Part shown: positions 1 to 64,000 of the stretch, piece by piece
Numbering within the stretch: position 1 is the first letter of the stretch
Layout: every line of letters begins with the position of its first letter
Assembly: GCF_000621845.1 (NCBI RefSeq)
Contig: NZ_JHXF01000006.1
Location: forward strand, 62,001-126,000
DNA from: Ruminococcus flavefaciens MA2007
Lineage (GTDB): Bacteria; Bacillota; Clostridia; Oscillospirales; Ruminococcaceae
Reading direction: 5' to 3'
Length of the DNA: 64,000 bases
Notes under the pieces: generated by a model
Seen by the model: only the letters and a program-made list of their open reading frames with translations
What the model was told of the DNA's origin: nothing
Databases searched by the model: none
Translations under genes and position numbers: made by a program

Positions 1-1300
<1,300 letters not shown>

Positions 1301-1323
1301 TTAAGAGAATTTGGGATAAACCA

Positions 1324-1447
1324 ATTGTAGGGAACGCCGTCTCGGCGTTCCACATAATTTATGTAACATTATGTAGGGGAGGGCGCCCTCGCCCTCCCGC
1401 GATAGACGTATAATTTCGATCGGGAGCCCGAGGGCGGCGTTCCCTAC
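1324..1447. repeat. Dispersed palindromic repeat (GTAGGG family) between atpG and atpD
   Basis: This gap holds nested inverted repeats. GGAACGCCG at 1331 pairs with CGGCGTTCC ending at 1351. A second unit starts GTAGGGG at 1373, contains GGGAGGGCG/CGCCCTCCC-type arms, and ends with CCCTAC at 1447. Similar units occur at 23050, 31406, 47079 and 56831. It interrupts an operon whose genes should be cotranscribed, so it is probably transcribed and folds as RNA hairpins without stopping transcription; no run of U follows the stems. Confidence 0.85.
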
Positions 1448-1449
1448 GA

Positions 1450-2358
1450 TTATTCAACGAGAGACTGTGCTCCGCCGCATACCTCGGTTATCTCCTGAGT
1501 GATAGCCGCCTGTCTTGCACGGTTGTACAGCAGGGACAGGTCTTTTATCATGTCCTTTGCGCTGGTAGTAGCCGCGTCCATAGCGGTCATACGGGACTGC
1601 TGCTCACAGCAGAACGCCTCTACCATAGCTCCGTAGATGATACCCTTTGCGTACTGTGGGATAAGGTAGTTCATTACCTCCTCGGGAGAGGGCATGAACG
1701 AAGCCTTTGGCAGCTTCTTCATAGTACCGTCAGCCGCCTTGCCGAAGTGCTTTCGCTCAAAGGGCAGCAGCCGCAGGGTTCTTGTCTCCTGTAGGCTCGA
1801 ATTGACCATATCCGTATAGATGAGATATACCTCGTCCAGCTCGCGGTTCTCGAACTTTTCCAGAACTATCTCCGCCACTTCCTTTGCTCTGTAGAGCGTT
1901 GGATTTTGGGTGGTATAGAGGAACTCGCCGTCAACGGAAGCCTTTTTGCCGCTGTTGATACGCCTCTGGTAGTACATTCTGCCTACCTGTCCCATAACGA
2001 AGAGGTAGCAGTTATCAAGGTCGGCAGCCTCGTCCAGCTTCTGGTCGGTATATTTGAGTATGTTGTGATTGTAGCTTCCGCAGAGTCCCTTATCGCCTGT
2101 GATGACGATATAGCCCTTTTTACGCTTATCCTCGGGGATATCCTTACGTCTGTCGAAGTAGAGCTGACGGGTGTGCGGAGTGTGCTCCAGAACGCTCTCA
2201 ATGGTGGACTGGAGCTTGTAGAAGTAGGGCTCTGTACACTCAAGGGACTTCCTTGCCTTTTTCAGCTTGGAGGACGACATGAGGTACATAGCATTGGTGA
2301 TTTTCAGTATCTGCTGGATACTTGCGATCCTTTCACGGATCTCTCTCATGTTAGGCAT
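1450..2358 (-). CDS. atpG: F1 ATP synthase gamma subunit
   Basis: Gamma is the central rotor shaft of F1, coupling c-ring rotation to conformational change in beta. The 302-residue protein begins MPNMREIRERIASIQQILKI, matching the N-terminal helix of the family, and ends with the conserved C-terminal helix pattern ITQEITEVCGGA. Length is slightly above the usual 285-290. An AAGGCGG ribosome binding site lies 9 bases before the chosen ATG at 2358; the ATG three codons later is possible but less well placed. It follows the delta-alpha fusion gene after 14 bases and precedes atpD. Confidence 0.97.
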   Translation of the reverse strand: MPNMREIRERIASIQQILKITNAMYLMSSSKLKKARKSLECTEPYFYKLQSTIESVLEHTPHTRQLYFDRRKDIPEDKRKKGYIVITGDKGLCGSYNHNILKYTDQKLDEAADLDNCYLFVMGQVGRMYYQRRINSGKKASVDGEFLYTTQNPTLYRAKEVAEIVLEKFENRELDEVYLIYTDMVNSSLQETRTLRLLPFERKHFGKAADGTMKKLPKASFMPSPEEVMNYLIPQYAKGIIYGAMVEAFCCEQQSRMTAMDAATTSAKDMIKDLSLLYNRARQAAITQEITEVCGGAQSLVE

Positions 2359-2372
2359 AGCTTGTCACCGCC

Positions 2373-4400
2373 TTATTCTTCAAAAGCTGTGAGTATTCTT
2401 TCGATACGGTCTGCAAGATCGTCGGTGAGGACCTTATTCTCATCTATCTCGGAGGTTATATCCTGACCGTAGCTTCTGATATATGTCATGAGGTCTGTGC
2501 GGTATTCTCTCAGCTCCTTGAGGGGGATGCCCTTGAAGAAGCCGTGCTGTGCCGCATAGAGGAGTATTACCTGCTCGGAGTGGGGCAGTGGATTATACAG
2601 GGGCTGTTTAAGCAGCTCTGTGAGCATTCTGCCGTGGTCGAGAAGCTCTGTTGTGGACTGGTCAAGCTCCGAGGAGAACTGTGTGAATATCTCCATTTCC
2701 TTGAACTGAGCAAGGTCGATTCGGAGATTTCCCGAAGCCTTCTTCATAGCCTTTGTCTGAGCCGCGCCGCCCACACGGGATACGGAAAGTCCGTAGTTCA
2801 CCGCAGGACGGAGACCTGAGTTGAAAAGCTCGCTCTCTAAGAATATCTGACCGTCTGTGATAGAAATAACGTTGGTCGGGATATATGCGGAGATATCGCC
2901 TGCCAGAGTCTCGATGATAGGCAGAGCTGTCAGCGAACCGCCGCCGTGCTCGTCGTCAAGACGGCTGGAGCGCTCGAGAAGTCTCGAATGGAGGTAGAAT
3001 ACGTCACCCGGGTAAGCTTCACGTCCTGGGGGACGGTGGAGCAGGAGGGACATGGCTCTGTATGCAACGGCGTGCTTTGAAAGGTCGTCGTATACTATGA
3101 GTACGTCCTTGCCCTTTGACATGAAGTACTCAGCGATAGCCGTGCCCGAATAAGGCGATATATACTGGAAAGGCGCAGGATCGCTTGCCGAAGCCGAAAC
3201 GACTACGGAATAGTCCATAGCGCCGTACTTTTTCAGTGTGTTTACTATCTGTGCAACGGTAGAGGACTTCTGACCTATGGCAACATAGATACAGATAACG
3301 TCCTGTCCCTTCTGATTGATTATGGTATCAACGGCGATAGAGGTCTTACCTGTCTGTCTGTCGCCGATAATGAGCTCACGCTGTCCGCGTCCGATAGGGA
3401 ACATGGAGTCGATAGCGAGGATACCTGTCTGCAATGGGGTATTTACGGGCTTACGCTCGATAACACCCGGAGCTTCGCGCTCGATAGGGAAGTAGTCCTC
3501 AGCCTTGATAGCTCCCAGACCGTCGATAGGCGAGCCGAGAGCGTCAACTACACGTCCGAGGAGCTCGTCGCTTACGCCGATACCTGCTCTCTTGCCTGTT
3601 CTGATAACGGAAGAGCCCTCTGTAAGACCGTGGTCGTCACCAAGAAGAACGACGCCGATGGACTTCTCTTCAAGGTTCTGAACGATACCTCTGATGCCTG
3701 TTTCAAACTCGACAAGCTCGCCGTACATTACGGAATTCATGCCGTAAACTCGTGCGATACCGTCGCCAAGACGGGTGATGAAGCCTGTTTCCGTAGCGCC
3801 TGACTTTACGTCAAAGTCGCGCACCTCTGTTTTGAGAACGGAAATGATATCGCTGTTCTTGCTTTTTACAGAGGAAGGAGCGTCTACGTATTCAGCCGCC
3901 TTGGTCTGGAGAGTGTCCTTCATAAGGCGGAGACTTGTGCGGTAGCTCTTGTCGTATTCAAGGTCGCCTGCGTTGAGTATGAAGCCGCCGATGATATCGG
4001 GATCGTGCTTGTACTCTATGTCAACGTCCTCTTTGACGAACTTCTCCATGATGAACTTGCGGAGATCAGCCTGCTGAGACTCCGTAAGGGGAGTAACATA
4101 GCGGACTACAGCCTTGATGCTGCCCTGCTTGTCGAGGAGCATATCCTCGTACTCGTCAAGTATCTCGCCTATATTTGCCACAGCGCCGCTGCGGACAGTA
4201 TTTATCATGAATTTCTGTACCGATTCGGGGAAAAGCTTGCTGATTATGCCGCGCTTTTCGTCGTGAGTAACAAGGGGATTTGCAAGAGTATCAGCCACAT
4301 CGGGGCAGGTCTCCAGCACACGCCTTGTCTCGGAGCAGTCAGTCTGGGAAACGTCCAGACGTACCAGCTCTTTCAGGAGTTCTCTGTCTGTGTCTCTCAT
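2373..4400 (-). CDS. atpH-atpA: Fused F1 ATP synthase delta-alpha subunit
   Basis: One continuous 675-residue reading frame carries two F1 subunits. Residues 1 to about 172 match delta (OSCP), the peripheral-stalk cap: the N-terminal helical domain, then a C-terminal part with the conserved DPDIIGGF at 143-150. Residues about 178-675 match alpha: start region [14 protein letters not shown]-loop GDRQTGKT at 346-353, [11 protein letters not shown] with the arginine finger R542. A linker of roughly 8 to 12 residues ([11 protein letters not shown]) joins them. There is no stop codon and no evident internal ribosome binding site before alpha. No separate atpH or atpA is present; the gene overlaps atpF by 4 bases. 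In standard enzymes delta and alpha are separate, present at 1 and 3 copies per complex. Confidence 0.95.
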
Positions 4401-4885
4401 TTCTTGCCCTCCTCATCGGAAAGGAACTTATCTACAAGCTTGCGGTTCTTTTCGTCGTCAACATTCTCGCCGATGATCTTGGAAGCAGCCTCGATAGCAA
4501 GGTCTGCGATCTCGGACTGAGCCTGACGGAGAACGCGCTTTCTCTCGTTTTCTATGGTCTTGTCGGCGTCGGCAACTATCTTTTCAGCCTCCTCCTGAGA
4601 TTTCCTGATAATTGCACTGCGCTCGGATTCAGCGTCCTCATGCGCCTTCATGATTATCTGGTTAGCCTTTTCCTTGGCTTCGCTGATAGATTCCTCATAT
4701 TGCTGACGGAGCTCTTCAGCCTCAGCCTTTGCCTTTTCGGCAGAGTCGAGGTTATCCTGTATAGTACGTGTACGATCAGCCTTCATCTTGTTTATAGGCT
4801 TGAAAAGGAATATCCTCAGCAGAATAAACAATATCAGTACATTTATGACAGTCTCGACAATGTACCAGAATTCAAATTTGATCAT
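4397..4885 (-). CDS. atpF: F0 ATP synthase b subunit
   Basis: Subunit b is the membrane-anchored peripheral stalk that holds F1 still against rotor torque. The 162-residue protein has one N-terminal membrane segment (about residues 8-28, [18 protein letters not shown]), then a long charged helix rich in E, K, A and Q that fits the b dimer coiled coil. Length matches the family (156-170). A GGAGGG ribosome binding site precedes the ATG at 4885. Its stop overlaps the start of the delta-alpha fusion by 4 bases (ATGA), implying coupled translation of stalk and cap. Confidence 0.96.
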
Positions 4886-4917
4886 TATATGCCCTCCTTA
4901 TGTGTATCTGCTTCGGC

Positions 4918-5136
4918 TTATGCCTTGCCGATAATAAGGATAGCGATAACGAATCCGTAGATAGCGGTAGCCTCTGCGAGAGCACAGCCCAGCAGGAGAG
5001 CTGTTCTGATATCGCCCTTTGCCTCGGGCTGACGAGCGATAGATTCTGTAGCCTTAGCTGTAGCGATACCTATACCTACACCTGCACCTGCGCCTGTAAG
5101 AACGGCGATAGCAGCGCCAATTGCGATGAGTCCCAT
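4918..5136 (-). CDS. atpE: F0 ATP synthase c subunit, copy 2 (downstream)
   Basis: Subunit c forms the ion-carrying rotor ring in the membrane. The 72-residue hairpin has TM1 with the glycine motif GAGAGVGIG (15-23), the polar loop ARQPEAKGD and TM2 with the ion-binding carboxylate E55 in AEATAIY. Isoleucine 22 and alanine 56 occupy positions where sodium-type rings such as that of Ilyobacter have Gln and Ser, so a proton-binding site is inferred. The protein is identical over all 72 residues to the copy at 5161-5379, although about 18 codons differ silently. It has its own GGAGG ribosome binding site. Confidence 0.97.
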   Translation of the reverse strand: MGLIAIGAAIAVLTGAGAGVGIGIATAKATESIARQPEAKGDIRTALLLGCALAEATAIYGFVIAILIIGKA

Positions 5137-5160
5137 TTTAATATACCTCCATATATGTGA

Positions 5161-5379
5161 TTATGCCTTACCGATGATAAGAATAGCGATAACGAAGCCG
5201 TAAATAGCAGTAGCCTCTGCGAGAGCACAACCGAGAAGCAGTGCTGTTCTGATGTCGCCCTTTGCCTCGGGCTGTCTTGCGATAGATTCTGTAGCCTTAG
5301 CTGTAGCGATGCCTATACCTACGCCTGCACCTGCGCCTGTAAGAACGGCGATAGCAGCGCCGATTGCGATAAGTCCCAT
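5161..5379 (-). CDS. atpE: F0 ATP synthase c subunit, copy 1 (upstream)
   Basis: This is the first of two tandem c-subunit genes, 24 bases upstream of its twin and 26 bases downstream of atpB. It encodes the same 72 residues: hairpin fold, GAGAGVGIG packing motif, ion-binding E55. The two genes differ only at synonymous positions, including one six-fold swap (CGT against AGA for arginine), so they are not a recent exact duplication. Two identical products would both enter the same ring; the likely effect is a higher supply of c relative to the other subunits. Each copy has an independent GGAGG-type ribosome binding site. Confidence 0.97.
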   Translation of the reverse strand: MGLIAIGAAIAVLTGAGAGVGIGIATAKATESIARQPEAKGDIRTALLLGCALAEATAIYGFVIAILIIGKA

Positions 5380-5405
5380 AAATTTATACCTCCGTGAAGT
5401 TGAAG

Positions 5406-6068
5406 TTATTCTTCCTCAATGGCTTCAGCCATGTAAAGTGAAGTAAGGAATACGAATACATAAGCCTGTAAGAGTCCGTCGAAAATATCGAAGTATGCGC
5501 TTGCGATAACAGGAACGCCTATTGCGCAGAGACCTGTTTTTATAAGCTCCATGACTACGAATGCACCGAGGACGTTACCGAAAAGTCGCATACACAGCGA
5601 CAGCGGTCTTGTCACAAGGTCCAGCAGATTTATAGGGTTCAGCAGGCTCTTGAGCCATTTCAGCGGTCCCTTTTCGATGATGAACGACAGCTGAACGGCG
5701 ATTATAGCGACGCCTGCCAGAGCAGCCGTGACGTTTACGTCCTTTGTGGGCGGAACGAAGCCGAACAGACCTATTAAATTGGCAAATGCTATGTAAATTA
5801 TCAGAGTTTCGAGGAATGGCAGGTATTTTTTGCCCTTATGACCGAGTATGCCGAGGAAAAAGTTATCCAGCCAGTCGATTATGCCCTCAAGTATGCACTG
5901 AGAGCCTGTGGGTACTTTTTTGAGCTTTCGTGTAAATATTATGGACAAAAGAACGATAACTGCCATTATTATCCACGTTACCACACATGAATCGGCAACG
6001 GGTATACCTCCGAGAATCGGTATCGTAAAGGCGGTCTTGGATTGCAGCTCTTCCAAAAGATTGTCCAT
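5406..6068 (-). CDS. atpB: F0 ATP synthase a subunit
   Basis: Subunit a is the stator channel that passes ions to and from the c ring. The 220-residue protein is hydrophobic with five to six membrane segments. The essential arginine is R161 in LSLCMRLFGNVLGAF, and the terminal helices carry the conserved polar residues of the half-channels (ending LLQAYVFVFLTSLYMAEAIEE). The length is at the short end of the family. It is the first gene of the operon, starting at ATG 6068 after GAAGGTGTTTAA, with a roughly 150-base leader back to the consensus promoter at 6224-6252. No atpI precedes it. Confidence 0.96.
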   Translation of the reverse strand: MDNLLEELQSKTAFTIPILGGIPVADSCVVTWIIMAVIVLLSIIFTRKLKKVPTGSQCILEGIIDWLDNFFLGILGHKGKKYLPFLETLIIYIAFANLIGLFGFVPPTKDVNVTAALAGVAIIAVQLSFIIEKGPLKWLKSLLNPINLLDLVTRPLSLCMRLFGNVLGAFVVMELIKTGLCAIGVPVIASAYFDIFDGLLQAYVFVFLTSLYMAEAIEEE

Positions 6069-6110
6069 TTAAACACCTTCTTTCAGTATGGCTTTGTGCC
6101 AAAATAATAA

Positions 6111-6141
6111 AACGGAGACTGCAATTACACAAATCTCCGTT
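6111..6141 (-). terminator. Terminator-like hairpin in the atp operon leader
   Basis: On the minus strand an 8-base stem AACGGAGA/TCTCCGTT with a 15-base loop is followed by TTATTATTTT. It lies between the atp promoter and atpB, about 75 bases downstream of the predicted transcript start. It could act as an attenuator of the operon or as an RNA stabiliser. The stem is only moderately GC-rich, so efficiency is uncertain. Confidence 0.55.
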
Positions 6142-6223
6142 GATTGAGTCTTGATAGAGTATAGATATACGGTCCGACGGACTTTTTTCAAGCAGCGGTG
6201 GTATATCCTTTCCACACCCTTAT

Positions 6224-6252
6224 ATAATATAACAAAATCCGTCCATTGTCAA
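6224..6252 (-). promoter_or_regulatory. Promoter of the atp operon
   Basis: On the minus strand TTGACA (6252-6247) and TATTAT (6229-6224) are separated by 17 bases, a near-consensus housekeeping sigma promoter. Transcription would begin near 6217 and read through the leader hairpin into atpB. A perfect 16-base AT palindrome (CAAAATATATATTTTG, 6291-6306) lies about 40 bases upstream of the -35 box. Confidence 0.75.
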
Positions 6253-6306
6253 GAGTTTGACGAAAATTTATGCATAATCATTGGGAATATCAAAATATAT
6301 ATTTTG

Positions 6307-6642
6307 TTACTTTCCGTCGCCCTCTGAGAGCTTTATTGCGCGGTCAAGGCGCTCTATAGCACCTGAGTTGAGCTTTTCCGTGAGACGTATGCGGTCAAGC
6401 TCTTTCTTGAACGCGCCAAGCTCGTTGGCTATCTTGCGCATAATGTCTTCGTTCTGTATCTGCTTGTCCTCTAAAGCGCATACTCTTTTGATAAGGTCGT
6501 TGACGTTTGCGGCAAGAAGCTCGTTGGCGTTATTCTGTTTTTCGCCGAATTCCGTAAGCTTTTCGCCTGCTTTGAGGGTACCTATCTTCTCGTGACCTGT
6601 AAAGGTGCGCATTTTCTCGTTTGTAAGCTTTAAATCGGACAA
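6307..6642 (-). CDS. Small coiled-coil protein of unknown function
   Basis: I do not recognise this family. The roughly 111-residue product is soluble, highly charged and mostly helical, with leucine and isoleucine heptads from about residue 30 to the end, so a coiled coil is likely; there is no membrane segment or signal peptide. The reading frame is open from a GTG at 6651, but the ribosome binding site AGGAAG overlaps that GTG and sits 8 bases before a TTG at 6642, which I take as the start. It is the last gene of the glycan operon, 63 bases after rmd, with no clear terminator between; the atp promoter begins 55 bases after its stop. Confidence 0.6.
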   Translation of the reverse strand: MSDLKLTNEKMRTFTGHEKIGTLKAGEKLTEFGEKQNNANELLAANVNDLIKRVCALEDKQIQNEDIMRKIANELGAFKKELDRIRLTEKLNSGAIERLDRAIKLSEGDGK

Positions 6643-6705
6643 TTTGTTCACTTCCTGTTCTTTTGTTTTTCTGTTTCTTTATTGTTCTTTTCCGAGGAAA
6701 GTCCC

Positions 6706-7647
6706 TTAGGACATGAGCTTTTCGCGCCAGTAGTTGAGAGTGTCCTCAACGGTCTGCTCCATGGTTATCTCGGCTTTCCAGCCTGTATCGCCGAAGATTC
6801 GGGACACATCGGGTTCTATCAGCGGTATGTCCGAAGCTCTCATGCGGCTGGGGTCCTGCTTTACTTCGATATTGCATTTTGCGAAAGACAGAGCAGTATC
6901 CAGTATGAACTGTATATCCACAGCTCTGCCCCTGCCCACGTTGTAGACAGTGCCGCTTTTGCCCTTTTCACCGAGGAGCCTGTAGGCTCTCACAACGTCG
7001 CGGACGTCAGTGAAATCGCGCTTTGCTGAGAGATTTCCCACGCTTATGACGGGCTCGCGGAGGCCTTTTTCAATTTCCGCTATCTGACGGCAGAAATCCG
7101 AGATAACGAAGATATTGCTCTGTGCAGGTCCCGAGTGGTTGAAAGCGCGAACCATGATTATATCCATTTTGTAGGCGCGGGCGTATATCTCGCCCAGCAT
7201 ACCCTGACAAGCCTTTGTAGCGGCATAGATATTGCCGGGATTCAGCGGTTCGGACTCGCTGAGCGGACAGGCTCCCTCACGGATATAGCCGTATTCCTCG
7301 CCTGAGCCGATGAGCACGGTGCGAATGTCCTGCTTTTTGGCTTCGCGGAGAGCTTCAAGTACGTTTATGCTTCCCACAACGTTTATTTCTGCGGTGAGCT
7401 GAGGTTTTTTCCACGATACGGAAACGGAGCTCTGAGCCGCAAGGTGATATACGATATCGGGGGATATTTTGTCAAGAAGCGCCGATATATCCTCTTTTTT
7501 CAGGATATCCAGCGGATATGAGGGACAGCTTTCGCTTATATTCTCATTAGGCAGACAGGTCGCGTGTACCTCCCAGCCTGCGGAGCTGAGCTCGCGGATA
7601 AGATAGCCGCCCACAAAGCCTGCCGCACCGATTATCAATGCTTTCAA
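6706..7647 (-). CDS. rmd: GDP-4-keto-6-deoxy-D-mannose reductase (GDP-D-rhamnose synthesis)
   Basis: An extended short-chain dehydrogenase of 313 residues that should reduce GDP-4-keto-6-deoxymannose, made by the Gmd encoded upstream, to GDP-D-rhamnose. Visible motifs: Rossmann glycine motif GAAGFVG at 7-13, GSGEEYG at 114-120, catalytic Y141 and K145 in YAATK. The GSGEEYG pattern and the lack of an epimerase partner favour Rmd over GDP-fucose synthase; GDP-6-deoxytalose synthase is the main alternative. It sits in one operon with manC and gmd, which completes the pathway from mannose-1-phosphate. The ATG at 7647 overlaps nothing and lies 16 bases after a GT4 gene. Confidence 0.82.
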   Translation of the reverse strand: MKALIIGAAGFVGGYLIRELSSAGWEVHATCLPNENISESCPSYPLDILKKEDISALLDKISPDIVYHLAAQSSVSVSWKKPQLTAEINVVGSINVLEALREAKKQDIRTVLIGSGEEYGYIREGACPLSESEPLNPGNIYAATKACQGMLGEIYARAYKMDIIMVRAFNHSGPAQSNIFVISDFCRQIAEIEKGLREPVISVGNLSAKRDFTDVRDVVRAYRLLGEKGKSGTVYNVGRGRAVDIQFILDTALSFAKCNIEVKQDPSRMRASDIPLIEPDVSRIFGDTGWKAEITMEQTVEDTLNYWREKLMS

Positions 7648-7663
7648 ATGTCTGCCCTCCTGT

Positions 7664-8785
7664 TTATTTCAGTAATTCGTATAGGTCGTTCAGTATCTTT
7701 TTCTCGTTGAAGTCCGTCTGTACGCGCTCTGCGGCGGCTCTGCCGTATTTTTCGCGGAGCTCCTTATCCTCTGCGAGGAGAGTTATCGCCTTTGCCAGAG
7801 CCTTTGGCGACGAGGGCGGTACGGTAAGTCCTGTTTTGCCGTGGAGACTTACATATGGAACTCCCGAGGGGAGAGATGTGTTGATTACGGGCTTTCCGTA
7901 GACCATAGCTTCAAGCTGTACTATGCCGAATGCTTCGCTTGGAGCTACCGACGGGAGCACGAAGATATCGCAGTCGGCGTAAGCCTGACGGAGCTCCTCA
8001 TCGGGGAGAAATCCCAGAAAATGTACCTTGTCCTCCATGCCGTGAGCGGCGGCGTAGCCTTTCAGCCTGTCGCCCAAATCGCCTGTGCCTGCAATGAAAA
8101 GCTCACAGCCCTTTACCTTTGTAAAGGCGCGGAGAAGCACGTCAACGCCCTTGTAATAGACAAGTCTGCCTGTGAAGAACACCTTGACGCTGCTCTTGTC
8201 AGTGGCTCTTTCGGTGAGCACGGGACGGCGCTGTACGGCGAGGTACTCCTCGGGGATTATTCCGTAGGGGAGAACTCTGCACTTGTCCGCAAATTCGGGC
8301 AGATACAGTGAGTGCTTAACGTGTCCCTCCGTAGCCGTCAGTATGATATCAGCCCTTTTCAGCAGATAGCGCATGAACGGCTTGTAAAAGAGCATGAGTT
8401 TTTTCTGCTTTACGATGTCGCTGTGCCATGAGACTACCACTTTGCCCTTGAATCCCGACAGCATGAGTGCAGCGTCAGCAAGGGGAAAGGGTACGTGTAT
8501 GTGTACGATGTCGGCTTTTTTAGACATTTTTCGCAGATATCGGATAAACGACAGCGATATGGGACATTTGAAATAGGTCCCGAAGCTTCCTGCACGGGTA
8601 ATGTCAACGCCGCACATCTTCTCGCGGATAGTCCTGCCCCGTCCGTCGCGGCAGACCAGAGCCTTTACCTCGACGCCGTCAAGCCTGCCAAGCTCCTCGG
8701 AATACTGCCTGATTATGGTTTCTATACCGCCGATATGGGGATAATAAGCTTTGTTTACTTCAAGGATTCGCAGTTTTTTATTCAT
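7664..8785 (-). CDS. Glycosyltransferase family 4 (GT-B fold)
   Basis: A 373-residue retaining glycosyltransferase of the cytoplasmic face. The N-terminal acceptor domain begins KLRILEVNKAYYPHIGGIETI, typical of GT4, and the C-terminal nucleotide-sugar domain carries the EX7E motif in PSEAFGIVQLEAM. No membrane segment is visible; such enzymes attach to the membrane through basic surfaces. Because Gmd and Rmd are in the same operon, GDP-D-rhamnose or GDP-mannose are the likely donors, but the sequence alone does not settle the substrate. Its start overlaps the end of the next upstream GT4 gene by 8 bases. Confidence 0.88.
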   Translation of the reverse strand: MNKKLRILEVNKAYYPHIGGIETIIRQYSEELGRLDGVEVKALVCRDGRGRTIREKMCGVDITRAGSFGTYFKCPISLSFIRYLRKMSKKADIVHIHVPFPLADAALMLSGFKGKVVVSWHSDIVKQKKLMLFYKPFMRYLLKRADIILTATEGHVKHSLYLPEFADKCRVLPYGIIPEEYLAVQRRPVLTERATDKSSVKVFFTGRLVYYKGVDVLLRAFTKVKGCELFIAGTGDLGDRLKGYAAAHGMEDKVHFLGFLPDEELRQAYADCDIFVLPSVAPSEAFGIVQLEAMVYGKPVINTSLPSGVPYVSLHGKTGLTVPPSSPKALAKAITLLAEDKELREKYGRAAAERVQTDFNEKKILNDLYELLK

Positions 8786-9929
8786 GTTTCAGCTCCCTGT
8801 ATACGTCCATGAGCATTTTTGCGGAGCGCTCCCATGTGAAGCCCTGCGCTCTTTCAAGTCCTCGGCGGCTCAGCTCTTCGCGGAGCTTTTCGTCGCTGTA
8901 GAGCCTGTAAAGTCCCTTTGCTATGCTCTTTACGTCGTATGCGTCGCAGATAACTGCGCAGTCGCCTGTTACCTCGGGGAGTGAAGCCTCACCCGAAGCA
9001 AGCACGGGTACTCCGCAGGCCATAGCCTCTAAAGGCGGCATACCGAAGCCCTCGTACAGTGACGGGAAAACGAATGCCAGAGCACCGCACATGAGAGGAT
9101 TCATGTCCTCTGAGGGGACGTATTTTGTGAAGATGATATTCTTTTCCATGCCAAGCTTTTCAACTCGGCTGTAAATTCCCTTGTCGAGCCAGCCCTTGCC
9201 CCCTGCAAGCACTAATTTCGGAGCTTTTTCTCCGACCTTTTTGGCAAATGCCACATAAGCCGATATAAGGCGCTCTAAGTTCTTGCGTGGCTCGATAGTA
9301 CCCACATAGAGGAAGTAATCTCCCTCTATCTCAAGTGACTTCTTCACCTCGGGGATACGCTCAGGCTCTGTGCAGGGGTGAAAGCGCTCGAGGTCGACTC
9401 CGCAGGGAACGACTCTTATCTTGCTCTCACATTTGGGGAAATATTTGATTATCTCGGTCTTGGAAAATTCCGAGTCCGTAACGATAAGGTCTGCACGCCT
9501 TATGGAGCGTTTCAGACCTATATCAAGCATATATTTAGTCCTGCCGCGGACTGTCTCGGGAAAGGTCTTGTACACCATGTCATGGACGGTGACTACCTTT
9601 TTGCCGTGGACAAAGGGCGGCACTATATAGTTGAAGAAATGGGTGATATGGGACTTTCTGCCGAAGAAGAACGAGTAGGGAACAGGCAGAAAGGTGCTGA
9701 CAGCTCTGTAGACAAAGCCCGAAAAGCCCGATGTATTGAGCTTTATATCCTTGCCTGCAAGCTGCTTCACGCGCTTTACGCGCTCATTATCGCCGCTTGT
9801 AAAGAAGCTGTATTCGTATTTGTTTTCGGGGTAAAGCGATGCTACAGCCTGAGTCTGTCCAAGCTCGCACCAGCCTATGCCCGTCATTTTTTCGCTGCAA
9901 ATAGGCACAGCGTCGAAGGTGATGTTCAT
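8778..9929 (-). CDS. Glycosyltransferase family 4 (GT-B fold)
   Basis: A second GT4 enzyme, 383 residues. The C-terminal half has [17 protein letters not shown], a signature found in mannosyl- and rhamnosyltransferases of the WbpY/MtfB type, and the EX7E motif in [18 protein letters not shown]. It is expected to transfer a sugar from a GDP donor to the growing lipid-linked glycan. The match to the mannosyl/rhamnosyl group together with the neighbouring GDP-rhamnose genes makes D-rhamnose or mannose the favoured substrate (inference). The start at 9929 is preceded by an AGGAG ribosome binding site. Confidence 0.88.
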
Positions 9930-9941
9930 AATAGCTCCTGT

Positions 9942-10715
9942 TTATCTGCTCAAAATAAGCAGATATATCGTAAAAATAAGCAATCCTGCCGATAAGGCGA
10001 GGAATATGCAGAAATAAGAGATACAGCCTATAAGAGAATACTTCTGTACATATACAGTTTTTTTGTCATCTCTGTCATATAGAAGTGTCAGCTGCTGTTT
10101 TTTCATTTTTCGTGAAGCCGCTGCAAAATCGCGGACAGCTTCCTCATGGTACGCTCCGTCATCAGTGGTATAGCCGAATATAGCCTTAGCATTCCTGCCG
10201 TATATCTGCCACCGCAGGAATCTGCCCTCGGTGCGCAGGCCTGTTTTTTCAAGCCTTATGCATTTTCTGAGACTGAAAAAAGACGACAGCGTTATAGCAC
10301 CCATAATTCCGTTGAAAGCTGCGGCAATAGCTATAGCAGGGCTGAAAATAAAGCCTATCGCTATAAGAAGTGCTGCACAGATAAGAGTCAACAGTGTTAT
10401 CTTCACCATTCTTTTGGGCTGTTTTATCGCGAAATATATCACAGGTACAGCGAGAATGGCGAGATAGATAATGTCCCACCACAGATCGGGATCAATGAAA
10501 AATGCAGGTACGGTCAGTGCTGCGATAACGCCCAGCACGAGAAAAAGTGCGGAAAGCGAGCCCAGCGGATCGGCTATGAGCAGCTTGATATATTTTGCGA
10601 TAAGAACGCCGATAATCACCAGACTGGGTACAGCTGCAAGTGCTATCAGACCATAATCCTCTAAGATCTCCTTGAATCTCTCCGAAAAGCTGAGCAAACA
10701 GATGAAATTCATCAT
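9942..10715 (-). CDS. Multi-pass membrane protein, DUF3592-like region
   Basis: A 257-residue membrane protein not assigned to a function. About six hydrophobic segments are visible: one near residue 20-40, paired ones at about 55-115, two near 120-150 and a last one at the C-terminus. Between the last pair is a soluble stretch (about 150-225) with FGYTTDDGAYHEEAV and LTLLYDRDDKKTVYV, which resembles DUF3592 proteins. It lies inside the glycan operon between the small paralogous pair and the GT4 genes, so a role in glycan assembly or in its regulation is possible but not shown. Confidence 0.65.
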   Translation of the reverse strand: MMNFICLLSFSERFKEILEDYGLIALAAVPSLVIIGVLIAKYIKLLIADPLGSLSALFLVLGVIAALTVPAFFIDPDLWWDIIYLAILAVPVIYFAIKQPKRMVKITLLTLICAALLIAIGFIFSPAIAIAAAFNGIMGAITLSSFFSLRKCIRLEKTGLRTEGRFLRWQIYGRNAKAIFGYTTDDGAYHEEAVRDFAAASRKMKKQQLTLLYDRDDKKTVYVQKYSLIGCISYFCIFLALSAGLLIFTIYLLILSR

Positions 10716-10724
10716 ATTTCCGCC

Positions 10725-10997
10725 TTAAAGCATTACCTTGTCTGCTATTTCTCTTTCAAGGTCGTCGATATAGCTGTCCGTCTGACTTACAGAGAAGCCC
10801 GAAGCAGGCAGGAACAGTATTTTCGCCTTTCTCAGCGGCATATGTCTTATTTTCAGCAGCTCTGCATTGATAACTGCGTCGGATATCATCATTCCGCTTA
10901 TTCTGTCGATAAGCGCATTGTAGGCGTCTATCTTTGCGAGGACGTCATTTTTGACATAGCCCCCCAGCACAGTGTCAAAATAAATCTCATTTCCCAT
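10725..10997 (-). CDS. Small protein with DivIVA-like GY motifs (paralogue A)
   Basis: A 90-residue protein clearly related to its neighbour at 11030-11299. Both have an N-terminal block GGYx6-7AKxDAYNxLI and a C-terminal block GFSVxxTDxYIxDLExxIA. The blocks resemble the short GY-containing sequence at the start of DivIVA/GpsB proteins, but the match is weak and the long coiled coil is absent. No membrane segment or signal is seen. It has a good AAAGGAG ribosome binding site before ATG 10997. Position inside the glycan operon suggests a link to envelope growth (inference). Confidence 0.6.
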   Translation of the reverse strand: MGNEIYFDTVLGGYVKNDVLAKIDAYNALIDRISGMMISDAVINAELLKIRHMPLRKAKILFLPASGFSVSQTDSYIDDLEREIADKVML

Positions 10998-11029
10998 AGT
11001 AACGCTCCTTTCAGAAAGCGCTGTGTGTT

Positions 11030-11299
11030 TTACTTGAATGCTTTTGCGATACCTTTTTCAAGGTCTGCGATGTAGGCGTCGGTATCCTTCACGGAGAAGC
11101 CCGCCTTGCCGAAAAATCCGCCTTTTTCCCTGAACATAGGCTGCTGGTGGATAAGCTCCAGCTCAGCCTTTGCCTTGTCGTTGGGAAGACCGTTCTGCAT
11201 TGCGGTTATGAGTGTATTGTATGCGTCCAGTTTGGCTATGAAGGACTCCTGATTGTAGCCACCCTTCTCGTAGCCTAAAATATCAAGCTCCATGCCCAT
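11030..11299 (-). CDS. Small protein with DivIVA-like GY motifs (paralogue B)
   Basis: An 89-residue paralogue of the preceding entry, starting MGMELDILGYEKGGYN. The frame is open further upstream, but GGGAG lies 7 bases before ATG 11299, which also makes its length match the sister gene. The two conserved blocks are GGYNQESFIAKLDAYNTLI near the N-terminus and AGFSVKDTDAYIADLEKGIA near the C-terminus; the middle is variable. A tandem duplication is the simplest origin. Function is unknown. Confidence 0.6.
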   Translation of the reverse strand: MGMELDILGYEKGGYNQESFIAKLDAYNTLITAMQNGLPNDKAKAELELIHQQPMFREKGGFFGKAGFSVKDTDAYIADLEKGIAKAFK

Positions 11300-11391
11300 A
11301 TTTATACTCCCTTTTATCATTTTTACAGCAGACCGAACCCCTCTCAAAGGACTGTATCCCCAGTCCCTCCGACCTGCTGTTATGGTTTATA

Positions 11392-12429
11392 TCAGCCAAG
11401 TATCTCCTTGACCTTTAATTCATTCTGTACAAGCTCCAAGTCGTTCTTTACCATGCGCTCAACAAGCTGTGAGAAGTTTATCTCGCGCTTCCAGCCGAGA
11501 GTTTTCTCAGCCTTTGAAGGATCGCCGAGAAGTATATCTACTTCGGCAGGACGGAAGAACTTCTTGTTTACCTTTACGATAGTCTTGCCGTTAGCCTTGT
11601 TGATGCCTATCTCGTCAACGCCTGTGCCCTTCCACTCAACCTCGATATCAAGGTGCTTGAAAGCAGTTTCAACGAACTCGCGGACAGTTCTTGTCTCGTT
11701 TGTAGCGATAACGTAGTCGTCGGGCTTGTCCTGCTGGAGCATGAGCCACATAGCGCGGACGTAGTCCTTTGAGTGTCCCCAGTCACGCTTTGAGTCCATG
11801 TTGCCGAGCTCCATGTACTCCTGTACGCCAAGCTTGATGCGTACAGCGGCGTCGGTTATCTTACGTGTAACGAACTCTATGCCGCGGCGCTCCGACTCGT
11901 GGTTGAAGAGGATACCTGAACAAGCGAAGAGGTTGTAGCTCTCGCGGTAGTTCTTTGTTATCCAGTGACCGTAGAGCTTAGCTACGCCGTATGGGCTTCT
12001 CGGGTAGAAAGGAGTTGTCTCCTTCTGGGGTATCTCCTGTACAAGACCGAACATCTCAGATGTGGAAGCCTGATAGAAGCGAGCCTCGGGCTTTACTATG
12101 CGGATAGCCTCCAGCATATTTGTAACGCCGAGAGCGTCTATATCTGCTGTGCCGAGAGGTGTATCCCAGCTTGTAGCAACGAAGGACTGAGCGGCAAGGT
12201 TGTATACCTCGTCAGCCTGTGATATCTTCATAGCGGAGATGAGAGACACAGGATCTGTCATATCGGCGTAGATAAGGTGCACCTTGTCCTTGAGGTGAGC
12301 GATATTGCCGTAATCAACGGTAGCCTTTCTTCTCCAGATACCGTAAACGTTATAGCCCTTTTCGAGGAGAAGCTCTGCAAGATAAGAGCCGTCCTGTCCT
12401 GTGATTCCTGTAATAAGTGCGTTTTTCAT
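11392..12429 (-). CDS. gmd: GDP-mannose 4,6-dehydratase
   Basis: Converts GDP-D-mannose to GDP-4-keto-6-deoxy-D-mannose using bound NADP, the branch point for GDP-rhamnose and GDP-fucose. The 345-residue protein begins MKNALITGITGQDGSYLAE (glycine motif), has WRRKATVDYGNI in the NADP loop, STSEMFG and the catalytic pair in YGVAKLYGHW. The frame is open back to 12450, but AAGGAG lies 7 bases before ATG 12429, so that start is used. It is followed by the small paralogous pair and preceded by manC; a fragment of the GTAGGGG repeat lies in the gap between them at 12460. Confidence 0.95.
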   Translation of the reverse strand: MKNALITGITGQDGSYLAELLLEKGYNVYGIWRRKATVDYGNIAHLKDKVHLIYADMTDPVSLISAMKISQADEVYNLAAQSFVATSWDTPLGTADIDALGVTNMLEAIRIVKPEARFYQASTSEMFGLVQEIPQKETTPFYPRSPYGVAKLYGHWITKNYRESYNLFACSGILFNHESERRGIEFVTRKITDAAVRIKLGVQEYMELGNMDSKRDWGHSKDYVRAMWLMLQQDKPDDYVIATNETRTVREFVETAFKHLDIEVEWKGTGVDEIGINKANGKTIVKVNKKFFRPAEVDILLGDPSKAEKTLGWKREINFSQLVERMVKNDLELVQNELKVKEILG

Positions 12430-12459
12430 ATTTATACTCCTTTTATTCAAATCTGAGCT

Positions 12460-12477
12460 GTAGGGGGCGATGCCCGC
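12460..12477. repeat. Fragment of the GTAGGGG palindromic repeat
   Basis: GTAGGGGGCGATGCCCGC: one arm and a short palindromic core of the repeat family seen in full at 23050-23151, here without its right end. It sits in the manC-gmd gap. Confidence 0.6.
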
Positions 12478-12492
12478 ATAATAATTCTCAAT

Positions 12493-13557
12493 TTATATAA
12501 ATTCTGTTCTTTCCTGCTCTTTCAGCTGAGCAATGACCTTCTTTACGTCCTGTGTGTTGTTCTTTGAGCACACAAGGAGGACGTCGTCGGTATCGACGAT
12601 TATGATATCTCTTGTACCAACAGCGGCTATAAGGCGCTTGCCGCCGCATATCGTGGTACGCTTTGAGTCAATGGTGATAACGTCGCCGTCGATGTAGTTC
12701 TTGTCGTCGTCGGTCTCGTTGATACGCTCAACTGCCAGCCAGCTTCCCACGTCGTCCCAGCCGAAGCTTCCGGGGATAGTGTAGATGTGCTTTGCCTTTT
12801 CCATGATGCCGAAGTCAACGGATTCGCTTCTGAATGCGGTGAACTCCTTAACGAGAACGTCCGTGAACTGCGGAGTGCCGAAAGCTTCTCCGATACGGAC
12901 AGCTCCCTCGTATATATCAGGCATGAGAGCCTTTAGATTGAGCATAATGGAGGATATCTTCCATACGAACATACCGCTGTTCCAGAGGTATCTTCCCGAA
13001 GCAAGGTACTCTTTGGCGGTAGCAAGGTCGGGCTTTTCAACAAAGCGCTCAACTGCATAGACATCGCCCTTTTCCTCGCCGAAATTGATATAGCCGTAGC
13101 CTGTTTCGGGATATTCGGGAGTAATGCCTATGGTAACGAGGCGCTTGCCTTTTTCAGCGGCTTTTATAGCCTTTTTCAGAGTATTGATGTATATCTCCTC
13201 ATAGCCGATGAGGTGGTCAGAGGGCAGTACCAGCATTACTGCGTCCTCGTATTTGCGGTTGATGACAGCCGCCGCAAAGGCTATACAGGGCGCGGTGTTC
13301 CTTGCGCAGGGCTCAGCCAGTATATTCTCCTTCGGGATATCCGGGAGCTGGTCGTGTACAAGGTCTGTGTAAGCTGCATTTGTAACGATGTAGATGTCCT
13401 CAGCCTCAACAATGGGCAGAAGTCTTTTTACGGTTTTCTGTATCATGGTCTCTCCGTCTTTTGTGAGGGAGAGGAACTGCTTGGGAGTAGCATTTCGGCT
13501 CTTTGGCCAGAAGCGCTCGCCACGTCCGCCTGCCATGATAACTGCGGTGGTCTTCAT
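12493..13557 (-). CDS. manC: Mannose-1-phosphate guanylyltransferase
   Basis: Makes GDP-mannose from mannose-1-phosphate and GTP. The 354-residue protein is the single-domain type: nucleotidyltransferase domain with the signature AGGRGERFWPKSR near the N-terminus, PSDHLIG, and the FVEKP motif in the sugar-binding region; it ends with a short left-handed helix tail and has no fused phosphomannose isomerase domain, unlike the roughly 470-residue AlgA/ManC enzymes. Mannose-1-phosphate must come from a phosphomannomutase elsewhere (GlmM at 54489 is specific for glucosamine). The start overlaps the stop of the sugar transferase by 4 bases. Confidence 0.93.
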   Translation of the reverse strand: MKTTAVIMAGGRGERFWPKSRNATPKQFLSLTKDGETMIQKTVKRLLPIVEAEDIYIVTNAAYTDLVHDQLPDIPKENILAEPCARNTAPCIAFAAAVINRKYEDAVMLVLPSDHLIGYEEIYINTLKKAIKAAEKGKRLVTIGITPEYPETGYGYINFGEEKGDVYAVERFVEKPDLATAKEYLASGRYLWNSGMFVWKISSIMLNLKALMPDIYEGAVRIGEAFGTPQFTDVLVKEFTAFRSESVDFGIMEKAKHIYTIPGSFGWDDVGSWLAVERINETDDDKNYIDGDVITIDSKRTTICGGKRLIAAVGTRDIIIVDTDDVLLVCSKNNTQDVKKVIAQLKEQERTEFI

Positions 13558-14942
13558 TTCTCTGTGTTCTCCTTTTTTTCGCTGTTCTTCGCCCCAAGGA
13601 GCAGCTCCTCGGTCTCGGCGTTGTTCTTTGGTGGGAAGAGCATTGTCTTTAATGTCATTAATATTATTTGAAGGTCGAGACGTATCGAGTAATTTTCTAT
13701 ATACATCAGGTCCATTTTCAGCTTGTCATAGGGTGTTGTGTCGTAGGCTCCCGTAACCTGCGCATAGCCCGTTAGACCTGCCTTTACTTTAAGGCGGAAG
13801 CCGAATTCGGGCATTTCCTTTTCGTATTCCTTGGTGAGCTCGGGACGCTCGGGACGCGGTCCTACCACGGACATATCGCCCCTCAGGATATTAAGGAGCT
13901 GAGGAAACTCGTCCACGCGGAATTTTCTCAGTATCTTTCCCACAGGAGTTATGCGGTCGTCTTCTTCCGAAGCGAGACGGGGCTTGCCGTCCTTTTCCGC
14001 GTCAACTATCATGCTGCGGAACTTGTAAACGTCAAACTCCCTGCCGTTGAGGGTAAGGCGCTTCTGCTTGTAGAACACGGGACCGCCGTCGTAGAGCTTT
14101 ACAGCCAGTGCGGATATGAGCATGAAAGGCGCCGCAGGGATAAGCGCGATAAGTGAGAATATAACATCGAATACGCGCTTTAAGAGCTGCTGCTCGAAAT
14201 CAAGTCCGTAATTTCGGCAGAGCATTAGAGGTGTATCGAAGAGACGGATATCATCTGCGCCTCTTATTATAATATCTGAGATTTTCGGGGCGATATACGC
14301 ACGTTTGGAGTGCTCGAAGCAGAATTTCAGGTAATCGTTTCTCTGCTCGGCAGGGATATCGCATATGATAGCGCCCTCGTATTTCATAATTATCTCGCGG
14401 ACCTTTTCCTCGGGCTCGTTTATGCTTATGGACTCGCATATCATGTACTTGTCCACACGCTGGCTCATTTTAAGGACTAAAGCCGCCGCCTGATGACTGC
14501 CATATATGATGACCAGCTTTCTGGGCGGATATATCATGAAGTACAGCTTGCCTGCAAGGAGAGTCCATAGGGCTATGACTCCCATATCCGCGCAGGTCAT
14601 CAGCGCCACAGGAGCAACAGCCATGAAATGTCGTCCTATGAGGCTTATGAGAAAGTATGAAACTGTATTTACGCAGACCATTGATATCATCTGCGCGTAC
14701 AGCATATCGGTCTTTTTGAGGTAGCCCAGCTTGAAGCCGCCGTAGGCTCGGAAAAAGAGCCATACCAGCAGGCAGTATATAGCGATGAGCACCCAGTTTC
14801 CTCGTCTGTAGTAGGGGAGCACTATCTCACCGCTGTAGTTCTTGTACCATACAAAGGCGAAAATGCCCGTAAGCATGGCGAGAAGCAGTATTCCCGAAAT
14901 AAAGGTGACGAATCTTTTATATAAATCTCTGTTTTTGTTCAT
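13554..14942 (-). CDS. Polyprenyl-phosphate sugar-1-phosphate transferase (glycan priming enzyme)
   Basis: Starts a surface glycan by moving a sugar-1-phosphate from a nucleotide sugar to undecaprenyl phosphate. The 462-residue protein has the WcaJ/WbaP layout: four or five N-terminal membrane segments, a central Rossmann-like region, a further hydrophobic hairpin (IFSLIALIPAAPFMLISA) and the C-terminal bacterial sugar transferase domain with KFRSM, the VDEFPQL acid pair and VVGPRPERPE. The frame is open to 15056, but the consensus promoter covers 15028-15056, so the longer start cannot be transcribed and ATG 14942 is chosen. First gene of the operon. The sugar transferred is not clear from sequence. 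Confidence 0.92.
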   Translation of the reverse strand: MNKNRDLYKRFVTFISGILLLAMLTGIFAFVWYKNYSGEIVLPYYRRGNWVLIAIYCLLVWLFFRAYGGFKLGYLKKTDMLYAQMISMVCVNTVSYFLISLIGRHFMAVAPVALMTCADMGVIALWTLLAGKLYFMIYPPRKLVIIYGSHQAAALVLKMSQRVDKYMICESISINEPEEKVREIIMKYEGAIICDIPAEQRNDYLKFCFEHSKRAYIAPKISDIIIRGADDIRLFDTPLMLCRNYGLDFEQQLLKRVFDVIFSLIALIPAAPFMLISALAVKLYDGGPVFYKQKRLTLNGREFDVYKFRSMIVDAEKDGKPRLASEEDDRITPVGKILRKFRVDEFPQLLNILRGDMSVVGPRPERPELTKEYEKEMPEFGFRLKVKAGLTGYAQVTGAYDTTPYDKLKMDLMYIENYSIRLDLQIILMTLKTMLFPPKNNAETEELLLGAKNSEKKENTEK

Positions 14943-15000
14943 AATCCTTATCCGCTTGTGACGGACGCAGTCTCCTTGTGATTCTGTATTTATTATCTCT

Positions 15001-15023
15001 CTGTGCCGCAAAAAGCGGTACAG
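15001..15023 (-). other. 5-prime stem-loop of the glycan operon transcript
   Basis: On the minus strand CTGTACCGC, a TTTTT loop and GCGGCACAG form a 9-base stem with one mismatch. It lies right at the predicted transcript start (near 15021), where a 5-prime hairpin could protect the RNA from decay. No T-run follows it, so it is not a terminator. Confidence 0.5.
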
Positions 15024-15027
15024 AGTT

Positions 15028-15056
15028 ATTATAGCAAATCTGGAAAGACCTGTCAA
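15028..15056 (-). promoter_or_regulatory. Consensus promoter of the first glycan operon
   Basis: Minus-strand TTGACA (15056-15051) and TATAAT (15033-15028) with a 17-base spacer: a perfect match to the housekeeping sigma consensus. It should drive the ten genes down to 6307. Confidence 0.85.
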
Positions 15057-15146
15057 TATAATTTGACGTATTTGGCAATAAATGAAAAGATATTATTGCG
15101 TTTTGCACAAAAACAGATTAATTAATGCAGGAGCAGCGCCATTATT

Positions 15147-16169
15147 TCAGCTCTTTGATATGGTGCAGTTCGGGTAGTAATGCTCCAGTATCTCACGCCA
15201 GCTTTTTCCCTGTGCCGCCATGGCGTCCGCGCCATACTGGCTCATGCCCACGCCGTGACCGTAGCCCTTGGTGGTGATGACTATCTCGTCGGGCTCGCAG
15301 CGCACCTCAAAGCTTGCGGAGCGCAGGGAAAGAGCCTGTCTCAGGTCGTTTCCTGTGACTGTGCGGTCACCTGCGGCGGCAGTGAGGACTGTGCCCGAGT
15401 CGGAAACGGTCAGCACATTGAGCCATTCCCTGAAATCGTCACCCAGTTTTATGCCCTCAAAGGCGGCTTCAAGGGCGGCTCTCAGGTCATCGGGAGAAAA
15501 GCGCTTGTCCTCGCGGAATTTCGGAGCTGTCAGGTCGGAGCGGCTGTCAACCTCCACAAGGTAGTCCACGGGAGCTCCCCATGCGTTTTCGGCGCTCTCG
15601 GTAAAGCCTGCCGACATGGAGTGAAAAGCGGCGATAATAGGCGCGTCTTCGTAGGTGATGATGTAGGGGAGCACCTCGTCGGCGGCTTTGGCTATTTTCT
15701 TGTAGTTTTTATCGAAATTGTCCCCGAAAGCCTCTTTTATCTGCTCCTTTGTGTAGCAGCCCTGATATTTCCCGGTATCATTGGAGAAATCCGCACCTTT
15801 CAGCTCTGCCGAGGGGCTTTCTTTTTCGCGGAGACGCTGGCGCTCCGCATAGGTATGGGCGGCTACAGCCTGAGCTTTCAGGGCTTCTTCGCCGAATGAA
15901 GCGGGCATTTCCGCACAGACAGCTCCGATGACGTATTCGCGGACGGGCACTTTCAGCACCCTGCCGCTGTCAATGTCGAGGACCTTGTAGGGCTCGGTGG
16001 AAAAAGCCGAGCTTTCGGCGGTATTTTTGTCATCGAGGACTATTTCCTGTAGCTTCACCGCCTGTTCCGTATCGTTCTGACCGCTTCTGCCGCGGATAAG
16101 CACGGGAACGGCAGGGAGCACAGTTACGGATACAACAAGCAGTAAAGCTGAGATAAGAAGCTTTTTCAT
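15147..16169 (-). CDS. spoIID: SpoIID/LytB-domain peptidoglycan hydrolase
   Basis: SpoIID enzymes are membrane-anchored lytic transglycosylases acting on stripped glycan strands, in sporulating species during engulfment. The 340-residue protein starts [15 protein letters not shown] with one signal-anchor segment (about 3-24). The family core is [23 protein letters not shown] with the catalytic glutamate at about E87, and the C-terminal [17 protein letters not shown] with EILEHYYP. Length matches B. subtilis SpoIID (343). AGGAG lies 6 bases before ATG 16169, favouring it over the longer open frame. No other sporulation gene is in the window; LytB-like domains also occur outside sporulation. 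Confidence 0.88.
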
Positions 16170-16239
16170 AGGGTTCTCCTTTCGGCACAATATACAAGAA
16201 CGTTTGTTTTGCAACAGCTCTTTATATTGTAAATAACAT

Positions 16240-16268
16240 TTGACATTATAATGAATATGGTGTATAAT
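16240..16268 (+). promoter_or_regulatory. Consensus promoter of the citrate synthase operon
   Basis: TTGACA (16240-16245) and TATAAT (16263-16268) are separated by exactly 17 bases. Transcription should start near 16275, giving a leader of about 27 bases. No terminator hairpin is seen before 22193, so it may serve the six genes to prmC. Confidence 0.85.
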
Positions 16269-16301
16269 TGAATATGAATATGTTTTAGGAGTGTGATCGT
16301 G

Positions 16302-17660
16302 ATGCCGTCATACATTTCAGGCGCTAACATTACAGATTTATGCGGGAGACTTGCGGATAATTCCGTTATCGATCCCAAGCTTTATGAAAAATATCATGTC
16401 AAGAGAGGACTTCGCAACAGCGACGGCACAGGTGTTATGGCAGGTATCACCAATATCTGCAATGTTCACGGCTATGTAGTCAACGAGGGCGAAAAGGAGC
16501 CTATCCCCGGACAGTTAATATACAGAGGCTATAACATCAACGACCTTGTTGAGAATGTTGAAAAGGACGACCGCTTCGGCTATGAGGAGACTGCTTTCCT
16601 CCTGCTCTTCGGTCATCTTCCCAACGAGAAGGAGCTCAAGACTTTCAGCTCCTATATCTCAGTGAAAAGAGACCTCCCCAACGGTTTTGTTGAGGATATG
16701 ATACTCAAAGCTCCGTCAAAGAATATCATGAACAAGCTTGCCCGTTCGGTGCTGGCTCTGTATTCCTACGACGACGAGTGCGAGAACAAGGGGCTTGAAA
16801 ACGAAATGCGCACAGCGGTAAGCCTTATCGCCAAGATGCCTGTTATCATGGCTAACGCTTATCAGGTAAAGCGCAGGGTTTTCGACAACCAGAGCATGAT
16901 AATGCACCCTATAAACTACGAGGAGAACACCGCTCAGTGTATCCTCTCTCTGCTCCGTCCCGACAGACAGTACACCAAGGACGAGGCTCAGATGCTTGAC
17001 CGTCTCCTGATGTTACAGGCTGAGCACGGCGGCGGAAACAACTCCACATTTACCTGCCGAGTCCTCACATCATCGGGAACCGATCCTTATTCGGCTTATT
17101 CTTCGGCTATATGCTCACTTAAAGGTCCCCGTCACGGCGGCGCTAACCTTGCTGTTATCAATATGCTTGACAACTTCAAGGCTAACATCAAGAACTGGGA
17201 GGACGAGGGCGAGGTAGCCGACTATATGCGCAAGACTATCCGCAAGGAGACCAACGACCACTCAGGTCTTATCTACGGTATGGGACACGCGGTATATACT
17301 ATCTCCGATCCCCGTGCCGTTATACTGAAGAAAAAGGCTTTCGAGCTTGCAAAGGGCAAGGAGATCGAGGCAGAGTTCAGACTTCTCGAAACTATCGAGA
17401 GACTTACTCCCGAGATATTCCTCGAGCTCAAGGGCAGCTCAAAGGCAATGTGCGCTAACGTTGATATGTATTCGGGACTTGTTTACCGTATGCTGGGTAT
17501 CCCAGACGAGCTCTTCACACCGCTGTTCGCAATTGCGCGTATGGCAGGCTGGGCTGCTCACCGCATGGAGGAGATACTCACGGGCGGAAGAATAATCCGT
17601 CCTGCTTACAAGGCTATCGCAAAGGAAAAGGAATACATAAAGCTCTCTGAGCGCGAATAA
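16302..17660 (+). CDS. gltA: Citrate synthase
   Basis: Condenses oxaloacetate and acetyl-CoA to citrate; in anaerobic clostridia this feeds the oxidative branch toward 2-oxoglutarate and glutamate. The 452-residue protein has the family motifs: [20 protein letters not shown], the substrate-binding [11 protein letters not shown], and the catalytic histidine and aspartate around [12 protein letters not shown]. It is longer than the roughly 370-residue Bacillus type and matches the 450-residue form of clostridia. The frame opens at GTG 16293, but AGGAG at 16287 is best spaced for GTG 16299 or ATG 16302; I use the ATG. The lipoprotein gene follows after 11 bases. Confidence 0.94.
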
Positions 17661-17671
17661 GCTCATATCCT

Positions 17672-19006
17672 ATGAAAAAAATATCAGCAGCTTTCACAGC
17701 CCTCACAACGGGGGCTGCACTTACGGGCTGTACCTTCGGTGCAAGCATAGATACCCTTATGACTCCGCCGAAGCTCGGTCCCGAGCAGGAGCAGATATAC
17801 TCCAAGCTGACGACTTCCCTCAACACATCGAACATTAGCCTTAAATACCCCAAGTCGGGCAAGTATCTCTCGGCGTTCATAATCGAGGATATCGACGGCG
17901 ACGGCGGCAACGAGGCTCTTGTGTTCTATGAGAGAAACAACCATGCAGCTGACGAGAATCCCCTGCATATAAACGTCCTCGACAAAAAGGAGGACGGCGA
18001 ATGGACCTCTGCCTATGATATCCCTGCCGCAGGCAGCGAGATAGAGGAGGTCAAGATATCCAGACTCGGCTCAAACGACCGTGTGAACATCATCATCGGT
18101 ACCAGTATGATAAACCGTTCTGAGAAGAATGTCTCCGTTTACACCTATGCCGACGGCAAATTACAGGAGCCGCCTACGTTCTCGAAATCAAAGTCCTACG
18201 CCTTTTTCGACGTGGTGGACCTTGACCTTGACGGACAGTACGAGCTCTTCAGACTTATGGGAGCCACAGGCGAGAATGAGGCTATGGCTGAGGCTTTCAA
18301 GCTGGACGAGAGCGGTACATACCACAGGTCGCACCTTGAACTCAGCGATAATTTCAGCGATTTCGACATCAGCTACGGCAAGGTGGGCGATTCCGAAATG
18401 GGCGTATATATCGACGCTCAGTCGGGCGCAGGCTCCGTGCAGACCGATGTACTGTACATGAAGAACGGCGCTCTGCACAAGGTATTCAGCACCCCCGAGA
18501 GGTCTGCGGAAACTATCCGTCCCGCAGGCTGCGGAAGCTTCGATGTTGACGGCGACGGCAGCATTGAGATACCTGTACAGGTAACAGCTCCCGGATACGG
18601 AGAGTCTCCCGAGAGCGAGCAGCTCAGGCTGACGGATTGGAAACAGGTCAGCGGCGACGGTAAGCTGGAAAAGCACTATACCTCATATTACAGCGTAAAT
18701 GACGGATATATCTTTCTTTTCCCTAAAAAATGGGTGGGAAATGTCACGGTAAAGCGCGATGTCGTCAATGACGAGATCGTTTTCTGCGCTTTCAGGGACG
18801 GAAAAATGGGCAGAGAGCTCCTGCATATCTTCTGCGCAGAGGACGTACCCTCGCGGGAGGACAGGATCTCAGGCGGCTATATGCTCATGCATACCAAGGG
18901 CGATTCTGCTTACCTTGCCCTGATACCTCAGAATGTTGATACAGAAGGCGACGGACTTTCCATAACCTCGGGCGACGCGGCTGTGGGATTCAGATACAGA
19001 GACTGA
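17672..19006 (+). CDS. Lipoprotein with FG-GAP/EF-hand-like repeats
   Basis: A 444-residue exported lipoprotein: a short basic start, hydrophobic stretch and lipobox LTGC with the lipidated C20. At least three calcium-loop-like repeats are visible, DIDGDGGNEALVF (near 73), DLDLDGQYELF (near 190) and DVDGDGSIEIPV (near 290), of the type found in FG-GAP beta-propellers, so an extracellular propeller is likely. It is encoded 22 bases before a response regulator and histidine kinase, and could signal to that kinase or be its target; this is inference. The product has no recognised enzyme motif. Confidence 0.8.
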   Translation: MKKISAAFTALTTGAALTGCTFGASIDTLMTPPKLGPEQEQIYSKLTTSLNTSNISLKYPKSGKYLSAFIIEDIDGDGGNEALVFYERNNHAADENPLHINVLDKKEDGEWTSAYDIPAAGSEIEEVKISRLGSNDRVNIIIGTSMINRSEKNVSVYTYADGKLQEPPTFSKSKSYAFFDVVDLDLDGQYELFRLMGATGENEAMAEAFKLDESGTYHRSHLELSDNFSDFDISYGKVGDSEMGVYIDAQSGAGSVQTDVLYMKNGALHKVFSTPERSAETIRPAGCGSFDVDGDGSIEIPVQVTAPGYGESPESEQLRLTDWKQVSGDGKLEKHYTSYYSVNDGYIFLFPKKWVGNVTVKRDVVNDEIVFCAFRDGKMGRELLHIFCAEDVPSREDRISGGYMLMHTKGDSAYLALIPQNVDTEGDGLSITSGDAAVGFRYRD

Positions 19007-19028
19007 CACACCAAAGGAGTGAACACTG

Positions 19029-19730
19029 ATGAAACGTATACTTATATGCGAGGACGAGGATACGATCCGCGAATTCGTTGTCATAAACCTTAAACGCGCA
19101 GGCTATGATGTAGTAGATGTAAACTGCGGCGAGGCGGCTCTCAAGACCTTTGAGGCTGAGCACGGCAACTTCGATATCGTCCTGCTTGATATTATGATGC
19201 CAGGAATAGACGGCTTTACGGTCTGCAAGAAGATACGTGAAAAGAGCTCGACTATCGGCATTATCATGCTTACTGCAAGAACTCAGGAAATGGACAAGGT
19301 CAGCGGTCTTATGATAGGCGCTGACGACTATATCACCAAGCCTTTCTCACCGTCGGAGCTTACTGCCCGTGTGGACGCTATATACCGCCGTGTGTGCATG
19401 AGCTTCATCAAGACCGAGAAGCAGTCCGTAATAGAGAGCGGTCCATTCGTGCTCAATTTGAAGAGCCGCACCGTTACAAAGGACGGCGCTCCCATAGAGC
19501 TTACTCAGGTGGAGTACCAGATACTGGAATATTTCATGAACAACAAGAACACAGCTCTTGACCGCGCAAGCATACTCAACCATATATGGGGAGAGAGCTA
19601 CTACGGCGACGATAAGATAGTCGATGTAAATATCAGACGTATCCGCATGAAGATAGAGGAGGAGCCTTCAAACCCGAAGTACATCATCACTATCTGGGGC
19701 TACGGATATAAGTGGAATGACGGGCAGTAA
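19029..19730 (+). CDS. OmpR/PhoB-family response regulator
   Basis: A 233-residue DNA-binding regulator. The receiver domain has the acidic pair E8/D9-D11 region (CEDED), the phosphorylation site D54 in LLDIMMPG, the T/S position in MLTAR and K of KPFSP. The C-terminal winged helix (about 140-230) carries the trans-activation loop pattern NKNTALDRASILNHIWG and the recognition helix in VDVNIRRIRMKIE. The stop overlaps the start of the histidine kinase gene by one base (TAATG), so the pair is translationally coupled. Target genes are not evident. Confidence 0.95.
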   Translation: MKRILICEDEDTIREFVVINLKRAGYDVVDVNCGEAALKTFEAEHGNFDIVLLDIMMPGIDGFTVCKKIREKSSTIGIIMLTARTQEMDKVSGLMIGADDYITKPFSPSELTARVDAIYRRVCMSFIKTEKQSVIESGPFVLNLKSRTVTKDGAPIELTQVEYQILEYFMNNKNTALDRASILNHIWGESYYGDDKIVDVNIRRIRMKIEEEPSNPKYIITIWGYGYKWNDGQ

Positions 19731-21133
19731 TGGCTAAAAAAAGTATCACAAAGCGCTGGATATTCAACAACTTAGGTGTTGTCGTCCTGTCGCTCCTTGT
19801 AATAGATATGGCGATAATCTATGCGATACAGAACTATTTCTACAGCTCCGCAAGGCAGTATCTTGTATCAAAGCTCAACGCCGTAACAAGCGTGCTGAGT
19901 ATGCATTCTCAGGACAGCTCCGCGAATTTCTCGGCGGAGATGAGAAAAATGCTTGAGACCTTCAACGAGAAGGACAAGATAGAGCTCATGGCGATAAACT
20001 CAAAGGGCAGAGTAGTTCTTACCTCATCGGGATTCTCGCCCGACGCCAACGACATTATGCCCGACTACGAGGAGGCTCTCGAAAAGAACGAGGGCTACGA
20101 CGTATACAGGCTGGGCGGCGGTGAAAAGGTGCTGGCAGTATCCGTGCCCATAACCTCTATGAGCAACGAGTACAGCGCAGTCCGCATGGTAACGTCTCTG
20201 ACGGAGATAGACAACACCATAAAGAGCTATTCCGCCGTGGTGACTATGGTCTGCGTCACTATCATACTGATAATCGTCATAACAGGTCTGTATTTTGCAG
20301 GCTCTATCGTAAGGCCTATCAGACAGATAAGCGGTATCGCCCGTAAATTCGCCCTCGGAGACTTCTCGACACGTATTGAGAACGACAGCGACGACGAGAT
20401 AGGCGACCTCTGTACCGCCATAAACAATATGGCTGACGAGCTCTCCGCTACGGAGGCCATGAAGAATGAGTTCATCTCATCGGTATCTCACGAGCTGAGA
20501 ACTCCTCTCACCGCTATAAAGGGCTGGGCGGAGACTCTCATGATAGACGGCGGCGGAAGTCCCGACACCATGAAAAAGGGCGTCGGCGTTATCGTCAACG
20601 AGACCGAGCGACTTTCGCAGATGGTAGAGGAGCTCCTTGACTTCTCCCGTATGCAGAGCGGTCATTTCACACTTCAGAATGCAAATATGGATATCCTCGC
20701 GGAGCTTGGCGACGCTGTGCTTATTTACAGCGACAAGGCAAGACGCGAGAATCAGGAGATAATCTACGACGAGCCCGATATGCTCCCCTTTGTATTCGGC
20801 GATAAGAACCGCATAAGACAGGTATTCATCAACGTTATCGACAATGCGCTGAAATACTCGTCAGCAGGGGATACCGTCACTATAAAGGCATATGAAAAGG
20901 GCGGAAACATCATAGTTTCCGTAAAGGATACGGGCTGCGGAATCAAAAAATCCGACCTTGCTAAGGTCAAGACCAAATTCTATAAAGCAAACCACACCCG
21001 CCGCGGTTCGGGTATCGGACTTGCCGTTGCAGACGAGATAATCAGTATGCACGGCGGCTCCCTCGATATCGACAGCGAGGGCGAGGGACTTGGTACAACT
21101 GTTACCATAACTCTGCCTGCGGTGAAGCAGTAA
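19730..21133 (+). CDS. Sensor histidine kinase
   Basis: A 467-residue membrane kinase, partner of the regulator just upstream. Order of parts: TM1 (about 14-36), an extracytoplasmic domain of about 130 residues, TM2 (about 168-191), HAMP linker (191-243), dimerisation/phosphoacceptor domain with H254 in SVSHELRTPLTAIKG, and the ATP-binding domain with the N box (NVIDNALKYS), G1 (DTGCGI) and G2 (GSGIGLAVADEI). The arrangement resembles PhoR/ResE-type kinases. The signal is unknown; the neighbouring lipoprotein is a candidate accessory sensor. Confidence 0.95.
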   Translation: MAKKSITKRWIFNNLGVVVLSLLVIDMAIIYAIQNYFYSSARQYLVSKLNAVTSVLSMHSQDSSANFSAEMRKMLETFNEKDKIELMAINSKGRVVLTSSGFSPDANDIMPDYEEALEKNEGYDVYRLGGGEKVLAVSVPITSMSNEYSAVRMVTSLTEIDNTIKSYSAVVTMVCVTIILIIVITGLYFAGSIVRPIRQISGIARKFALGDFSTRIENDSDDEIGDLCTAINNMADELSATEAMKNEFISSVSHELRTPLTAIKGWAETLMIDGGGSPDTMKKGVGVIVNETERLSQMVEELLDFSRMQSGHFTLQNANMDILAELGDAVLIYSDKARRENQEIIYDEPDMLPFVFGDKNRIRQVFINVIDNALKYSSAGDTVTIKAYEKGGNIIVSVKDTGCGIKKSDLAKVKTKFYKANHTRRGSGIGLAVADEIISMHGGSLDIDSEGEGLGTTVTITLPAVKQ

Positions 21134-21155
21134 TTACACACTATAAGGTGAAAAC

Positions 21156-22193
21156 ATGGGAAAAAACAACACAACACAGGAAAAATTCAAATCAAAAATA
21201 GGCGGACAGGCTCTTATCGAGGGCATAATGATGTTAGGTCCGAATACGGGCGCAATGGCTTGCAGACTCCCCGACGGCACTGTAGACCTTGAAACGTGGG
21301 AGGAAAACAACGGCAAGAACGCTCCGTGGTACAAGAAAGTTCCGCTGGTAAGAGGCTGTACGAGCTTTGTGACCTCGCTGGTCAAGGGCTATAAGTATAT
21401 GATGAAGTCTGCCGAGAAGCAGATGCCCGATGACGAGGAGGACGACAAGGACAAGAAGAAAAAGTCCGAAGAAGCTGAAAAGCCGGCTGAAACCTCCGGT
21501 ATAAAGGCAGAAAGCGCAGATGCTGCTCCTGCCGAGGGCGCTGCCCCGAAGAAGTCCGAGAAAAAAGAGGATTCCGTATACGATATCGTAATGTATATCG
21601 GCATACTCATCGGTATAGTCATGGCTTTCGGTCTGTTCGTGTTCCTGCCAAAGTGGATAGTTGGTCTGATACCTGCTGTCAAGGAGCACCGTTTCCTGCG
21701 CTCACTCCTTGAGGGCATAGTCAAGATAGCAATTTTCGTGCTGTATATGTACATTATCAGCCTTATGAAGGATATAAAGCGCCAGTTCATGTATCACGGC
21801 GCAGAGCACAAGACCATTGCCTGCCATGAAGCGGAGCTTCCCCTCACAGTGGAGAATGTCCGCAAGCAGACACGCTTCCATAAGCGCTGCGGTACAAGCT
21901 TCATATTCATAGTTCTCATAGTCAGCATATTCGTGATGTGCTTCGTGCCTTTCACGGTGACATGGCAGAGAATAGTTGCTTCACTGCTGCTCCTGCCGCT
22001 GGTAGTTGGCGTGTCCTATGAGTGCATACGACTTGCAGGCAACAACGACAACGCATTTACAAGAATACTTTCCGCTCCGGGACTTGCTATGCAGCGCATA
22101 ACCACTCGCGAGCCCGACGACAGCATGATAGAGATAGCAATAGCAGCTCTTACTCCCTGTATCCCCAAGGATAAGGAGGAGGACAGGTGGTAA
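21156..22193 (+). CDS. DUF1385 membrane protein
   Basis: A 345-residue member of the DUF1385 family, widespread in Firmicutes and usually found next to prmC and prfA. The N-terminal family motif is KIGGQALIEGIMMLGPN; a charged, lysine/glutamate/alanine-rich insertion spans about residues 85-140; then come three or four membrane segments and conserved HGAEHKTIACHE and RCGTSF. Histidines and cysteines in that part suggest metal binding, but no function is established. It overlaps prmC by 7 bases, fitting the usual neighbourhood. Confidence 0.88.
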   Translation: MGKNNTTQEKFKSKIGGQALIEGIMMLGPNTGAMACRLPDGTVDLETWEENNGKNAPWYKKVPLVRGCTSFVTSLVKGYKYMMKSAEKQMPDDEEDDKDKKKKSEEAEKPAETSGIKAESADAAPAEGAAPKKSEKKEDSVYDIVMYIGILIGIVMAFGLFVFLPKWIVGLIPAVKEHRFLRSLLEGIVKIAIFVLYMYIISLMKDIKRQFMYHGAEHKTIACHEAELPLTVENVRKQTRFHKRCGTSFIFIVLIVSIFVMCFVPFTVTWQRIVASLLLLPLVVGVSYECIRLAGNNDNAFTRILSAPGLAMQRITTREPDDSMIEIAIAALTPCIPKDKEEDRW

Positions 22194-23044
22194 GCCGAAA
22201 GGAGCTTTTTGCCCGCTGCAGAGACCTTATCGCTCAGCGTGACGAGGAAACTGCCGACTTTGATACGAACTGTATCCTTCAGGACCTGCTGGGAGACAGG
22301 AACCCCATGTTCGCTCCGCAGCTCCCTGTGCCCGATGACAAGGCGCAGGAGATACTTTCACTTGCGCAGAGACGCTCAGAGGGCTATCCCTTGCAGTATC
22401 TCCTCGGTCAGTGGGAATTCTGGGGCTGCAATTTCAAAATAGGGGAGGGCGTACTGATACCCCGTCCCGATACCGAAACTCTTGTGGAGCAGGTGCTTGA
22501 CATCTGCCGACGGGAGAAAATGACAACACCTAAGATAGCCGACCTTTGCAGCGGCAGCGGCTGTATCGCAGCTGCCCTGAAAAAGGAGCTCCCCAATGCG
22601 GATATCTGCGCAGTGGAGCTGTCCGATAAGGCTCTGCCCTATCTGAGACAGAATATGGAGCTCAACGGCTGTGATGTAAATATAATTCACGGCGACGTTC
22701 TGGACAGCAGTATCGCAGAGCAGCTCACTGAGCTGGATATACTGGTCAGCAATCCGCCGTACCTTACAGCTCAGGATATGAGAGAGCTGCAAACAGAGGT
22801 TCAGCACGAGCCTGCCACGGCGCTTTTCGGCGGCGAGGACGGTCTGGACTTCTACAGAGCCATGACGAAGCTGTGGAAAAGCTCGATAAAGTCGGGCGGC
22901 TTCATAGCCTATGAATTCGGCATGGGACAGCATGACGCCGTAAAGGCGATACTCGAAGAAAACGGCTTCACTGACGTTGAATTGCGCCGTGACGGCGGCG
23001 GCATAATAAGAACAGCAGCCGCTGTTAAAGCCCTTAGCCGTTAG
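22187..23044 (+). CDS. prmC: Release factor glutamine methyltransferase
   Basis: Methylates the glutamine of the GGQ motif in peptide release factors with S-adenosylmethionine. The 285-residue protein has an N-terminal helical domain, IPRPDTE at 91-97, the SAM-binding loop DLCSGSG at 119-125 and the catalytic NPPY at 189-192. Start is GTG 22187 with a strong AAGGAGG just upstream inside the DUF1385 gene. The usual partner prfA does not follow; a palindromic repeat element and a phosphoesterase gene do. Confidence 0.95.
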   Translation: MVSRKELFARCRDLIAQRDEETADFDTNCILQDLLGDRNPMFAPQLPVPDDKAQEILSLAQRRSEGYPLQYLLGQWEFWGCNFKIGEGVLIPRPDTETLVEQVLDICRREKMTTPKIADLCSGSGCIAAALKKELPNADICAVELSDKALPYLRQNMELNGCDVNIIHGDVLDSSIAEQLTELDILVSNPPYLTAQDMRELQTEVQHEPATALFGGEDGLDFYRAMTKLWKSSIKSGGFIAYEFGMGQHDAVKAILEENGFTDVELRRDGGGIIRTAAAVKALSR

Positions 23045-23049
23045 CCAAC

Positions 23050-23151
23050 TGTAGGGGGCGATGCCTACATCGCCCCGTTCGATTAAAAAACAATTCGGGC
23101 TGATGTGGGCATCAGCCCCTACATCGGAACGCCGAGGGCGGCGCTCCCTAC
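23050..23151. repeat. Dispersed palindromic repeat (GTAGGGG family), full-length
   Basis: Bounded by GTAGGGGG at the left and CTCCCTAC at the right, with inner hairpins GGGGCGATG/CATCGCCCC-like at the left and GGGCTGATG/CATCAGCCC at about 23097-23118, followed by a GGAACGCCGAGGGCGGCG segment that also appears in the 1324-1447 element. No reading frame. It fills the prmC to phosphoesterase gap. Confidence 0.85.
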
Positions 23152-23177
23152 ACAAACCCATCAAGAAAGGATAAGCC

Positions 23178-23786
23178 ATGAAAATAGCGGTGTTTTCAGA
23201 TGTTCACGGGAATCTCAAAGCCCTTGAAGCAGTTCTTGAACAGATAAACGCAGCAAAAACCGATAAAACAGTGTTTCTTGGAGATATCTTTCAGCGCGGA
23301 AACGAGGAGTTTGAATGTCTGGAACTGCTGAGAGCAAGCGGTATAACCTGTTTAAAGGGCAACTGCGAGCTTTACGCTCAGCACGGCGTTGACGTTGATC
23401 CCGATGTGGAGCATCTCAGGGCTTATTACGACGGGGTAAGGGAAAAGCTTACCGCAGAGCAAATGGAGTTTATCAGGGAAATGCCCCTTTTCTATGAAAT
23501 AGAAAGCAGCGGAAAGAAACTGCATTTTTCCCATTTCCTGTTTTTGAATATCGAAAAGCCCTATCCCTTTTTACCTCTGTCAAGCCTGAAAGACGGCAGC
23601 TTCGATAAGGCTTGCGAGGGCGAAAATGTAACGAAATACGACCTTGCAGTCATCGGTCACTGTCATCAGAATTTCGTCAAGGGAAATGTTGTTTCCGTTT
23701 CGGCTTCGGGACTGGAGGGCGCTTCATGGCTCCTAATCGAAGTAAATGAGGATCCAGTCGACTTTGAGCACATAAGCCTTTGTTGA
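23178..23786 (+). CDS. Calcineurin-like metallophosphoesterase
   Basis: A 202-residue phosphoesterase of the YfcE/MJ0936 type. The metal-binding motifs are in order: DVHGN near residue 8, GDIFQRGNE (a variant of GDxxDRG) near 36, GNCE near 61, and GHCH near 160. Such enzymes hydrolyse phosphodiesters with two bound metal ions; the substrate cannot be read from sequence. AAGGAT lies before ATG 23178. Its stop codon is formed inside an array of 7-base repeats. Confidence 0.85.
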   Translation: MKIAVFSDVHGNLKALEAVLEQINAAKTDKTVFLGDIFQRGNEEFECLELLRASGITCLKGNCELYAQHGVDVDPDVEHLRAYYDGVREKLTAEQMEFIREMPLFYEIESSGKKLHFSHFLFLNIEKPYPFLPLSSLKDGSFDKACEGENVTKYDLAVIGHCHQNFVKGNVVSVSASGLEGASWLLIEVNEDPVDFEHISLC

Positions 23787-23836
23787 GTTGAGAGTGAAGA
23801 GTTGAGAGTTGATATGTTCGCTCTGCTCACATTAAA
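23784..23836. repeat. Heptamer repeat array (TTGAGAG type), left half of a larger element
   Basis: Four imperfect 7-base units (GTTGAGA, GAGTGAA, GAGTTGA, GAGTTGA) are followed by ATGTTCGCTCTGCTCACA. The same order recurs at 32923-33028, where a complementary right arm is also present; here only the left half remains. Confidence 0.7.
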
Positions 23837-23911
23837 TAAAATTAGGAATTCCGAATTATATTCAGGAAATTTAAAGGTTAATATACTATAATATATACGG
23901 AGGAAATACCA

Positions 23912-25096
23912 ATGGCAAAGAAAGAACTTGCTAAAAAGCCTACAGTTGTGAGAGTTACCACCAAAGAGGACAAGAAAACTGCCCTTGACGGCGCTCTCAA
24001 GCAGATAGAAAAGAAATACGGCGCAGGCGCTGTAATGCGTCTCGGACAGACCAAGACTCTCAATGTTGACGCTATCCCCACAGGCTCCATGACTCTGGAT
24101 ATGGCGCTGGGTATAGGCGGCGTTCCGAGAGGACGTATCGTTGAGATATACGGTCCCGAGAGCTCAGGTAAGACTACCGTTGCACTGTCAATAGTCGCAC
24201 AGGCTCAGAAGGCTGGCGGCGAGGCTGCATTCATCGACGTTGAGCACGCCCTCGATCCTGTTTATGCGCAGGCTCTCGGCGTAAATATCAACGACCTGCT
24301 GGTATCACAGCCCGACAGCGGCGAGCAGGCTCTTGAAATAGCAGAGGCTCTTATCCGCTCGGGAGCTATCGACGTTATAGTTCTCGACTCTATCGCTGCT
24401 ATGACTACCCGCGCCGAAATTGACGGCGAAATGGGCGATCTCCACGTTGGTCAGTTGGCAAGACTCATGTCTCAGGCTATGAGAAAGCTGACTGCTGCTA
24501 TATCAAAATCCAACTGCGTGGCTATCTTCATCAACCAGATACGTGAGAAGATAGGCGTTATGTACGGCAACCCCGAGACTACCCCCGGCGGACGCGCTCT
24601 GAAGTTCTATTCCTCTGTCCGTATCGAGGTAAGAAAGGGCGAGGTGCTCAAATCGGGAACTGACGTTATTGGTGCCACAACAAAGTGCAAGATCGTCAAG
24701 AACAAGGTAGCTCCGCCATTCAAGGAGTGCCAGTTCGACCTTATGTACGGCACCGGAATCTCCCGTACAGGCGAGGTGCTCGACCTTGCGGTAGACCTTG
24801 ACATCATCAAGAAGGGCGGCTCGTGGTTCAGCTATAAGGACCAGAAGCTTGGACAGGGACGCGACAACGTCAAGGAGCTTCTCCAGAATGACGAAGCTCT
24901 CATGAAGGAGATAGAGGAGCAGATACTGGCTCATAAGGACGAGCTGAATGCCGCTCCTGCAAAGAAGAGCAAGCCTGCTGAAAAGGCTGCCATTTCCGAG
25001 GACAGCTCCGCTGAGGGCGGCGCTCCCGAGACAGACGACGATGTTCTCGCAAGCTTTGACGAGGATTTTGAGGAATTTACTCCAGCTGAGGAATAA
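23912..25096 (+). CDS. recA: RecA recombinase
   Basis: Forms ATP-dependent filaments on single-stranded DNA for homologous recombination and for SOS induction. The 394-residue protein has the P-loop GPESSGKTT at 81-89, the conserved DSIAAM and loop 2 region with [20 protein letters not shown], and a long acidic C-terminal tail. It is about 40 residues longer than E. coli RecA because of that tail. A TATAAT box at 23887-23892 has no good -35 partner; the predicted leader is only about 12 bases with GGAGG before ATG 23912. The stop overlaps recX. I see no convincing LexA box. Confidence 0.98.
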
Positions 25097-25737
25097 TGAA
25101 AATAACCTCAGTAAGCAAATACAAGGGCTCGACCTATGAGGCGGAGCTTGACGACGGGCGAAAGCTTTATCTCCACGCCGATATCATCACCGATTTCGGC
25201 ATTCACGCAGGCATGGAGACAGACCGCGACACCCTGAAAAAGATAGTTTACGCTTCAAACTTCCGCAGAGCCTATCAGCGGGCGCTGTACCTGCTGGATT
25301 ACAGGGATTACACATATTCGGAAATGTTCAAAAAGCTGGTGGAGAACTACAAGAGCGAGGCTCTCTGCACCGCAGTGATGAAAAGGCTCACGGAGCACGG
25401 CTTCATCAACGACGAGCGCTATGCCGAGCGCATGGCGCGTAAGCTGGTGGAGATAAAGCACTTCGGCTATCGCCGCTGCAAGCGTGAGATAATGCTGAAA
25501 GGCGTTGACCGGTTCATCGCCGAGGACGCTCTTACGCCCTACAGCGAGACATTCGGCGAGAATCTCATGGAGCTTCTCCGCACCAAGCATTCCCGATATT
25601 TAACAGATATTGAGGACAGAAAATCAATAGAAAAGGTCAAAAGCGCTCTTGTGCGGTACGGCTACGATTTTTCGGAGATAAACCGCGCTGTGAAGGAATA
25701 CTTCGAGAGCAGGAATGACCTTGAGGAGGAAAACTGA
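25096..25737 (+). CDS. recX: RecX regulatory protein
   Basis: RecX binds RecA filaments and limits their growth and activity. The 213-residue protein shows the three-helix repeats of the family, for example FRRAYQRALYLLDYRDYTYSEM, LTEHGFINDERYAERMARK and the C-terminal VKSALVRYGYDFSEINRAVKEYF. The ATG shares one base with the recA stop codon (TAATG), so both are translated from one mRNA, as in many bacteria. Confidence 0.93.
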   Translation: MKITSVSKYKGSTYEAELDDGRKLYLHADIITDFGIHAGMETDRDTLKKIVYASNFRRAYQRALYLLDYRDYTYSEMFKKLVENYKSEALCTAVMKRLTEHGFINDERYAERMARKLVEIKHFGYRRCKREIMLKGVDRFIAEDALTPYSETFGENLMELLRTKHSRYLTDIEDRKSIEKVKSALVRYGYDFSEINRAVKEYFESRNDLEEEN

Positions 25738-25738
25738 C

Positions 25739-27070
25739 ATGGCGATCAAGGTGGGCATGGTTTCACTTGGCTGCTCAAAAAATCTTGTGGACTCTGAGCG
25801 TATGCTCAGCAAGCTGAAAAATCACGGCTACAAGCTTGTTACAGAACCGGGACTTGCCGATGTGGCAGTAGTCAACACCTGCGGCTTCATAAAGGCTGCA
25901 AAGGAGGAGGCTATCGACACTATCCTCGAGCTGGGAAAGCTCAAGGAGGAGGGCACTTTAAAGAAAATAATCATAACAGGCTGCCTTGTTGAGAGATACA
26001 AGGAGGAGGCTGCGGAGCAGTTCCCCGAGGCTGACGCTGTTATCGGAATAGGCGATACTAAGGATATCGTGGATATACTCGACCACGTCCTCGCAGACGA
26101 GCGCGTGGTGCACTTTGCTCCCAAGCTTGACGCGGAGCTCTGCGGCGAGAGGATAATCTCCACACTGCCCTTTTTCACATATCTTAAAGTCGCAGAGGGC
26201 TGCTCGAACTGCTGTACCTACTGCGCTATACCCATGATAAGAGGCAAATTCCGCAGCGTTCCCATGGAAAAGCTGCTTGAAGAAGCCAAATTCCTCGCAG
26301 ACAACGGCGTTACGGAGCTTGTTGTCATCGCACAGGACACTGCTCTCTACGGCAAGGACCTCTACGGCGAGCCGAAGCTGGCAGAGCTTCTCACAAAGCT
26401 GTGCAGGATAGACGGCCTGCGCTGGATACGCACTCTTTACTGCTACCCTGAGCGAATCACAGACGAGCTTCTTGACGTTATCGCCCGTGAGGAAAAGATA
26501 GTGAAGTATCTGGAGATACCCATACAGCACTGCAACGGCGATATACTCAGCCGTATGAACCGCTGGGGCGACACGGAAAAGCTGGAGGCGCTCTTTGCTC
26601 ATATCCGTGAGAAAGTGCCAAATGTGATACTCCGTACAACCCTCATTACAGGTTTCCCCGGAGAGACCGAGGAGCAGTTTGAGGAGCTGGCTGAGTTCGT
26701 TAAGAGAGTCCGCTTTGACAGACTGGGCTGCTTTGCTTATTCCCGTGAGGAGGGCACAAAGGCTTACAGCTTCCCCGACCAGATAGACGAGGAAACAGCC
26801 GCTCACCGCGCTGATATAATCATGGAGCAGCAGATGCTCATAAGCTGTGAGAACAACGAAAACCTCATGGGTGCGGAGCTCACCGCAGTTGTTGAGGGCT
26901 TCGACAAGTTCGGAGAGTGCTGGTTCGGCAGGACGCCTCTTGACGCTCCCGACATCGACGGAAAGGTGTTCTTTACGTCGGATAAGCCACTTAATATCGG
27001 CGATTACGTTAAGATAAGGATCACCGATACACTTGATTACGACCTTATAGGAGAGGTGATAAGCCAATGA
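25739..27070 (+). CDS. rimO: Ribosomal protein S12 methylthiotransferase
   Basis: A radical-SAM enzyme that adds a methylthio group to an aspartate of ribosomal protein S12. The 443-residue protein starts MAIKVGMVSLGCSKNLVDSE, the RimO form of the N-terminal iron-sulfur motif; the radical SAM cysteines lie in CSNCCTYC (CxxxCxxC), and the C-terminal TRAM domain follows. The frame is open from 25715, but GAGGAGG lies 8 bases before ATG 25739 and directly after the recX stop. It overlaps pgsA by 4 bases. MiaB, its closest relative, lacks the GCSKNLVDSE pattern. Confidence 0.95.
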   Translation: MAIKVGMVSLGCSKNLVDSERMLSKLKNHGYKLVTEPGLADVAVVNTCGFIKAAKEEAIDTILELGKLKEEGTLKKIIITGCLVERYKEEAAEQFPEADAVIGIGDTKDIVDILDHVLADERVVHFAPKLDAELCGERIISTLPFFTYLKVAEGCSNCCTYCAIPMIRGKFRSVPMEKLLEEAKFLADNGVTELVVIAQDTALYGKDLYGEPKLAELLTKLCRIDGLRWIRTLYCYPERITDELLDVIAREEKIVKYLEIPIQHCNGDILSRMNRWGDTEKLEALFAHIREKVPNVILRTTLITGFPGETEEQFEELAEFVKRVRFDRLGCFAYSREEGTKAYSFPDQIDEETAAHRADIIMEQQMLISCENNENLMGAELTAVVEGFDKFGECWFGRTPLDAPDIDGKVFFTSDKPLNIGDYVKIRITDTLDYDLIGEVISQ

Positions 27071-27651
27071 ACCTGCCAAATAAGCTGACTCTGCTGAGAG
27101 TCGTTCTTATTCCGTTTTTTTTGCTGTTTATGTATATAAACGTGCCGTTCCACTACGGTATTGCGCTGGTGATATTCGCAGCAGCCTCCATTACCGACGC
27201 TCTTGACGGAAAGATAGCAAGATCACGCAATCTTGTTACGAATTTCGGCAAATTCCTCGATCCGCTGGCGGATAAGGTGCTTGTATTAGCAGCTCTTACC
27301 GTATTTGTGGAGCTGCCCTGTGTGAAAATGGGCGCAATACCGCTCATCATAATAAGCGCAAGAGAATTCATGGTCTCGGGGCTGAGGCTTCTTGCCGCAA
27401 ACAGCGGCGTTGTAGTTGCCGCAGGTATCTGGGGCAAGCTGAAGACCGCCTTTACAATGGTAGCTATCATAGCTATACTGTTCTGGCTGTGTCTCTGCTT
27501 TGACTTTAATATCGGCTTCCCTGATGCTTTCAGAAGCGCAGTTGATAATATCTTAGTGCCCGTGCTCGTATGGATATCGACTATACTCACCGTTATTTCA
27601 GGCGGAGTATATCTGAAGGGCTACTGGCACCTCATAGACTCCGACAAGTGA
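27067..27651 (+). CDS. pgsA: CDP-diacylglycerol-glycerol-3-phosphate 3-phosphatidyltransferase
   Basis: Makes phosphatidylglycerol phosphate, the first step of anionic phospholipid synthesis, in the membrane. The 194-residue protein carries the complete CDP-alcohol phosphotransferase motif: DALDGKIAR, eight residues, G, KFL, D, PLA, D. Five to six hydrophobic segments are present. The start overlaps the rimO stop (ATGA). A rimO-pgsA pair next to recA is common in clostridia, sometimes with cinA between. Confidence 0.95.
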   Translation: MNLPNKLTLLRVVLIPFFLLFMYINVPFHYGIALVIFAAASITDALDGKIARSRNLVTNFGKFLDPLADKVLVLAALTVFVELPCVKMGAIPLIIISAREFMVSGLRLLAANSGVVVAAGIWGKLKTAFTMVAIIAILFWLCLCFDFNIGFPDAFRSAVDNILVPVLVWISTILTVISGGVYLKGYWHLIDSDK

Positions 27652-27670
27652 TACATGAAAGGAGCATAAA

Positions 27671-28057
27671 ATGCAGCATTGTGCAGGTCAGATACGCTAT
27701 CTGGCAGCAATAAAAGAGCTCACCGAAAGAGACGGACAGGTGCGCTGTGTGAATATATCCCGTCATTTAGGCGTTTCACGCCCCAGCGTCAGCAAAATGC
27801 TGAGATGTCTGGCTAACTGCGGATACGTCTACGAGGACTTCTGCAACAGCGTTATGCTTACTCCCGAGGGAGAGGCGGCTGTTGAGGAGATTTTCGCTTC
27901 ATTCGATGAGGTCTACACCTTTTTCCACAGGTTCCTGAAGCTCCCCAAGGAGCAGGCTCATGAGCAGGCGCTCATGTTCATAACGGATTTTCCGCAGGAG
28001 ACCTGCGCACGACTGAAAAAGATAGTAAGACGCACCATAAAAAAACAGGACAAATAA
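27671..28057 (+). CDS. DtxR/MntR-family metal-dependent regulator (short form)
   Basis: A 128-residue DNA-binding protein. Residues about 8-65 form a winged helix with the recognition helix in LGVSRPSVSKMLRCL; the rest resembles the dimerisation and metal-binding domain of MntR/IdeR (FHRFLKLPKEQAHEQA), and the SH3-like third domain is absent. It may sense manganese or iron. It follows pgsA after 19 bases with AAAGGAG as ribosome binding site and ends the operon, with a strong terminator three bases after the stop codon. Confidence 0.85.
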   Translation: MQHCAGQIRYLAAIKELTERDGQVRCVNISRHLGVSRPSVSKMLRCLANCGYVYEDFCNSVMLTPEGEAAVEEIFASFDEVYTFFHRFLKLPKEQAHEQALMFITDFPQETCARLKKIVRRTIKKQDK

Positions 28058-28060
28058 AAA

Positions 28061-28088
28061 AACGGTACACGAGAGTGTACCGTTTTTT
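28061..28088 (+). terminator. Intrinsic terminator after the recA operon
   Basis: A perfect 10-base stem AACGGTACAC/GTGTACCGTT with a GAGA loop, followed by a T-run. It directly follows the DtxR-like gene. Confidence 0.9.
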
Positions 28089-28183
28089 AGCCGTTAGCCA
28101 TTAGCCCATACACATGGCTGATCGCAATTGTTTCGCCGAAGGCGACTCAATAACTCTCAATTCTCAACTTTCAACTCTAAACT
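28087..28183. repeat. Heptamer repeat block: TTAGCC units plus right half of the TTGAGAG element
   Basis: TTAGCCG, TTAGCCA, TTAGCCC stand in tandem at 28087-28107. After a short spacer comes TCGCCGAAGGCGA and then the arm AACTCTC, AATTCTC, AACTTTC, AACTCTA (28152-28181). The second part matches the right half of the 32923-33028 element. The block separates two convergent terminators. Confidence 0.7.
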
Positions 28184-28184
28184 A

Positions 28185-28214
28185 AAAACCCGAAAGCATT
28201 GCTTTCGGGTTTTT
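28185..28214 (-). terminator. Intrinsic terminator of htpG (bidirectional)
   Basis: A perfect stem AAAACCCGAAAGC/GCTTTCGGGTTTT with a 3-base loop and A/T runs on both sides. It lies just after the htpG stop and can work on either strand. Confidence 0.9.
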
Positions 28215-28218
28215 GTAT

Positions 28219-30120
28219 TTACATCAATTCACAAATGAGATTCGAGAACTCTACAGGATCCTCAATGCTCATGCCTTCAATAAGGAGCGCCTGATCGTAG
28301 AGGAGCTTTGCGTACTTGCCCAGCTTGTCCTTGTCGCCACCCTCGCTGAGAGATTTGAGCTTGCCGAATATCTCATGTTCGGGATTAATCTCCAGAACGC
28401 GCTGTGCGTGTATCTTCTGGTCGGTTGGCATAGAGTTGAGCACCTTTTCCATTTCGAGAGATATCTCGCCCTCGCTGGTAAGGCATACAGGGTGGGATTT
28501 CAGTCTCTGTGAGAGTGCTACCTTTGTTACCTTGCCGTTAAGAGCCTCTTTCAGCTGGCTCAGCAGGTCTGCGCTCTCCTCCTCCTTAGCCTTGAGCTCC
28601 TCTTTCTTTTCGGGAGTTTCAAGACCGAGGTCGTCAGCAGATACGGACTTGAACTCCTTGTCCTTGTACTGCATGAGAGCTTTTAATGCAAATTCGTCGA
28701 TATTATCGGTGAGGTAGAGTATCTCGAAGCCGTTGTCCTTTACGAGCTCAGTCTGCGGCAGCTGCTCGATACGTGCTGCGCTCTCGCCTGTAGCGTAGTA
28801 GATGTACTTCTGATCCTCGCGCATACCTGTAACGTACTCGTCGAGAGTTACCAGCTTCTGCTCGTTGGAAGATGTGAACATCAGGAGATCCTGAAGCTTG
28901 TCCTTGTTCATGCCGAAGTCGCTGTATACGCCGTATTTGAGCTGTAAGCCGAATGCCTTCCAGAACTCCTCATACTTCTCACGCTCGTTTTTCAGCATTT
29001 TCTTCAGCTCGTTGCTGATAGTCTTTTCAATGCTCTTGGCGATAGCTTTAAGCTGTCTGTCATGCTGGAGCATCTCACGGGAGATATTCAGCGACAGGTC
29101 TTCCGAGTCAACAAGTCCCTTTACAAAGCTGAAATAGTCGGGGAGCAGGTCTGCGCACTTGTCCATGATGAGGACGCCGTTTGAGTAGAGCTGCAAGCCC
29201 TTTTCGTACTCCTTTGAGTAGTAGTCGAATGGAGCCTTTGACGGGATATAGAGAAGTGCGTTATAAGCAGGCATCTCGTTGCTGATGTGTGAGTATTTCA
29301 GAGGCTCGTTGTAATCAAAGAACTTCTCGGTGTAGAAGTGCTTGTAGTCCTCTTCCTTGAGCTCTGTTTTGTTCTTCTTCCAGAGAGGAGTCATGCTGTT
29401 GAGAGTCTCGACTTCGAGGTAATCCTCATATTCGAGAGGCTTCTTGGCTTCCTTTTCCTCCTCTGTCTGCTCCTTTGGACGGCTGTGGGATACTTCCATT
29501 TTGATAGGGAAGCGGATATAGTCGGAATACTTGCTTACAAGGGACTTTATCCTGTACTGGTCGAGGAACTCGCCGTAGTTCTCGTCGTCGGTGTCGTCCA
29601 GCATTTCGAGGATAATTTCGGTACCTGTGCTCTTCTTGTCGGCTTCTGTGATAGTGTAGCCGTCAACGCCCTCGGACTCCCACTGATAAGCCTTATCGCT
29701 GCCGTAAGCCTTTGAGATAACGGTCACTTTTTTGGCTACCATGAATGCGGAGTAGAAGCCTACGCCGAACTGTCCGATTATCTGGTTGTCCTCTTCAAGC
29801 TTGTTCTCGTTCTTGAACTTGAAAGAGCCGCTGTTTGCGATAGTACCGAGGTTGTTTTCAAGCTCCTCCTCGGTCATACCGATACCATTATCGGTGATTT
29901 TGAGGGTACGGCTGTCCTTGTCGGCGGATATCCAGATAGCGAAATCGTCTTTATTGAGACCGACCTTGTCGTCGGTGAGAGATTTGAAATACAGCTTATC
30001 AATAGCGTCGCTTGCGTTGGAGATAAGCTCGCGGAGGAAGATCTCCTTATGAGTATAGATCGAGTGGATCATCATATCCAGCAGTCTTTTGGACTCTGCT
30101 TTGAACTGTTTTGTTTCCAT
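28219..30120 (-). CDS. htpG: Hsp90-family molecular chaperone
   Basis: ATP-dependent chaperone of the cytoplasm. The 633-residue protein has the Hsp90 N-terminal ATPase motifs [20 protein letters not shown] and [14 protein letters not shown], the middle domain with the catalytic arginine in NISREMLQ, and the C-terminal dimerisation domain; length is typical of bacterial HtpG. It is monocistronic, with its own promoter, a perfect CIRCE operator just downstream of it, and a strong terminator, so HrcA control is expected. In B. subtilis htpG is not under HrcA. Confidence 0.97.
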
Positions 30121-30143
30121 TTAAAACATCTCCGTAGTTGATT

Positions 30144-30170
30144 TTAGCACTCTATCTCTTAGAGTGCTAA
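30144..30170. promoter_or_regulatory. CIRCE operator (HrcA binding site)
   Basis: TTAGCACTC (30144-30152), nine spacer bases and GAGTGCTAA (30162-30170): an exact match to the CIRCE consensus. It sits between the htpG promoter and start codon, where bound HrcA would block transcription until heat shock. Confidence 0.95.
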
Positions 30171-30174
30171 ATAA

Positions 30175-30204
30175 AGTATATATCTTTTGCAGGTGCAAAG
30201 TCAA
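30175..30204 (-). promoter_or_regulatory. Promoter of htpG
   Basis: Minus-strand TTGACT (30204-30199) and TATACT (30180-30175), spacer 18. Transcription should begin inside or at the edge of the CIRCE element. Confidence 0.7.
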
Positions 30205-30253
30205 GAGTAGAAGGAAATGTTTACAATTTGTTCATATTTGTCTCTGATTCATC

Positions 30254-30283
30254 TTGACAAATACTATTCTTTTAGTATATAAT
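30254..30283 (+). promoter_or_regulatory. Promoter of the T-box leader transcript
   Basis: TTGACA (30254-30259) and TATAAT (30278-30283) with an 18-base spacer, divergent from the htpG promoter. The transcript would start near 30290, cross a heptamer repeat block and then enter the T-box. Confidence 0.75.
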
Positions 30284-30285
30284 AG

Positions 30286-30345
30286 TTTTTAGTGATTAGT
30301 GCATAGTGATTAGAACTAAGCACTAATCACTAAAAACTAATTACT
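30286..30345. repeat. Heptamer repeat hairpin (TTAGTGA type)
   Basis: Imperfect 7-base units (TTAGTGA, TTAGTGC, ATAGTGA, TTAGAAC) are followed by complementary units (AAGCACT, AATCACT, AAAAACT, AATTACT), giving inverted arms of about 25 bases. It lies at the 5-prime end of the T-box transcript. Confidence 0.7.
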
Positions 30346-30377
30346 GAGAAAGGCATAGCAGTCAGAGTAGCTTTTTT

Positions 30378-30577
30378 GCGGACTTTCAGAGAGTGTGCGG
30401 AGGGTGCGAGCACATGGTCGGGAGAAGTGAAGTGCGGCTGTCAGCTTCGGCAGGGAAGCGCATAGGCGTGTGTATCTGTCGGCGTTTCGTCCGCGTTAAG
30501 GATAAGACGAGTTCAAGACGGAGTGGAAACGAGCATTTGCGCCTCCGAGGTATACCCTCGGGGGCTTTTGTTATTTT
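30378..30577 (+). promoter_or_regulatory. T-box riboswitch, tRNA-Cys specificity predicted
   Basis: A transcription-attenuation leader that reads tRNA charging. Stem I is closed by GCGGAC (30378-30383) with GTCCGC (30489-30494) and contains an AGAGAG motif at its base and GAAGTGAAG before a candidate specifier TGC (30433-30435), a cysteine codon. The T-box bulge reads GTGGAAAC; its TGGA (30524-30527) would pair with a tRNA ending U-CCA, and tRNA-Cys has U at that position. CGGAG (30519-30523) pairs with CTCCG (30543-30547) as antiterminator, in competition with the terminator stem 30541-30564 and its T-rich tail. Uncharged tRNA-Cys should thus turn on the downstream genes. Confidence 0.82.
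30541..30577 (+). terminator. Regulated terminator of the T-box leader
   Basis: GCCTCCGAGG and CCTCGGGGGC flank a short loop and are followed by TTTTGTTATTTT. The left arm is shared with the antiterminator. The next gene's ribosome binding site begins about 3 bases after the T-rich tail. Confidence 0.85.
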
Positions 30578-30589
30578 AAGGAGGTTTGC

Positions 30590-30991
30590 GTGGGATTTAT
30601 CAACAGGTGGATACCTCTTGAAGAAAAGGTTTTTGATGTACCGGGGTTCGGATCCGTCGATCCGGGGCAGCTTACTATTAATGACGAAAAAAATGTATTC
30701 ATGTTTTATTATTGGACAAACATAGACCATCCTGCTGAACAATATTTTGCTTTTTACTGGAAAGATGTATGTTTTAATGTCATTATGGAGTATAGCTTTA
30801 TAGATGATCATACGATCAAATGGGAATTGAGCAGTGTAAAACAGCTCGATTATGATAATGAAGTTATTGATATGGAAGAAGTAAAAAAAGATCTAAGAGA
30901 TGCATTTATGGTATATGGCATAGATGGATTTGAATACAAAGCTCCGAATGCCGTTCCACAACCTGAAATAAAGGTTGTATGTGATTTTTGA
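30590..30991 (+). CDS. Unknown protein, first gene behind the cysteine T-box
   Basis: A 133-residue soluble acidic protein that I do not recognise. It starts at GTG 30590 with AAGGAGG six bases before. Aromatic residues are frequent (FMFYYWTN, YFAFYWKDVCF), and the C-terminal part is helical; no signal or membrane segment. Its DNA is clearly more AT-rich than the flanking genes, pointing to horizontal gain. Size, composition and its pairing with a second unrelated short gene recall polymorphic-toxin immunity proteins, but no toxin is nearby and this is only a guess. Only one cysteine-rich trait could link it to the T-box, and it has just two cysteines. Confidence 0.6.
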   Translation: MGFINRWIPLEEKVFDVPGFGSVDPGQLTINDEKNVFMFYYWTNIDHPAEQYFAFYWKDVCFNVIMEYSFIDDHTIKWELSSVKQLDYDNEVIDMEEVKKDLRDAFMVYGIDGFEYKAPNAVPQPEIKVVCDF

Positions 30992-31012
30992 TATATTAAA
31001 TGGAGGACAGAT

Positions 31013-31390
31013 ATGAATATAATAAAGTATCCCTCGGACGAGGCGGTAAACGAAGCCGTAAAAAACGACAGCCGATTCCTTGCGGCAGTAAGCCTTGACG
31101 GAAGCAAAGCCTATGTAGGTGCGGCTGATGACGCAGGTGACCACATAGCGCTTCTTGAAGCCTTTGACGAGTTCAGTCCCGCAGGCTTTTTCAGGCTGAG
31201 CTTCGACAGCCTGACCGCAGAGTGGACGTTCTCATGTCCGCGCAATTACAAGGGCATAGCCGCAGACAGCGAGCGCATGGACGCGTACTATCGCGACGGA
31301 CTGCGCGTACTGCCCGAGTTTCTGGTGATGTTCGGGTATTTCTCAAAGCTGAAGATAAAGAACCCACCGCCTGAAATATGGGCGTTCTGA
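31013..31390 (+). CDS. Unknown protein, second gene behind the cysteine T-box
   Basis: A 125-residue soluble protein of unknown family. It begins MNIIKYPSDEAVNEAVKND, with an alternating helix-strand character and a C-terminal hydrophobic segment VLPEFLVMFGYFSKL too short and polar for a membrane span. It contains one cysteine. It lies 21 bases after the previous gene with GGAGG as ribosome binding site, so the two are cotranscribed. Base composition is closer to the genome norm than that of its upstream neighbour. Confidence 0.6.
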   Translation: MNIIKYPSDEAVNEAVKNDSRFLAAVSLDGSKAYVGAADDAGDHIALLEAFDEFSPAGFFRLSFDSLTAEWTFSCPRNYKGIAADSERMDAYYRDGLRVLPEFLVMFGYFSKLKIKNPPPEIWAF

Positions 31391-31405
31391 ACAGTCGTTA
31401 GCCTT

Positions 31406-31472
31406 GTAGGGGCGGATATTATCCGCCCGAAAATAAATGCTTAACTTGCGGACGCCCAAAGGGCGTCCCTAC
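31406..31472. repeat. Dispersed palindromic repeat (GTAGGGG family) before cysS
   Basis: GTAGGGGCGGATATTATCCG at the left forms a hairpin with its own right half (GGGCGGAT/ATCCGCCC); GGACGCCC/GGGCGTCC follows and the unit ends CCCTAC at 31472. It separates the two unknown genes from cysS; I see no promoter in this gap. Confidence 0.85.
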
Positions 31473-31500
31473 AAACATAAATGTTTTTGGAGGAATAAAA

Positions 31501-32922
31501 ATGCAGTTATACAATTCATTATCCCATAAAAAGGAAGAATTCGTGCCCCACGCTGAGGGCAAGGTCAATATGTACACCTGCGGACCTACGGTGTACCACT
31601 ACGCTCACATAGGCAACCTGAGAAGCTACATCATGGAGGATATCCTCGAAAAATATCTCCGCTTCACAGGATACGACGTTAACCGCGTTATGAACATCAC
31701 TGACGTGGGACACCTCACCAGCGACGGCGACACAGGCGACGATAAGATGCTCAAGGGCGCTAAGCGTGAGCACAAGACTGTCATGGAGATAGCCAAGTTC
31801 TACACTGACGCTTTCTTCGGCGACTGCGACAAGCTCAACATAAAGAAGCCCGATGTTGTAGTGCCTGCTACTACTTATATCGACGAGTTTATCCGCGTTA
31901 TCAGCGTGCTTATGGACAAGGGCTACGCTTACGAGGCTGGCGGAAACATCTACTTCGATACATCAAAGCTTGAAAAGTACTACGTTTTCAACGATTTCAA
32001 CGAGGAAGACCTTGCAGTAGGCGTCCGTGAGGGCGTTGAGGCTGACGAGAACAAGAGAAACAAGGCTGACTTCGTGCTTTGGTTCACAAAGTCAAAGTTC
32101 GACGACCAGGAGCTCAAATGGGACAGCCCATGGGGTATCGGCTACCCCGGCTGGCACATCGAGTGCTCATGCATAAGCATGAAGAACAACGGCGAGTACC
32201 TCGATATACATTGCGGCGGTATCGACAACGCTTTCCCTCACCACACCAACGAGATAGCTCAGTCTGAGGCTTACCTCGGACATAAGTGGTGCAACTACTG
32301 GTTCCATGTGCTCCACCTCAATACCAACAGCGGCAAGATGAGCAAGAGCAAGGGCGAGTTCCTGACGGTATCACTTCTTGAGGAAAAAGGCTACAAGCCT
32401 GTGGTATACCGTTTCTTCTGCCTGCTCTCACACTACAGGAAGTCACTTGTGTTCTCATGGGAGAACCTTGACAATGCTGTAGTTGCCTACAATAAGCTCA
32501 TTGAGAAGATAGCTCCTCTTACTAAGGAGAACGGCGGCGATATCGACAAGGCTGAGTATGACCGTCTTATGAAGGACTTCACAGACGCTCTTGACAACGA
32601 TATCAACACCGCTATGGGTATCACAGTTATATACGACGTGCTGAAATCCAAGGCAAATGGGGCTACAAAGCTTGCTCTTATCGCTAAGTTCGACGAAGTT
32701 CTCGGACTTGACCTTATTGCAAATGCTAAGGAGCTTGCAGAAAACGCAGGTTCGGCTTCTGCTGATATCCCAAGTGAAGTTCTTGAACTGGTCGAACAGC
32801 GCAAGGCTGCACGTAAGGACAAGAATTTCGCATTGGCAGACGAGCTCCGCGACAAGATAGCAGCTCTGGGCTATGAGGTCAAGGAAACAAGACAGGGCAC
32901 GGAGATAAACAAGCTTAATTAA
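31501..32922 (+). CDS. cysS: Cysteinyl-tRNA synthetase
   Basis: Charges tRNA-Cys with cysteine. The 473-residue class I synthetase has HIGN (36-39) as its HIGH motif and KMSKS at 279-283; the zinc site that selects cysteine is C27, C222, H247 and E251. The C-terminal helical anticodon region is normal in length. TTGGAGG precedes ATG 31501. It is the natural target of the cysteine T-box at 30378, but that leader is about 920 bases upstream with two unknown genes and a repeat between. No separate promoter is visible. Confidence 0.97.
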   Translation: MQLYNSLSHKKEEFVPHAEGKVNMYTCGPTVYHYAHIGNLRSYIMEDILEKYLRFTGYDVNRVMNITDVGHLTSDGDTGDDKMLKGAKREHKTVMEIAKFYTDAFFGDCDKLNIKKPDVVVPATTYIDEFIRVISVLMDKGYAYEAGGNIYFDTSKLEKYYVFNDFNEEDLAVGVREGVEADENKRNKADFVLWFTKSKFDDQELKWDSPWGIGYPGWHIECSCISMKNNGEYLDIHCGGIDNAFPHHTNEIAQSEAYLGHKWCNYWFHVLHLNTNSGKMSKSKGEFLTVSLLEEKGYKPVVYRFFCLLSHYRKSLVFSWENLDNAVVAYNKLIEKIAPLTKENGGDIDKAEYDRLMKDFTDALDNDINTAMGITVIYDVLKSKANGATKLALIAKFDEVLGLDLIANAKELAENAGSASADIPSEVLELVEQRKAARKDKNFALADELRDKIAALGYEVKETRQGTEINKLN

Positions 32923-33028
32923 GTTTAGAGTTGAAAGTGAAGAGTTGAGAGTTAATGTATTCGCTTCGCTCATATTATTTAAATAATATCGCCGAAGGCG
33001 ATACCGCAGCTTTCAACTCTCAACTTTG
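32923..33028. repeat. Complete heptamer-arm element (TTGAGAG type)
   Basis: Left arm of 7-base units (TTTAGAG, TTGAAAG, TGAAGAG, TTGAGAG), an inner part with ATTATTTAAATAAT and TATCGCCGAAGGCGATA palindromes, and a right arm CTTTCAACTCTCAACTTT complementary to the left. It occupies most of the gap between cysS and the next gene. Half copies are at 23784 and 28119-28183. Confidence 0.75.
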
Positions 33029-33093
33029 GCGTGAATTATGATTTAGAACTTCTTTAATTAGAGATAATAATCAAGAAGAACGGAGAATATCCA

Positions 33094-33879
33094 ATGGCAA
33101 GACTTTATCCCCTTTTCAGCTCCAGCAAGGGCAATTCCACATTTATCGGAACAGAAAAGGGCGGCATACTCATAGACTGCGGCGTAAGCTTCAAGCGGCT
33201 CAGCGAAGCCCTCGAAGTCAACCACATTTCTCTGAGCGCTGTACAGGGAGTTTTCATAACCCATGAGCACTCGGACCACGTTGCAGGACTTGCAATGCTG
33301 ACCAAGAAAACGGGAATGCCTGTATACGGTCAGAAACGCACTTTGCAGCGGCTCTGCGACGGGAATAAGATAGCGCCTGTCTCTCATGTCATTGACATTA
33401 CGGGCAAGACCATAAGCTGCGGCGGCAGCGAGGTGAGCTGCTTCAATACGCCTCACGACGCCATACAGAGCTGCGGCTACAGGATACATACCTCCGATGA
33501 TAAGTACTGCGCCATTTGTACGGACTTGGGGCACGTTACTCCCGAGGTGGACGAGGCGCTGAATGGCTGCCGAATGGTGCTCATCGAAGCCAACTACGAC
33601 GACTATATGCTGCGCACAGGTCCGTATCCTCTGTATCTGAAAGAGCGCATACTTTCGCCAAACGGTCATCTCTCCAACGACGACTGCGCCGTGCAGGTGG
33701 GAAAGCTCATAGAGCGAGGAACTACCCATTTCCTGTTGGGACATCTCAGTCAGGACAACAACCGTCCCAATATCGCGGACAGCACCGTGCAGCGGAGCCT
33801 TGAACGCTTCGCAAGGGGCAGGGACTACCTTTTGGGCGTAGCTCCCGTTGAAACTCAGGGAGGAGCTGTTATTTTCTGA
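33094..33879 (+). CDS. walJ: Metallo-beta-lactamase-fold hydrolase (WalJ/YycJ-like)
   Basis: A 261-residue hydrolase of the YycJ/WalJ group, 5-prime-to-3-prime exonuclease-like enzymes that share the cell with the WalRK system in many Firmicutes. The dinuclear metal site motif is THEHSDHVAG near residue 53; later conserved parts are DLGHVTPEV, EANYDD and LGHLSQDN with its metal histidine. Start ATG 33094 follows CGGAGA. It overlaps rlmH by one base, the same pairing found in B. subtilis and relatives (yycJ then rlmH after htrA). No WalRK genes are adjacent. Confidence 0.87.
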   Translation: MARLYPLFSSSKGNSTFIGTEKGGILIDCGVSFKRLSEALEVNHISLSAVQGVFITHEHSDHVAGLAMLTKKTGMPVYGQKRTLQRLCDGNKIAPVSHVIDITGKTISCGGSEVSCFNTPHDAIQSCGYRIHTSDDKYCAICTDLGHVTPEVDEALNGCRMVLIEANYDDYMLRTGPYPLYLKERILSPNGHLSNDDCAVQVGKLIERGTTHFLLGHLSQDNNRPNIADSTVQRSLERFARGRDYLLGVAPVETQGGAVIF

Positions 33880-34352
33880 TGAATATAAATCTTATAGTCA
33901 TAGGCAAGCTGAAAGAGGAATATCTTCGCAGCGCCTGTGCAGAATATATAAAGCGGCTGGGCAGGTACTGCAATTTTGAGCTCCACGAGCTGGACGAGTG
34001 CCGACTCAGCGACGAGCCCTCGGAAAAGGAGATAGCGACTGCGCTGAAAAAGGAAGCGGAGCAGATAAAGCGCTATGCAAAGGGCATGATAGTGCCTATG
34101 TGTATCGAGGGGAAACAGCTCACAAGTCCCGAGCTCTCGGAGAAGATAAGCTCCGCAGGAGTAAGCGGTCAGAGCACCGTGACCTTTATAATAGGAAGTT
34201 CATTCGGACTTGATCCCGAGATAAAGGCAATGGGAGCGCTGAAGCTCTCTATGTCGAAGATGACCTTTCCACACCAGCTGGCAAGGGTAATGCTTTTAGA
34301 GCAGATATACCGCGCATTCCAGATAGCAGAGGGCGGAAAATACCATAAATAG
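33879..34352 (+). CDS. rlmH: 23S rRNA pseudouridine-1915 N3-methyltransferase
   Basis: An SPOUT-class methyltransferase acting on assembled 70S ribosomes at helix 69. The 157-residue protein has the knot motifs IGSSFGLDPE and LSMSKMTFPHQLARVMLLEQIYRA and ends in the invariant GGKYHK-type tail. Length and ends match the family closely. A terminator follows immediately after the stop. Confidence 0.96.
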   Translation: MNINLIVIGKLKEEYLRSACAEYIKRLGRYCNFELHELDECRLSDEPSEKEIATALKKEAEQIKRYAKGMIVPMCIEGKQLTSPELSEKISSAGVSGQSTVTFIIGSSFGLDPEIKAMGALKLSMSKMTFPHQLARVMLLEQIYRAFQIAEGGKYHK

Positions 34353-34379
34353 AAAGGACAGCTTTGGCTGTCCTTTTTT
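34353..34379 (+). terminator. Intrinsic terminator after rlmH
   Basis: A 10-base stem AAAGGACAGC/GCTGTCCTTT with loop TTTG and a T-run, starting one base after the rlmH stop. Confidence 0.88.
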
Positions 34380-34426
34380 AGCCGTTGGTTTTGTAGGGGC
34401 GGTAATTTTAGGTGAATCCTGCGGAC

Positions 34427-34455
34427 TTGACAGCCAAAAGGCGTTGTGATATAAT
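34427..34455 (+). promoter_or_regulatory. Consensus extended promoter of the ABC glycan operon
   Basis: TTGACA (34427-34432), 17-base spacer and TATAAT (34450-34455), with an extended TGA just before the -10 box. Transcription should start near 34462, 65 bases before wzm. A small GTAGGGGCGG repeat fragment lies upstream at 34393-34403. Confidence 0.87.
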
Positions 34456-34526
34456 TAAAAGATACTATGGAATTTTATGCGCTGTTGACGGTAAAGACCG
34501 TTTCTGCGCGTTTCAAGGAGCAATTA

Positions 34527-35303
34527 ATGAGTACGATCAAAGAGCTGTATGCTTACAGACAGATGATATTCAGCCTTGTGAAAAAGGACCTCCGCGGACG
34601 CTACAAGGGCTCGGTGCTGGGCTTTTTGTGGACGTTCATCAATCCGCTTTTCCAGCTGATAGTCTACACGATAGTTTTCTCTAAGATACTTCGCAACGAT
34701 ATACCGAGGTATTACCTTTACCTCTTCGTTGCGCTGATACCGTGGATATTCTTCTCCTCCTCCATAACGGTGGGAGCAGCGTCCATTATATCACAGAAAG
34801 ATCTCGTAAAGAAGATATACTTCCCGCGAATGGTAATCCCCATATCCTATGTGACCAGCTGCTTTGTGAATATGCTGCTGTGCTTCATAGTCATATTTGC
34901 GGTGATAATAGTAACGGGAGCAGGTGTGAACTTCCTTGCGCTGCTGACTCTGCCTGTGATAATGATAGTGGAGTATATATTCGCCCTCGGTATGGCGATG
35001 ATAGCTTCGGCGGTAACGGTCTATTTCAGGGACTTGGAGCATATCCTCGGCATTGTTGCAATGGCGTGGATGTATCTTACCCCCGTAGTTTACTCCAAGA
35101 AGATAGTCCCTGACAGGTATCTGCCGCTGTTCAATCTCAACCCCATGACGCATATCATCGACTGCTACAGGACGGTGCTCTATGAAAAGCAGGTACCCGA
35201 CCTGACAGCGCTTCTCTGGGCGGCAGGTCTGGGAGTATTCTTCCTTGTATTCGGCGCATTCGTATTCAACAAGCTTCAAAGGCATTTTGCGGAGGAACTC
35301 TGA
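34527..35303 (+). CDS. wzm: ABC-2 type polysaccharide exporter, membrane subunit
   Basis: Membrane half of a Wzm/Wzt (TagGH-like) exporter that moves complete lipid-linked glycans across the membrane. The 259-residue protein starts MSTIKELYAYRQMIFSLVKKDLRGRYKGS, the interface helix typical of the family, followed by six membrane segments. AAGGAG lies 7 bases before ATG 34527, so this start is preferred to the open frame from 34467, which would begin near the transcript start. The stop overlaps the wzt start (TGATG). Confidence 0.93.
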   Translation: MSTIKELYAYRQMIFSLVKKDLRGRYKGSVLGFLWTFINPLFQLIVYTIVFSKILRNDIPRYYLYLFVALIPWIFFSSSITVGAASIISQKDLVKKIYFPRMVIPISYVTSCFVNMLLCFIVIFAVIIVTGAGVNFLALLTLPVIMIVEYIFALGMAMIASAVTVYFRDLEHILGIVAMAWMYLTPVVYSKKIVPDRYLPLFNLNPMTHIIDCYRTVLYEKQVPDLTALLWAAGLGVFFLVFGAFVFNKLQRHFAEEL

Positions 35304-36529
35304 TGGCAGAAAATGATATCGCAATAGAGGTCAGAAACGTGACCAAGAGCTTCAAGGTGTACCTCGACAAGGGTGCTCAGCTGAAAGAGCGCCTGTTGTT
35401 CCGCAAGCGCAGCCGCTATGAGGAGCGCAAGGTGCTCCGCGGTATAAGCTTTGACGTAAAAAAAGGCGAAGCCATAGGACTTATCGGTCACAACGGCTGC
35501 GGCAAGAGCACCACGCTGAAGCTTCTTACAAGGATAATGTATCCCGACGAGGGAACTATAAAGCTGAAAGGCAGAGTTTCCAGCCTTATCGAGCTGGGAG
35601 CAGGCTTTCACCCCGATATGAGCGGCAGGGAGAACATCTACACCAATGCGGCTATATTCGGACTTACCAAAAAGGAAATAGACGCCCGTATCAAGGATAT
35701 AGTGGACTTTTCGGAGCTTGCCGAGTTCATCGACAACCCCGTCCGCACCTATTCCTCGGGTATGTATATGCGACTGGCATTCTCGGTAGCTATAAATGTT
35801 GACGCAGACGTGCTCCTTATCGACGAGATACTCGCCGTGGGCGACGCCAATTTCCAGACCAAGTGCTTCAACAAGCTAAAGGAGATAAAGGCGCAGGGCA
35901 CTACTATAGTAATAGTATCCCACGCCCTCGGACAGATAGAGCAGATATGCGACCGCGCTATATGGATACACGAGGGACTTATCAAGGCAGAGGGACCTCC
36001 CAAGGAGATAGACCTTGAATACCTTGATTATATGAGCAGAAAAATGCAGGAAAAGAACAAGTCCGAAAGCGATACGGAGGAGGTCTCCGAGGAGGAGACA
36101 GGAAAGCGCTGGGGCAGCGGAGAGGTGCGTATAAAAAAGGTGCGCTCCTTTGCGGCTGACGGCAGCGAGCAGAAGACCTTCCGCACAGGCGAGGACATAA
36201 GGCTCAGTATCGACTATACCGTGAAAAAGCCCGTAAAGGACGCGGTATTCGGCTTCGGAGTCTTTGACATGAACGGTATACAGTGCTACGGCACCAATAC
36301 CCGTATAGACAAGCAGCCCGACATAACTATCAGCGAAAACGGTACGGCGGAGATACTGATGAAAAACGTTGAGCTCCTTGCAGGCGAGTACAATATCGAC
36401 ATCGCCATAGAGCAGGGCGAAGGCATACCAATTGACTATTTCCGTCAGGCATACAGGATACAGATGATATCGGCAATGGGCGATGTGGGAGTTTCCCGCA
36501 TCGAACACACATGGAAGCTCAAGAGGTAA
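35303..36529 (+). CDS. wzt: Polysaccharide exporter ATPase with C-terminal glycan-binding domain
   Basis: The ATPase half of the exporter, 408 residues. The N-terminal ABC domain has the P-loop GHNGCGKST at 62-70, signature YSSGMYMRLAFS and Walker B VLLIDE. A charged linker (KNKSESDTEEVSEEE) leads to a C-terminal beta-rich domain of about 130 residues (from about 270), like the Wzt C-terminal domain that in E. coli O9a binds the modified end of the glycan. Such a domain implies that the chain end is marked before export. The following gene encodes a methyltransferase, a fitting source for the mark. Confidence 0.92.
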   Translation: MAENDIAIEVRNVTKSFKVYLDKGAQLKERLLFRKRSRYEERKVLRGISFDVKKGEAIGLIGHNGCGKSTTLKLLTRIMYPDEGTIKLKGRVSSLIELGAGFHPDMSGRENIYTNAAIFGLTKKEIDARIKDIVDFSELAEFIDNPVRTYSSGMYMRLAFSVAINVDADVLLIDEILAVGDANFQTKCFNKLKEIKAQGTTIVIVSHALGQIEQICDRAIWIHEGLIKAEGPPKEIDLEYLDYMSRKMQEKNKSESDTEEVSEEETGKRWGSGEVRIKKVRSFAADGSEQKTFRTGEDIRLSIDYTVKKPVKDAVFGFGVFDMNGIQCYGTNTRIDKQPDITISENGTAEILMKNVELLAGEYNIDIAIEQGEGIPIDYFRQAYRIQMISAMGDVGVSRIEHTWKLKR

Positions 36530-36532
36530 AAA

Positions 36533-37549
36533 ATGAGTAATATATCGCAGTTTATAGACAGTATAAAAAATCAGAAGGGTATCAAGGGTGTGCTGAAAAG
36601 AAAGCTTTTCGGCTGGCTTTTTGCCGGCTTGGAGGCAGCAGACAGAGATATCGCCAATGTGCAGACAAGTGATGAATTGAGAAAGGACTTTGAGGCTGCC
36701 TGCGTCAATCTCAGGAACAACAATGCCCTCATAGAAAGGCTCATCAGCGAGGAGGAATTCCTCAAGAGCAAGCTTGGCTCTGTGGAAAAGAAGCTGAAAG
36801 CAGCTCCCGTGCAGACGAGCAATGAGGGAGCTGTACAGACCGTACAGCCTGCGGCTGAGAGCAGCGGCTCGGATTACGATGATATCGACTATTTCGACTT
36901 CGAGAACCACTTCCGCGGCTCTATCGAGAGCATCAAGAAATCTCAGGAGTTCTACCTCAAATACTACCGCGGCAAGAAAAAGGTAGTGGATATCGGCTGC
37001 GGCAGGGGAGAATTTCTCTCACTCATGCAGGATAACGGCATAGCTGTCGAGGGCGTGGATATCTATGAGCCCTATACCGAATACTGCAATTCCAAGGGAC
37101 TGAAAGCCACCTGCGCCGACGGCTGCGACTTCCTCGAAAAGACCGAGGGCGTTGACGGCATATTCGTGGGACAGGTAGTTGAGCACCTTAAACCTCATCA
37201 GATAATACGCCTGTGCAATACTGCATATGAGCGCCTTGAAGTCGGCGGCTGTATCATCATGGAGACGCCGAACCCCACATCGCTGTCCATATATACAAAT
37301 GCATTCTACATCGATCCCTCACATATAAAGCCTGTTCACCCTTTGACGCTGCAATATTACCTTGAAAAGGCAGGCTTCAGGGACATCGAGATAATATATA
37401 CCGAAAGCAGCAGACCGCCCTTTGAGATACCTCCTCTGAAATTGGCAGACGGAGAAAATACGGCTGAATTCAATGAGGCGATGAAGCGCGTATCCGACAT
37501 GATATTCGGAAGTCAGGATTACGCGGCAGTAGCCGTAAAGAAAGGATAA
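36533..37549 (+). CDS. Coiled-coil class I SAM methyltransferase, candidate glycan-capping enzyme
   Basis: A 338-residue protein in two parts. Residues 1-125 have an amphipathic segment (GVLKRKLFGWLFAGL), a helical charged stretch likely to be coiled coil (about 45-95), and an acidic linker. Residues about 125-338 are a class I methyltransferase with KVVDIGCGRGEF as SAM loop, VEGVDIY, and VGQVVEHL. Four bases separate it from wzt. In ABC-exported O-antigens a WbdD-type methyltransferase with coiled coil sets chain length and makes the end recognised by Wzt; the same role is inferred here. No kinase domain is present. Methylation of a sugar within the repeat is the alternative. Confidence 0.8.
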   Translation: MSNISQFIDSIKNQKGIKGVLKRKLFGWLFAGLEAADRDIANVQTSDELRKDFEAACVNLRNNNALIERLISEEEFLKSKLGSVEKKLKAAPVQTSNEGAVQTVQPAAESSGSDYDDIDYFDFENHFRGSIESIKKSQEFYLKYYRGKKKVVDIGCGRGEFLSLMQDNGIAVEGVDIYEPYTEYCNSKGLKATCADGCDFLEKTEGVDGIFVGQVVEHLKPHQIIRLCNTAYERLEVGGCIIMETPNPTSLSIYTNAFYIDPSHIKPVHPLTLQYYLEKAGFRDIEIIYTESSRPPFEIPPLKLADGENTAEFNEAMKRVSDMIFGSQDYAAVAVKKG

Positions 37550-37552
37550 ATC

Positions 37553-38008
37553 ATGGAAAACGGAAGTATAAATATAGAAGAGATAATGGCTGAGATAAAG
37601 CAGAAGATAAAGGAGCAGGGACTTACTGTGGATATGCTCAGCTTTGAGGACGTTCCCTACAAGAAGAACGCTCAGAGCGGCTCTGCCTCAGAGGCTCTCG
37701 ACTATATCAGCACACATTACTATATACAGCCCTATAAGGAGCTTCAGGGAAACGGCATAAAGGTGTTCTTCAAGAAAGTCCTCCGCAAGCTGATGAAGTT
37801 CTACGTAGAGCCCGTCGTATTTGAGCAGAATGACTTCAACGCAAATGCGGTCACAGTCATCAAGTCTCTCACAGAGAACAAGTCCGCTGATATGAGCAGC
37901 AAGGTGGAGGCTATGGAGCTCGCCCACAAGGAGCTCATGATACGTCTTGACAAGCTGGAGCGCGAAAATGCGGAGCTCCGCAGCAGGCTTAACGGAGAGA
38001 GCAAGTAA
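37553..38008 (+). CDS. Small amphipathic/coiled-coil protein of the glycan operon
   Basis: A 151-residue protein without a catalytic domain. It opens with GSINIEEIMAEIKQKIKEQG, has an amphipathic basic stretch IKVFFKKVLRKLMKFYVEPVVFEQNDFN (about 69-97) and ends in a coiled coil (about 115-150). The same middle module is often found at the front of glycan methyltransferases and glycosyltransferases, where it probably binds the membrane. Here it stands alone right after the methyltransferase, so it may be a separated membrane-anchoring or length-measuring part of that enzyme. The stop overlaps the next gene by one base. Confidence 0.7.
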   Translation: MENGSINIEEIMAEIKQKIKEQGLTVDMLSFEDVPYKKNAQSGSASEALDYISTHYYIQPYKELQGNGIKVFFKKVLRKLMKFYVEPVVFEQNDFNANAVTVIKSLTENKSADMSSKVEAMELAHKELMIRLDKLERENAELRSRLNGESK

Positions 38009-39081
38009 TGAGAGTAGTTCAGATACTGCCTACCCTTTCATTCGGCGACGGCGTAGGAAATGACGCGATAGCACTTAAAGAGATAATCGGCAAAATGGGC
38101 TATTCCACTGACATCTACGCCGAGAATATAGACAAGAGACTTCCCGAGGGCACAGCTATAAAGGCTGACAAGCTCCGCGACCTGAAAAAGGACGACGTGC
38201 TCATATACCACAAGTCTACAGGTACGGACTTATCCTTTAAAATAGACAATTACAAGTGCCGCAGGGTAATGATATACCACAATATCACTCCTCCCGATTT
38301 CTTCCGCCCCTACAGCGCTTCGGCTACACAGCTCACGGAGTACGGCTACAAGGGCGTTGAGTACCTTCGCGACAAAATGGACTATGTTCTTGCGGTGTCG
38401 GAGTACAACAAGTCGGAGCTTATCAGAATGGGCTATACCTGCAAGATAGACATAAGCCCCTCGCTGACAAAGTTTGAGGACTATGAGCAGGCTCCCGACG
38501 ATGCTACCATGAAGAAGTACCGCGACGGCAAGAAAAACATCATATTCGTGGGGAGAATAGCTCCCAACAAGAAGCAGGAAAACATTATACGCGCTTACTG
38601 CTGCTACAGGAAGCTCAACCCGAATTCGAGACTTATACTTGTAGGCTCGGCAAACGGCATGGAGAACTACAACGAGCGCCTTGTGAAGTATGTCAAGGCT
38701 CTCGGGCTCAGCGACGATGTTATCTTCACGGGACATATCAAGTTCAGCGAGATACTGGCGTATTACCACATTGCCGACGCTTTTCTCTGCATGAGCGAGC
38801 ACGAGGGACTGTGCGTACCGCTGGTTGAATCCATGTTCTTCGGCGTGCCCATAATCGCATACAATACCAGCGCTATCGGCGAGACTCTCGGCGGCAGCGG
38901 TATACTTCTTGACGATAACGATCCCGTATTCACGGCGGCAGTCATGGACAGACTGCTCACCGACGACAAGCTCCGCGAGAGCGTCATCGAGGGACAGCGC
39001 AAGAGACTGGAATACTTTTCATACGAGAGACTCAGCAATATATTCGAGACAAAGCTGAAAGCCTTTATTGAAGGCAAATAA
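38008..39081 (+). CDS. Glycosyltransferase family 4
   Basis: A 357-residue GT-B enzyme beginning MRVVQILPTLSFGDGVGNDAIALKE, with IIFVGRIAPNKKQENII at the domain junction and the EX7E motif in SEHEGLCVPLVESM. It is expected to extend the lipid-linked glycan in the cytoplasm. Donor and linkage are unknown. Start overlaps the preceding stop (TAATG); the next gene begins 22 bases later. Confidence 0.88.
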   Translation: MRVVQILPTLSFGDGVGNDAIALKEIIGKMGYSTDIYAENIDKRLPEGTAIKADKLRDLKKDDVLIYHKSTGTDLSFKIDNYKCRRVMIYHNITPPDFFRPYSASATQLTEYGYKGVEYLRDKMDYVLAVSEYNKSELIRMGYTCKIDISPSLTKFEDYEQAPDDATMKKYRDGKKNIIFVGRIAPNKKQENIIRAYCCYRKLNPNSRLILVGSANGMENYNERLVKYVKALGLSDDVIFTGHIKFSEILAYYHIADAFLCMSEHEGLCVPLVESMFFGVPIIAYNTSAIGETLGGSGILLDDNDPVFTAAVMDRLLTDDKLRESVIEGQRKRLEYFSYERLSNIFETKLKAFIEGK

Positions 39082-39103
39082 GCTGCCTGATAAGGATACT
39101 GAA

Positions 39104-40309
39104 ATGAAAAAAATTGGATTTGTTATCCCGTGGTACGGAGAAAATATCCCGGGCGGAGCTGAAATGGAGCTCCGCGAGGTCACAGACCACCTCCATGCGG
39201 CGGGAGTTGACCTTGAGATACTGTCCACCTGCATAAAGGACGCAGGTTCGGACTGGAGCGAGAATTACAACAAAGAGGGCGCGGAAAAGACCTCAAAGGG
39301 CATCACCGTAAGGCGCTTCAAGGTAGAAAAGCGCGATACTGCGGCTTTTGACGCAGTGAACGCAAAGCTTATGAAGGGACACCGCATTACTCCTGCGGAG
39401 GAGGATATCTTTCTGTCGGAAATGGTGAACTGTCCTCAGCTTTATGCCTATATGCAGGAGCACAGCGAGGAGTACTCCCTCTTTGTGTTCATACCATATC
39501 TGCTGTGTACAGCCTACAACGGCGCTAAGCTCTTCCCGAAGAAGTCGGTATTCATACCCTGCTTCCACGACGAGGCTTACGCCTATATCAGCCGTTATAA
39601 GGAGCTCTTCCCTCAGACCGCAGGCATGATATTCAATGCCCGTCCCGAGGCGGAGCTTGCCGAGAGACTTTTCGGCTTCTCACAGAGCGGCACAAAGACC
39701 ATAGTCATGGGCATTGGCATGGATACGGGGATAGTTCCCGACGGAGAGGCTTTCCGCAAGAAGTTCGGCATTGACAGCCCCTTTATCATATACGCTGGAC
39801 GCAAGGACGAGGGCAAGAACGTCCACACCCTTGTGAAGTACTTCTCGGAGTACATCAAGCGCCGCGATACCGACTTAAAGCTTGTCCTCATCGGCGGCGG
39901 AAGCATAGAGCTCCCTGCTGATCTGGTGAAGCAGAAGCGCATAATAGACCTTGGCTTCGTGGACAAGCAGGACAAGTACAACGGACAGGGTGCGGCAGAG
40001 TTCCTCTGTCAGCCCTCACGCAACGAGAGCTTCTCCCTTGTCATCATGGAGAGCTGGCTCTGCGGACGTCCCGTGCTGGTGCACAGCGGCTGTCCCGTAA
40101 CGCGGAATTTCGTATCCGAGTCCAACGGCGGCCTTTATTTCGGGGACTATTTCGAGTTTGAGGGCTGTACGGACTGGTATCTTGCCAACAGGGACAAGGC
40201 AAAGCAAATGGGAATAAACGGCGGAGAATACGTCCGCAGCAATTTCGCATGGGACGTTATAGTTGAAAAGTACAGGAAGTTTTTCAGAGAGGTCATCGGA
40301 GAAGAATGA
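39104..40309 (+). CDS. Glycosyltransferase family 4
   Basis: A 401-residue GT-B enzyme: MKKIGFVIPWYGENIPGGAEMELRE at the acceptor domain, FIIYAGRKDEGKN at the hinge, and the donor-domain pattern RNESFSLVIMESWLCGRPVLV. The frame is open from 39068 inside the previous gene, but AAGGA lies 8 bases before ATG 39104. It is closely related in layout to the next gene, with shared ends (SNGGLYF, YFEFEG), so the two probably arose by duplication. It overlaps its neighbour by 4 bases. Confidence 0.87.
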   Translation: MKKIGFVIPWYGENIPGGAEMELREVTDHLHAAGVDLEILSTCIKDAGSDWSENYNKEGAEKTSKGITVRRFKVEKRDTAAFDAVNAKLMKGHRITPAEEDIFLSEMVNCPQLYAYMQEHSEEYSLFVFIPYLLCTAYNGAKLFPKKSVFIPCFHDEAYAYISRYKELFPQTAGMIFNARPEAELAERLFGFSQSGTKTIVMGIGMDTGIVPDGEAFRKKFGIDSPFIIYAGRKDEGKNVHTLVKYFSEYIKRRDTDLKLVLIGGGSIELPADLVKQKRIIDLGFVDKQDKYNGQGAAEFLCQPSRNESFSLVIMESWLCGRPVLVHSGCPVTRNFVSESNGGLYFGDYFEFEGCTDWYLANRDKAKQMGINGGEYVRSNFAWDVIVEKYRKFFREVIGEE

Positions 40310-41490
40310 AAAGGATAGCGCTTGTAAATCAGAGATACGGACTTGAAGTAAACGGCGGCTCGGAATACTATACCCGTCTTATCGCAGAGCGCCTTGCTTC
40401 TGAATTTGAGGTGGACGTCATAACCACAAAGGCTCTGGAATACACCACATGGGAGAATTACTACAAAGCCGACGAGGAGGACATAAACGGAGTACACGTT
40501 CTACGTTTTCCTGTTGAGAAGCTCCGCGCAAAGGATTTCAACGAATTCAACGGCAGGTACCTCAATTCTGGCGTTGCAAACTACAATACCGAGACAGAGG
40601 AAAAGTGGTTCGAGAAGCAGGGACCTTATGCCCCTGCGGCTATAAACTATATCCGCGAAAACAAGGATAAGTACGACATTTTCATCTTCGTGACCTATCT
40701 CTACTACCTCACCGTAAAGGGACTTCCCGAGGTGGCTGAAAAGTCCATACTCATACCCACAGCCCACGAGGAGCCCTTCATACATTTCAAGACCTATGAG
40801 AACTTTTTCAAGCTCCCTAAAGCCTTCGTTTTCCTCACAGACGAGGAAAAGGCGCTGGTACAGGGACTTTTTGACTGTAAGGACAAGCCCTGCCGCGTAA
40901 TGGGCACGGGCGTTGAGGTGCCCTGCGAGCCCGATGAAGCAGGCTTCCGCAGCAAATACGGCATAGAGGGCGACTACATCATATACGTGGGACGTATCGA
41001 CGAGGGCAAATGCTGTCCCGAGTTTTTCAGGTACTTTCAGGAGTACAAAAAGCGCCGTCCCGACAGCGGTCTCAAGCTTGTCCTAATGGGCAAGCCCGTC
41101 TGCGAGATACCCAAGGACAAGGACATCATGAGTCTGGGCTTTGTCAGCGAGGAGGATAAATTCAGCGGCATATTAGGCGCAAAGTGCCTTGTGCTGCCCT
41201 CTGCTTTCGAGAGCCTTTCCATATCCGTGCTTGAAGCTATGACGCTTTCCGTGCCAGTTATCGTAAACGGCGTGTGCGAGGTGCTGAAAGGTCACTGCGT
41301 AAAGAGCAACGGCGGACTTTACTATACAAACTATTTTGAATTTGAGGGCGTACTGGACTATGTTTTCTCTCACCCCGAGGAATACGGCATAATGCGCAGA
41401 AATGCAAAAGCCTACATCGACAGCAACTATCGCTGGGAAGTCATAATGCGCAATTTCAGTGAGATGATAAACCATATCTGTGAGGAGTGA
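40306..41490 (+). CDS. Glycosyltransferase family 4
   Basis: A 394-residue paralogue of the preceding enzyme. It begins MKRIALVNQRYGLEVNGGSEYYTR, has YIIYVGRIDEGKCCPEF and the EX7E region SAFESLSISVLEAMTLSVPV, then SNGGLYYTNYFEFEG. The start overlaps the previous stop codon (ATGA), so the two are made in equal amounts. Sugar specificity is unknown. Confidence 0.87.
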   Translation: MKRIALVNQRYGLEVNGGSEYYTRLIAERLASEFEVDVITTKALEYTTWENYYKADEEDINGVHVLRFPVEKLRAKDFNEFNGRYLNSGVANYNTETEEKWFEKQGPYAPAAINYIRENKDKYDIFIFVTYLYYLTVKGLPEVAEKSILIPTAHEEPFIHFKTYENFFKLPKAFVFLTDEEKALVQGLFDCKDKPCRVMGTGVEVPCEPDEAGFRSKYGIEGDYIIYVGRIDEGKCCPEFFRYFQEYKKRRPDSGLKLVLMGKPVCEIPKDKDIMSLGFVSEEDKFSGILGAKCLVLPSAFESLSISVLEAMTLSVPVIVNGVCEVLKGHCVKSNGGLYYTNYFEFEGVLDYVFSHPEEYGIMRRNAKAYIDSNYRWEVIMRNFSEMINHICEE

Positions 41491-41499
41491 ATGTAATAA

Positions 41500-43968
41500 A
41501 TGATATTTTCAGCGGTCTGCTTGGTGGGAATGGTATTTGCCATACTGAGCACTGTTATCTGGTTTAAGAAGAAAAACATCATAGAAGCTGTGACAATGGG
41601 CGTGATAATGTGGTTCTTTGCCCATATATTCGCAAGCATGGGACTCTTTGTCATTGACAGATACACTGTTTCCCGAGCAGGCGCAGGAGCTGCGCTGATA
41701 TGCGGAGCTGTCCTCGGTCTGGTGCTGTTCCTTGACAAGGGAAAATTTTTCCGCAAAAGACATACCGTTGGTCATGAGTTCTCCGTAAAGGATATGCTCA
41801 TACCAATAATTATAGCCGTTCTTGCGATACCCTTTGTGTCACAGAAGAATTACTTCTTCGGCATGGGACAGGACGAGGGCGTTTATCAGACGCAGGCGAT
41901 ACTCTTTATGAACGGCGATACCAAGCGCCAGAAAACTCTTGAAGAGTACTACGACCTTACCACCGAACAGGAAAGGGAAGCCTTTGCGTACAACGCCAAG
42001 CACCACCTTGCAGGCTTTGATATACAGCCCGAGGATTACCCCGATACCGTGTATGACAGGAGCAAGGGACCTGCTTCGGGTATAATCCACGGTATCCCCA
42101 CATATTCCTCACTTCTTGCCACATGGGGCAAGCTTTTCGGAATGGAGCATATGCAGGATTTCGAGACCATACTTTATGTGTGCCTGATATTCCTGATGTA
42201 CTTCATAAGCCGCAATATGAAGCTGAAGGAGACTACCGCCGCCTGCGTATGCGCAGCCTCGGCGCTTGCTCCCGTTGTGATATGGGTTGCAAAGTCGTCC
42301 CTTACGGAAATGCTCCTTGCGCTTATCCCTGCGGTGTTCCTGTACTTTATGACAGACGAGGATTATCCCGAACATAAATGGCTGTCGGTGATACCTGTAG
42401 CGGTATTCGGCTGCTATCACGTTTCGCTTTACACCATGATACCCATGTTCGTGATGATATACGGCGGAATGTACGTATTCACCCGTCAGCGCCAGTTCGC
42501 AGTGCTCCTGCCTGTTACCATAGCAGGATACTTCGCAAGCTACCTGATGATGAGACACGTACAGCCGATGTATACCATGAACAATTACAGTCCGCTGTTT
42601 GTGGGCGGAATAACAGTACACGACATAACTACAGTTGTAATTATCGGCTCTGCTGCGGCATTTGCTGCTTCTCTGATATTCATTGCTGTAGTAAAAAAGC
42701 GCACCAAGCAGAACTTCAATCCTGCAAGATTCACAAGAAAGGCTTCGGAATCAAAGCTTTTCCGCAATCTTCTGAGGGTAATGCTCATTATCCCCGCTGC
42801 ATTTATAGCTGTTAAGGCGCTGCTCAGCTTCGACAGCTGGGAGTACCTCAATCACCTCACACTGTGGGGCTTTGCAGGCTGTACGGGACTCATACTTTTC
42901 CCTCTCGGTCTGATACTTGCCTTTGTGAACGTAAAGTTTTTTGCCGAGCGTCAGCAGAGACTTGTGCTGTTCATAATGTTCTTCTACTGCATACTTGTTT
43001 ATTCGGCGTTCCTGCGCTATCAGATACAGCATTATTACTACTATTCACGTTATCTTGCACCTTTCATACCTGTTGCGGTGCTGTTCTGCGCGTCTGCGGC
43101 AGACCGCTTCGGCGGAAAGCTGCTTATCCCCGTAACTGCTGTGGGACTGCTTTATATAGCCCCCTTTGACGCATATCTTATGGGACACAAGGACGATTCG
43201 CGCATAGAGTGGAGCATACTTGAGGATATCGCTGATTTCGGCGGAGAAAACGATTGTATCGTGATATCTCCTAAGTACACCACGAAGCTCTGGCTGCCTG
43301 TGCGCTCTATGACAGGAGCAAAGGTAGTCCCCGAGGACGAGAACGACGCAGGTCAGATAGACAGACTTGCGGCAAGATACGGCAGAGTCCTTGTGCTCAC
43401 CGAGAAAATGATGGACGACGAGGACTTCTCAATAATGTATTCAAACAGAATGCACAGCATAGAGGACGACCTCAACCACAGAGGCAGGATAGTTCCTTTC
43501 TCAAAGCATTTCATCACCTATGATGACGACATAAGGATATATTCCTACGACAAGTACAGATTCATGTACACTGCCGCAGGAGATTACGCGAAAATGAGCG
43601 GAGTATCAGGTCTTGAGACTTATTTCTGCTGGACAGACAGCGAAGAGGCTCAGATAGAGTGCGGACTTTACCCCGGCGATTATGATGTAACATTGGAGCT
43701 TGGCTGCGAAATGCCCCTTGAAGCAATGGGCGTGAACGAGGTAAAGGTAACGATGCTCCTTAACGGCAAGGAGATAGGCACGGATACGATAACTGCTGAA
43801 AACAACGGTCAGCCGCTCCATTTCAGCGCAGATGAGGAACAGGTCAGGGAAGGCGAGAACATACTGACCATATGCTGTCCGCTGTGGAAGGCGGCGCTTT
43901 CAAATCCTGTTGACACACGTGAACTGGGAGTACCTGTAAAGTCAGTCCGCTTTTCGTCGGCTGCATAA
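41500..43968 (+). CDS. GT-C type membrane glycosyltransferase
   Basis: An 822-residue membrane protein with about 12 or more hydrophobic segments in residues 1-560 and a soluble extracytoplasmic C-terminal domain of about 260 residues. The first large loop carries the acidic pair D125-E126 in FGMGQDEGVYQTQ, the usual catalytic motif of GT-C enzymes that use polyprenyl-phosphate sugars. It would add sugars to the exported glycan on the outer face. The next gene encodes a GT2 enzyme that could make its donor. The C-terminal domain looks beta-rich and may bind the glycan. Confidence 0.8.
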   Translation: MIFSAVCLVGMVFAILSTVIWFKKKNIIEAVTMGVIMWFFAHIFASMGLFVIDRYTVSRAGAGAALICGAVLGLVLFLDKGKFFRKRHTVGHEFSVKDMLIPIIIAVLAIPFVSQKNYFFGMGQDEGVYQTQAILFMNGDTKRQKTLEEYYDLTTEQEREAFAYNAKHHLAGFDIQPEDYPDTVYDRSKGPASGIIHGIPTYSSLLATWGKLFGMEHMQDFETILYVCLIFLMYFISRNMKLKETTAACVCAASALAPVVIWVAKSSLTEMLLALIPAVFLYFMTDEDYPEHKWLSVIPVAVFGCYHVSLYTMIPMFVMIYGGMYVFTRQRQFAVLLPVTIAGYFASYLMMRHVQPMYTMNNYSPLFVGGITVHDITTVVIIGSAAAFAASLIFIAVVKKRTKQNFNPARFTRKASESKLFRNLLRVMLIIPAAFIAVKALLSFDSWEYLNHLTLWGFAGCTGLILFPLGLILAFVNVKFFAERQQRLVLFIMFFYCILVYSAFLRYQIQHYYYYSRYLAPFIPVAVLFCASAADRFGGKLLIPVTAVGLLYIAPFDAYLMGHKDDSRIEWSILEDIADFGGENDCIVISPKYTTKLWLPVRSMTGAKVVPEDENDAGQIDRLAARYGRVLVLTEKMMDDEDFSIMYSNRMHSIEDDLNHRGRIVPFSKHFITYDDDIRIYSYDKYRFMYTAAGDYAKMSGVSGLETYFCWTDSEEAQIECGLYPGDYDVTLELGCEMPLEAMGVNEVKVTMLLNGKEIGTDTITAENNGQPLHFSADEEQVREGENILTICCPLWKAALSNPVDTRELGVPVKSVRFSSAA

Positions 43969-43985
43969 AGAAAGGATATGAAAAT

Positions 43986-44987
43986 ATGAAGCTTATCATT
44001 CAGATACCATGCTATAACGAGGAAAAAACGCTGGAGCTGGCGTATAACGACCTGCCCAGACATATAGACGGTATCGACACCATAGAGTACCTTATCATCA
44101 ACGACGGCAGCAAGGACAATACCGTAGCCCGTGCCCGTGAGCTGGGATTTCATCATATAGTTTCATTCAAGCGCAACAAGGGACTTGCCAAGGGCTTTAT
44201 GGCAGGTATCGACGCCTGCCTGCATCTCGGCGCTGATATCATCGTCAATACAGACGCGGATAATCAGTACTGCGGCGCGGATATCGAGAAGATAGTCCGC
44301 CCCATACTCGATGAAAAGGCTGATATAGTTATCGGAGAGCGTCCTATCGACCAGACCGAGCACTTCTCATGGAAGAAGAAAAAGTTCCAGCACCTTGGAA
44401 GCTGGGTAGTCCGCGTAGCTTCGGGCACCGATATCCCCGACGCCCCCAGCGGCTTCAGAGCATATTCCCGTGACGCTGCTCTGAGACTCAACGTTGTAAA
44501 CGAATATACATATACCCTTGAAACTATCATTCAGGCAGGAAACAATAAAACTGCCATGACATCTGTTCCCATAAGAACAAATCCCGAGACCAGACCGTCC
44601 CGTCTGTTTTCGAGTATGTGGCGCTATATGAAGCGCTCCTCAACGGTCATCACCCGTTCATTCGTAATGTACAAGCCGCTGAAATTCTTCATGACTATCG
44701 GACTTGTACTGCTTCTTATCGGCGGAGTACTGGGCGTAAGATTCCTTATCCTTATGGCTATGGGCGAGGGTGACGGACATATCCAGTCCCTTATCCTCAC
44801 GGCTATCCTCATTATGATGGGCTTCCAGACCATAACCATAGGACTTCTTGGAGACACTATCTCGTCAAACAGAAAGCTCCTTGAGGACGTTCAGTACAGA
44901 GTGAGAAAAATGGAGTGCGGCAGGAGCGACGAGGAAAAGCGAGCTGACGAAAAAGCCGCAGGAGCTGAAAGGGCGGAGAGCAAATGA
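43986..44987 (+). CDS. GT2 polyprenyl-phosphate glycosyltransferase (GtrB/DPM1-like)
   Basis: A 333-residue enzyme with an N-terminal GT-A domain: IQIPCYNEEKTLELA, INDGSKDNT, NTDADNQY (metal-binding acidic motif), then two C-terminal membrane segments (about 236-258 and 268-290). Enzymes of this layout charge undecaprenyl phosphate with one sugar at the inner face. Together with the GT-C gene before it and the flippase-like gene at 46134 this makes a complete set for extracytoplasmic sugar addition (inference). It overlaps the following GT4 gene by 4 bases. Confidence 0.9.
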   Translation: MKLIIQIPCYNEEKTLELAYNDLPRHIDGIDTIEYLIINDGSKDNTVARARELGFHHIVSFKRNKGLAKGFMAGIDACLHLGADIIVNTDADNQYCGADIEKIVRPILDEKADIVIGERPIDQTEHFSWKKKKFQHLGSWVVRVASGTDIPDAPSGFRAYSRDAALRLNVVNEYTYTLETIIQAGNNKTAMTSVPIRTNPETRPSRLFSSMWRYMKRSSTVITRSFVMYKPLKFFMTIGLVLLLIGGVLGVRFLILMAMGEGDGHIQSLILTAILIMMGFQTITIGLLGDTISSNRKLLEDVQYRVRKMECGRSDEEKRADEKAAGAERAESK

Positions 44988-46144
44988 GCGAGAAAAAGAA
45001 AAGAAAAAAGGTCGTGATGATAGGTCCTGTTTACCCGTATAAGGGCGGAATAGCCTATAATTGCGCAACTATGATAAACAGCCTCAAAAAGCGCTTCAAC
45101 GTAAAGACTGTTTCCTATAAGATGCAGTACCCGAAGATACTCTTTCATCAGGAGCAGAAGGACTACAGCAACAGCCTTTTCAAGATTGACGACGCACAGT
45201 TCCTTATCAATACCGCAAATCCATTCAACTGGATAACCACAGCCCGTAAAATAAAGAAAATGCGTCCCGATTTCATAGTGATACACTGGTGGCACCCCTA
45301 TTTTGCACCGTGCTACGGCTGTCTTTCGTTCATGCTCAGGAAGATACCCCGCATATTCATATGCCATAATGTATTCCCTCACGAGCATTTCCCCATGCAG
45401 AGATTCCTTGCGAAGTTCGCCCTCAAGCGCGGTTCGGCTTATATAACCCACTCAGTCTCAGACGCCGAGGACCTCAAGCAGATAAAGAGCGAGCCCATAT
45501 TCAAGGCGGCAGACCTGCCCGTACACAATCAGTACAACCTCCACCACCTTACAAAGGAAGAGGGCAGAAAGCAGGCAGGCATAGCTCCAGAGAAGAAGAT
45601 ACTGCTCTTTTTTGGTTTTGTCCGCGAGTATAAGGGACTTCGCCATATCATCAAGGCAATGCCCGAGATAGTGAAGTACGATCCGAATATCGAGCTTTGG
45701 GTAGTGGGAGAATTCCGCGACGACAAGGAAAGCTACATGGAGCTCATCAAAAAGGGCGGAGCAGAGAGCAATATCAAAATAGTTGACGGCTATATCCCCG
45801 ATAACGAGATAGAGAAATATTTTGCCTCCTGCGATATAGTTGTACTGCCCTATGAGTCCGCAACACAGAGCGGTATCGTGCAGATGGCATACGGCTTTGA
45901 CAAGCCTGTTATCGTTACCGATGTAGGCGGGATCCCTGAGGTAGTCAACGAGGGAAAAACAGGCTATATCGTACCGCCTAAGGATCATCACGCCCTTGCA
46001 GAGGCTGTTAAGAAGTTCTACAGCGAGGGCAATGCCGACGAGATGACGAATTACGTCCGCGCCGAGGCAAACAGGCGTTCATGGGACGTTATGGTGGATA
46101 ATATCGAGGAGCTTTACGAAAAGGCGAAGCGCCATGAAAGATAA
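44984..46144 (+). CDS. Glycosyltransferase family 4
   Basis: A 386-residue GT-B enzyme. N-terminal KVVMIGPVYPYKGGIAYNC, hinge ILLFFGFVREYKGLRHIIKAMP, and donor-domain motif YESATQSGIVQMAYGFDKPVIV, in which the first glutamate of EX7E is kept (E at YE) but the second position is not glutamate, so the usual motif is altered. The start lies in the last bases of the GT2 gene and its end overlaps the flippase-like gene by 11 bases. Substrate unknown. Confidence 0.86.
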   Translation: MSEKKKRKKVVMIGPVYPYKGGIAYNCATMINSLKKRFNVKTVSYKMQYPKILFHQEQKDYSNSLFKIDDAQFLINTANPFNWITTARKIKKMRPDFIVIHWWHPYFAPCYGCLSFMLRKIPRIFICHNVFPHEHFPMQRFLAKFALKRGSAYITHSVSDAEDLKQIKSEPIFKAADLPVHNQYNLHHLTKEEGRKQAGIAPEKKILLFFGFVREYKGLRHIIKAMPEIVKYDPNIELWVVGEFRDDKESYMELIKKGGAESNIKIVDGYIPDNEIEKYFASCDIVVLPYESATQSGIVQMAYGFDKPVIVTDVGGIPEVVNEGKTGYIVPPKDHHALAEAVKKFYSEGNADEMTNYVRAEANRRSWDVMVDNIEELYEKAKRHER

Positions 46145-47072
46145 GATAAATCTCAAAAAGCTGATGAAGCTTGCAGGACATCTTGTTGTCATTGCGGCTC
46201 TCGCATTCGTTGTCAAAAAGATAATCGACATGGACATAAAGCTGAGCGACCTCAGCTCGCCCCGTGTCATAGCGGCATTTGCGGTAAGCTTCGTGATACA
46301 GACCGCGCAGATACTCATAGGCTGCTGGTCGTGGCTGCTGTTCACGCGGTCACTTTCGGGACAGAAGATACCCTATTCAGCGGCAATGCCTGTTTTTACA
46401 CGCTCCAACATCTACAAGTATCTCCCGGGAAACGTTTTCCAGTACGTTGGACGGAATCAGCTTGCTGCTGATATGAAGATAAGCCATGTGGACGTTGCCT
46501 GCGCAACGGTTCTGGACGTGCTTTTCTGCGTGTTCTGGACGGGAGTCGTATCAGTGCTGCTCCTTGGCGGCAGGATAGCGGAGCTTCTCGGCAAATACGG
46601 TAAAAATCTGGCTGTCGTGGGCGCTGTGGGAGTGCTGTTCCTCATAGCAGTTTTCATAGTGCTCAGGCTTAAATTCCGCGACAAGGTAAAGGCTTATCTT
46701 TCGCGCTATTCAAAGGCGTTTGAAAAGGGCAGCCGAAAGCAGCTCCTTTGCGGTATATTCTACTATTTTGCCCATAACTGCGTATCGGCGGCAATGTACA
46801 TGAGCTGTCTGGCGCTTATGGTGCCGCAGGCTGATGCGAAAGAGCTCGCCGCTCTTACGGGAGCTTTCCTCTTTGCGTGGATAATCGGCTTCGTCACCCC
46901 CGGAGCTCCGGGAGGTATCGGCATACGTGAGGGAGTAATGCTCTTCGTATGCGGAGACCGGTTTGCGGACAGGATAGTGCTGTTCGTTCTGGTAATGAGG
47001 ATAGCGTCGGTATTTGCCGATGTAGCGGCGTTTCTTATCGGCAGGCTTTATGGCAGAGAAAAAAGCCGTTAG
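46134..47072 (+). CDS. Flippase-like membrane protein (LPG-synthase membrane-domain family)
   Basis: A 312-residue protein with about eight membrane segments, of the UPF0104/lysylphosphatidylglycerol-synthase membrane-domain group. It contains RSNIYKYLPGNVFQYVGRNQLA and VTPGAPGGIGIREGVM, both characteristic of this family. MprF uses the same domain to move lipids between leaflets. In glycan clusters such proteins are proposed to move polyprenyl-linked sugars; here that would supply the GT-C enzyme. It is the last gene of the operon and is followed by a repeat fragment and a bidirectional terminator. Confidence 0.82.
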   Translation: MKDKINLKKLMKLAGHLVVIAALAFVVKKIIDMDIKLSDLSSPRVIAAFAVSFVIQTAQILIGCWSWLLFTRSLSGQKIPYSAAMPVFTRSNIYKYLPGNVFQYVGRNQLAADMKISHVDVACATVLDVLFCVFWTGVVSVLLLGGRIAELLGKYGKNLAVVGAVGVLFLIAVFIVLRLKFRDKVKAYLSRYSKAFEKGSRKQLLCGIFYYFAHNCVSAAMYMSCLALMVPQADAKELAALTGAFLFAWIIGFVTPGAPGGIGIREGVMLFVCGDRFADRIVLFVLVMRIASVFADVAAFLIGRLYGREKSR

Positions 47073-47078
47073 CCAATT

Positions 47079-47103
47079 GTAGGGGACGACGTCCTCGACG
47101 TAC
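47079..47103. repeat. Fragment of the GTAGGGG palindromic repeat
   Basis: GTAGGGGACGACGTCCTCGACG: one hairpin unit of the repeat family, directly after the flippase-like gene and next to a TTAGCC heptamer remnant (47068-47074). Confidence 0.6.
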
Positions 47104-47133
47104 CAAATTTGAAAAAACAATTCTATAACGCAC

Positions 47134-47161
47134 AAAAAGCAGCCCGAATGGGCTGCTTTTT
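47134..47161. terminator. Bidirectional terminator between the glycan operon and metH
   Basis: A perfect 12-base stem AAAAAGCAGCCC/GGGCTGCTTTTT with loop GAAT. It serves the plus-strand operon ending at 47072 and the minus-strand pheA-metH operon ending at 47206. Confidence 0.92.
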
Positions 47162-47205
47162 GTGGTTTTATGGTATTTTCGGGCGGATAGTATCAGCCCC
47201 TGCAA

Positions 47206-49581
47206 TTATGCGCCATAGACCTGCGAAGCAATATCCACGGTCTGTTTTGCGTCCTTTGCGTAGTAAGTAGCATTTATCTGCTCGGCGTAGGAAGCCGTGA
47301 GCACAGCTCCGCCCACAACGGTCTTGCACTCGGGGTACTTCTCGTTGAGCTGCTTTATAGTCTCTGCCATAGCGCCGAGGGTAGTGGTCATCAGTGCGGA
47401 AAGTCCTACAAGGCTCACCTTGTTTTCGATAGCAGCGTTTACTATGGTCTCGGGCGGTACGTCCTTGCCGAGGTCTATGACCGTGAAGCCGTAGCTGTCA
47501 AGGAGCACCTTGACGATATTCTTGCCGATATCGTGGATATCTCCGTGTACCGTGGCAAGTACCACCTTGCCCTTGGATACGCTCTCGCTGTTTGCGGCGG
47601 AGAGCCTTGTCTTTATGACCTCGAAGCAAGCCTGAGCCGCTTCTGCGGTGAGTATGAGCTGCGGCAGGAATATCTTGCCCTTTTCAAATTTAGCGCCTGC
47701 GTTGTCAAGAGCAGGTATGAGGTAGCCATTGATTATCTCCATAGGCTCTACGGTGTACATGAGCTCCTCGGCGGCCTTTACAGCCTGATTTTTCAGTCCG
47801 TTTTCAACTGCGTACATTATATCGGGAGCTCCCTTGTCCTGCGCAGGAGCAGGGGCTTTGGGAGCGCTGTCGTCCTGAGCGTATATGCTTATGAAATCAG
47901 CGGAATTTCGGTCAATTCCTGCAAGGAGACGGTAAGCGCGGACAGCTCCGATTATTCCCTCGATATTGGGGTTGATGATAGGCAGGGTAAGTCCGCTGTG
48001 GAGCGCCATAGTGAGAAATGTACGGGTTATGAGCTCACGGTTGGGCAGACCGAATGAGATATTCGATACGCCGAGAACGGTGTTGAGTCCCAGCTCTACC
48101 TTTACCCTGTGGAGAGCGTTCAGTGTTTCCATAACGCCGTCCTGCTCGGCAGAAGCCGTCAGTGTAAGGCAGTCGATGAAAACGTCCTCCTTGGGTATGC
48201 CGTATTCCATAGCGCGGCGGAGTATCTTCTCCGCAATACCAAAACGTCCGTCGGCAGTTTTGGGTATGCCGCCCTTGTCGAGAGCAAGTCCAACAACAGC
48301 CGCGCCGTACTTTTTTACAAGTGGGAGTATAGCCTCTAAGGACTCGTCCTCGCCGTTTACGGAGTTTACAATAGGCTTGCCGTTGTAAACTCGCAGACCT
48401 GCTTCAAGCACCTCTGGTATAGTGGAATCAAGCTGCAATGGCGTGTCACATACGCTCTGTATAGCCTTTACAGCGGTTATCATCATTTCTTTTTCGTCGA
48501 TACCTGGGAGTCCCACGTTTACGTCCAGAATTTCGGCGCCTGCGTGTATCTGCTCGACAGCCTGTCCGAGGATATAGTCCACATCATGGGCGAGGAGAGC
48601 CTCCTTGAAGCGCTTTTTGCCTGTTGGGTTGATACGCTCGCCGATAACTCGGGGCTGATTTATGGTAACGCAGTTCACCGCGGAGCAGGCTATGCTTGCG
48701 CGGACTATCTTTCGCGTCTGGCGCTCCATGCCCGAAAGAGCCTCTATCATAGCCGAAATATGCTGTGGAGTAGTTCCGCAGCAGCCGCCGAATACAGTAA
48801 CGCCTGCGTTTGCCAGCTTTACTGCGCTTGCGGCGAAATCGTCGGGATCAACGTTGTATTCATTGGTGACGGGATCGGGAAGTCCTGCGTTGGGCTTTGC
48901 AATAACTGGGAGCGTGGTAAGTGCGCATATCCTGTCCAGAACAGGGAAGAGCTCCTCGGGACCGAGAGAGCAGTTTACGCCTATAGCGTCCGCGCCGAGA
49001 CCTTCCAGCACAGCCACCATACATTCGGGAGAAACGCCCGTAAAGGTTCGCATATTTTCCTCAAAGGTCATTGTGACGAGCACGGGCTTGTCGGAGTTCT
49101 CCTTTGCGGCGAGAACAGCGGCTTTTACCTCGTAAAGGTCGGTCATGGTCTCGATGACGATAACATCGGCGTCCCTGCCTGCGAGGACAAGCTCCTGATA
49201 AACGTCGTAGGCTTCTTCAAATTTCAGAGTTCCCGCAGGTTCGAGAAGCTGACCTATAGGTCCCATATCGAGAGCCACAAGAGAGCGTCCTGCGGCAGCC
49301 TTTTTAGCGTTGGCAACGCCTGCGGAGACTACCTCCTCAACGGTATGACCGCTTTTTGCTAGCTTGAAGCGGTTTGCGCCGAAGGTGTTGGCGTAGATGA
49401 TATCAGCGCCGCTTTCGACGTACAGGCGGTGTATCTTCATAATAGCCTCGGGATCGGAGATGTTCAGCAGCTCGGGTACGTGTTCGGTCTTGATGCCATG
49501 AGCCTGTAACATCGTACCCATTCCGCCGTCAAGGAACACGAAGCTGTTGTTTTCAAGCAGGGAATAGAATTTTTGGGACAT
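47206..49581 (-). CDS. metH: Cobalamin-dependent methionine synthase lacking the reactivation domain
   Basis: Makes methionine from homocysteine and methyltetrahydrofolate through methylcobalamin. The 791-residue protein has: homocysteine domain (1-290) with DGGMGTMLQ and zinc cysteines C204, C267, C268; pterin-binding domain (about 310-565) with GERINPTGKKRFKE; cap domain (about 610-665); and the B12 domain with H683 in DIHDIGKN as the cobalt ligand. The C-terminal SAM-binding reactivation domain of the 1,227-residue E. coli enzyme is absent, as in many anaerobes, so cob(II)alamin would need another route back. It lies 12 bases after pheA in the same operon. Confidence 0.94.
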   Translation of the reverse strand: MSQKFYSLLENNSFVFLDGGMGTMLQAHGIKTEHVPELLNISDPEAIMKIHRLYVESGADIIYANTFGANRFKLAKSGHTVEEVVSAGVANAKKAAAGRSLVALDMGPIGQLLEPAGTLKFEEAYDVYQELVLAGRDADVIVIETMTDLYEVKAAVLAAKENSDKPVLVTMTFEENMRTFTGVSPECMVAVLEGLGADAIGVNCSLGPEELFPVLDRICALTTLPVIAKPNAGLPDPVTNEYNVDPDDFAASAVKLANAGVTVFGGCCGTTPQHISAMIEALSGMERQTRKIVRASIACSAVNCVTINQPRVIGERINPTGKKRFKEALLAHDVDYILGQAVEQIHAGAEILDVNVGLPGIDEKEMMITAVKAIQSVCDTPLQLDSTIPEVLEAGLRVYNGKPIVNSVNGEDESLEAILPLVKKYGAAVVGLALDKGGIPKTADGRFGIAEKILRRAMEYGIPKEDVFIDCLTLTASAEQDGVMETLNALHRVKVELGLNTVLGVSNISFGLPNRELITRTFLTMALHSGLTLPIINPNIEGIIGAVRAYRLLAGIDRNSADFISIYAQDDSAPKAPAPAQDKGAPDIMYAVENGLKNQAVKAAEELMYTVEPMEIINGYLIPALDNAGAKFEKGKIFLPQLILTAEAAQACFEVIKTRLSAANSESVSKGKVVLATVHGDIHDIGKNIVKVLLDSYGFTVIDLGKDVPPETIVNAAIENKVSLVGLSALMTTTLGAMAETIKQLNEKYPECKTVVGGAVLTASYAEQINATYYAKDAKQTVDIASQVYGA

Positions 49582-49593
49582 ATTTATCTCCTT

Positions 49594-50709
49594 TTATTCG
49601 GATTTGAATGTGCCTATGCAGCGGAAATTGCTGAGATTTTCCTCAAGGTCGCGGAGGACTGCCTTAACGCTGTCGTCCGAGAGCTTTCCGCTGAAATCGA
49701 GAAAGAACATGACGTCGAAGCTTCCGTCGCGGATAGGACGGCTCTCGATCCTCAGCAGGTTCATGCCGTTTACGTAGAATTTTGTCAGCAGACGGTAAAG
49801 ACTACCCTCTGTGTGAGGGATAGTGAGCATTACGGAAACTGCGTCCGAATCCTCGGCTACCTGTAGGTCCTTGGAAATAATGATGAACTGGGTGCGGTTT
49901 ATGGTGCAGTCAGCGATATCACGGGCGATTATCTCAAGTCCCAGCTTTTCTGCGCATGATGTGGAGCATATAGCGGCGATAGGCTCGTCGCTTCTCAGCA
50001 CCTTTTCCGCAGCTGTAGCGGTATTGCTGTACTCGTGCTTTTTGAGCTTGGTCCTGCTGAGGAACACCTCGCACTGTGAAAGAGCCTGTCTGTGTGAGTA
50101 AACACAGGTGATATCCTCTAATTTAGTGCCTTTTTTAGCGGCGAGACAGTGGTCTATCTCCAGAGTCACCATTTTCACGATGTAGAACGGATAATTCGCC
50201 ATAAGGTCGTAGGTGCTGTCCACAGAGCCTGCGGTGGAGTTCTGAACGGGAAGAACGCCGTAGTCCACCGCTCCTGCCTGTACAGCCCTGAATACCTCCT
50301 CGAATGAGGGATAGAATGTGAACTCTCTCTTGCCGAAGACTTTTTCGGCAGCAGCCTCGGAATTGGCGCCTGATGTGCCCTGACAGCCTATTTTCTTTGC
50401 TCCTGCAAAATCGGGAGCAGTATAGCTGTAATCATGGGAATCCGTAAGAATAGTGCGGTTCTGGAGTATCTTGCTGATATCCATGATATTGGTGAAGAGA
50501 GCAGATGTGCCGTTTTCAAGCTTTGGGTTATTGGTAAGAGCCTTGATACGGTCGATTATCTCCTGCTCGCGTCCGCCCTGAAATACAGGCATTTTGTGCT
50601 CCTTCTTGTAGTCTGCAACGCCCTTGCAGAGCTCCATACGCTTCATAAAGAGCGCAAGTATCTCGCTGTCGATGTCATCTATCCCGTCGCGAAGCTGTTT
50701 AAGATCCAT
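49594..50709 (-). CDS. pheA: Bifunctional chorismate mutase/prephenate dehydratase
   Basis: Catalyses the two steps from chorismate to phenylpyruvate for phenylalanine synthesis. The 371-residue protein has an AroQ chorismate mutase domain (1-90, with MDLKQLRDGIDDIDSEILALF), the prephenate dehydratase domain (about 100-285) and a C-terminal ACT domain (about 290-371) whose GSLYRLLTKF and ESRPIRDGSFDV match the phenylalanine feedback site. The dehydratase catalytic motif is STCA-like at ICSTSCAEK rather than the commonest form. First gene of pheA-metH; the leader contains a heptamer hairpin. Confidence 0.94.
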   Translation of the reverse strand: MDLKQLRDGIDDIDSEILALFMKRMELCKGVADYKKEHKMPVFQGGREQEIIDRIKALTNNPKLENGTSALFTNIMDISKILQNRTILTDSHDYSYTAPDFAGAKKIGCQGTSGANSEAAAEKVFGKREFTFYPSFEEVFRAVQAGAVDYGVLPVQNSTAGSVDSTYDLMANYPFYIVKMVTLEIDHCLAAKKGTKLEDITCVYSHRQALSQCEVFLSRTKLKKHEYSNTATAAEKVLRSDEPIAAICSTSCAEKLGLEIIARDIADCTINRTQFIIISKDLQVAEDSDAVSVMLTIPHTEGSLYRLLTKFYVNGMNLLRIESRPIRDGSFDVMFFLDFSGKLSDDSVKAVLRDLEENLSNFRCIGTFKSE

Positions 50710-50726
50710 ATAAAAAATACCTCCGT

Positions 50727-50796
50727 TTTTAGCCGTGAGCCCTTAGCCATTAGCGATTAGCGGCTAAAGGCTGACTGCTAATGGCTAAAGGCTCAT
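50727..50796. repeat. Heptamer repeat hairpin (TTAGCC type)
   Basis: Units TTAGCCG, TGAGCCC, TTAGCCA, TTAGCGA, TTAGCGG are followed by complementary units (CTAAAGG, CTAATGG, CTAAAGG), forming inverted arms of about 30 bases. It sits in the divergent gap between pheA and ruvC. Confidence 0.7.
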
Positions 50797-50859
50797 TGAT
50801 ATACCTCACATATTATAGCATTTATTTTTGTAGAAATCAATAAAAAACGGATAAATATA

Positions 50860-50889
50860 TTGCAATGGCTACTTGTTTTATGTTATAAT
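50860..50889 (+). promoter_or_regulatory. Promoter of the ruvC operon
   Basis: TTGCAA (50860-50865) and TATAAT (50884-50889), spacer 18. It would give a leader of about 60 bases before ruvC. No LexA-type operator is apparent. Confidence 0.6.
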
Positions 50890-50954
50890 AATACAGTATA
50901 TAGTGAGTAACTATGACCATACGAAACTTTTAACAATTTTTAAGGTAAAAAGCA

Positions 50955-51446
50955 TTGAAAAAAGTCAGAATATTGGGGATAGACCCCGGTTATGCCATAG
51001 TCGGATTCGGAGTTCTGGATTATGACGGCGTAAGGTTCACCCCCATTGAATACGGAGCAGTGCTCACCGAGGCAGGAACGCCCTTTCCCGAGCGTCTCAG
51101 AGCCATTCACGAGGATATCGAGTTCATATTCAACAAGTTTTCCCCCGACTGCATGGCGATAGAGCGGCTCTACTTCACAACCAATCAGAAAACGGCGATA
51201 GACGTTGCGCAGGCGCGAGGTATCACCGTATTATCGGCGGCAATGAGGAATATCCCCGTTTCGGAGTATACTCCCTTGCAGGTGAAGCAGTCCGTGGTAG
51301 GCTACGGAAAGGCTGAAAAGAAGCAGGTCATGGAGATGACCAAGCAGCTTCTCGGACTTGCGCAGATACCCAAGCCCGACGATGCGGCGGACGCTCTTGC
51401 GATAGCTATCTGCCACGGGCACAGCACCAGATTTGATTTCAGATAA
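50955..51446 (+). CDS. ruvC: Holliday junction endonuclease RuvC
   Basis: Cuts Holliday junctions with the RuvAB motor. The 163-residue protein has the acidic active site: D10 in LGIDPG, E70 in MAIERLYF, and the C-terminal aspartates in KPDDAADALAIAICH. Start is TTG 50955 with AAGG nine bases before; no ATG or GTG is better placed. It leads an operon ruvC-ruvA-sseB-like-ruvB, so resolvase and motor are made together. Confidence 0.95.
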   Translation: MKKVRILGIDPGYAIVGFGVLDYDGVRFTPIEYGAVLTEAGTPFPERLRAIHEDIEFIFNKFSPDCMAIERLYFTTNQKTAIDVAQARGITVLSAAMRNIPVSEYTPLQVKQSVVGYGKAEKKQVMEMTKQLLGLAQIPKPDDAADALAIAICHGHSTRFDFR

Positions 51447-51459
51447 AGGAAACAGGACA

Positions 51460-52083
51460 ATGATATACAGTGTAAAGGGCAAGCTCATAGTGAAAGAACT
51501 GGGCTTTGCGGTAATAGAATGCGGCGGCGTTGGCTACGGCTGCAAGACCTCCTACAATACGGTATCACAGCTGGGAGAGCTGGGCAGCGAGGCTATGCTG
51601 TACACCTACCTCTACGTGAGAGAGGATGTGGTGGAGCTTTTCGGCTTTGCCACATTGCAGGAGCTGAGCTGCTTCAAGCTGCTCATATCCGTATCGGGCG
51701 TAGGTCCGAAGGCGGCAACGGCTATCCTCTCAGACGTTACTCCCGAGAGATTCGCTCTGCTGGTAGCTTCGGGAGACAGCAAGGCTTTCACCAAGACCAA
51801 GGGCATAGGAGCCAAGACAGCTCAGCGCCTTGTGCTTGAGCTCAAGGACAAGATATCCTCTGAATCCATAAGCGGCAGCATAAGCAATGACGCTGCGGAG
51901 CTCTCGCATATCGCGGCAGGAGCAGCCTCCTCATCGGTGGCAGAGGCTCTCGAAGCACTCATGGTGCTTGGCTATTCTCAGGGCGAGGCGGCACCTATAC
52001 TCAGCAAGCTCGACCAGTCCCTGAGCACACAGGACCTTATAAAGGAAACATTAAGACTCATGGCGGCAAAAAATATGCGCTAA
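51460..52083 (+). CDS. ruvA: Holliday junction DNA helicase subunit RuvA
   Basis: Binds the four-way junction and loads the RuvB motor. The 207-residue protein has the N-terminal OB domain (MIYSVKGKLIVKELGFAVIECGGVGYGC), two helix-hairpin-helix motifs (SVSGVGPKAATAIL and KGIGAKTAQRLVLELK) and the C-terminal RuvB-binding domain after a flexible linker. The frame opens within ruvC at 51433, but the conserved MIYSVKG start and the purine-rich site before it favour ATG 51460. Confidence 0.95.
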   Translation: MIYSVKGKLIVKELGFAVIECGGVGYGCKTSYNTVSQLGELGSEAMLYTYLYVREDVVELFGFATLQELSCFKLLISVSGVGPKAATAILSDVTPERFALLVASGDSKAFTKTKGIGAKTAQRLVLELKDKISSESISGSISNDAAELSHIAAGAASSSVAEALEALMVLGYSQGEAAPILSKLDQSLSTQDLIKETLRLMAAKNMR

Positions 52084-52109
52084 ATATATAAGCAAGGAAG
52101 GTTATTGTT

Positions 52110-52844
52110 ATGATGAATCTTGACGAATTGCTGAAAGCGGCAATAAAGGATCCCTCACAGCGCTCGCTGTTCTTACAGACGCTGATAAAAAGCGATGTCT
52201 ATGTCATCTGCAAGAATCCCGTAAAGCAGGAGCGCGACAGAGCTGAGGGCGGTATCCAGCTGGAACTTATAACCACTCAGAATCCCGACGGAGATATATT
52301 TATCCCGTTTTTCACAAGCTATCGTGCGCTCCAGCAGTTTGCAAAGCGCTACGTTGACTGCTACAAGATAAACTGCCTGAGACTTTTCGACCTGATACAG
52401 TCCGTATCGGCAGTTCTCAACCCCAATTCCTACGGCAAGGAGTTCTCGTCACAGGAGATAAAGAGCATACTGATGATAGCCCGAAACCTCAAGATAAAGG
52501 CTATCTCCTACAACGAGGCGGATATAATCAGCTACCGTCCCGTAGAGCATTCCGTAAGCCATATCACAAGGGCTGCAAGCAAGTTCCTTTCCAAGCAGCC
52601 TAACGTTGACCGCGCATTCATCATGGAGATGATAAAGGGCTGCGAAAAGCCCCAGATACTCATGGTGCTTGATATGATGGGCAGCACAAGAAAGCTCTTC
52701 GTGCCGCTGTCAAAGTACCTTTCCAAGACCGTAAAGGCAAACGAGCATCTGTGCTTCATCAGTTATGAGCAGGACATGGGCAAGAAGGCGGCTGAGACCG
52801 TAGAGCCCTTCTATGTCCGCAAGAAGAGATTTTTCGAGAAATAA
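52110..52844 (+). CDS. SseB-like protein
   Basis: A 244-residue soluble protein with two parts that resemble the SseB N- and C-terminal domains: DIFIPFFTSYRALQQFAKR (the SseB signature of reading a value and comparing it to a limit) and a second half ending FISYEQDMGKKAAETVEPFYVRKK. SseB proteins have no firm biochemical function; some are linked to secretion or serine sensitivity. Its place between ruvA and ruvB is unusual. AAGGAAGG precedes ATG 52110. Confidence 0.75.
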   Translation: MMNLDELLKAAIKDPSQRSLFLQTLIKSDVYVICKNPVKQERDRAEGGIQLELITTQNPDGDIFIPFFTSYRALQQFAKRYVDCYKINCLRLFDLIQSVSAVLNPNSYGKEFSSQEIKSILMIARNLKIKAISYNEADIISYRPVEHSVSHITRAASKFLSKQPNVDRAFIMEMIKGCEKPQILMVLDMMGSTRKLFVPLSKYLSKTVKANEHLCFISYEQDMGKKAAETVEPFYVRKKRFFEK

Positions 52845-52859
52845 TTCAGAGGTGTTTTT

Positions 52860-53918
52860 TTGATACAGACAGAGGATATGGAGTTCGCTCCGAGGATAAT
52901 AACTCCCGAGAATACCACGGAGGACAGCGACGTCGAGATAAGTCTCAGACCGCAGACTCTCCACGAGTATATCGGTCAGGACAAGGTCAAGGAAAACCTC
53001 GCAATATACATCGAGGCTGCAAAGCGCAGGAGCGAGCCTCTTGACCATGTGCTGCTGTACGGACCTCCGGGACTGGGAAAGACCACTCTTTCCTCAATAA
53101 TCGCACATGAGCTGGGAGTGAACCTCCGCGTTACCACAGGTCCTGCCATTGAAAAGCCGGGAGACCTGGTATCGCTTCTCACCAGCCTTTCCGACAACGA
53201 CGTACTATTCATAGACGAGATACACAGACTGTCCCGTGCGGTAGAGGAGATACTCTACCCTGCACTGGAGGACAGAGTAATAGATATAATCATCGGCAAA
53301 GGTCCCTCCGCACGTTCAATACGTATGGACCTGAAACCCTTTACCCTTATCGGAGCTACCACCAGAGCAGGACAGCTCTCGGCGCCTCTCCGTGACCGTT
53401 TTGGCGTTATACAGCGCTTGGAGCTGTATACCAAGGAGCAGCTCACGGATATCGTCCGCAGGAGCTCCATGATACTGGGTATACCCTGTACCGCTGACGG
53501 TGCGGCAGAGATAGCAGGCAGGGCGAGAGGCACGCCGCGTATAGCGAACCGACTTCTCAAAAGAGTCAGGGACTTTGCAGATGTAATGGGCAACGGACAG
53601 ATAACACAGGAGATAGCTTCTATAGCTCTCAGCCGACTGGATATCGACGCATTGGGGCTTGACGGTCTTGACAGGCGTATGCTTGAAATGATAATCAAGG
53701 GCTACGGCGGCGGACCTGTCGGACTTGAAACTCTCGCTTCGGCAATAAACGAGGAAAGCGTTACCCTTGAGGATATATGCGAGCCTTTCCTCATGCAGCT
53801 GGGATTCTTAGGGAGAACTCCCCGCGGCAGAGTTGCTACCCGTCTTGCTTATGAGCATCTTGGCATAGCTGCTCCCGAGCAGACTGCGGCTGCCGATGAG
53901 GGGCAGATGAGCTTCTGA
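52860..53918 (+). CDS. ruvB: Holliday junction branch-migration motor RuvB
   Basis: AAA+ hexameric motor that drives branch migration. The 352-residue protein has the P-loop GPPGLGKTT at 68-76, Walker B DEIHR, sensor 1 GATTRAG, the arginine finger region and the C-terminal winged helix with [16 protein letters not shown]. Start is TTG 52860 after AGAGGTG; ATG 52878 is a possible shorter start that would not remove any conserved part. Confidence 0.97.
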
Positions 53919-53948
53919 AGCTTCTCTCATTTGGGGAGATGAGTATTT

Positions 53949-54476
53949 ATGTTTGGTCTGGCTTCATGGAAATACAATCTGAAATACAACACAGAACGGG
54001 TACAGCAGCCCGAATTCGGAAAAATGATAAACGGACAGGGCATGGGGCTGGTCTCAAAGCTTCGCTACGGCATTTGTCCCATGAGCTTCAACGGCTGTGA
54101 GGTCATAGCCGTGCATAATGCTCTGGTTTACCTGAATATGCCGCAGAAGCTTACGGAGGTAGCCTTCTATATGGAGCGTTTCCGCCTGCTCATGGGCTTT
54201 TTCGGCTGCAATGTGTATATGCTGGGCAGGGCTCTGGCGCATTTCGAGGCGCTGTGTCCCCGTATAAAGAGCATTGACGGCGCAGAGGCGTTCATAATCA
54301 CTTTCTGGACAAAGCAGCCCTTTCTGTCGTCTATCCACACGGTGTTCTGCGTAAAGACCGCAGGGGGAATAAAGGTCTATAACCGCTACAACAACGTGGA
54401 TACCACGTATTTATGCGCAAATGTGGAGGAAATAGCAGGAAAGCGTCCTCCGATAGCCATATACAAGATAAAATAA
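53949..54476 (+). CDS. Putative papain-like cysteine peptidase or related fold
   Basis: A 175-residue soluble protein of unknown function. The stretch FNGCEVIAVHNALVYL puts C50 at the start of a helix, as the nucleophile of papain-like folds, and SSIHTVFCVKTAGGIKVYNRYN gives H130 on a strand and N145 or N148 further on, so a Cys-His-Asn triad is possible. Similar GC-E-A-x-HNAL patterns occur in C39-like and transglutaminase-like proteins. There is no signal peptide, so a cytoplasmic target is expected. It is encoded between ruvB and glmM with short gaps; the match is by eye only. Confidence 0.6.
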   Translation: MFGLASWKYNLKYNTERVQQPEFGKMINGQGMGLVSKLRYGICPMSFNGCEVIAVHNALVYLNMPQKLTEVAFYMERFRLLMGFFGCNVYMLGRALAHFEALCPRIKSIDGAEAFIITFWTKQPFLSSIHTVFCVKTAGGIKVYNRYNNVDTTYLCANVEEIAGKRPPIAIYKIK

Positions 54477-54488
54477 GGAGACTATTCA

Positions 54489-55847
54489 ATGGCAAAATTG
54501 TTCGGGACCGACGGTCCGAGAGGTATTGCGGTGACCGACCTCACCTGCGAGCTTGCCATGCAGACGGGAAGAGCCGCTGCACTGGTGCTTGCGAAAAAGG
54601 GCGGCGGAAAAACTAAAATACTCATCGGCAAGGATACGAGACTATCCTCAGACGCCCTTGAAGCGGCTGTCTGTGCAGGGATATGCTCCGTCGGTGCTGA
54701 CGCCGAGCTTTTAGGCGTAGTGCCTACCCCTGCTGTGGCTCACCTCATAGGTACCCACGAGGCAGATGGCGGCATTATGATATCGGGCAGCCATAACAGT
54801 GCCGAATTCAACGGCATAAAGATATTTTCCTCAAAGGGACATAAGATTATGGAGGAGGCTGAGGACGAGATAGAACATCTTGTACTATACGCCCCCGAAG
54901 AGATAAAGCTCAGCTCCCATGAAGATGTGGGCAGAGTCATACACTGTGAAAACGCCATAGGCGAATACATCAGCCATATAAAGGAGATAATCTCCGACGA
55001 CCTCAGCGGATTTAAAGTTGCTCTGGACTGTGCAAACGGCTGTGCGGCGTATACCGCCGAGAAGCTGTTTACCGCTCTTGGAGCAGAGGTTCTTGTCATA
55101 GCCGACAAGCCTGACGGTCACAACATAAATAAGGACTGCGGCAGTACCCACGTACATCACCTTATGGAGTACGTTGCGGAAAAGGGCTGCGACTGCGGAC
55201 TTGCCTTTGACGGTGACGCAGACCGCTGTATAGCCGTTGACGAGCAGGGACTCATGATAGACGGCGACAGGCTTATCGCCATATTCGCCCGAAGCATGAA
55301 AGCCCATGACAAGCTTGACAATAATGCGGCGGTAGTTACGCCCATGAGCTGCCTCGGACTGCGGAAATACGCCGCAGCCAACGATATAAGGCTGGTCAGC
55401 TCGGGAGCAGGCATCCGCTACGTGCTGGAGCGTATGCTGGAGGGCGGCTACAAGCTGGGCGGCGAGCCCAACGGACATATCATCTTCCTTGACGACGCAG
55501 GCACAGGCGACGGACAGCTGGCAGGTGCACGGCTGCTGAGCATAATGAAGCAAAGCGGCATGAAGCTCAGCGAGCTTGCAGGCGATATGCCTGCATATCC
55601 GCAGGTGAAGCTCAACGTCAAGATACCCACGCACTACAAGGAGCTCTGGAAAAACGAAAAGACTGTTACCGACCTCATTGAGGAGTACGAACAGGAGCTT
55701 GGCAGCGAGGGCAGGATACTGGTGCGTGAAAGCGGAAAAGAGCCAATAGTCCGTATAATGACCGAGGGGAAAGACTTCGGGCGCATAAACGATATGGCAG
55801 TTGAGATAGCTCAGCGTATAAAGGAAAGCTGCGCGTTCAGAGCATGA
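54489..55847 (+). CDS. glmM: Phosphoglucosamine mutase
   Basis: Converts glucosamine-6-phosphate to glucosamine-1-phosphate for UDP-GlcNAc and peptidoglycan. The 452-residue protein has the active serine S101 in ISGSHNSAEFNGIK, the metal loop DGDADR and the C-terminal phosphate-binding RESGKEPIVRIM. Two positions depart from the usual form: GTDGPRG for GTDGVRG, and ISGSHNS for ISASHNP; the catalytic serine is kept. AAGGAG precedes ATG 54489. Confidence 0.93.
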   Translation: MAKLFGTDGPRGIAVTDLTCELAMQTGRAAALVLAKKGGGKTKILIGKDTRLSSDALEAAVCAGICSVGADAELLGVVPTPAVAHLIGTHEADGGIMISGSHNSAEFNGIKIFSSKGHKIMEEAEDEIEHLVLYAPEEIKLSSHEDVGRVIHCENAIGEYISHIKEIISDDLSGFKVALDCANGCAAYTAEKLFTALGAEVLVIADKPDGHNINKDCGSTHVHHLMEYVAEKGCDCGLAFDGDADRCIAVDEQGLMIDGDRLIAIFARSMKAHDKLDNNAAVVTPMSCLGLRKYAAANDIRLVSSGAGIRYVLERMLEGGYKLGGEPNGHIIFLDDAGTGDGQLAGARLLSIMKQSGMKLSELAGDMPAYPQVKLNVKIPTHYKELWKNEKTVTDLIEEYEQELGSEGRILVRESGKEPIVRIMTEGKDFGRINDMAVEIAQRIKESCAFRA

Positions 55848-55875
55848 GCGCGATGAAATATAAGGAGCATTTATT

Positions 55876-56748
55876 TTGAGAACAGCAAATAACTGGAAGG
55901 ACTATAAGATATTAGATACATCGGACGGCGAAAAGCTGGAAACATGGGGCGGCGTAAGCCTTGTGCGCCCCGATCCCCAGATAATCTGGAAGACCGAGCG
56001 CACCGATCCCCTGTGGAAAACAGCCGACGGACACTATCACCGCTCAAATCAGGGCGGCGGCAAGTGGGAGTTCCGCAAAAGACTGTCCGAGTCTTGGAAT
56101 ATAAGCTACGGCGACCTTACCTTCAATATCCGTCCCACAGGCTTCAAGCACACGGGACTTTTCCCCGAGCAGGCTGTGAACTGGGATTTCATGGCGGATA
56201 AGATAAGGAATGCAGGCCGCGAGATAAACGTGCTGAACCTGTTCGCTTACACAGGGGGAGCTACCCTTGCCTGTGCAGCAGCAGGAGCTTCCGTATGCCA
56301 TGTTGACGCTTCAAAGGGCATGGTGCAGTGGGCGCGTGACAACGCGGCGGCTTCGGGACTTACCGAAAAGCCTATCCGCTGGATAGTGGACGACTGCGAG
56401 AAGTTCATCGCCCGTGAGATACGCCGCGGCAGAAAGTACGACGCGGTCGTCATGGATCCTCCAAGCTACGGCAGAGGTCCGGGAGGCGAGGTCTGGAAGC
56501 TTGAAAACTGCGTTTACGACCTTGTGAAGCTATGCTCGGGAGTTCTCTCCGACGATCCGCTTTTCTTCCTGATAAACAGCTATACCACTGGACTTTCACC
56601 CTCGGTAATGGGCTATATACTGGGAACAGTCCTCACGGACAGATTCGGCGGAAGCGTAAGCTTCGACGAGATAGGACTTCCCGTAAAGTCAACGGGAATG
56701 ACCTTGCCCTGCGGCTCCACCGCGATCTGGCAAGCTGAGCCAGCTTGA
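55876..56748 (+). CDS. Class I SAM-dependent RNA methyltransferase (RlmI/RlmK-like)
   Basis: A 290-residue methyltransferase of the group that includes the 23S rRNA m5C/m7G enzymes RlmI and RlmK. Motifs: VLNLFAYTGGATLACAAAGA (SAM binding), HVDASKGMVQWARDN, and the catalytic-type MDPPSYGRGPGGEVW. No PUA domain is present, as in many Firmicutes members. Start is TTG 55876 with AAGGAG nine bases before. The RNA target is unknown. Confidence 0.83.
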   Translation: MRTANNWKDYKILDTSDGEKLETWGGVSLVRPDPQIIWKTERTDPLWKTADGHYHRSNQGGGKWEFRKRLSESWNISYGDLTFNIRPTGFKHTGLFPEQAVNWDFMADKIRNAGREINVLNLFAYTGGATLACAAAGASVCHVDASKGMVQWARDNAAASGLTEKPIRWIVDDCEKFIAREIRRGRKYDAVVMDPPSYGRGPGGEVWKLENCVYDLVKLCSGVLSDDPLFFLINSYTTGLSPSVMGYILGTVLTDRFGGSVSFDEIGLPVKSTGMTLPCGSTAIWQAEPA

Positions 56749-56996
56749 CCGCTTCTACGTTGACGCTCGTAAACTCGCTTACTGTTATAAAAAACGATGA
56801 TCTTACATCGCTTACAGCACTTAATGATATGTAGGGGCGAACAATGTTCGCCCGAGAGTAACGATGTAATTTTTAATGACCAACTGTAGGGGAGCCCGCC
56901 CTCGGGCTCCCGAGAATGATGAAATGATATTATGTATCAATTGTAGGGACGAATATTGGGCGTCCGAAACAATGTTTTTATGATATAGGAGAAAAA
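56749..56996. repeat. Intergenic region with three tandem GTAGGGG palindromes
   Basis: Between 56831 and 56968 three units stand in line: GTAGGGGCGAACAATGTTCG (56831), GTAGGGGAGCCCGCCCTCGG (56886) and GTAGGGACGAATATTGGGCG (56943), each able to form a hairpin with its own right half. Before them (56749-56830) I see no gene; TTGACG at 56760 and TATAAA at 56786 are 20 bases apart, too far for a convincing promoter. Confidence 0.85.
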
Positions 56997-57197
56997 ATGG
57001 GAAAAGAAGAAAGATTTGTAAGGATATACAGTCAGAGAACCGCATTAAGATCGACCGAAATACTTGTTGATACTGTAACAGGGGTAAATTATATGTATCA
57101 CGCATGGGCAAATACAGGCGGTCTTACGGTAATGCTTGACAAGGACGGCAAACCTGTGATCTCGTCCCCTGACGAGATAAAAGCATTGAAGAAATAA
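56997..57197 (+). CDS. Small DUF6440-like protein
   Basis: A 66-residue protein, MGKEERFVRIYSQRTALRST at the start, with a core LVDTVTGVNYMYHA and GGLTVMLDKDGKPVIS that I associate with the DUF6440 family of short clostridial proteins. No function is known. No signal or membrane segment. ATAGGAG precedes ATG 56997; ecfA1 begins 9 bases after its stop, so it is probably cotranscribed with the ECF module. Confidence 0.75.
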   Translation: MGKEERFVRIYSQRTALRSTEILVDTVTGVNYMYHAWANTGGLTVMLDKDGKPVISSPDEIKALKK

Positions 57198-57206
57198 AGG
57201 GAAAAT

Positions 57207-58058
57207 ATGGAAAATATAATCGAAATAAAAGGTCTGCACTTTGCCTATGACGCCGACGACGAGGAAAAGAAGTCCGTTGAAGTCCTCAAGGGCATAGACC
57301 TTGACATAAAGCAGGGGGAGTTCGTAGCGGTGCTCGGGCACAACGGCTGCGGAAAATCCACCCTTGCCAAACATCTGAACGCTATACTGCTCCCCACTGA
57401 GGGAACTGTCATAGTGGACGGCATAGACACAAAGGACGAGGACAAGCTTTTCGAGCTCCGTCAGAGGGCAGGAATGGTGTTCCAGAATCCCGACAACCAG
57501 ATAGTTTCGTCTGTTGTTGAGGAGGACGTGGCATTTGCCCTTGAAAACCTCGGCGTACCCTATGAGGAAATGCGCCGACGAGTGGACGAGAGCCTTAAAG
57601 CCGTGGGTATGTACGATTACAGGCTCCACTCGCCAAGTCAGCTCTCGGGCGGACAGAAGCAGCGAGTGGCTATCGCAGGCATAATCGCCATGCAGCCTAA
57701 GTGCATAATCCTCGACGAGCCCACTGCTATGCTGGATCCGCAGGGACGAAAGGAAGTCCTTGCCACCATACACCGCATGAACCGCGAACAGGGCATAACC
57801 ATAGTCCTCATCACACACTATATGGACGAGGCTGCGGACTGTGACCGCGTTGTGGTCATGGACAAGGGACAGGTAGTTCTTGACAACGTCCCCGAGAAGG
57901 TCTTCTCACAGGTGGAAAAGCTCAAGGCTATCGGGCTTGACGTACCGCAGGTAACTGAGCTTGTCTGGGAGCTCCGCAAGGCAGGCTGTGATATCTCTCC
58001 CGAGATAATCACGGAAAAGGACTGCGTTGCGGCGATAGAAAAGCTGTTTGGCAACTGA
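57207..58058 (+). CDS. ecfA1: ECF transporter ATPase A1
   Basis: One of two ATPases of the energy-coupling factor module that powers uptake of vitamins and metals by exchangeable S components. The 283-residue protein has the P-loop [10 protein letters not shown]-loop VFQNPDNQ, signature [13 protein letters not shown], Walker [14 protein letters not shown] and the switch histidine in ITHYMDEA. It leads ecfA1-ecfA2-ecfT. No S-component gene is nearby, so this is the shared group II module. Confidence 0.95.
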
Positions 58059-58097
58059 GTACATGGTACTCGCACAGGAAAGAAAAGGAGAATAGAA

Positions 58098-58961
58098 TTG
58101 GCTATCCTTGAAACACAGGAGCTTACATACACCTACAGCGTGGGTACACCCTTTGAAAAGACCGCTGTAGACCATGTGAGCCTTAAAATAGAAGAGGGCG
58201 AAATGGTAGGCGTCATGGGGCACACAGGATCAGGCAAATCCACGCTTATACAGCATTTCAACGGACTTCTCAAGCCTACGTCGGGCAAGGTGCTCCTTGA
58301 GGGCAAGGACATCTGGGCTGACAAGGAAAAGATACGTGACGTCCGCTTCAAGGTGGGACTTGTTTTCCAGTACCCCGAGTATCAGATATTCGAGGAGACC
58401 GTCTACAAGGACATCGCCTTCGGTCCCAAGAATATGGGACTTGATGAAGCCGAGATAAAGCGCCGCGTATATGAGACAGCCCATGATATCGGTCTCAAAG
58501 AGGAACTCCTCGAACGCTCACCCTTTGAGCTCTCGGGCGGTCAGAAGCGCCGCGTTGCTATCGCAGGCGTAATGGCTATGGAGCCCAAGGTGCTCATACT
58601 GGACGAGCCCACCGCAGGTCTTGATCCTGCGGGACGAGACAAGATACTCGACCACATCAGGCGCTATCACGAGCGCACCAAGAATACAATACTCATAGTT
58701 TCTCACAGCATGGAGGACATTGCCACATTTGCGGACAAGATACTTGTCATGAGCAAGGCTAAGCTCTTCTGCTACGATGAGACTGTAAATGTCTTCGCAA
58801 GAGCCGATGAGATATCAGATATCGGTCTTGACGTACCACAGATAACAAAGGTCTTCGGAGAGCTGAGACGCAGAGGTCTGGACTTCGGCAAAGAGGTCTA
58901 CACAGTGGGCTATGCCCGCGACCTGCTTCTGAAGCACCTGAAGGACAGGGAGGTACGCTGA
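58098..58961 (+). CDS. ecfA2: ECF transporter ATPase A2
   Basis: The second ECF ATPase, 287 residues: P-loop GHTGSGKST, Q-loop VFQYPEYQ, LSGGQKRRVAIAG, LILDEPTAGLDP and SHSMED. The VFQYPEYQLFE-type Q-loop is a hallmark of A2. Start is TTG 58098 with AAAAGGAG eight bases before. The stop shares bases with the ecfT start. Confidence 0.95.
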   Translation: MAILETQELTYTYSVGTPFEKTAVDHVSLKIEEGEMVGVMGHTGSGKSTLIQHFNGLLKPTSGKVLLEGKDIWADKEKIRDVRFKVGLVFQYPEYQIFEETVYKDIAFGPKNMGLDEAEIKRRVYETAHDIGLKEELLERSPFELSGGQKRRVAIAGVMAMEPKVLILDEPTAGLDPAGRDKILDHIRRYHERTKNTILIVSHSMEDIATFADKILVMSKAKLFCYDETVNVFARADEISDIGLDVPQITKVFGELRRRGLDFGKEVYTVGYARDLLLKHLKDREVR

Positions 58962-59767
58962 TGCTGAGAGATATCACCATAGGACAGTACTTCCCGGGGA
59001 ACAGCATTATCCACAGGCTTGATCCCCGATTCAAGATAGTAATAACCCTGCTCTACATCATCATGCTCTTTTCGGGAGGACACTACATCTGTCTCCTTAT
59101 AGGAGCTGTGTATACCTTCGGAGCTATACTCCTTTCGGGCATACCCATGAAGATGTTCTGGAAGAGCGTAAAGCCCCTTTTGCCGTTTCTGCTCATAACA
59201 GCAACGCTGAATCTGCTGCTCATGGGTACGGGAGAGGTGATTTGGCAGTGGAAATTCCTTAAAATAACCGAAAACGGACTGAATACCAGCGTATTCATGG
59301 TCATCAGGATAGTGCTCCTCATTATGGGAAGCTCCCTGCTGACCTATACAACGTCCCCTATAACACTTACAGACGCTATCGAGCGGCTGCTCTCGCCGCT
59401 GAGAAAGATAAAATTTCCCGTACATGAGCTGGCTATGATGATGTCCATTGCGCTCAGATTCATACCAACGCTCATCGAGGAAACTGACAAGATAATGTCG
59501 GCACAGAAAGCCCGTGGAGCCGAAATAGACACAGGAAGCTTCACGACGAGAGCAAAGAACCTCATATCCATACTTGTGCCCCTGTTCATATCCGCATTCA
59601 GACGTGCGGACGAGCTTGCCACAGCTATGGAGTGCCGCTGCTATCACGGCGGTGAGGGCAGAACAAGACTGAGACAGCTCAAATCTGCTCCGAGAGACTA
59701 TATCGCACTTGCCATAACCGTTCTTTTCCTTGCAGGAGTGATAGTTATAGGAAAGATACTGGATTAA
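58961..59767 (+). CDS. ecfT: ECF transporter transmembrane protein T
   Basis: The membrane scaffold that links S components to the ATPases. The 268-residue protein has about five or six membrane segments and two coupling helices. The first carries the usual Ala-Arg-Gly motif (QKARGAEIDTG); the second reads AMECRCYHGGEGRTR where ARG or ARC is usual, with a cysteine in place of alanine. The conserved arginine that contacts the ATPase is kept in both. Confidence 0.93.
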   Translation: MLRDITIGQYFPGNSIIHRLDPRFKIVITLLYIIMLFSGGHYICLLIGAVYTFGAILLSGIPMKMFWKSVKPLLPFLLITATLNLLLMGTGEVIWQWKFLKITENGLNTSVFMVIRIVLLIMGSSLLTYTTSPITLTDAIERLLSPLRKIKFPVHELAMMMSIALRFIPTLIEETDKIMSAQKARGAEIDTGSFTTRAKNLISILVPLFISAFRRADELATAMECRCYHGGEGRTRLRQLKSAPRDYIALAITVLFLAGVIVIGKILD

Positions 59768-59812
59768 CAGCTTTTGAGAATATATCACAGATAAAAACAA
59801 GAAAGGTTAGAA

Positions 59813-62719
59813 ATGAAACAAAAAGAAAAAAGGATCTCTTCCCGAATGCGCTGGGAGAGGTTCAGAAAGGGAAAATTCTACGAAATACTATATGAAAAAG
59901 GCATACTGTATTTTATTCTGTCATTCCTTATCCCTTTCAGCATACTCTGGTATGCTTTCGGGAGCTACGGGATACACCCCTTCGGAGACAGACAGATACT
60001 TGTAGTTGACCTGTGGCATCAGTATTACCCGTTTTTTCGCGTAGTGCGCGAAAAGCTGATAAACGGCGGTTCGTTCTTCTACTCATGGGAAAACGGACTG
60101 GGCACCAATTTCCTTTCCCTTATTTCGTACTATGCAGCAAGTCCGCTGAACTGGCTGTCGGTATTCTTTGACGACGACCACGTCCGCGACGCAATGACAT
60201 TTATCCTGAGCTGCAAGATAGGCTTCGCAGGAGCGTTTTTCAGCACATTCCTGCGGTATACCTACAAGCGCAAGGATTTTTCAATATGTATGTTCTCGGT
60301 GATGTATGCCCTTTGCAGCTATACTCTGGGCTATTACTGGAACGTTATGTGGTTCGACACAGTGGCGCTTTTCCCGCTGGTAATGCTGGGTATCGTAGCG
60401 CTCTGCCGCGAGGGAAAGTGGAAGGTCTTCACCTTAGCGCTCATGCTTTCGCTGGTGGCTAATTACTACATCGGCTATTTCACCTGTATTTTCTCGGTAT
60501 TTATGTTTGCTTCTGCGAGCATAATAGAGTGTAAGGGCATAAAGGACTGGTTCAGAAAGCTTTTGCTGATGATACGCTCATCTATCATCGGAGTAGGTCT
60601 CGGCGGCTTCATGCTGCTGCCTGCGTACTTCGGTCTGAAGCTGACCTACAGCGCCAACAACACCATGCCGAGGGATATATCCTTTTACGAGGATTGGAGA
60701 AAGATATTCGCACATCTTCTCTCCTATGACGCGCCCACAAAGGTGGACGGACTGCCGAACTTTGCCTGCGGAATGTTAGCGGTGCTCCTTTTCGGAGTAT
60801 TCCTCTTCTCATTCGGCATAAAGATAAGAGAAAAGATATCATCGCTGCTCATGCTGGCGATAATCGCCGTGAGCTGCAATATGAATATCCTCAACTTTAT
60901 CTGGCACGGTTTTCACTTCACCAACCAGATACCATACCGATTCGCCTTTATATTCAGCTTTGTGCTGGCGGCGGCGGCATTCAGAGCCTACGACATCATA
61001 CTTTCAAGGGGCATAAAGATATATCAGCTTGTGCTTATGGTCATAGCTCCTGCGGCAGTTGTCGTGCTCAATTACTACGCAGCAGGGAAGAAATTCGAGT
61101 TTGACGGTGCACTGAGAAGCTCCATTATCATAACGGGAGCATTCTGGCTCATATTCATAGCGGCGAAGATATTCCCCTTCAAGACGCCGAAAATGCGCAA
61201 CGCCATGATGACGCTGGCACTTGCGGCGGCAGTATTCAGCGAGTTTGTAAGCAATGCGCAGATAGGCGCAAAAACTGTTGATAATACAAGCTATAACGAT
61301 TATCCTACAAGATATGAGGAGGTAGAGGAGCTTCTCGAATGTACGAGAAAAACGGACAAGTCTCTGTTCTATCGCACCGAGATGTCCCAGACCTACACTC
61401 TCAATGACAGCGCACTCTACGGGTACCGCGGTCTGTCGCAGTTCTCATCGTCGGCTAACGTTTCCGTTACCACCCTGTGCAAGCGCTTGGGACTTTACGC
61501 TTCCGAGGCTGGCAACAGATACTACTACAGAACGTCAACTCCCGTGGTGAATTCCCTTATGGGAATAAAATACATCATCAAAAAGGACGGCGAGCTCAAT
61601 TCCGAGGAATGGGTGCTCGAAAAGATACAGACTGCGGACACAACGAATCTCTATGAGAACCGCTATCCGCTGTCGCTGGGATTCATGGTGGACGAGAATA
61701 TCCTCAATATGGTGGATAACAGCGGCGCCAATCCCTTTGAGTACCAGAACGAGCTTATCAGATGCGCTACGGGCGTTGAGGAAAAGCTTTTCGTAGCCCA
61801 GCCCGTTGCTCTTGCAGAGTATGACGGACTTGACATCACCAAAAACGGCTACGGAAACTACACCTTCCAGAATGACAGCGACCAGCCTACAGGCAGTGCC
61901 ACCTATACCTTTGACTGTATCGACGGCAGCTACCTCTACGGCTATGCAAACGGTACGGGCGGCACCTGCGACTCGCTTGAGATAAAGTGCGGCGACGTCC
62001 TCATAGACTCGGGCAAGCTCATTGACAGCTACCCCATAGTTTTCCCGATGGGAAACGGACAGGGCGGCGAGAGCTCCACAGTTAAGATAATTTCCAACGA
62101 GAAGCATAAGTCGGGCAATTTCAAGATAATGGTATACGCTTTGAGTCAGGATACCTTTGAAAAAGCCTACTGTGCTGTTGCAGATGAACAGCTCCGCATA
62201 AAGCGCTTCAAGGATACCGATATACTGGGCTCTGTTGAAGCAAAGCGCGACGGGATAATGTTCCTGTCGATACCCTATGAAAAGGGCTGGAGCGTATATA
62301 TCGACGGCAAAAAGGCAGAGACCTTCAAGCTTTTGCAGGCTGTGCTGGGCGTAAGAGTCTCCGCAGGCAGGCACGATATCGAACTGAAGTATACTCCCGA
62401 GGGCTTCCCTCTGGGTGTTACTATATCTTTACTCAGCTTTGTGCTGTTCGTATTCTGTATCATCTGTGACCGCAGACGCAGGATACGCCGACAGGCGCTG
62501 GCAGCGGAAGCTGCGGCGGCTCAGGCAGCAGCAGAGCAGGAGGAAAATCCCTACAGGCAGGGAGCTGCTATCTATGACCAGCTTGGTATCCCCGATCCTA
62601 TGGATATTATCGGACGGGTTGAGGATTCCGAGGTAGTGCTCTATGACGGCAGCGAAACGGCTGAAAAGGAGGCGGATAATGCGCAATCTGAAAGTGATGA
62701 TAGCCTACAGAGGCACTAA
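59813..62719 (+). CDS. YfhO-family GT-C membrane glycosyltransferase
   Basis: A 968-residue membrane protein with about 13 hydrophobic segments, an extracytoplasmic domain (about 500-840) and a final membrane segment followed by an Ala/Glu-rich cytoplasmic tail. The first loop has VDLWHQYYPFFRVVREKL and GSFFYSWENGLGTNFLSL, the YfhO signature. YfhO in Bacillus and Listeria adds sugars to lipoteichoic or wall teichoic acid. Its place between ecfT and truA, normally neighbours, looks like an insertion. It extends 41 bases past the truA start. Confidence 0.85.
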   Translation: MKQKEKRISSRMRWERFRKGKFYEILYEKGILYFILSFLIPFSILWYAFGSYGIHPFGDRQILVVDLWHQYYPFFRVVREKLINGGSFFYSWENGLGTNFLSLISYYAASPLNWLSVFFDDDHVRDAMTFILSCKIGFAGAFFSTFLRYTYKRKDFSICMFSVMYALCSYTLGYYWNVMWFDTVALFPLVMLGIVALCREGKWKVFTLALMLSLVANYYIGYFTCIFSVFMFASASIIECKGIKDWFRKLLLMIRSSIIGVGLGGFMLLPAYFGLKLTYSANNTMPRDISFYEDWRKIFAHLLSYDAPTKVDGLPNFACGMLAVLLFGVFLFSFGIKIREKISSLLMLAIIAVSCNMNILNFIWHGFHFTNQIPYRFAFIFSFVLAAAAFRAYDIILSRGIKIYQLVLMVIAPAAVVVLNYYAAGKKFEFDGALRSSIIITGAFWLIFIAAKIFPFKTPKMRNAMMTLALAAAVFSEFVSNAQIGAKTVDNTSYNDYPTRYEEVEELLECTRKTDKSLFYRTEMSQTYTLNDSALYGYRGLSQFSSSANVSVTTLCKRLGLYASEAGNRYYYRTSTPVVNSLMGIKYIIKKDGELNSEEWVLEKIQTADTTNLYENRYPLSLGFMVDENILNMVDNSGANPFEYQNELIRCATGVEEKLFVAQPVALAEYDGLDITKNGYGNYTFQNDSDQPTGSATYTFDCIDGSYLYGYANGTGGTCDSLEIKCGDVLIDSGKLIDSYPIVFPMGNGQGGESSTVKIISNEKHKSGNFKIMVYALSQDTFEKAYCAVADEQLRIKRFKDTDILGSVEAKRDGIMFLSIPYEKGWSVYIDGKKAETFKLLQAVLGVRVSAGRHDIELKYTPEGFPLGVTISLLSFVLFVFCIICDRRRRIRRQALAAEAAAAQAAAEQEENPYRQGAAIYDQLGIPDPMDIIGRVEDSEVVLYDGSETAEKEADNAQSESDDSLQRH

Positions 62720-63440
62720 GTACCACGGTTTTCAGCGGCAGAGCAATGCCGTGACCGTGCAGGAAACTCTCGAAGCCAAGCTTTCAAAGGTGCTCAACGA
62801 GCCTGTGACCATAACAGGCTGCTCGCGGACGGATACGGGAGTACACGCCAATATGTTCTGCTTTAATGTAAAAACCAGCAGCAAAATAAACTGTCTCGGC
62901 TTTTGCAGGGGCGTAAACGGCGAGCTTCCCGACGATATATCCATTCTCAGCTGCGAGGACGTGCCTCTTGATTTCCATGCGCGGTTCGACTGCAAAGGAA
63001 AGGAGTATGTCTATAAGATACATTGCAGCGAGTCGAAAAATCCCTTTGCAGCAGACCTTATGCTGCATTACAGGAGAAAATTCGATATAGAGGCTGCAAG
63101 AAGAGCTTCTCAGTATTTTGTGGGAACACATGATTTCTCTTCGTTTTGTGCCGACTGCACAAATGTTTCAACCACTGTGAGGACGATTTATTCCTTCAGA
63201 ATAGAAAATAGTGGAGATTCTGTGATAATGCTTGTAAAAGGCAACGGTTTTTTGTATAATATGATTAGGATAATGGCAGGCACTCTTTTAGATGTCAGCG
63301 AGAAGCGTATCGCTCCCGATGATATACCTGCTATCCTTGAGGCAAGAGACCGCCTTAAAGCAGGCAGAACTGCAATGGCTCACGGGCTGTATCTGAACCG
63401 CGTGTTCTACAGCGAGGAGGAGCTTCTGAAAGATAAATAA
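62679..63440 (+). CDS. truA: tRNA pseudouridine synthase A
   Basis: Makes pseudouridine at positions 38-40 in the tRNA anticodon stem. The 254-residue protein starts MRNLKVMIAYRGTKYHGFQRQ, has catalytic D52 in CSRTDTGVHA and the C-terminal KGNGFLYNMIRIMAGTL. AAAAGGAGG lies 7 bases before ATG 62679, inside the yfhO-like gene, so it is preferred to the longer open frame from 62643. It belongs to the usual ecfA1-ecfA2-ecfT-truA block. Confidence 0.95.
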   Translation: MRNLKVMIAYRGTKYHGFQRQSNAVTVQETLEAKLSKVLNEPVTITGCSRTDTGVHANMFCFNVKTSSKINCLGFCRGVNGELPDDISILSCEDVPLDFHARFDCKGKEYVYKIHCSESKNPFAADLMLHYRRKFDIEAARRASQYFVGTHDFSSFCADCTNVSTTVRTIYSFRIENSGDSVIMLVKGNGFLYNMIRIMAGTLLDVSEKRIAPDDIPAILEARDRLKAGRTAMAHGLYLNRVFYSEEELLKDK

Positions 63441-63469
63441 AAAGGAACAAGGATAAGGAGGTGCCGAGA

Positions 63470-64000
63470 GTGCCTAAAATGTACGACGCCGACGACATTG
63501 TCGATCAGAAGAATCGGAAAAGGCGGCGGAAAAGGCTGAAACGTTTTTTGACGATACTGCTGGCAGCAGCTCTTGGAACGGGGCTTTATTTTACCCGTGA
63601 CAAGTGGTATAATAAGTTAAGGGGAATAGGTGAACAGTACAGGACTATTGTAAACACAGGTCAGCTGGCAGAGGGAAACTTCCCGATAGAGGTCAGCGGC
63701 GGTGGAGATTATCAGCTTGTCTCATCAGGCAAGAAGATGATCGTACTCAGCGATACATACACCTACTTTTATGATACTGACGGAAATCTATTGAAGCGCC
63801 GTCAGCATACTTACACCAATACGGTGCTTCGTGCAGCAGGCGGAAAGGCTCTGCTGTATGAACAGGGCGGAAATGAATTCAGCGTTGAGGACGAGGAAAA
63901 GGTCCTCTACACTAAGACTTTCGCCGACAAGCAGATCCTGTTTGTCAGGATCAGCGACGAAGGCTATACAGCCGTAGTCACCACTTCGGAGAACTACAGC
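63470..64000 (+). CDS. Membrane-anchored DUF5711-like protein (partial, runs off the right edge)
   Basis: The first 177 codons of an open frame. It starts at GTG 63470 with AAGGAGG eight bases before: MPKMYDADDIVDQKNRKRRR, a strongly basic stretch, then one membrane segment (about 26-42, FLTILLAAALGTGLYFT) and an extracytoplasmic part with repeated short strands (YQLVSSGKKMIVLSDTYTYFYDTDGN) that suggests a beta-propeller. This layout matches DUF5711 proteins of ruminococci as I know them. Function unknown; it follows truA after 29 bases. Confidence 0.7.
   Translation, partial: MPKMYDADDIVDQKNRKRRRKRLKRFLTILLAAALGTGLYFTRDKWYNKLRGIGEQYRTIVNTGQLAEGNFPIEVSGGGDYQLVSSGKKMIVLSDTYTYFYDTDGNLLKRRQHTYTNTVLRAAGGKALLYEQGGNEFSVEDEEKVLYTKTFADKQILFVRISDEGYTAVVTTSENYS

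Follow-up and report, generated by a model that had tools for sequence, protein, structure and literature searches.

A cysteine T-box leader ahead of a probably inserted gene, an older operon partner and cysS in Ruminococcus flavefaciens MA2007

Cysteine T-boxes are described as preceding cysS or cysE-cysS in Firmicutes (PMC2940859), and hypothetical proteins under T-boxes, several of them termed 'tRNA-ligase related', are described by Wels et al. 2008 (PMC2494555), whose main text contains no mention of cysS, cysE or Ruminococcus. The locus analyzed here lies in a 64,000-nucleotide stretch of the R. flavefaciens MA2007 genome (hereafter the window) and shares with the Firmicutes cysteine T-boxes (RF00230) a UGC specifier, a UGGA bulge, an antiterminator opposed by a terminator, and a terminal aminoacyl-tRNA synthetase gene. 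Unlike in those systems, two genes of unassigned family (A and B) precede cysS, and the bulge reads UGGAAAC where the known form is UGGNACC. Genes of unassigned function behind a T-box are a trait shared with the hypothetical proteins of Wels et al., although the passages of that study on such genes list no cysteine case. Relatives of gene B also invite comparison with the superinfection-exclusion gene ltp, found in the lysogeny modules of temperate phages (PMC3952083), in that they occupy lysogeny regions near an S24 repressor and a recombinase; the window copy, however, is chromosomal and upstream of cysS, the likeness drawn here is one of gene position, and Ltp is a lipoprotein.

The promoter, cysteine T-box, terminator, gene A, gene B and cysS very probably form one transcription unit, judging from the sequence, with A as a later insertion and B as an older member (Table 1). 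When tRNA-Cys is charged, RNA polymerase would halt at the terminator. Uncharged tRNA-Cys would read UGC in stem I through its GCA anticodon, while its UCCA end would pair with the UGGA of the bulge; formation of the antiterminator would then let transcription run on through A, B and cysS as one unit. In R. flavefaciens YL228 both promoter hexamers are present at a spacing identical to that in the window. A scan of the region returned four promoter-like and three terminator-like sites, against 2.6 and 1.2 in shuffled sequences.

Table 1 Features of the T-box-A-B-cysS region (positions within the window)
Feature	Position	Strand	Basis
Sigma-70 promoter of the T-box transcript, TTGACA-18-TATAAT	30254-30283	+	12/12 consensus match, scan
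AT-rich inverted repeat in the promoter-T-box interval	30285-30345		Sequence and motif search
T-box leader, specifier UGC (Cys)	30347-30549	+	RF00230 match
Antiterminator with T-box bulge UGGAAAC	30519-30547	+	T-box alignment A3
Intrinsic terminator, overlapping the antiterminator 3′ arm	30541-30565	+	Scan; 10 pairs, then TTTTGTTATT
Shine-Dalgarno AAGGAGG, 5′ of gene A	30578-30584	+	Junction alignment with YL228
Gene A, 133 aa, GTG start, AT-rich, probably inserted	30590-30991	+	Absent from YL228
Shine-Dalgarno GGAGG, 5′ of gene B	31002-31006	+	Sequence and junction alignment
Gene B, 125 aa, cysS operon partner in part of the genus	31013-31390	+	
B-cysS gap, 110 bases, palindromic repeat from 31406	31391-31500		
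cysS, cysteinyl-tRNA synthetase, 473 aa	31501-32922	+	tRNA-synt_1e, E 1.3e-93

By its sequence the leader is a cysteine-specific T-box and a further member of the already-known cysteine type. Run in E-value mode on the window, Rfam aligned RF00230 over positions 1-219 of 219 at 70.5 bits (E 6.1e-15), and a genome-wide search returned the same T-box at E 3.7e-15 as one among 11 matches with E <= 10. At the gathering threshold no match was reported in the window because that cut-off is 93 bits; the T-box proposed in the earlier note was thus recovered at full length, with a score under the cut-off. The 38 cysS-linked T-boxes of the genus score 60-104 bits against the same model. The specifier of the window leader aligns as GAA-G-UGC-GG, and an AAGTGC pattern occupies the same alignment columns in all 38 (GAAGTGC in 37, AAAGTGC in one). 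ARAGORN found a single tRNA-Cys gene in the genome, with anticodon GCA; the base following its acceptor stem is U (U73), and so the UGGA of the bulge can pair with the tRNA end UCCA. Single-sequence folding of the leader was uninformative (z -1.29), whereas covariation was informative: in the alignment of relatives, two-sided changes occur in 5 of 10 antiterminator pairs (93.1% of cells paired) and in 7 of 10 terminator pairs (96.3%), and the two helices are mutually exclusive through their overlapping arms. The earlier note had read from the letters a UGC specifier and a UGGA bulge that both fit tRNA-Cys, competing stems, the ribosome binding site of an AT-rich gene close behind the leader and, after gene B and a palindromic repeat, cysS some 920 bases downstream of position 30580; all of this agrees with the alignments and coordinates obtained here.

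One feature of the leader is unusual. The 3′ half of the bulge is AAC in the window and in all 13 loci of its clade, with A replacing C at bulge position 6 in each, while a pattern search of the other 25 cysS-linked T-boxes found ACC in 20 and ACA in three; the two loci missed by the pattern (L083 and L084) carry ACC in T-box alignment A3. In 9 of the 13 clade loci the upper antiterminator helix (A2) also contains an A-G mismatch, and RF00230 scores within the clade span 60.0-85.6 bits. The substitution and the mismatch suggest that the switch may be weak, and, with these scores, could be taken as signs of T-box decay and of a nearly constitutive operon. We consider decay improbable, given that the UGC specifier is intact in 13 of 13 clade loci, that the terminator and antiterminator are retained and covary, and that the leaders of the window and of YL228 hardly differ.

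Comparison with YL228 (L135) supports gene A as a recent insertion behind the T-box, where it would fall under the switch. Behind its nearly identical leader, YL228 carries B and cysS and lacks A; both flanks match the window, with a net difference of 423 bp. The AAGGAGG motif that adjoins gene B in YL228 adjoins gene A in the window, where B has another GGAGG. Gene A probably entered downstream of the terminator, at the Shine-Dalgarno sequence ahead of B, capturing AAGGAGG and leaving GGAGG to B. Recombination at these short Shine-Dalgarno-like repeats (AAGGAGG at the left junction, GGAGG at the right) is a conceivable insertion route; the shared footprint is five bases, which could arise by chance. 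In another locus with a gene A relative (L215), AGGAGGTTT likewise lies upstream of the start. A search of 125 genus genomes, including its own, left 115 without a match to gene A; among the 124 congeners besides its own genome, nine have relatives, at only 29-52% identity. Only one genome has A at the T-box-cysS site, its relatives lying in unrelated places and once in a tandem triplet.

Gene A has no match in Pfam, NCBIfam or PADLOC and a weak one in PHROGs (E 0.17); plasmid and phage searches gave none at E 0.01, nor did a single-protein query of IMG/VR, which can detect close relatives only. Its structure yielded no Foldseek match at E <= 0.001 and no confident PDB match. The best structural similarity, to HAT1 (Z 6.5, rmsd 3.4, 94 residues aligned), is under the tool's telling level and makes a GNAT fold a tentative candidate. 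If gene A was inserted, a single event placed a foreign gene under amino-acid control, through arrival just past a T-box terminator and capture of an existing ribosome-binding site, with the empty site kept in a close relative. The proposal that the AT-rich gene acquired a ready-made tRNA-sensing switch is supported for A.

Gene B has a different history, and by sequence comparison it is an older operon member, not a recent insertion. The survey covered 56 cysS loci including the window, 38 of them T-box-positive; in the other 18, T-boxes were not seen within the sequence examined, some stretches of which are incomplete. Of the 55 other loci, 18 have gene B upstream of cysS, in the order T-box-B-cysS in 12 and T-box-cysE-B-cysS in four; 16 of the 37 other T-box-positive loci thus carry B inside the T-box-cysS interval. 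That interval is occupied in 33 of the 38 T-box-positive loci; a T-box immediately 5′ of cysS, the arrangement that the earlier note proposed to check for in relatives, is the less common layout among those of the genus (5 of 38), and T-box-cysE-cysS occurs at eight loci. Relocation of the cysE of sister operons under another T-box in this genome was rejected, because the closest cysE match, at C8:132661, belongs to a longer acetyltransferase gene and is distant from the T-box located at C8:44028.

That A and B are both foreign and were inserted together between T-box and cysS is very improbable. The B family does look mobile, as 19 viral contigs carry copies and others are spread over many unrelated operons; an outside origin of B at some earlier time is therefore conceivable. 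Yet the deviant base composition ascribed to both genes applies to A alone (GC 0.351), as B (GC 0.532, GC3 0.619) resembles cysS (0.491 and 0.629), and the recurrence upstream of cysS also counts against this reading. In the tree, 30 of 33 cysS-linked B copies form one branch (support 100/99) with long inner branches, and a recent joint insertion is refuted by YL228, which has B without A. The original choice between two inserted genes and two cysteine-response members thus splits, with A inserted and B an older member of the operon.

Alternatively, cysS could be driven by its own promoter 3′ of A and B, leaving the T-box to govern only these two genes. The palindromic repeat in the B-cysS gap would be compatible with this, as would two weak sites within gene A, a 9/12 promoter-like site at 30827-30856 and a 7-pair terminator-like site at 30958-30978, which could free B and cysS in part from control by the leader. 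We regard a separate cysS promoter as quite improbable: the scan of the gap (31391-31500) gave neither promoter nor terminator, and in relatives the T-box directly precedes cysS or cysE-cysS at the five and eight loci counted above. Gaps between B and cysS are short in some relatives, only 14 in L158, and together with the promoter-free gap of the window they favor co-transcription, in which read-through from the leader would reach cysS.

Beyond cysS, the B family divides into two branches, one upstream of cysS and the other in varied operons, in the Tyr T-box operons of one clade and on phage contigs. The viral copies, tblastn-confirmed at 33-43% identity and placed in the tree, mostly adjoin an S24 repressor and a recombinase; within the ranges tested, such neighbors occur at none of 28 loci (L135-L162), and the window B lies between A and cysS. 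Five loci, all from a single clade, have B downstream of a Tyr T-box. As one or more such links would turn up in 50 loci with a probability of 0.16 (assuming one gene per 1100 bases), the Tyr T-box link was dropped as proof of B function. A pairing of B with a zeta-like kinase was likewise discarded, since the kinase accompanies B at only four of the 52 genome loci and at one of the 19 viral loci.

These data also bear on whether A and B both function in the cysteine-starvation response, A having been acquired as beneficial. The recurrence of B beside cysS, T-box-cysE-B-cysS operons included, and the clade behind Tyr T-boxes lend this some appeal, and we rate it as possible though unlikely. 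Against it, A occupies the cysS site in one genome and its relatives are scattered, the Tyr association is confined to one clade with the chance level given above under a simple assumption, and a B relative was detected in 36 of 60 congeners (own genome counted) and not, by search, in the other 24.

Gene B has no match in Pfam, NCBIfam or PADLOC, a weak one in PHROGs (E 0.35) and a best E of 0.12 against PDB sequences. In the family searches for A and B, Pfam scans of the members of alignments A1 (28) and A2 (13) returned matches that were weak and did not agree with one another (best E 0.035 for A1, 0.02 for A2). The AlphaFold2 model of B has a mean pLDDT of 90.1, with no Foldseek match at E <= 0.001 and no confident match in PDB or BFVD. 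The best structural similarities, to a stay-green protein (Z 5.2, rmsd 3.7, 104 residues aligned) and to ADF-H proteins (Z up to 5.0), make an ADF-H or gelsolin fold a tentative candidate. The family, which has no model in the libraries searched, nonetheless connects aminoacyl-tRNA synthetase T-box operons with phage lysogeny regions, and this link makes its function testable. A bolder reading, which we hold to be rather unlikely, is that B founds a protein family moving between lysogeny regions of temperate phages and host operons, under Cys and Tyr T-boxes in separate branches, and acting when the aminoacyl-tRNA pool collapses. If so, B may, for example, protect translation or the lysogen when the cell is infected or starved, and the T-box would let a phage-type gene sense stress or infection.

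The AT-rich inverted repeat that separates the promoter from the T-box belongs to a dispersed repeat, its motif having 83 matches in the genome with at most two mismatches, against 16 for a reversed control pattern.

The regulator preceding A, B and cysS is an ordinary T-box with clear specificity. The source genome (3.39 Mb, 28 contigs) contains 11 T-box matches at E ≤ 10, of which 8 exceed the curated Rfam cut-off of 93 bits; the default Rfam scan returned nothing because this leader, although matched over the whole model, scores below that value. A promoter and a terminator frame the leader; scanning of this kind yields 4 promoter-like sites in the region (2.6 in shuffles) and 3 terminator-like sites (1.2 in shuffles).

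Features around the T-box operon (window coordinates)
Feature	Position	Strand	Evidence or remark
htpG	28219-30120	-	divergent from the T-box operon
Operator-like element	30144-30170		between htpG and the promoter-like site
Promoter-like site	30204-30175		sequence scan
Sigma-70 promoter	30254-30283	+	perfect consensus, sequence scan
Inverted repeat	30285-30345		between promoter and T-box
T-box leader	30347-30549	+	whole model matched, 70.5 bits, E 6.1e-15 (Rfam)
Terminator	30541-30565	+	10 pairs, sequence scan
Gene A	30590-30991	+	GC 0.351
Gene B	31013-31390	+	GC 0.532
cysS	31501-32922	+	GC 0.491

In the leader alignment the specifier reads GAA-G-UGC, and AAGTGC is present in all 38 cysS-linked T-boxes. 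ARAGORN, run on tRNA loci of the genome (30 loci in one run, 13 stretches in another), found one tRNA-Cys gene, seen in overlapping loci, with anticodon GCA and a U directly after the acceptor stem, and therefore the bulge UGGA fits UCCA. The earlier note had proposed that specifier and bulge independently indicate tRNA-Cys, and both the anticodon and the base after the acceptor stem bear this out. The tRNA-Val-Asp-Gly-Cys cluster (G000:C8:132094-133146, in the same genome) has as its neighbour a gene that resembles serine acetyltransferase but is longer.

The competing structures were examined by aligning the 3′ portions of all cysS T-boxes except the irregular matches L097 and L122, which leaves 36 of the 38, in 35 distinct rows. 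Paired cells amount to 93.1% for the antiterminator and 96.3% for the terminator, and both sides have changed at 5 of 10 pairs in the former and 7 of 10 in the latter. Both structures were derived from the row of the window itself, a choice that biases these values in their favour. None of 500 shuffles reached the covariation score of either structure, and sliding the partners strongly reduced it for both. Bulge position 6 is A in all 13 loci of the clade to which the window belongs (11 UGGAAAC, 2 UGGGAAC) and in 0 of the 25 T-boxes outside it (23 assessed by pattern; L083 and L084 by reading); 9 of the 13 clade loci also carry an A-G mismatch in the upper antiterminator helix. These two features may explain part of the low T-box score.

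Across the genus, cysS was detected in 57 of 60 genomes. Up to 1.6 kb of upstream sequence was surveyed at 55 loci from 54 of these genomes (G045 twice) plus the window, excluding G033 (start missing) and G040 (fragment). Stretches at L084, L098 and L127 were shortened by contig ends, and L096, with almost no upstream sequence, was left out of the Rfam scan. A T-box on the cysS strand was found at 37 of the 55 loci (54 scanned), giving 38 with the window. These are arranged as T-box-B-cysS (12), T-box-cysE-cysS (8), T-box-cysE-X-cysS (6), T-box-cysS (5), T-box-cysE-B-cysS (4), T-box-aroB-cysS (2; L111 and L124, Pfam on L124) and T-box-A-B-cysS (1, the window), in a census that scored cysE, X, aroB and B and counted A solely at the window. 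Genes thus often occupy the interval between this T-box and cysS. Loci with no T-box detected comprise 8 without census genes, 6 cysE-cysS, 2 cysE-X-cysS and 2 B-cysS. Within the stretch examined, cysE occurs at none of the 13 clade loci. The small protein X (172–174 aa in the members measured) was found at L078, L079, L080, L085, L091, L093, L094 and L095, with no Pfam match in the two members scanned (L078, L080); further small genes turn up as well, for instance in G044 and G041, where they separate B from cysS and are four-helix-bundle-like by reading. Cys T-boxes of other Firmicutes stand mainly before cysS or cysES (PMC2940859), and proteins of unknown function are listed under T-box control (PMC2494555). 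The operon was not found in the literature covered on Cys T-boxes with cysS or cysE, Ruminococcus T-boxes and R. flavefaciens cysteine or cysS, in which subscription papers are sparsely represented.

By sequence comparison, gene A is an insertion, as shown by the empty site in R. flavefaciens YL228. There, behind an almost identical leader, AAGGAGG is followed after five bases by B, which starts with ATG; the window instead has AAGGAGG ahead of A, which starts with GTG, and a second GGAGG ahead of B, a net gain of 423 bp. A or a relative occurs in 10 of 125 genus genomes (own included). Its best relatives elsewhere share 52% and 49% identity in unrelated surroundings, the own genome holds a second, interrupted match, and one genome carries a tandem triplet of relatives with near-identical spacers (L217 584-1863). 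At L215, AGGAGGTTT precedes the start of an A relative, and at L163 a 22-base direct repeat covering Shine-Dalgarno and start codon stands on either side of a B copy, around 4001 and past the stop of B. Gene A may have entered by recombination at Shine-Dalgarno/start-codon sites like these.

Gene B belongs to an unexpected family. It has no fitting Pfam or NCBIfam model, and its AlphaFold2 model, although of high confidence (pLDDT 90.1), gave no clear structural match. Its closest named relative among the matches listed is from YL228 (98% identity), and a search of 99 genomes detected a relative in 36, every one of the same genus (own included), often away from cysS. Among the best 80 of 150 relatives from the genome scan, 30 lie before cysS, 28 of them with an upstream same-strand T-box (profile built here), and of the other 50, 5 stand immediately behind a T-box. 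The specifier of all 5 is UAC (Tyr) by reading, and all exceed the Rfam cut-off (L198 139.5, L187 134.5, L167 133.8, L184 129.6 and L202 112.6 bits), the scores for L187 and L184 being those of G057:C102 and G034:C105, contigs equal to them in length; at L184 the order is T-box-B-tyrS (tyrS by Pfam, same gene as L074). At L176 and L181 a T-box lies downstream of B. In the B tree, where many forks are unresolved, one branch comprises 30 rows, all cysS-linked (support 100/99), and a mixed branch comprises 54, including 3 further cysS-linked rows and the 5 Tyr rows as a single clade (93/87). Near the genome's second B copy lies an RT-5 RNA (92.2 bits, L130 2656-2760), with a reverse transcriptase-like gene, by reading, further along.

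B also matches one phage record and one plasmid, and relatives with 33–43% identity occur on 19 viral contigs (L286-L304), some of them near-duplicates with identical B rows. On 14 of the 19, B has an S24/HTH repressor no more than 150 bases upstream; on 12 it has a recombinase within 1.6 kb downstream, and on 11 both, counts that include the queries themselves (six repressors and three recombinases). The same test on 52 genome loci (L163-L214) gave 2 repressors, 9 recombinases and 1 locus with both. Among the neighbouring genes checked with Pfam, all 6 upstream ones proved to carry S24 and HTH domains and all 3 downstream ones recombinase domains. The profile built here detected a T-box at none of the 19 viral loci, and all 20 viral rows (the 19 plus the phage record) fall in the mixed branch of the B quick tree, whose root is not fixed. 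At L165, L183, L188, L199 and L296 the gene immediately preceding B encodes a zeta-toxin-like kinase (Pfam on L296 only).

Two further elements lie around the operon's promoter. The inverted repeat between promoter and T-box, partly absent in YL228, is a member of a dispersed family (83 genome matches to its motif at ≤2 mismatches; control 16). On the htpG side, TTAGCACTC-N9-GAGTGCTAA matches the CIRCE operator of HrcA perfectly.
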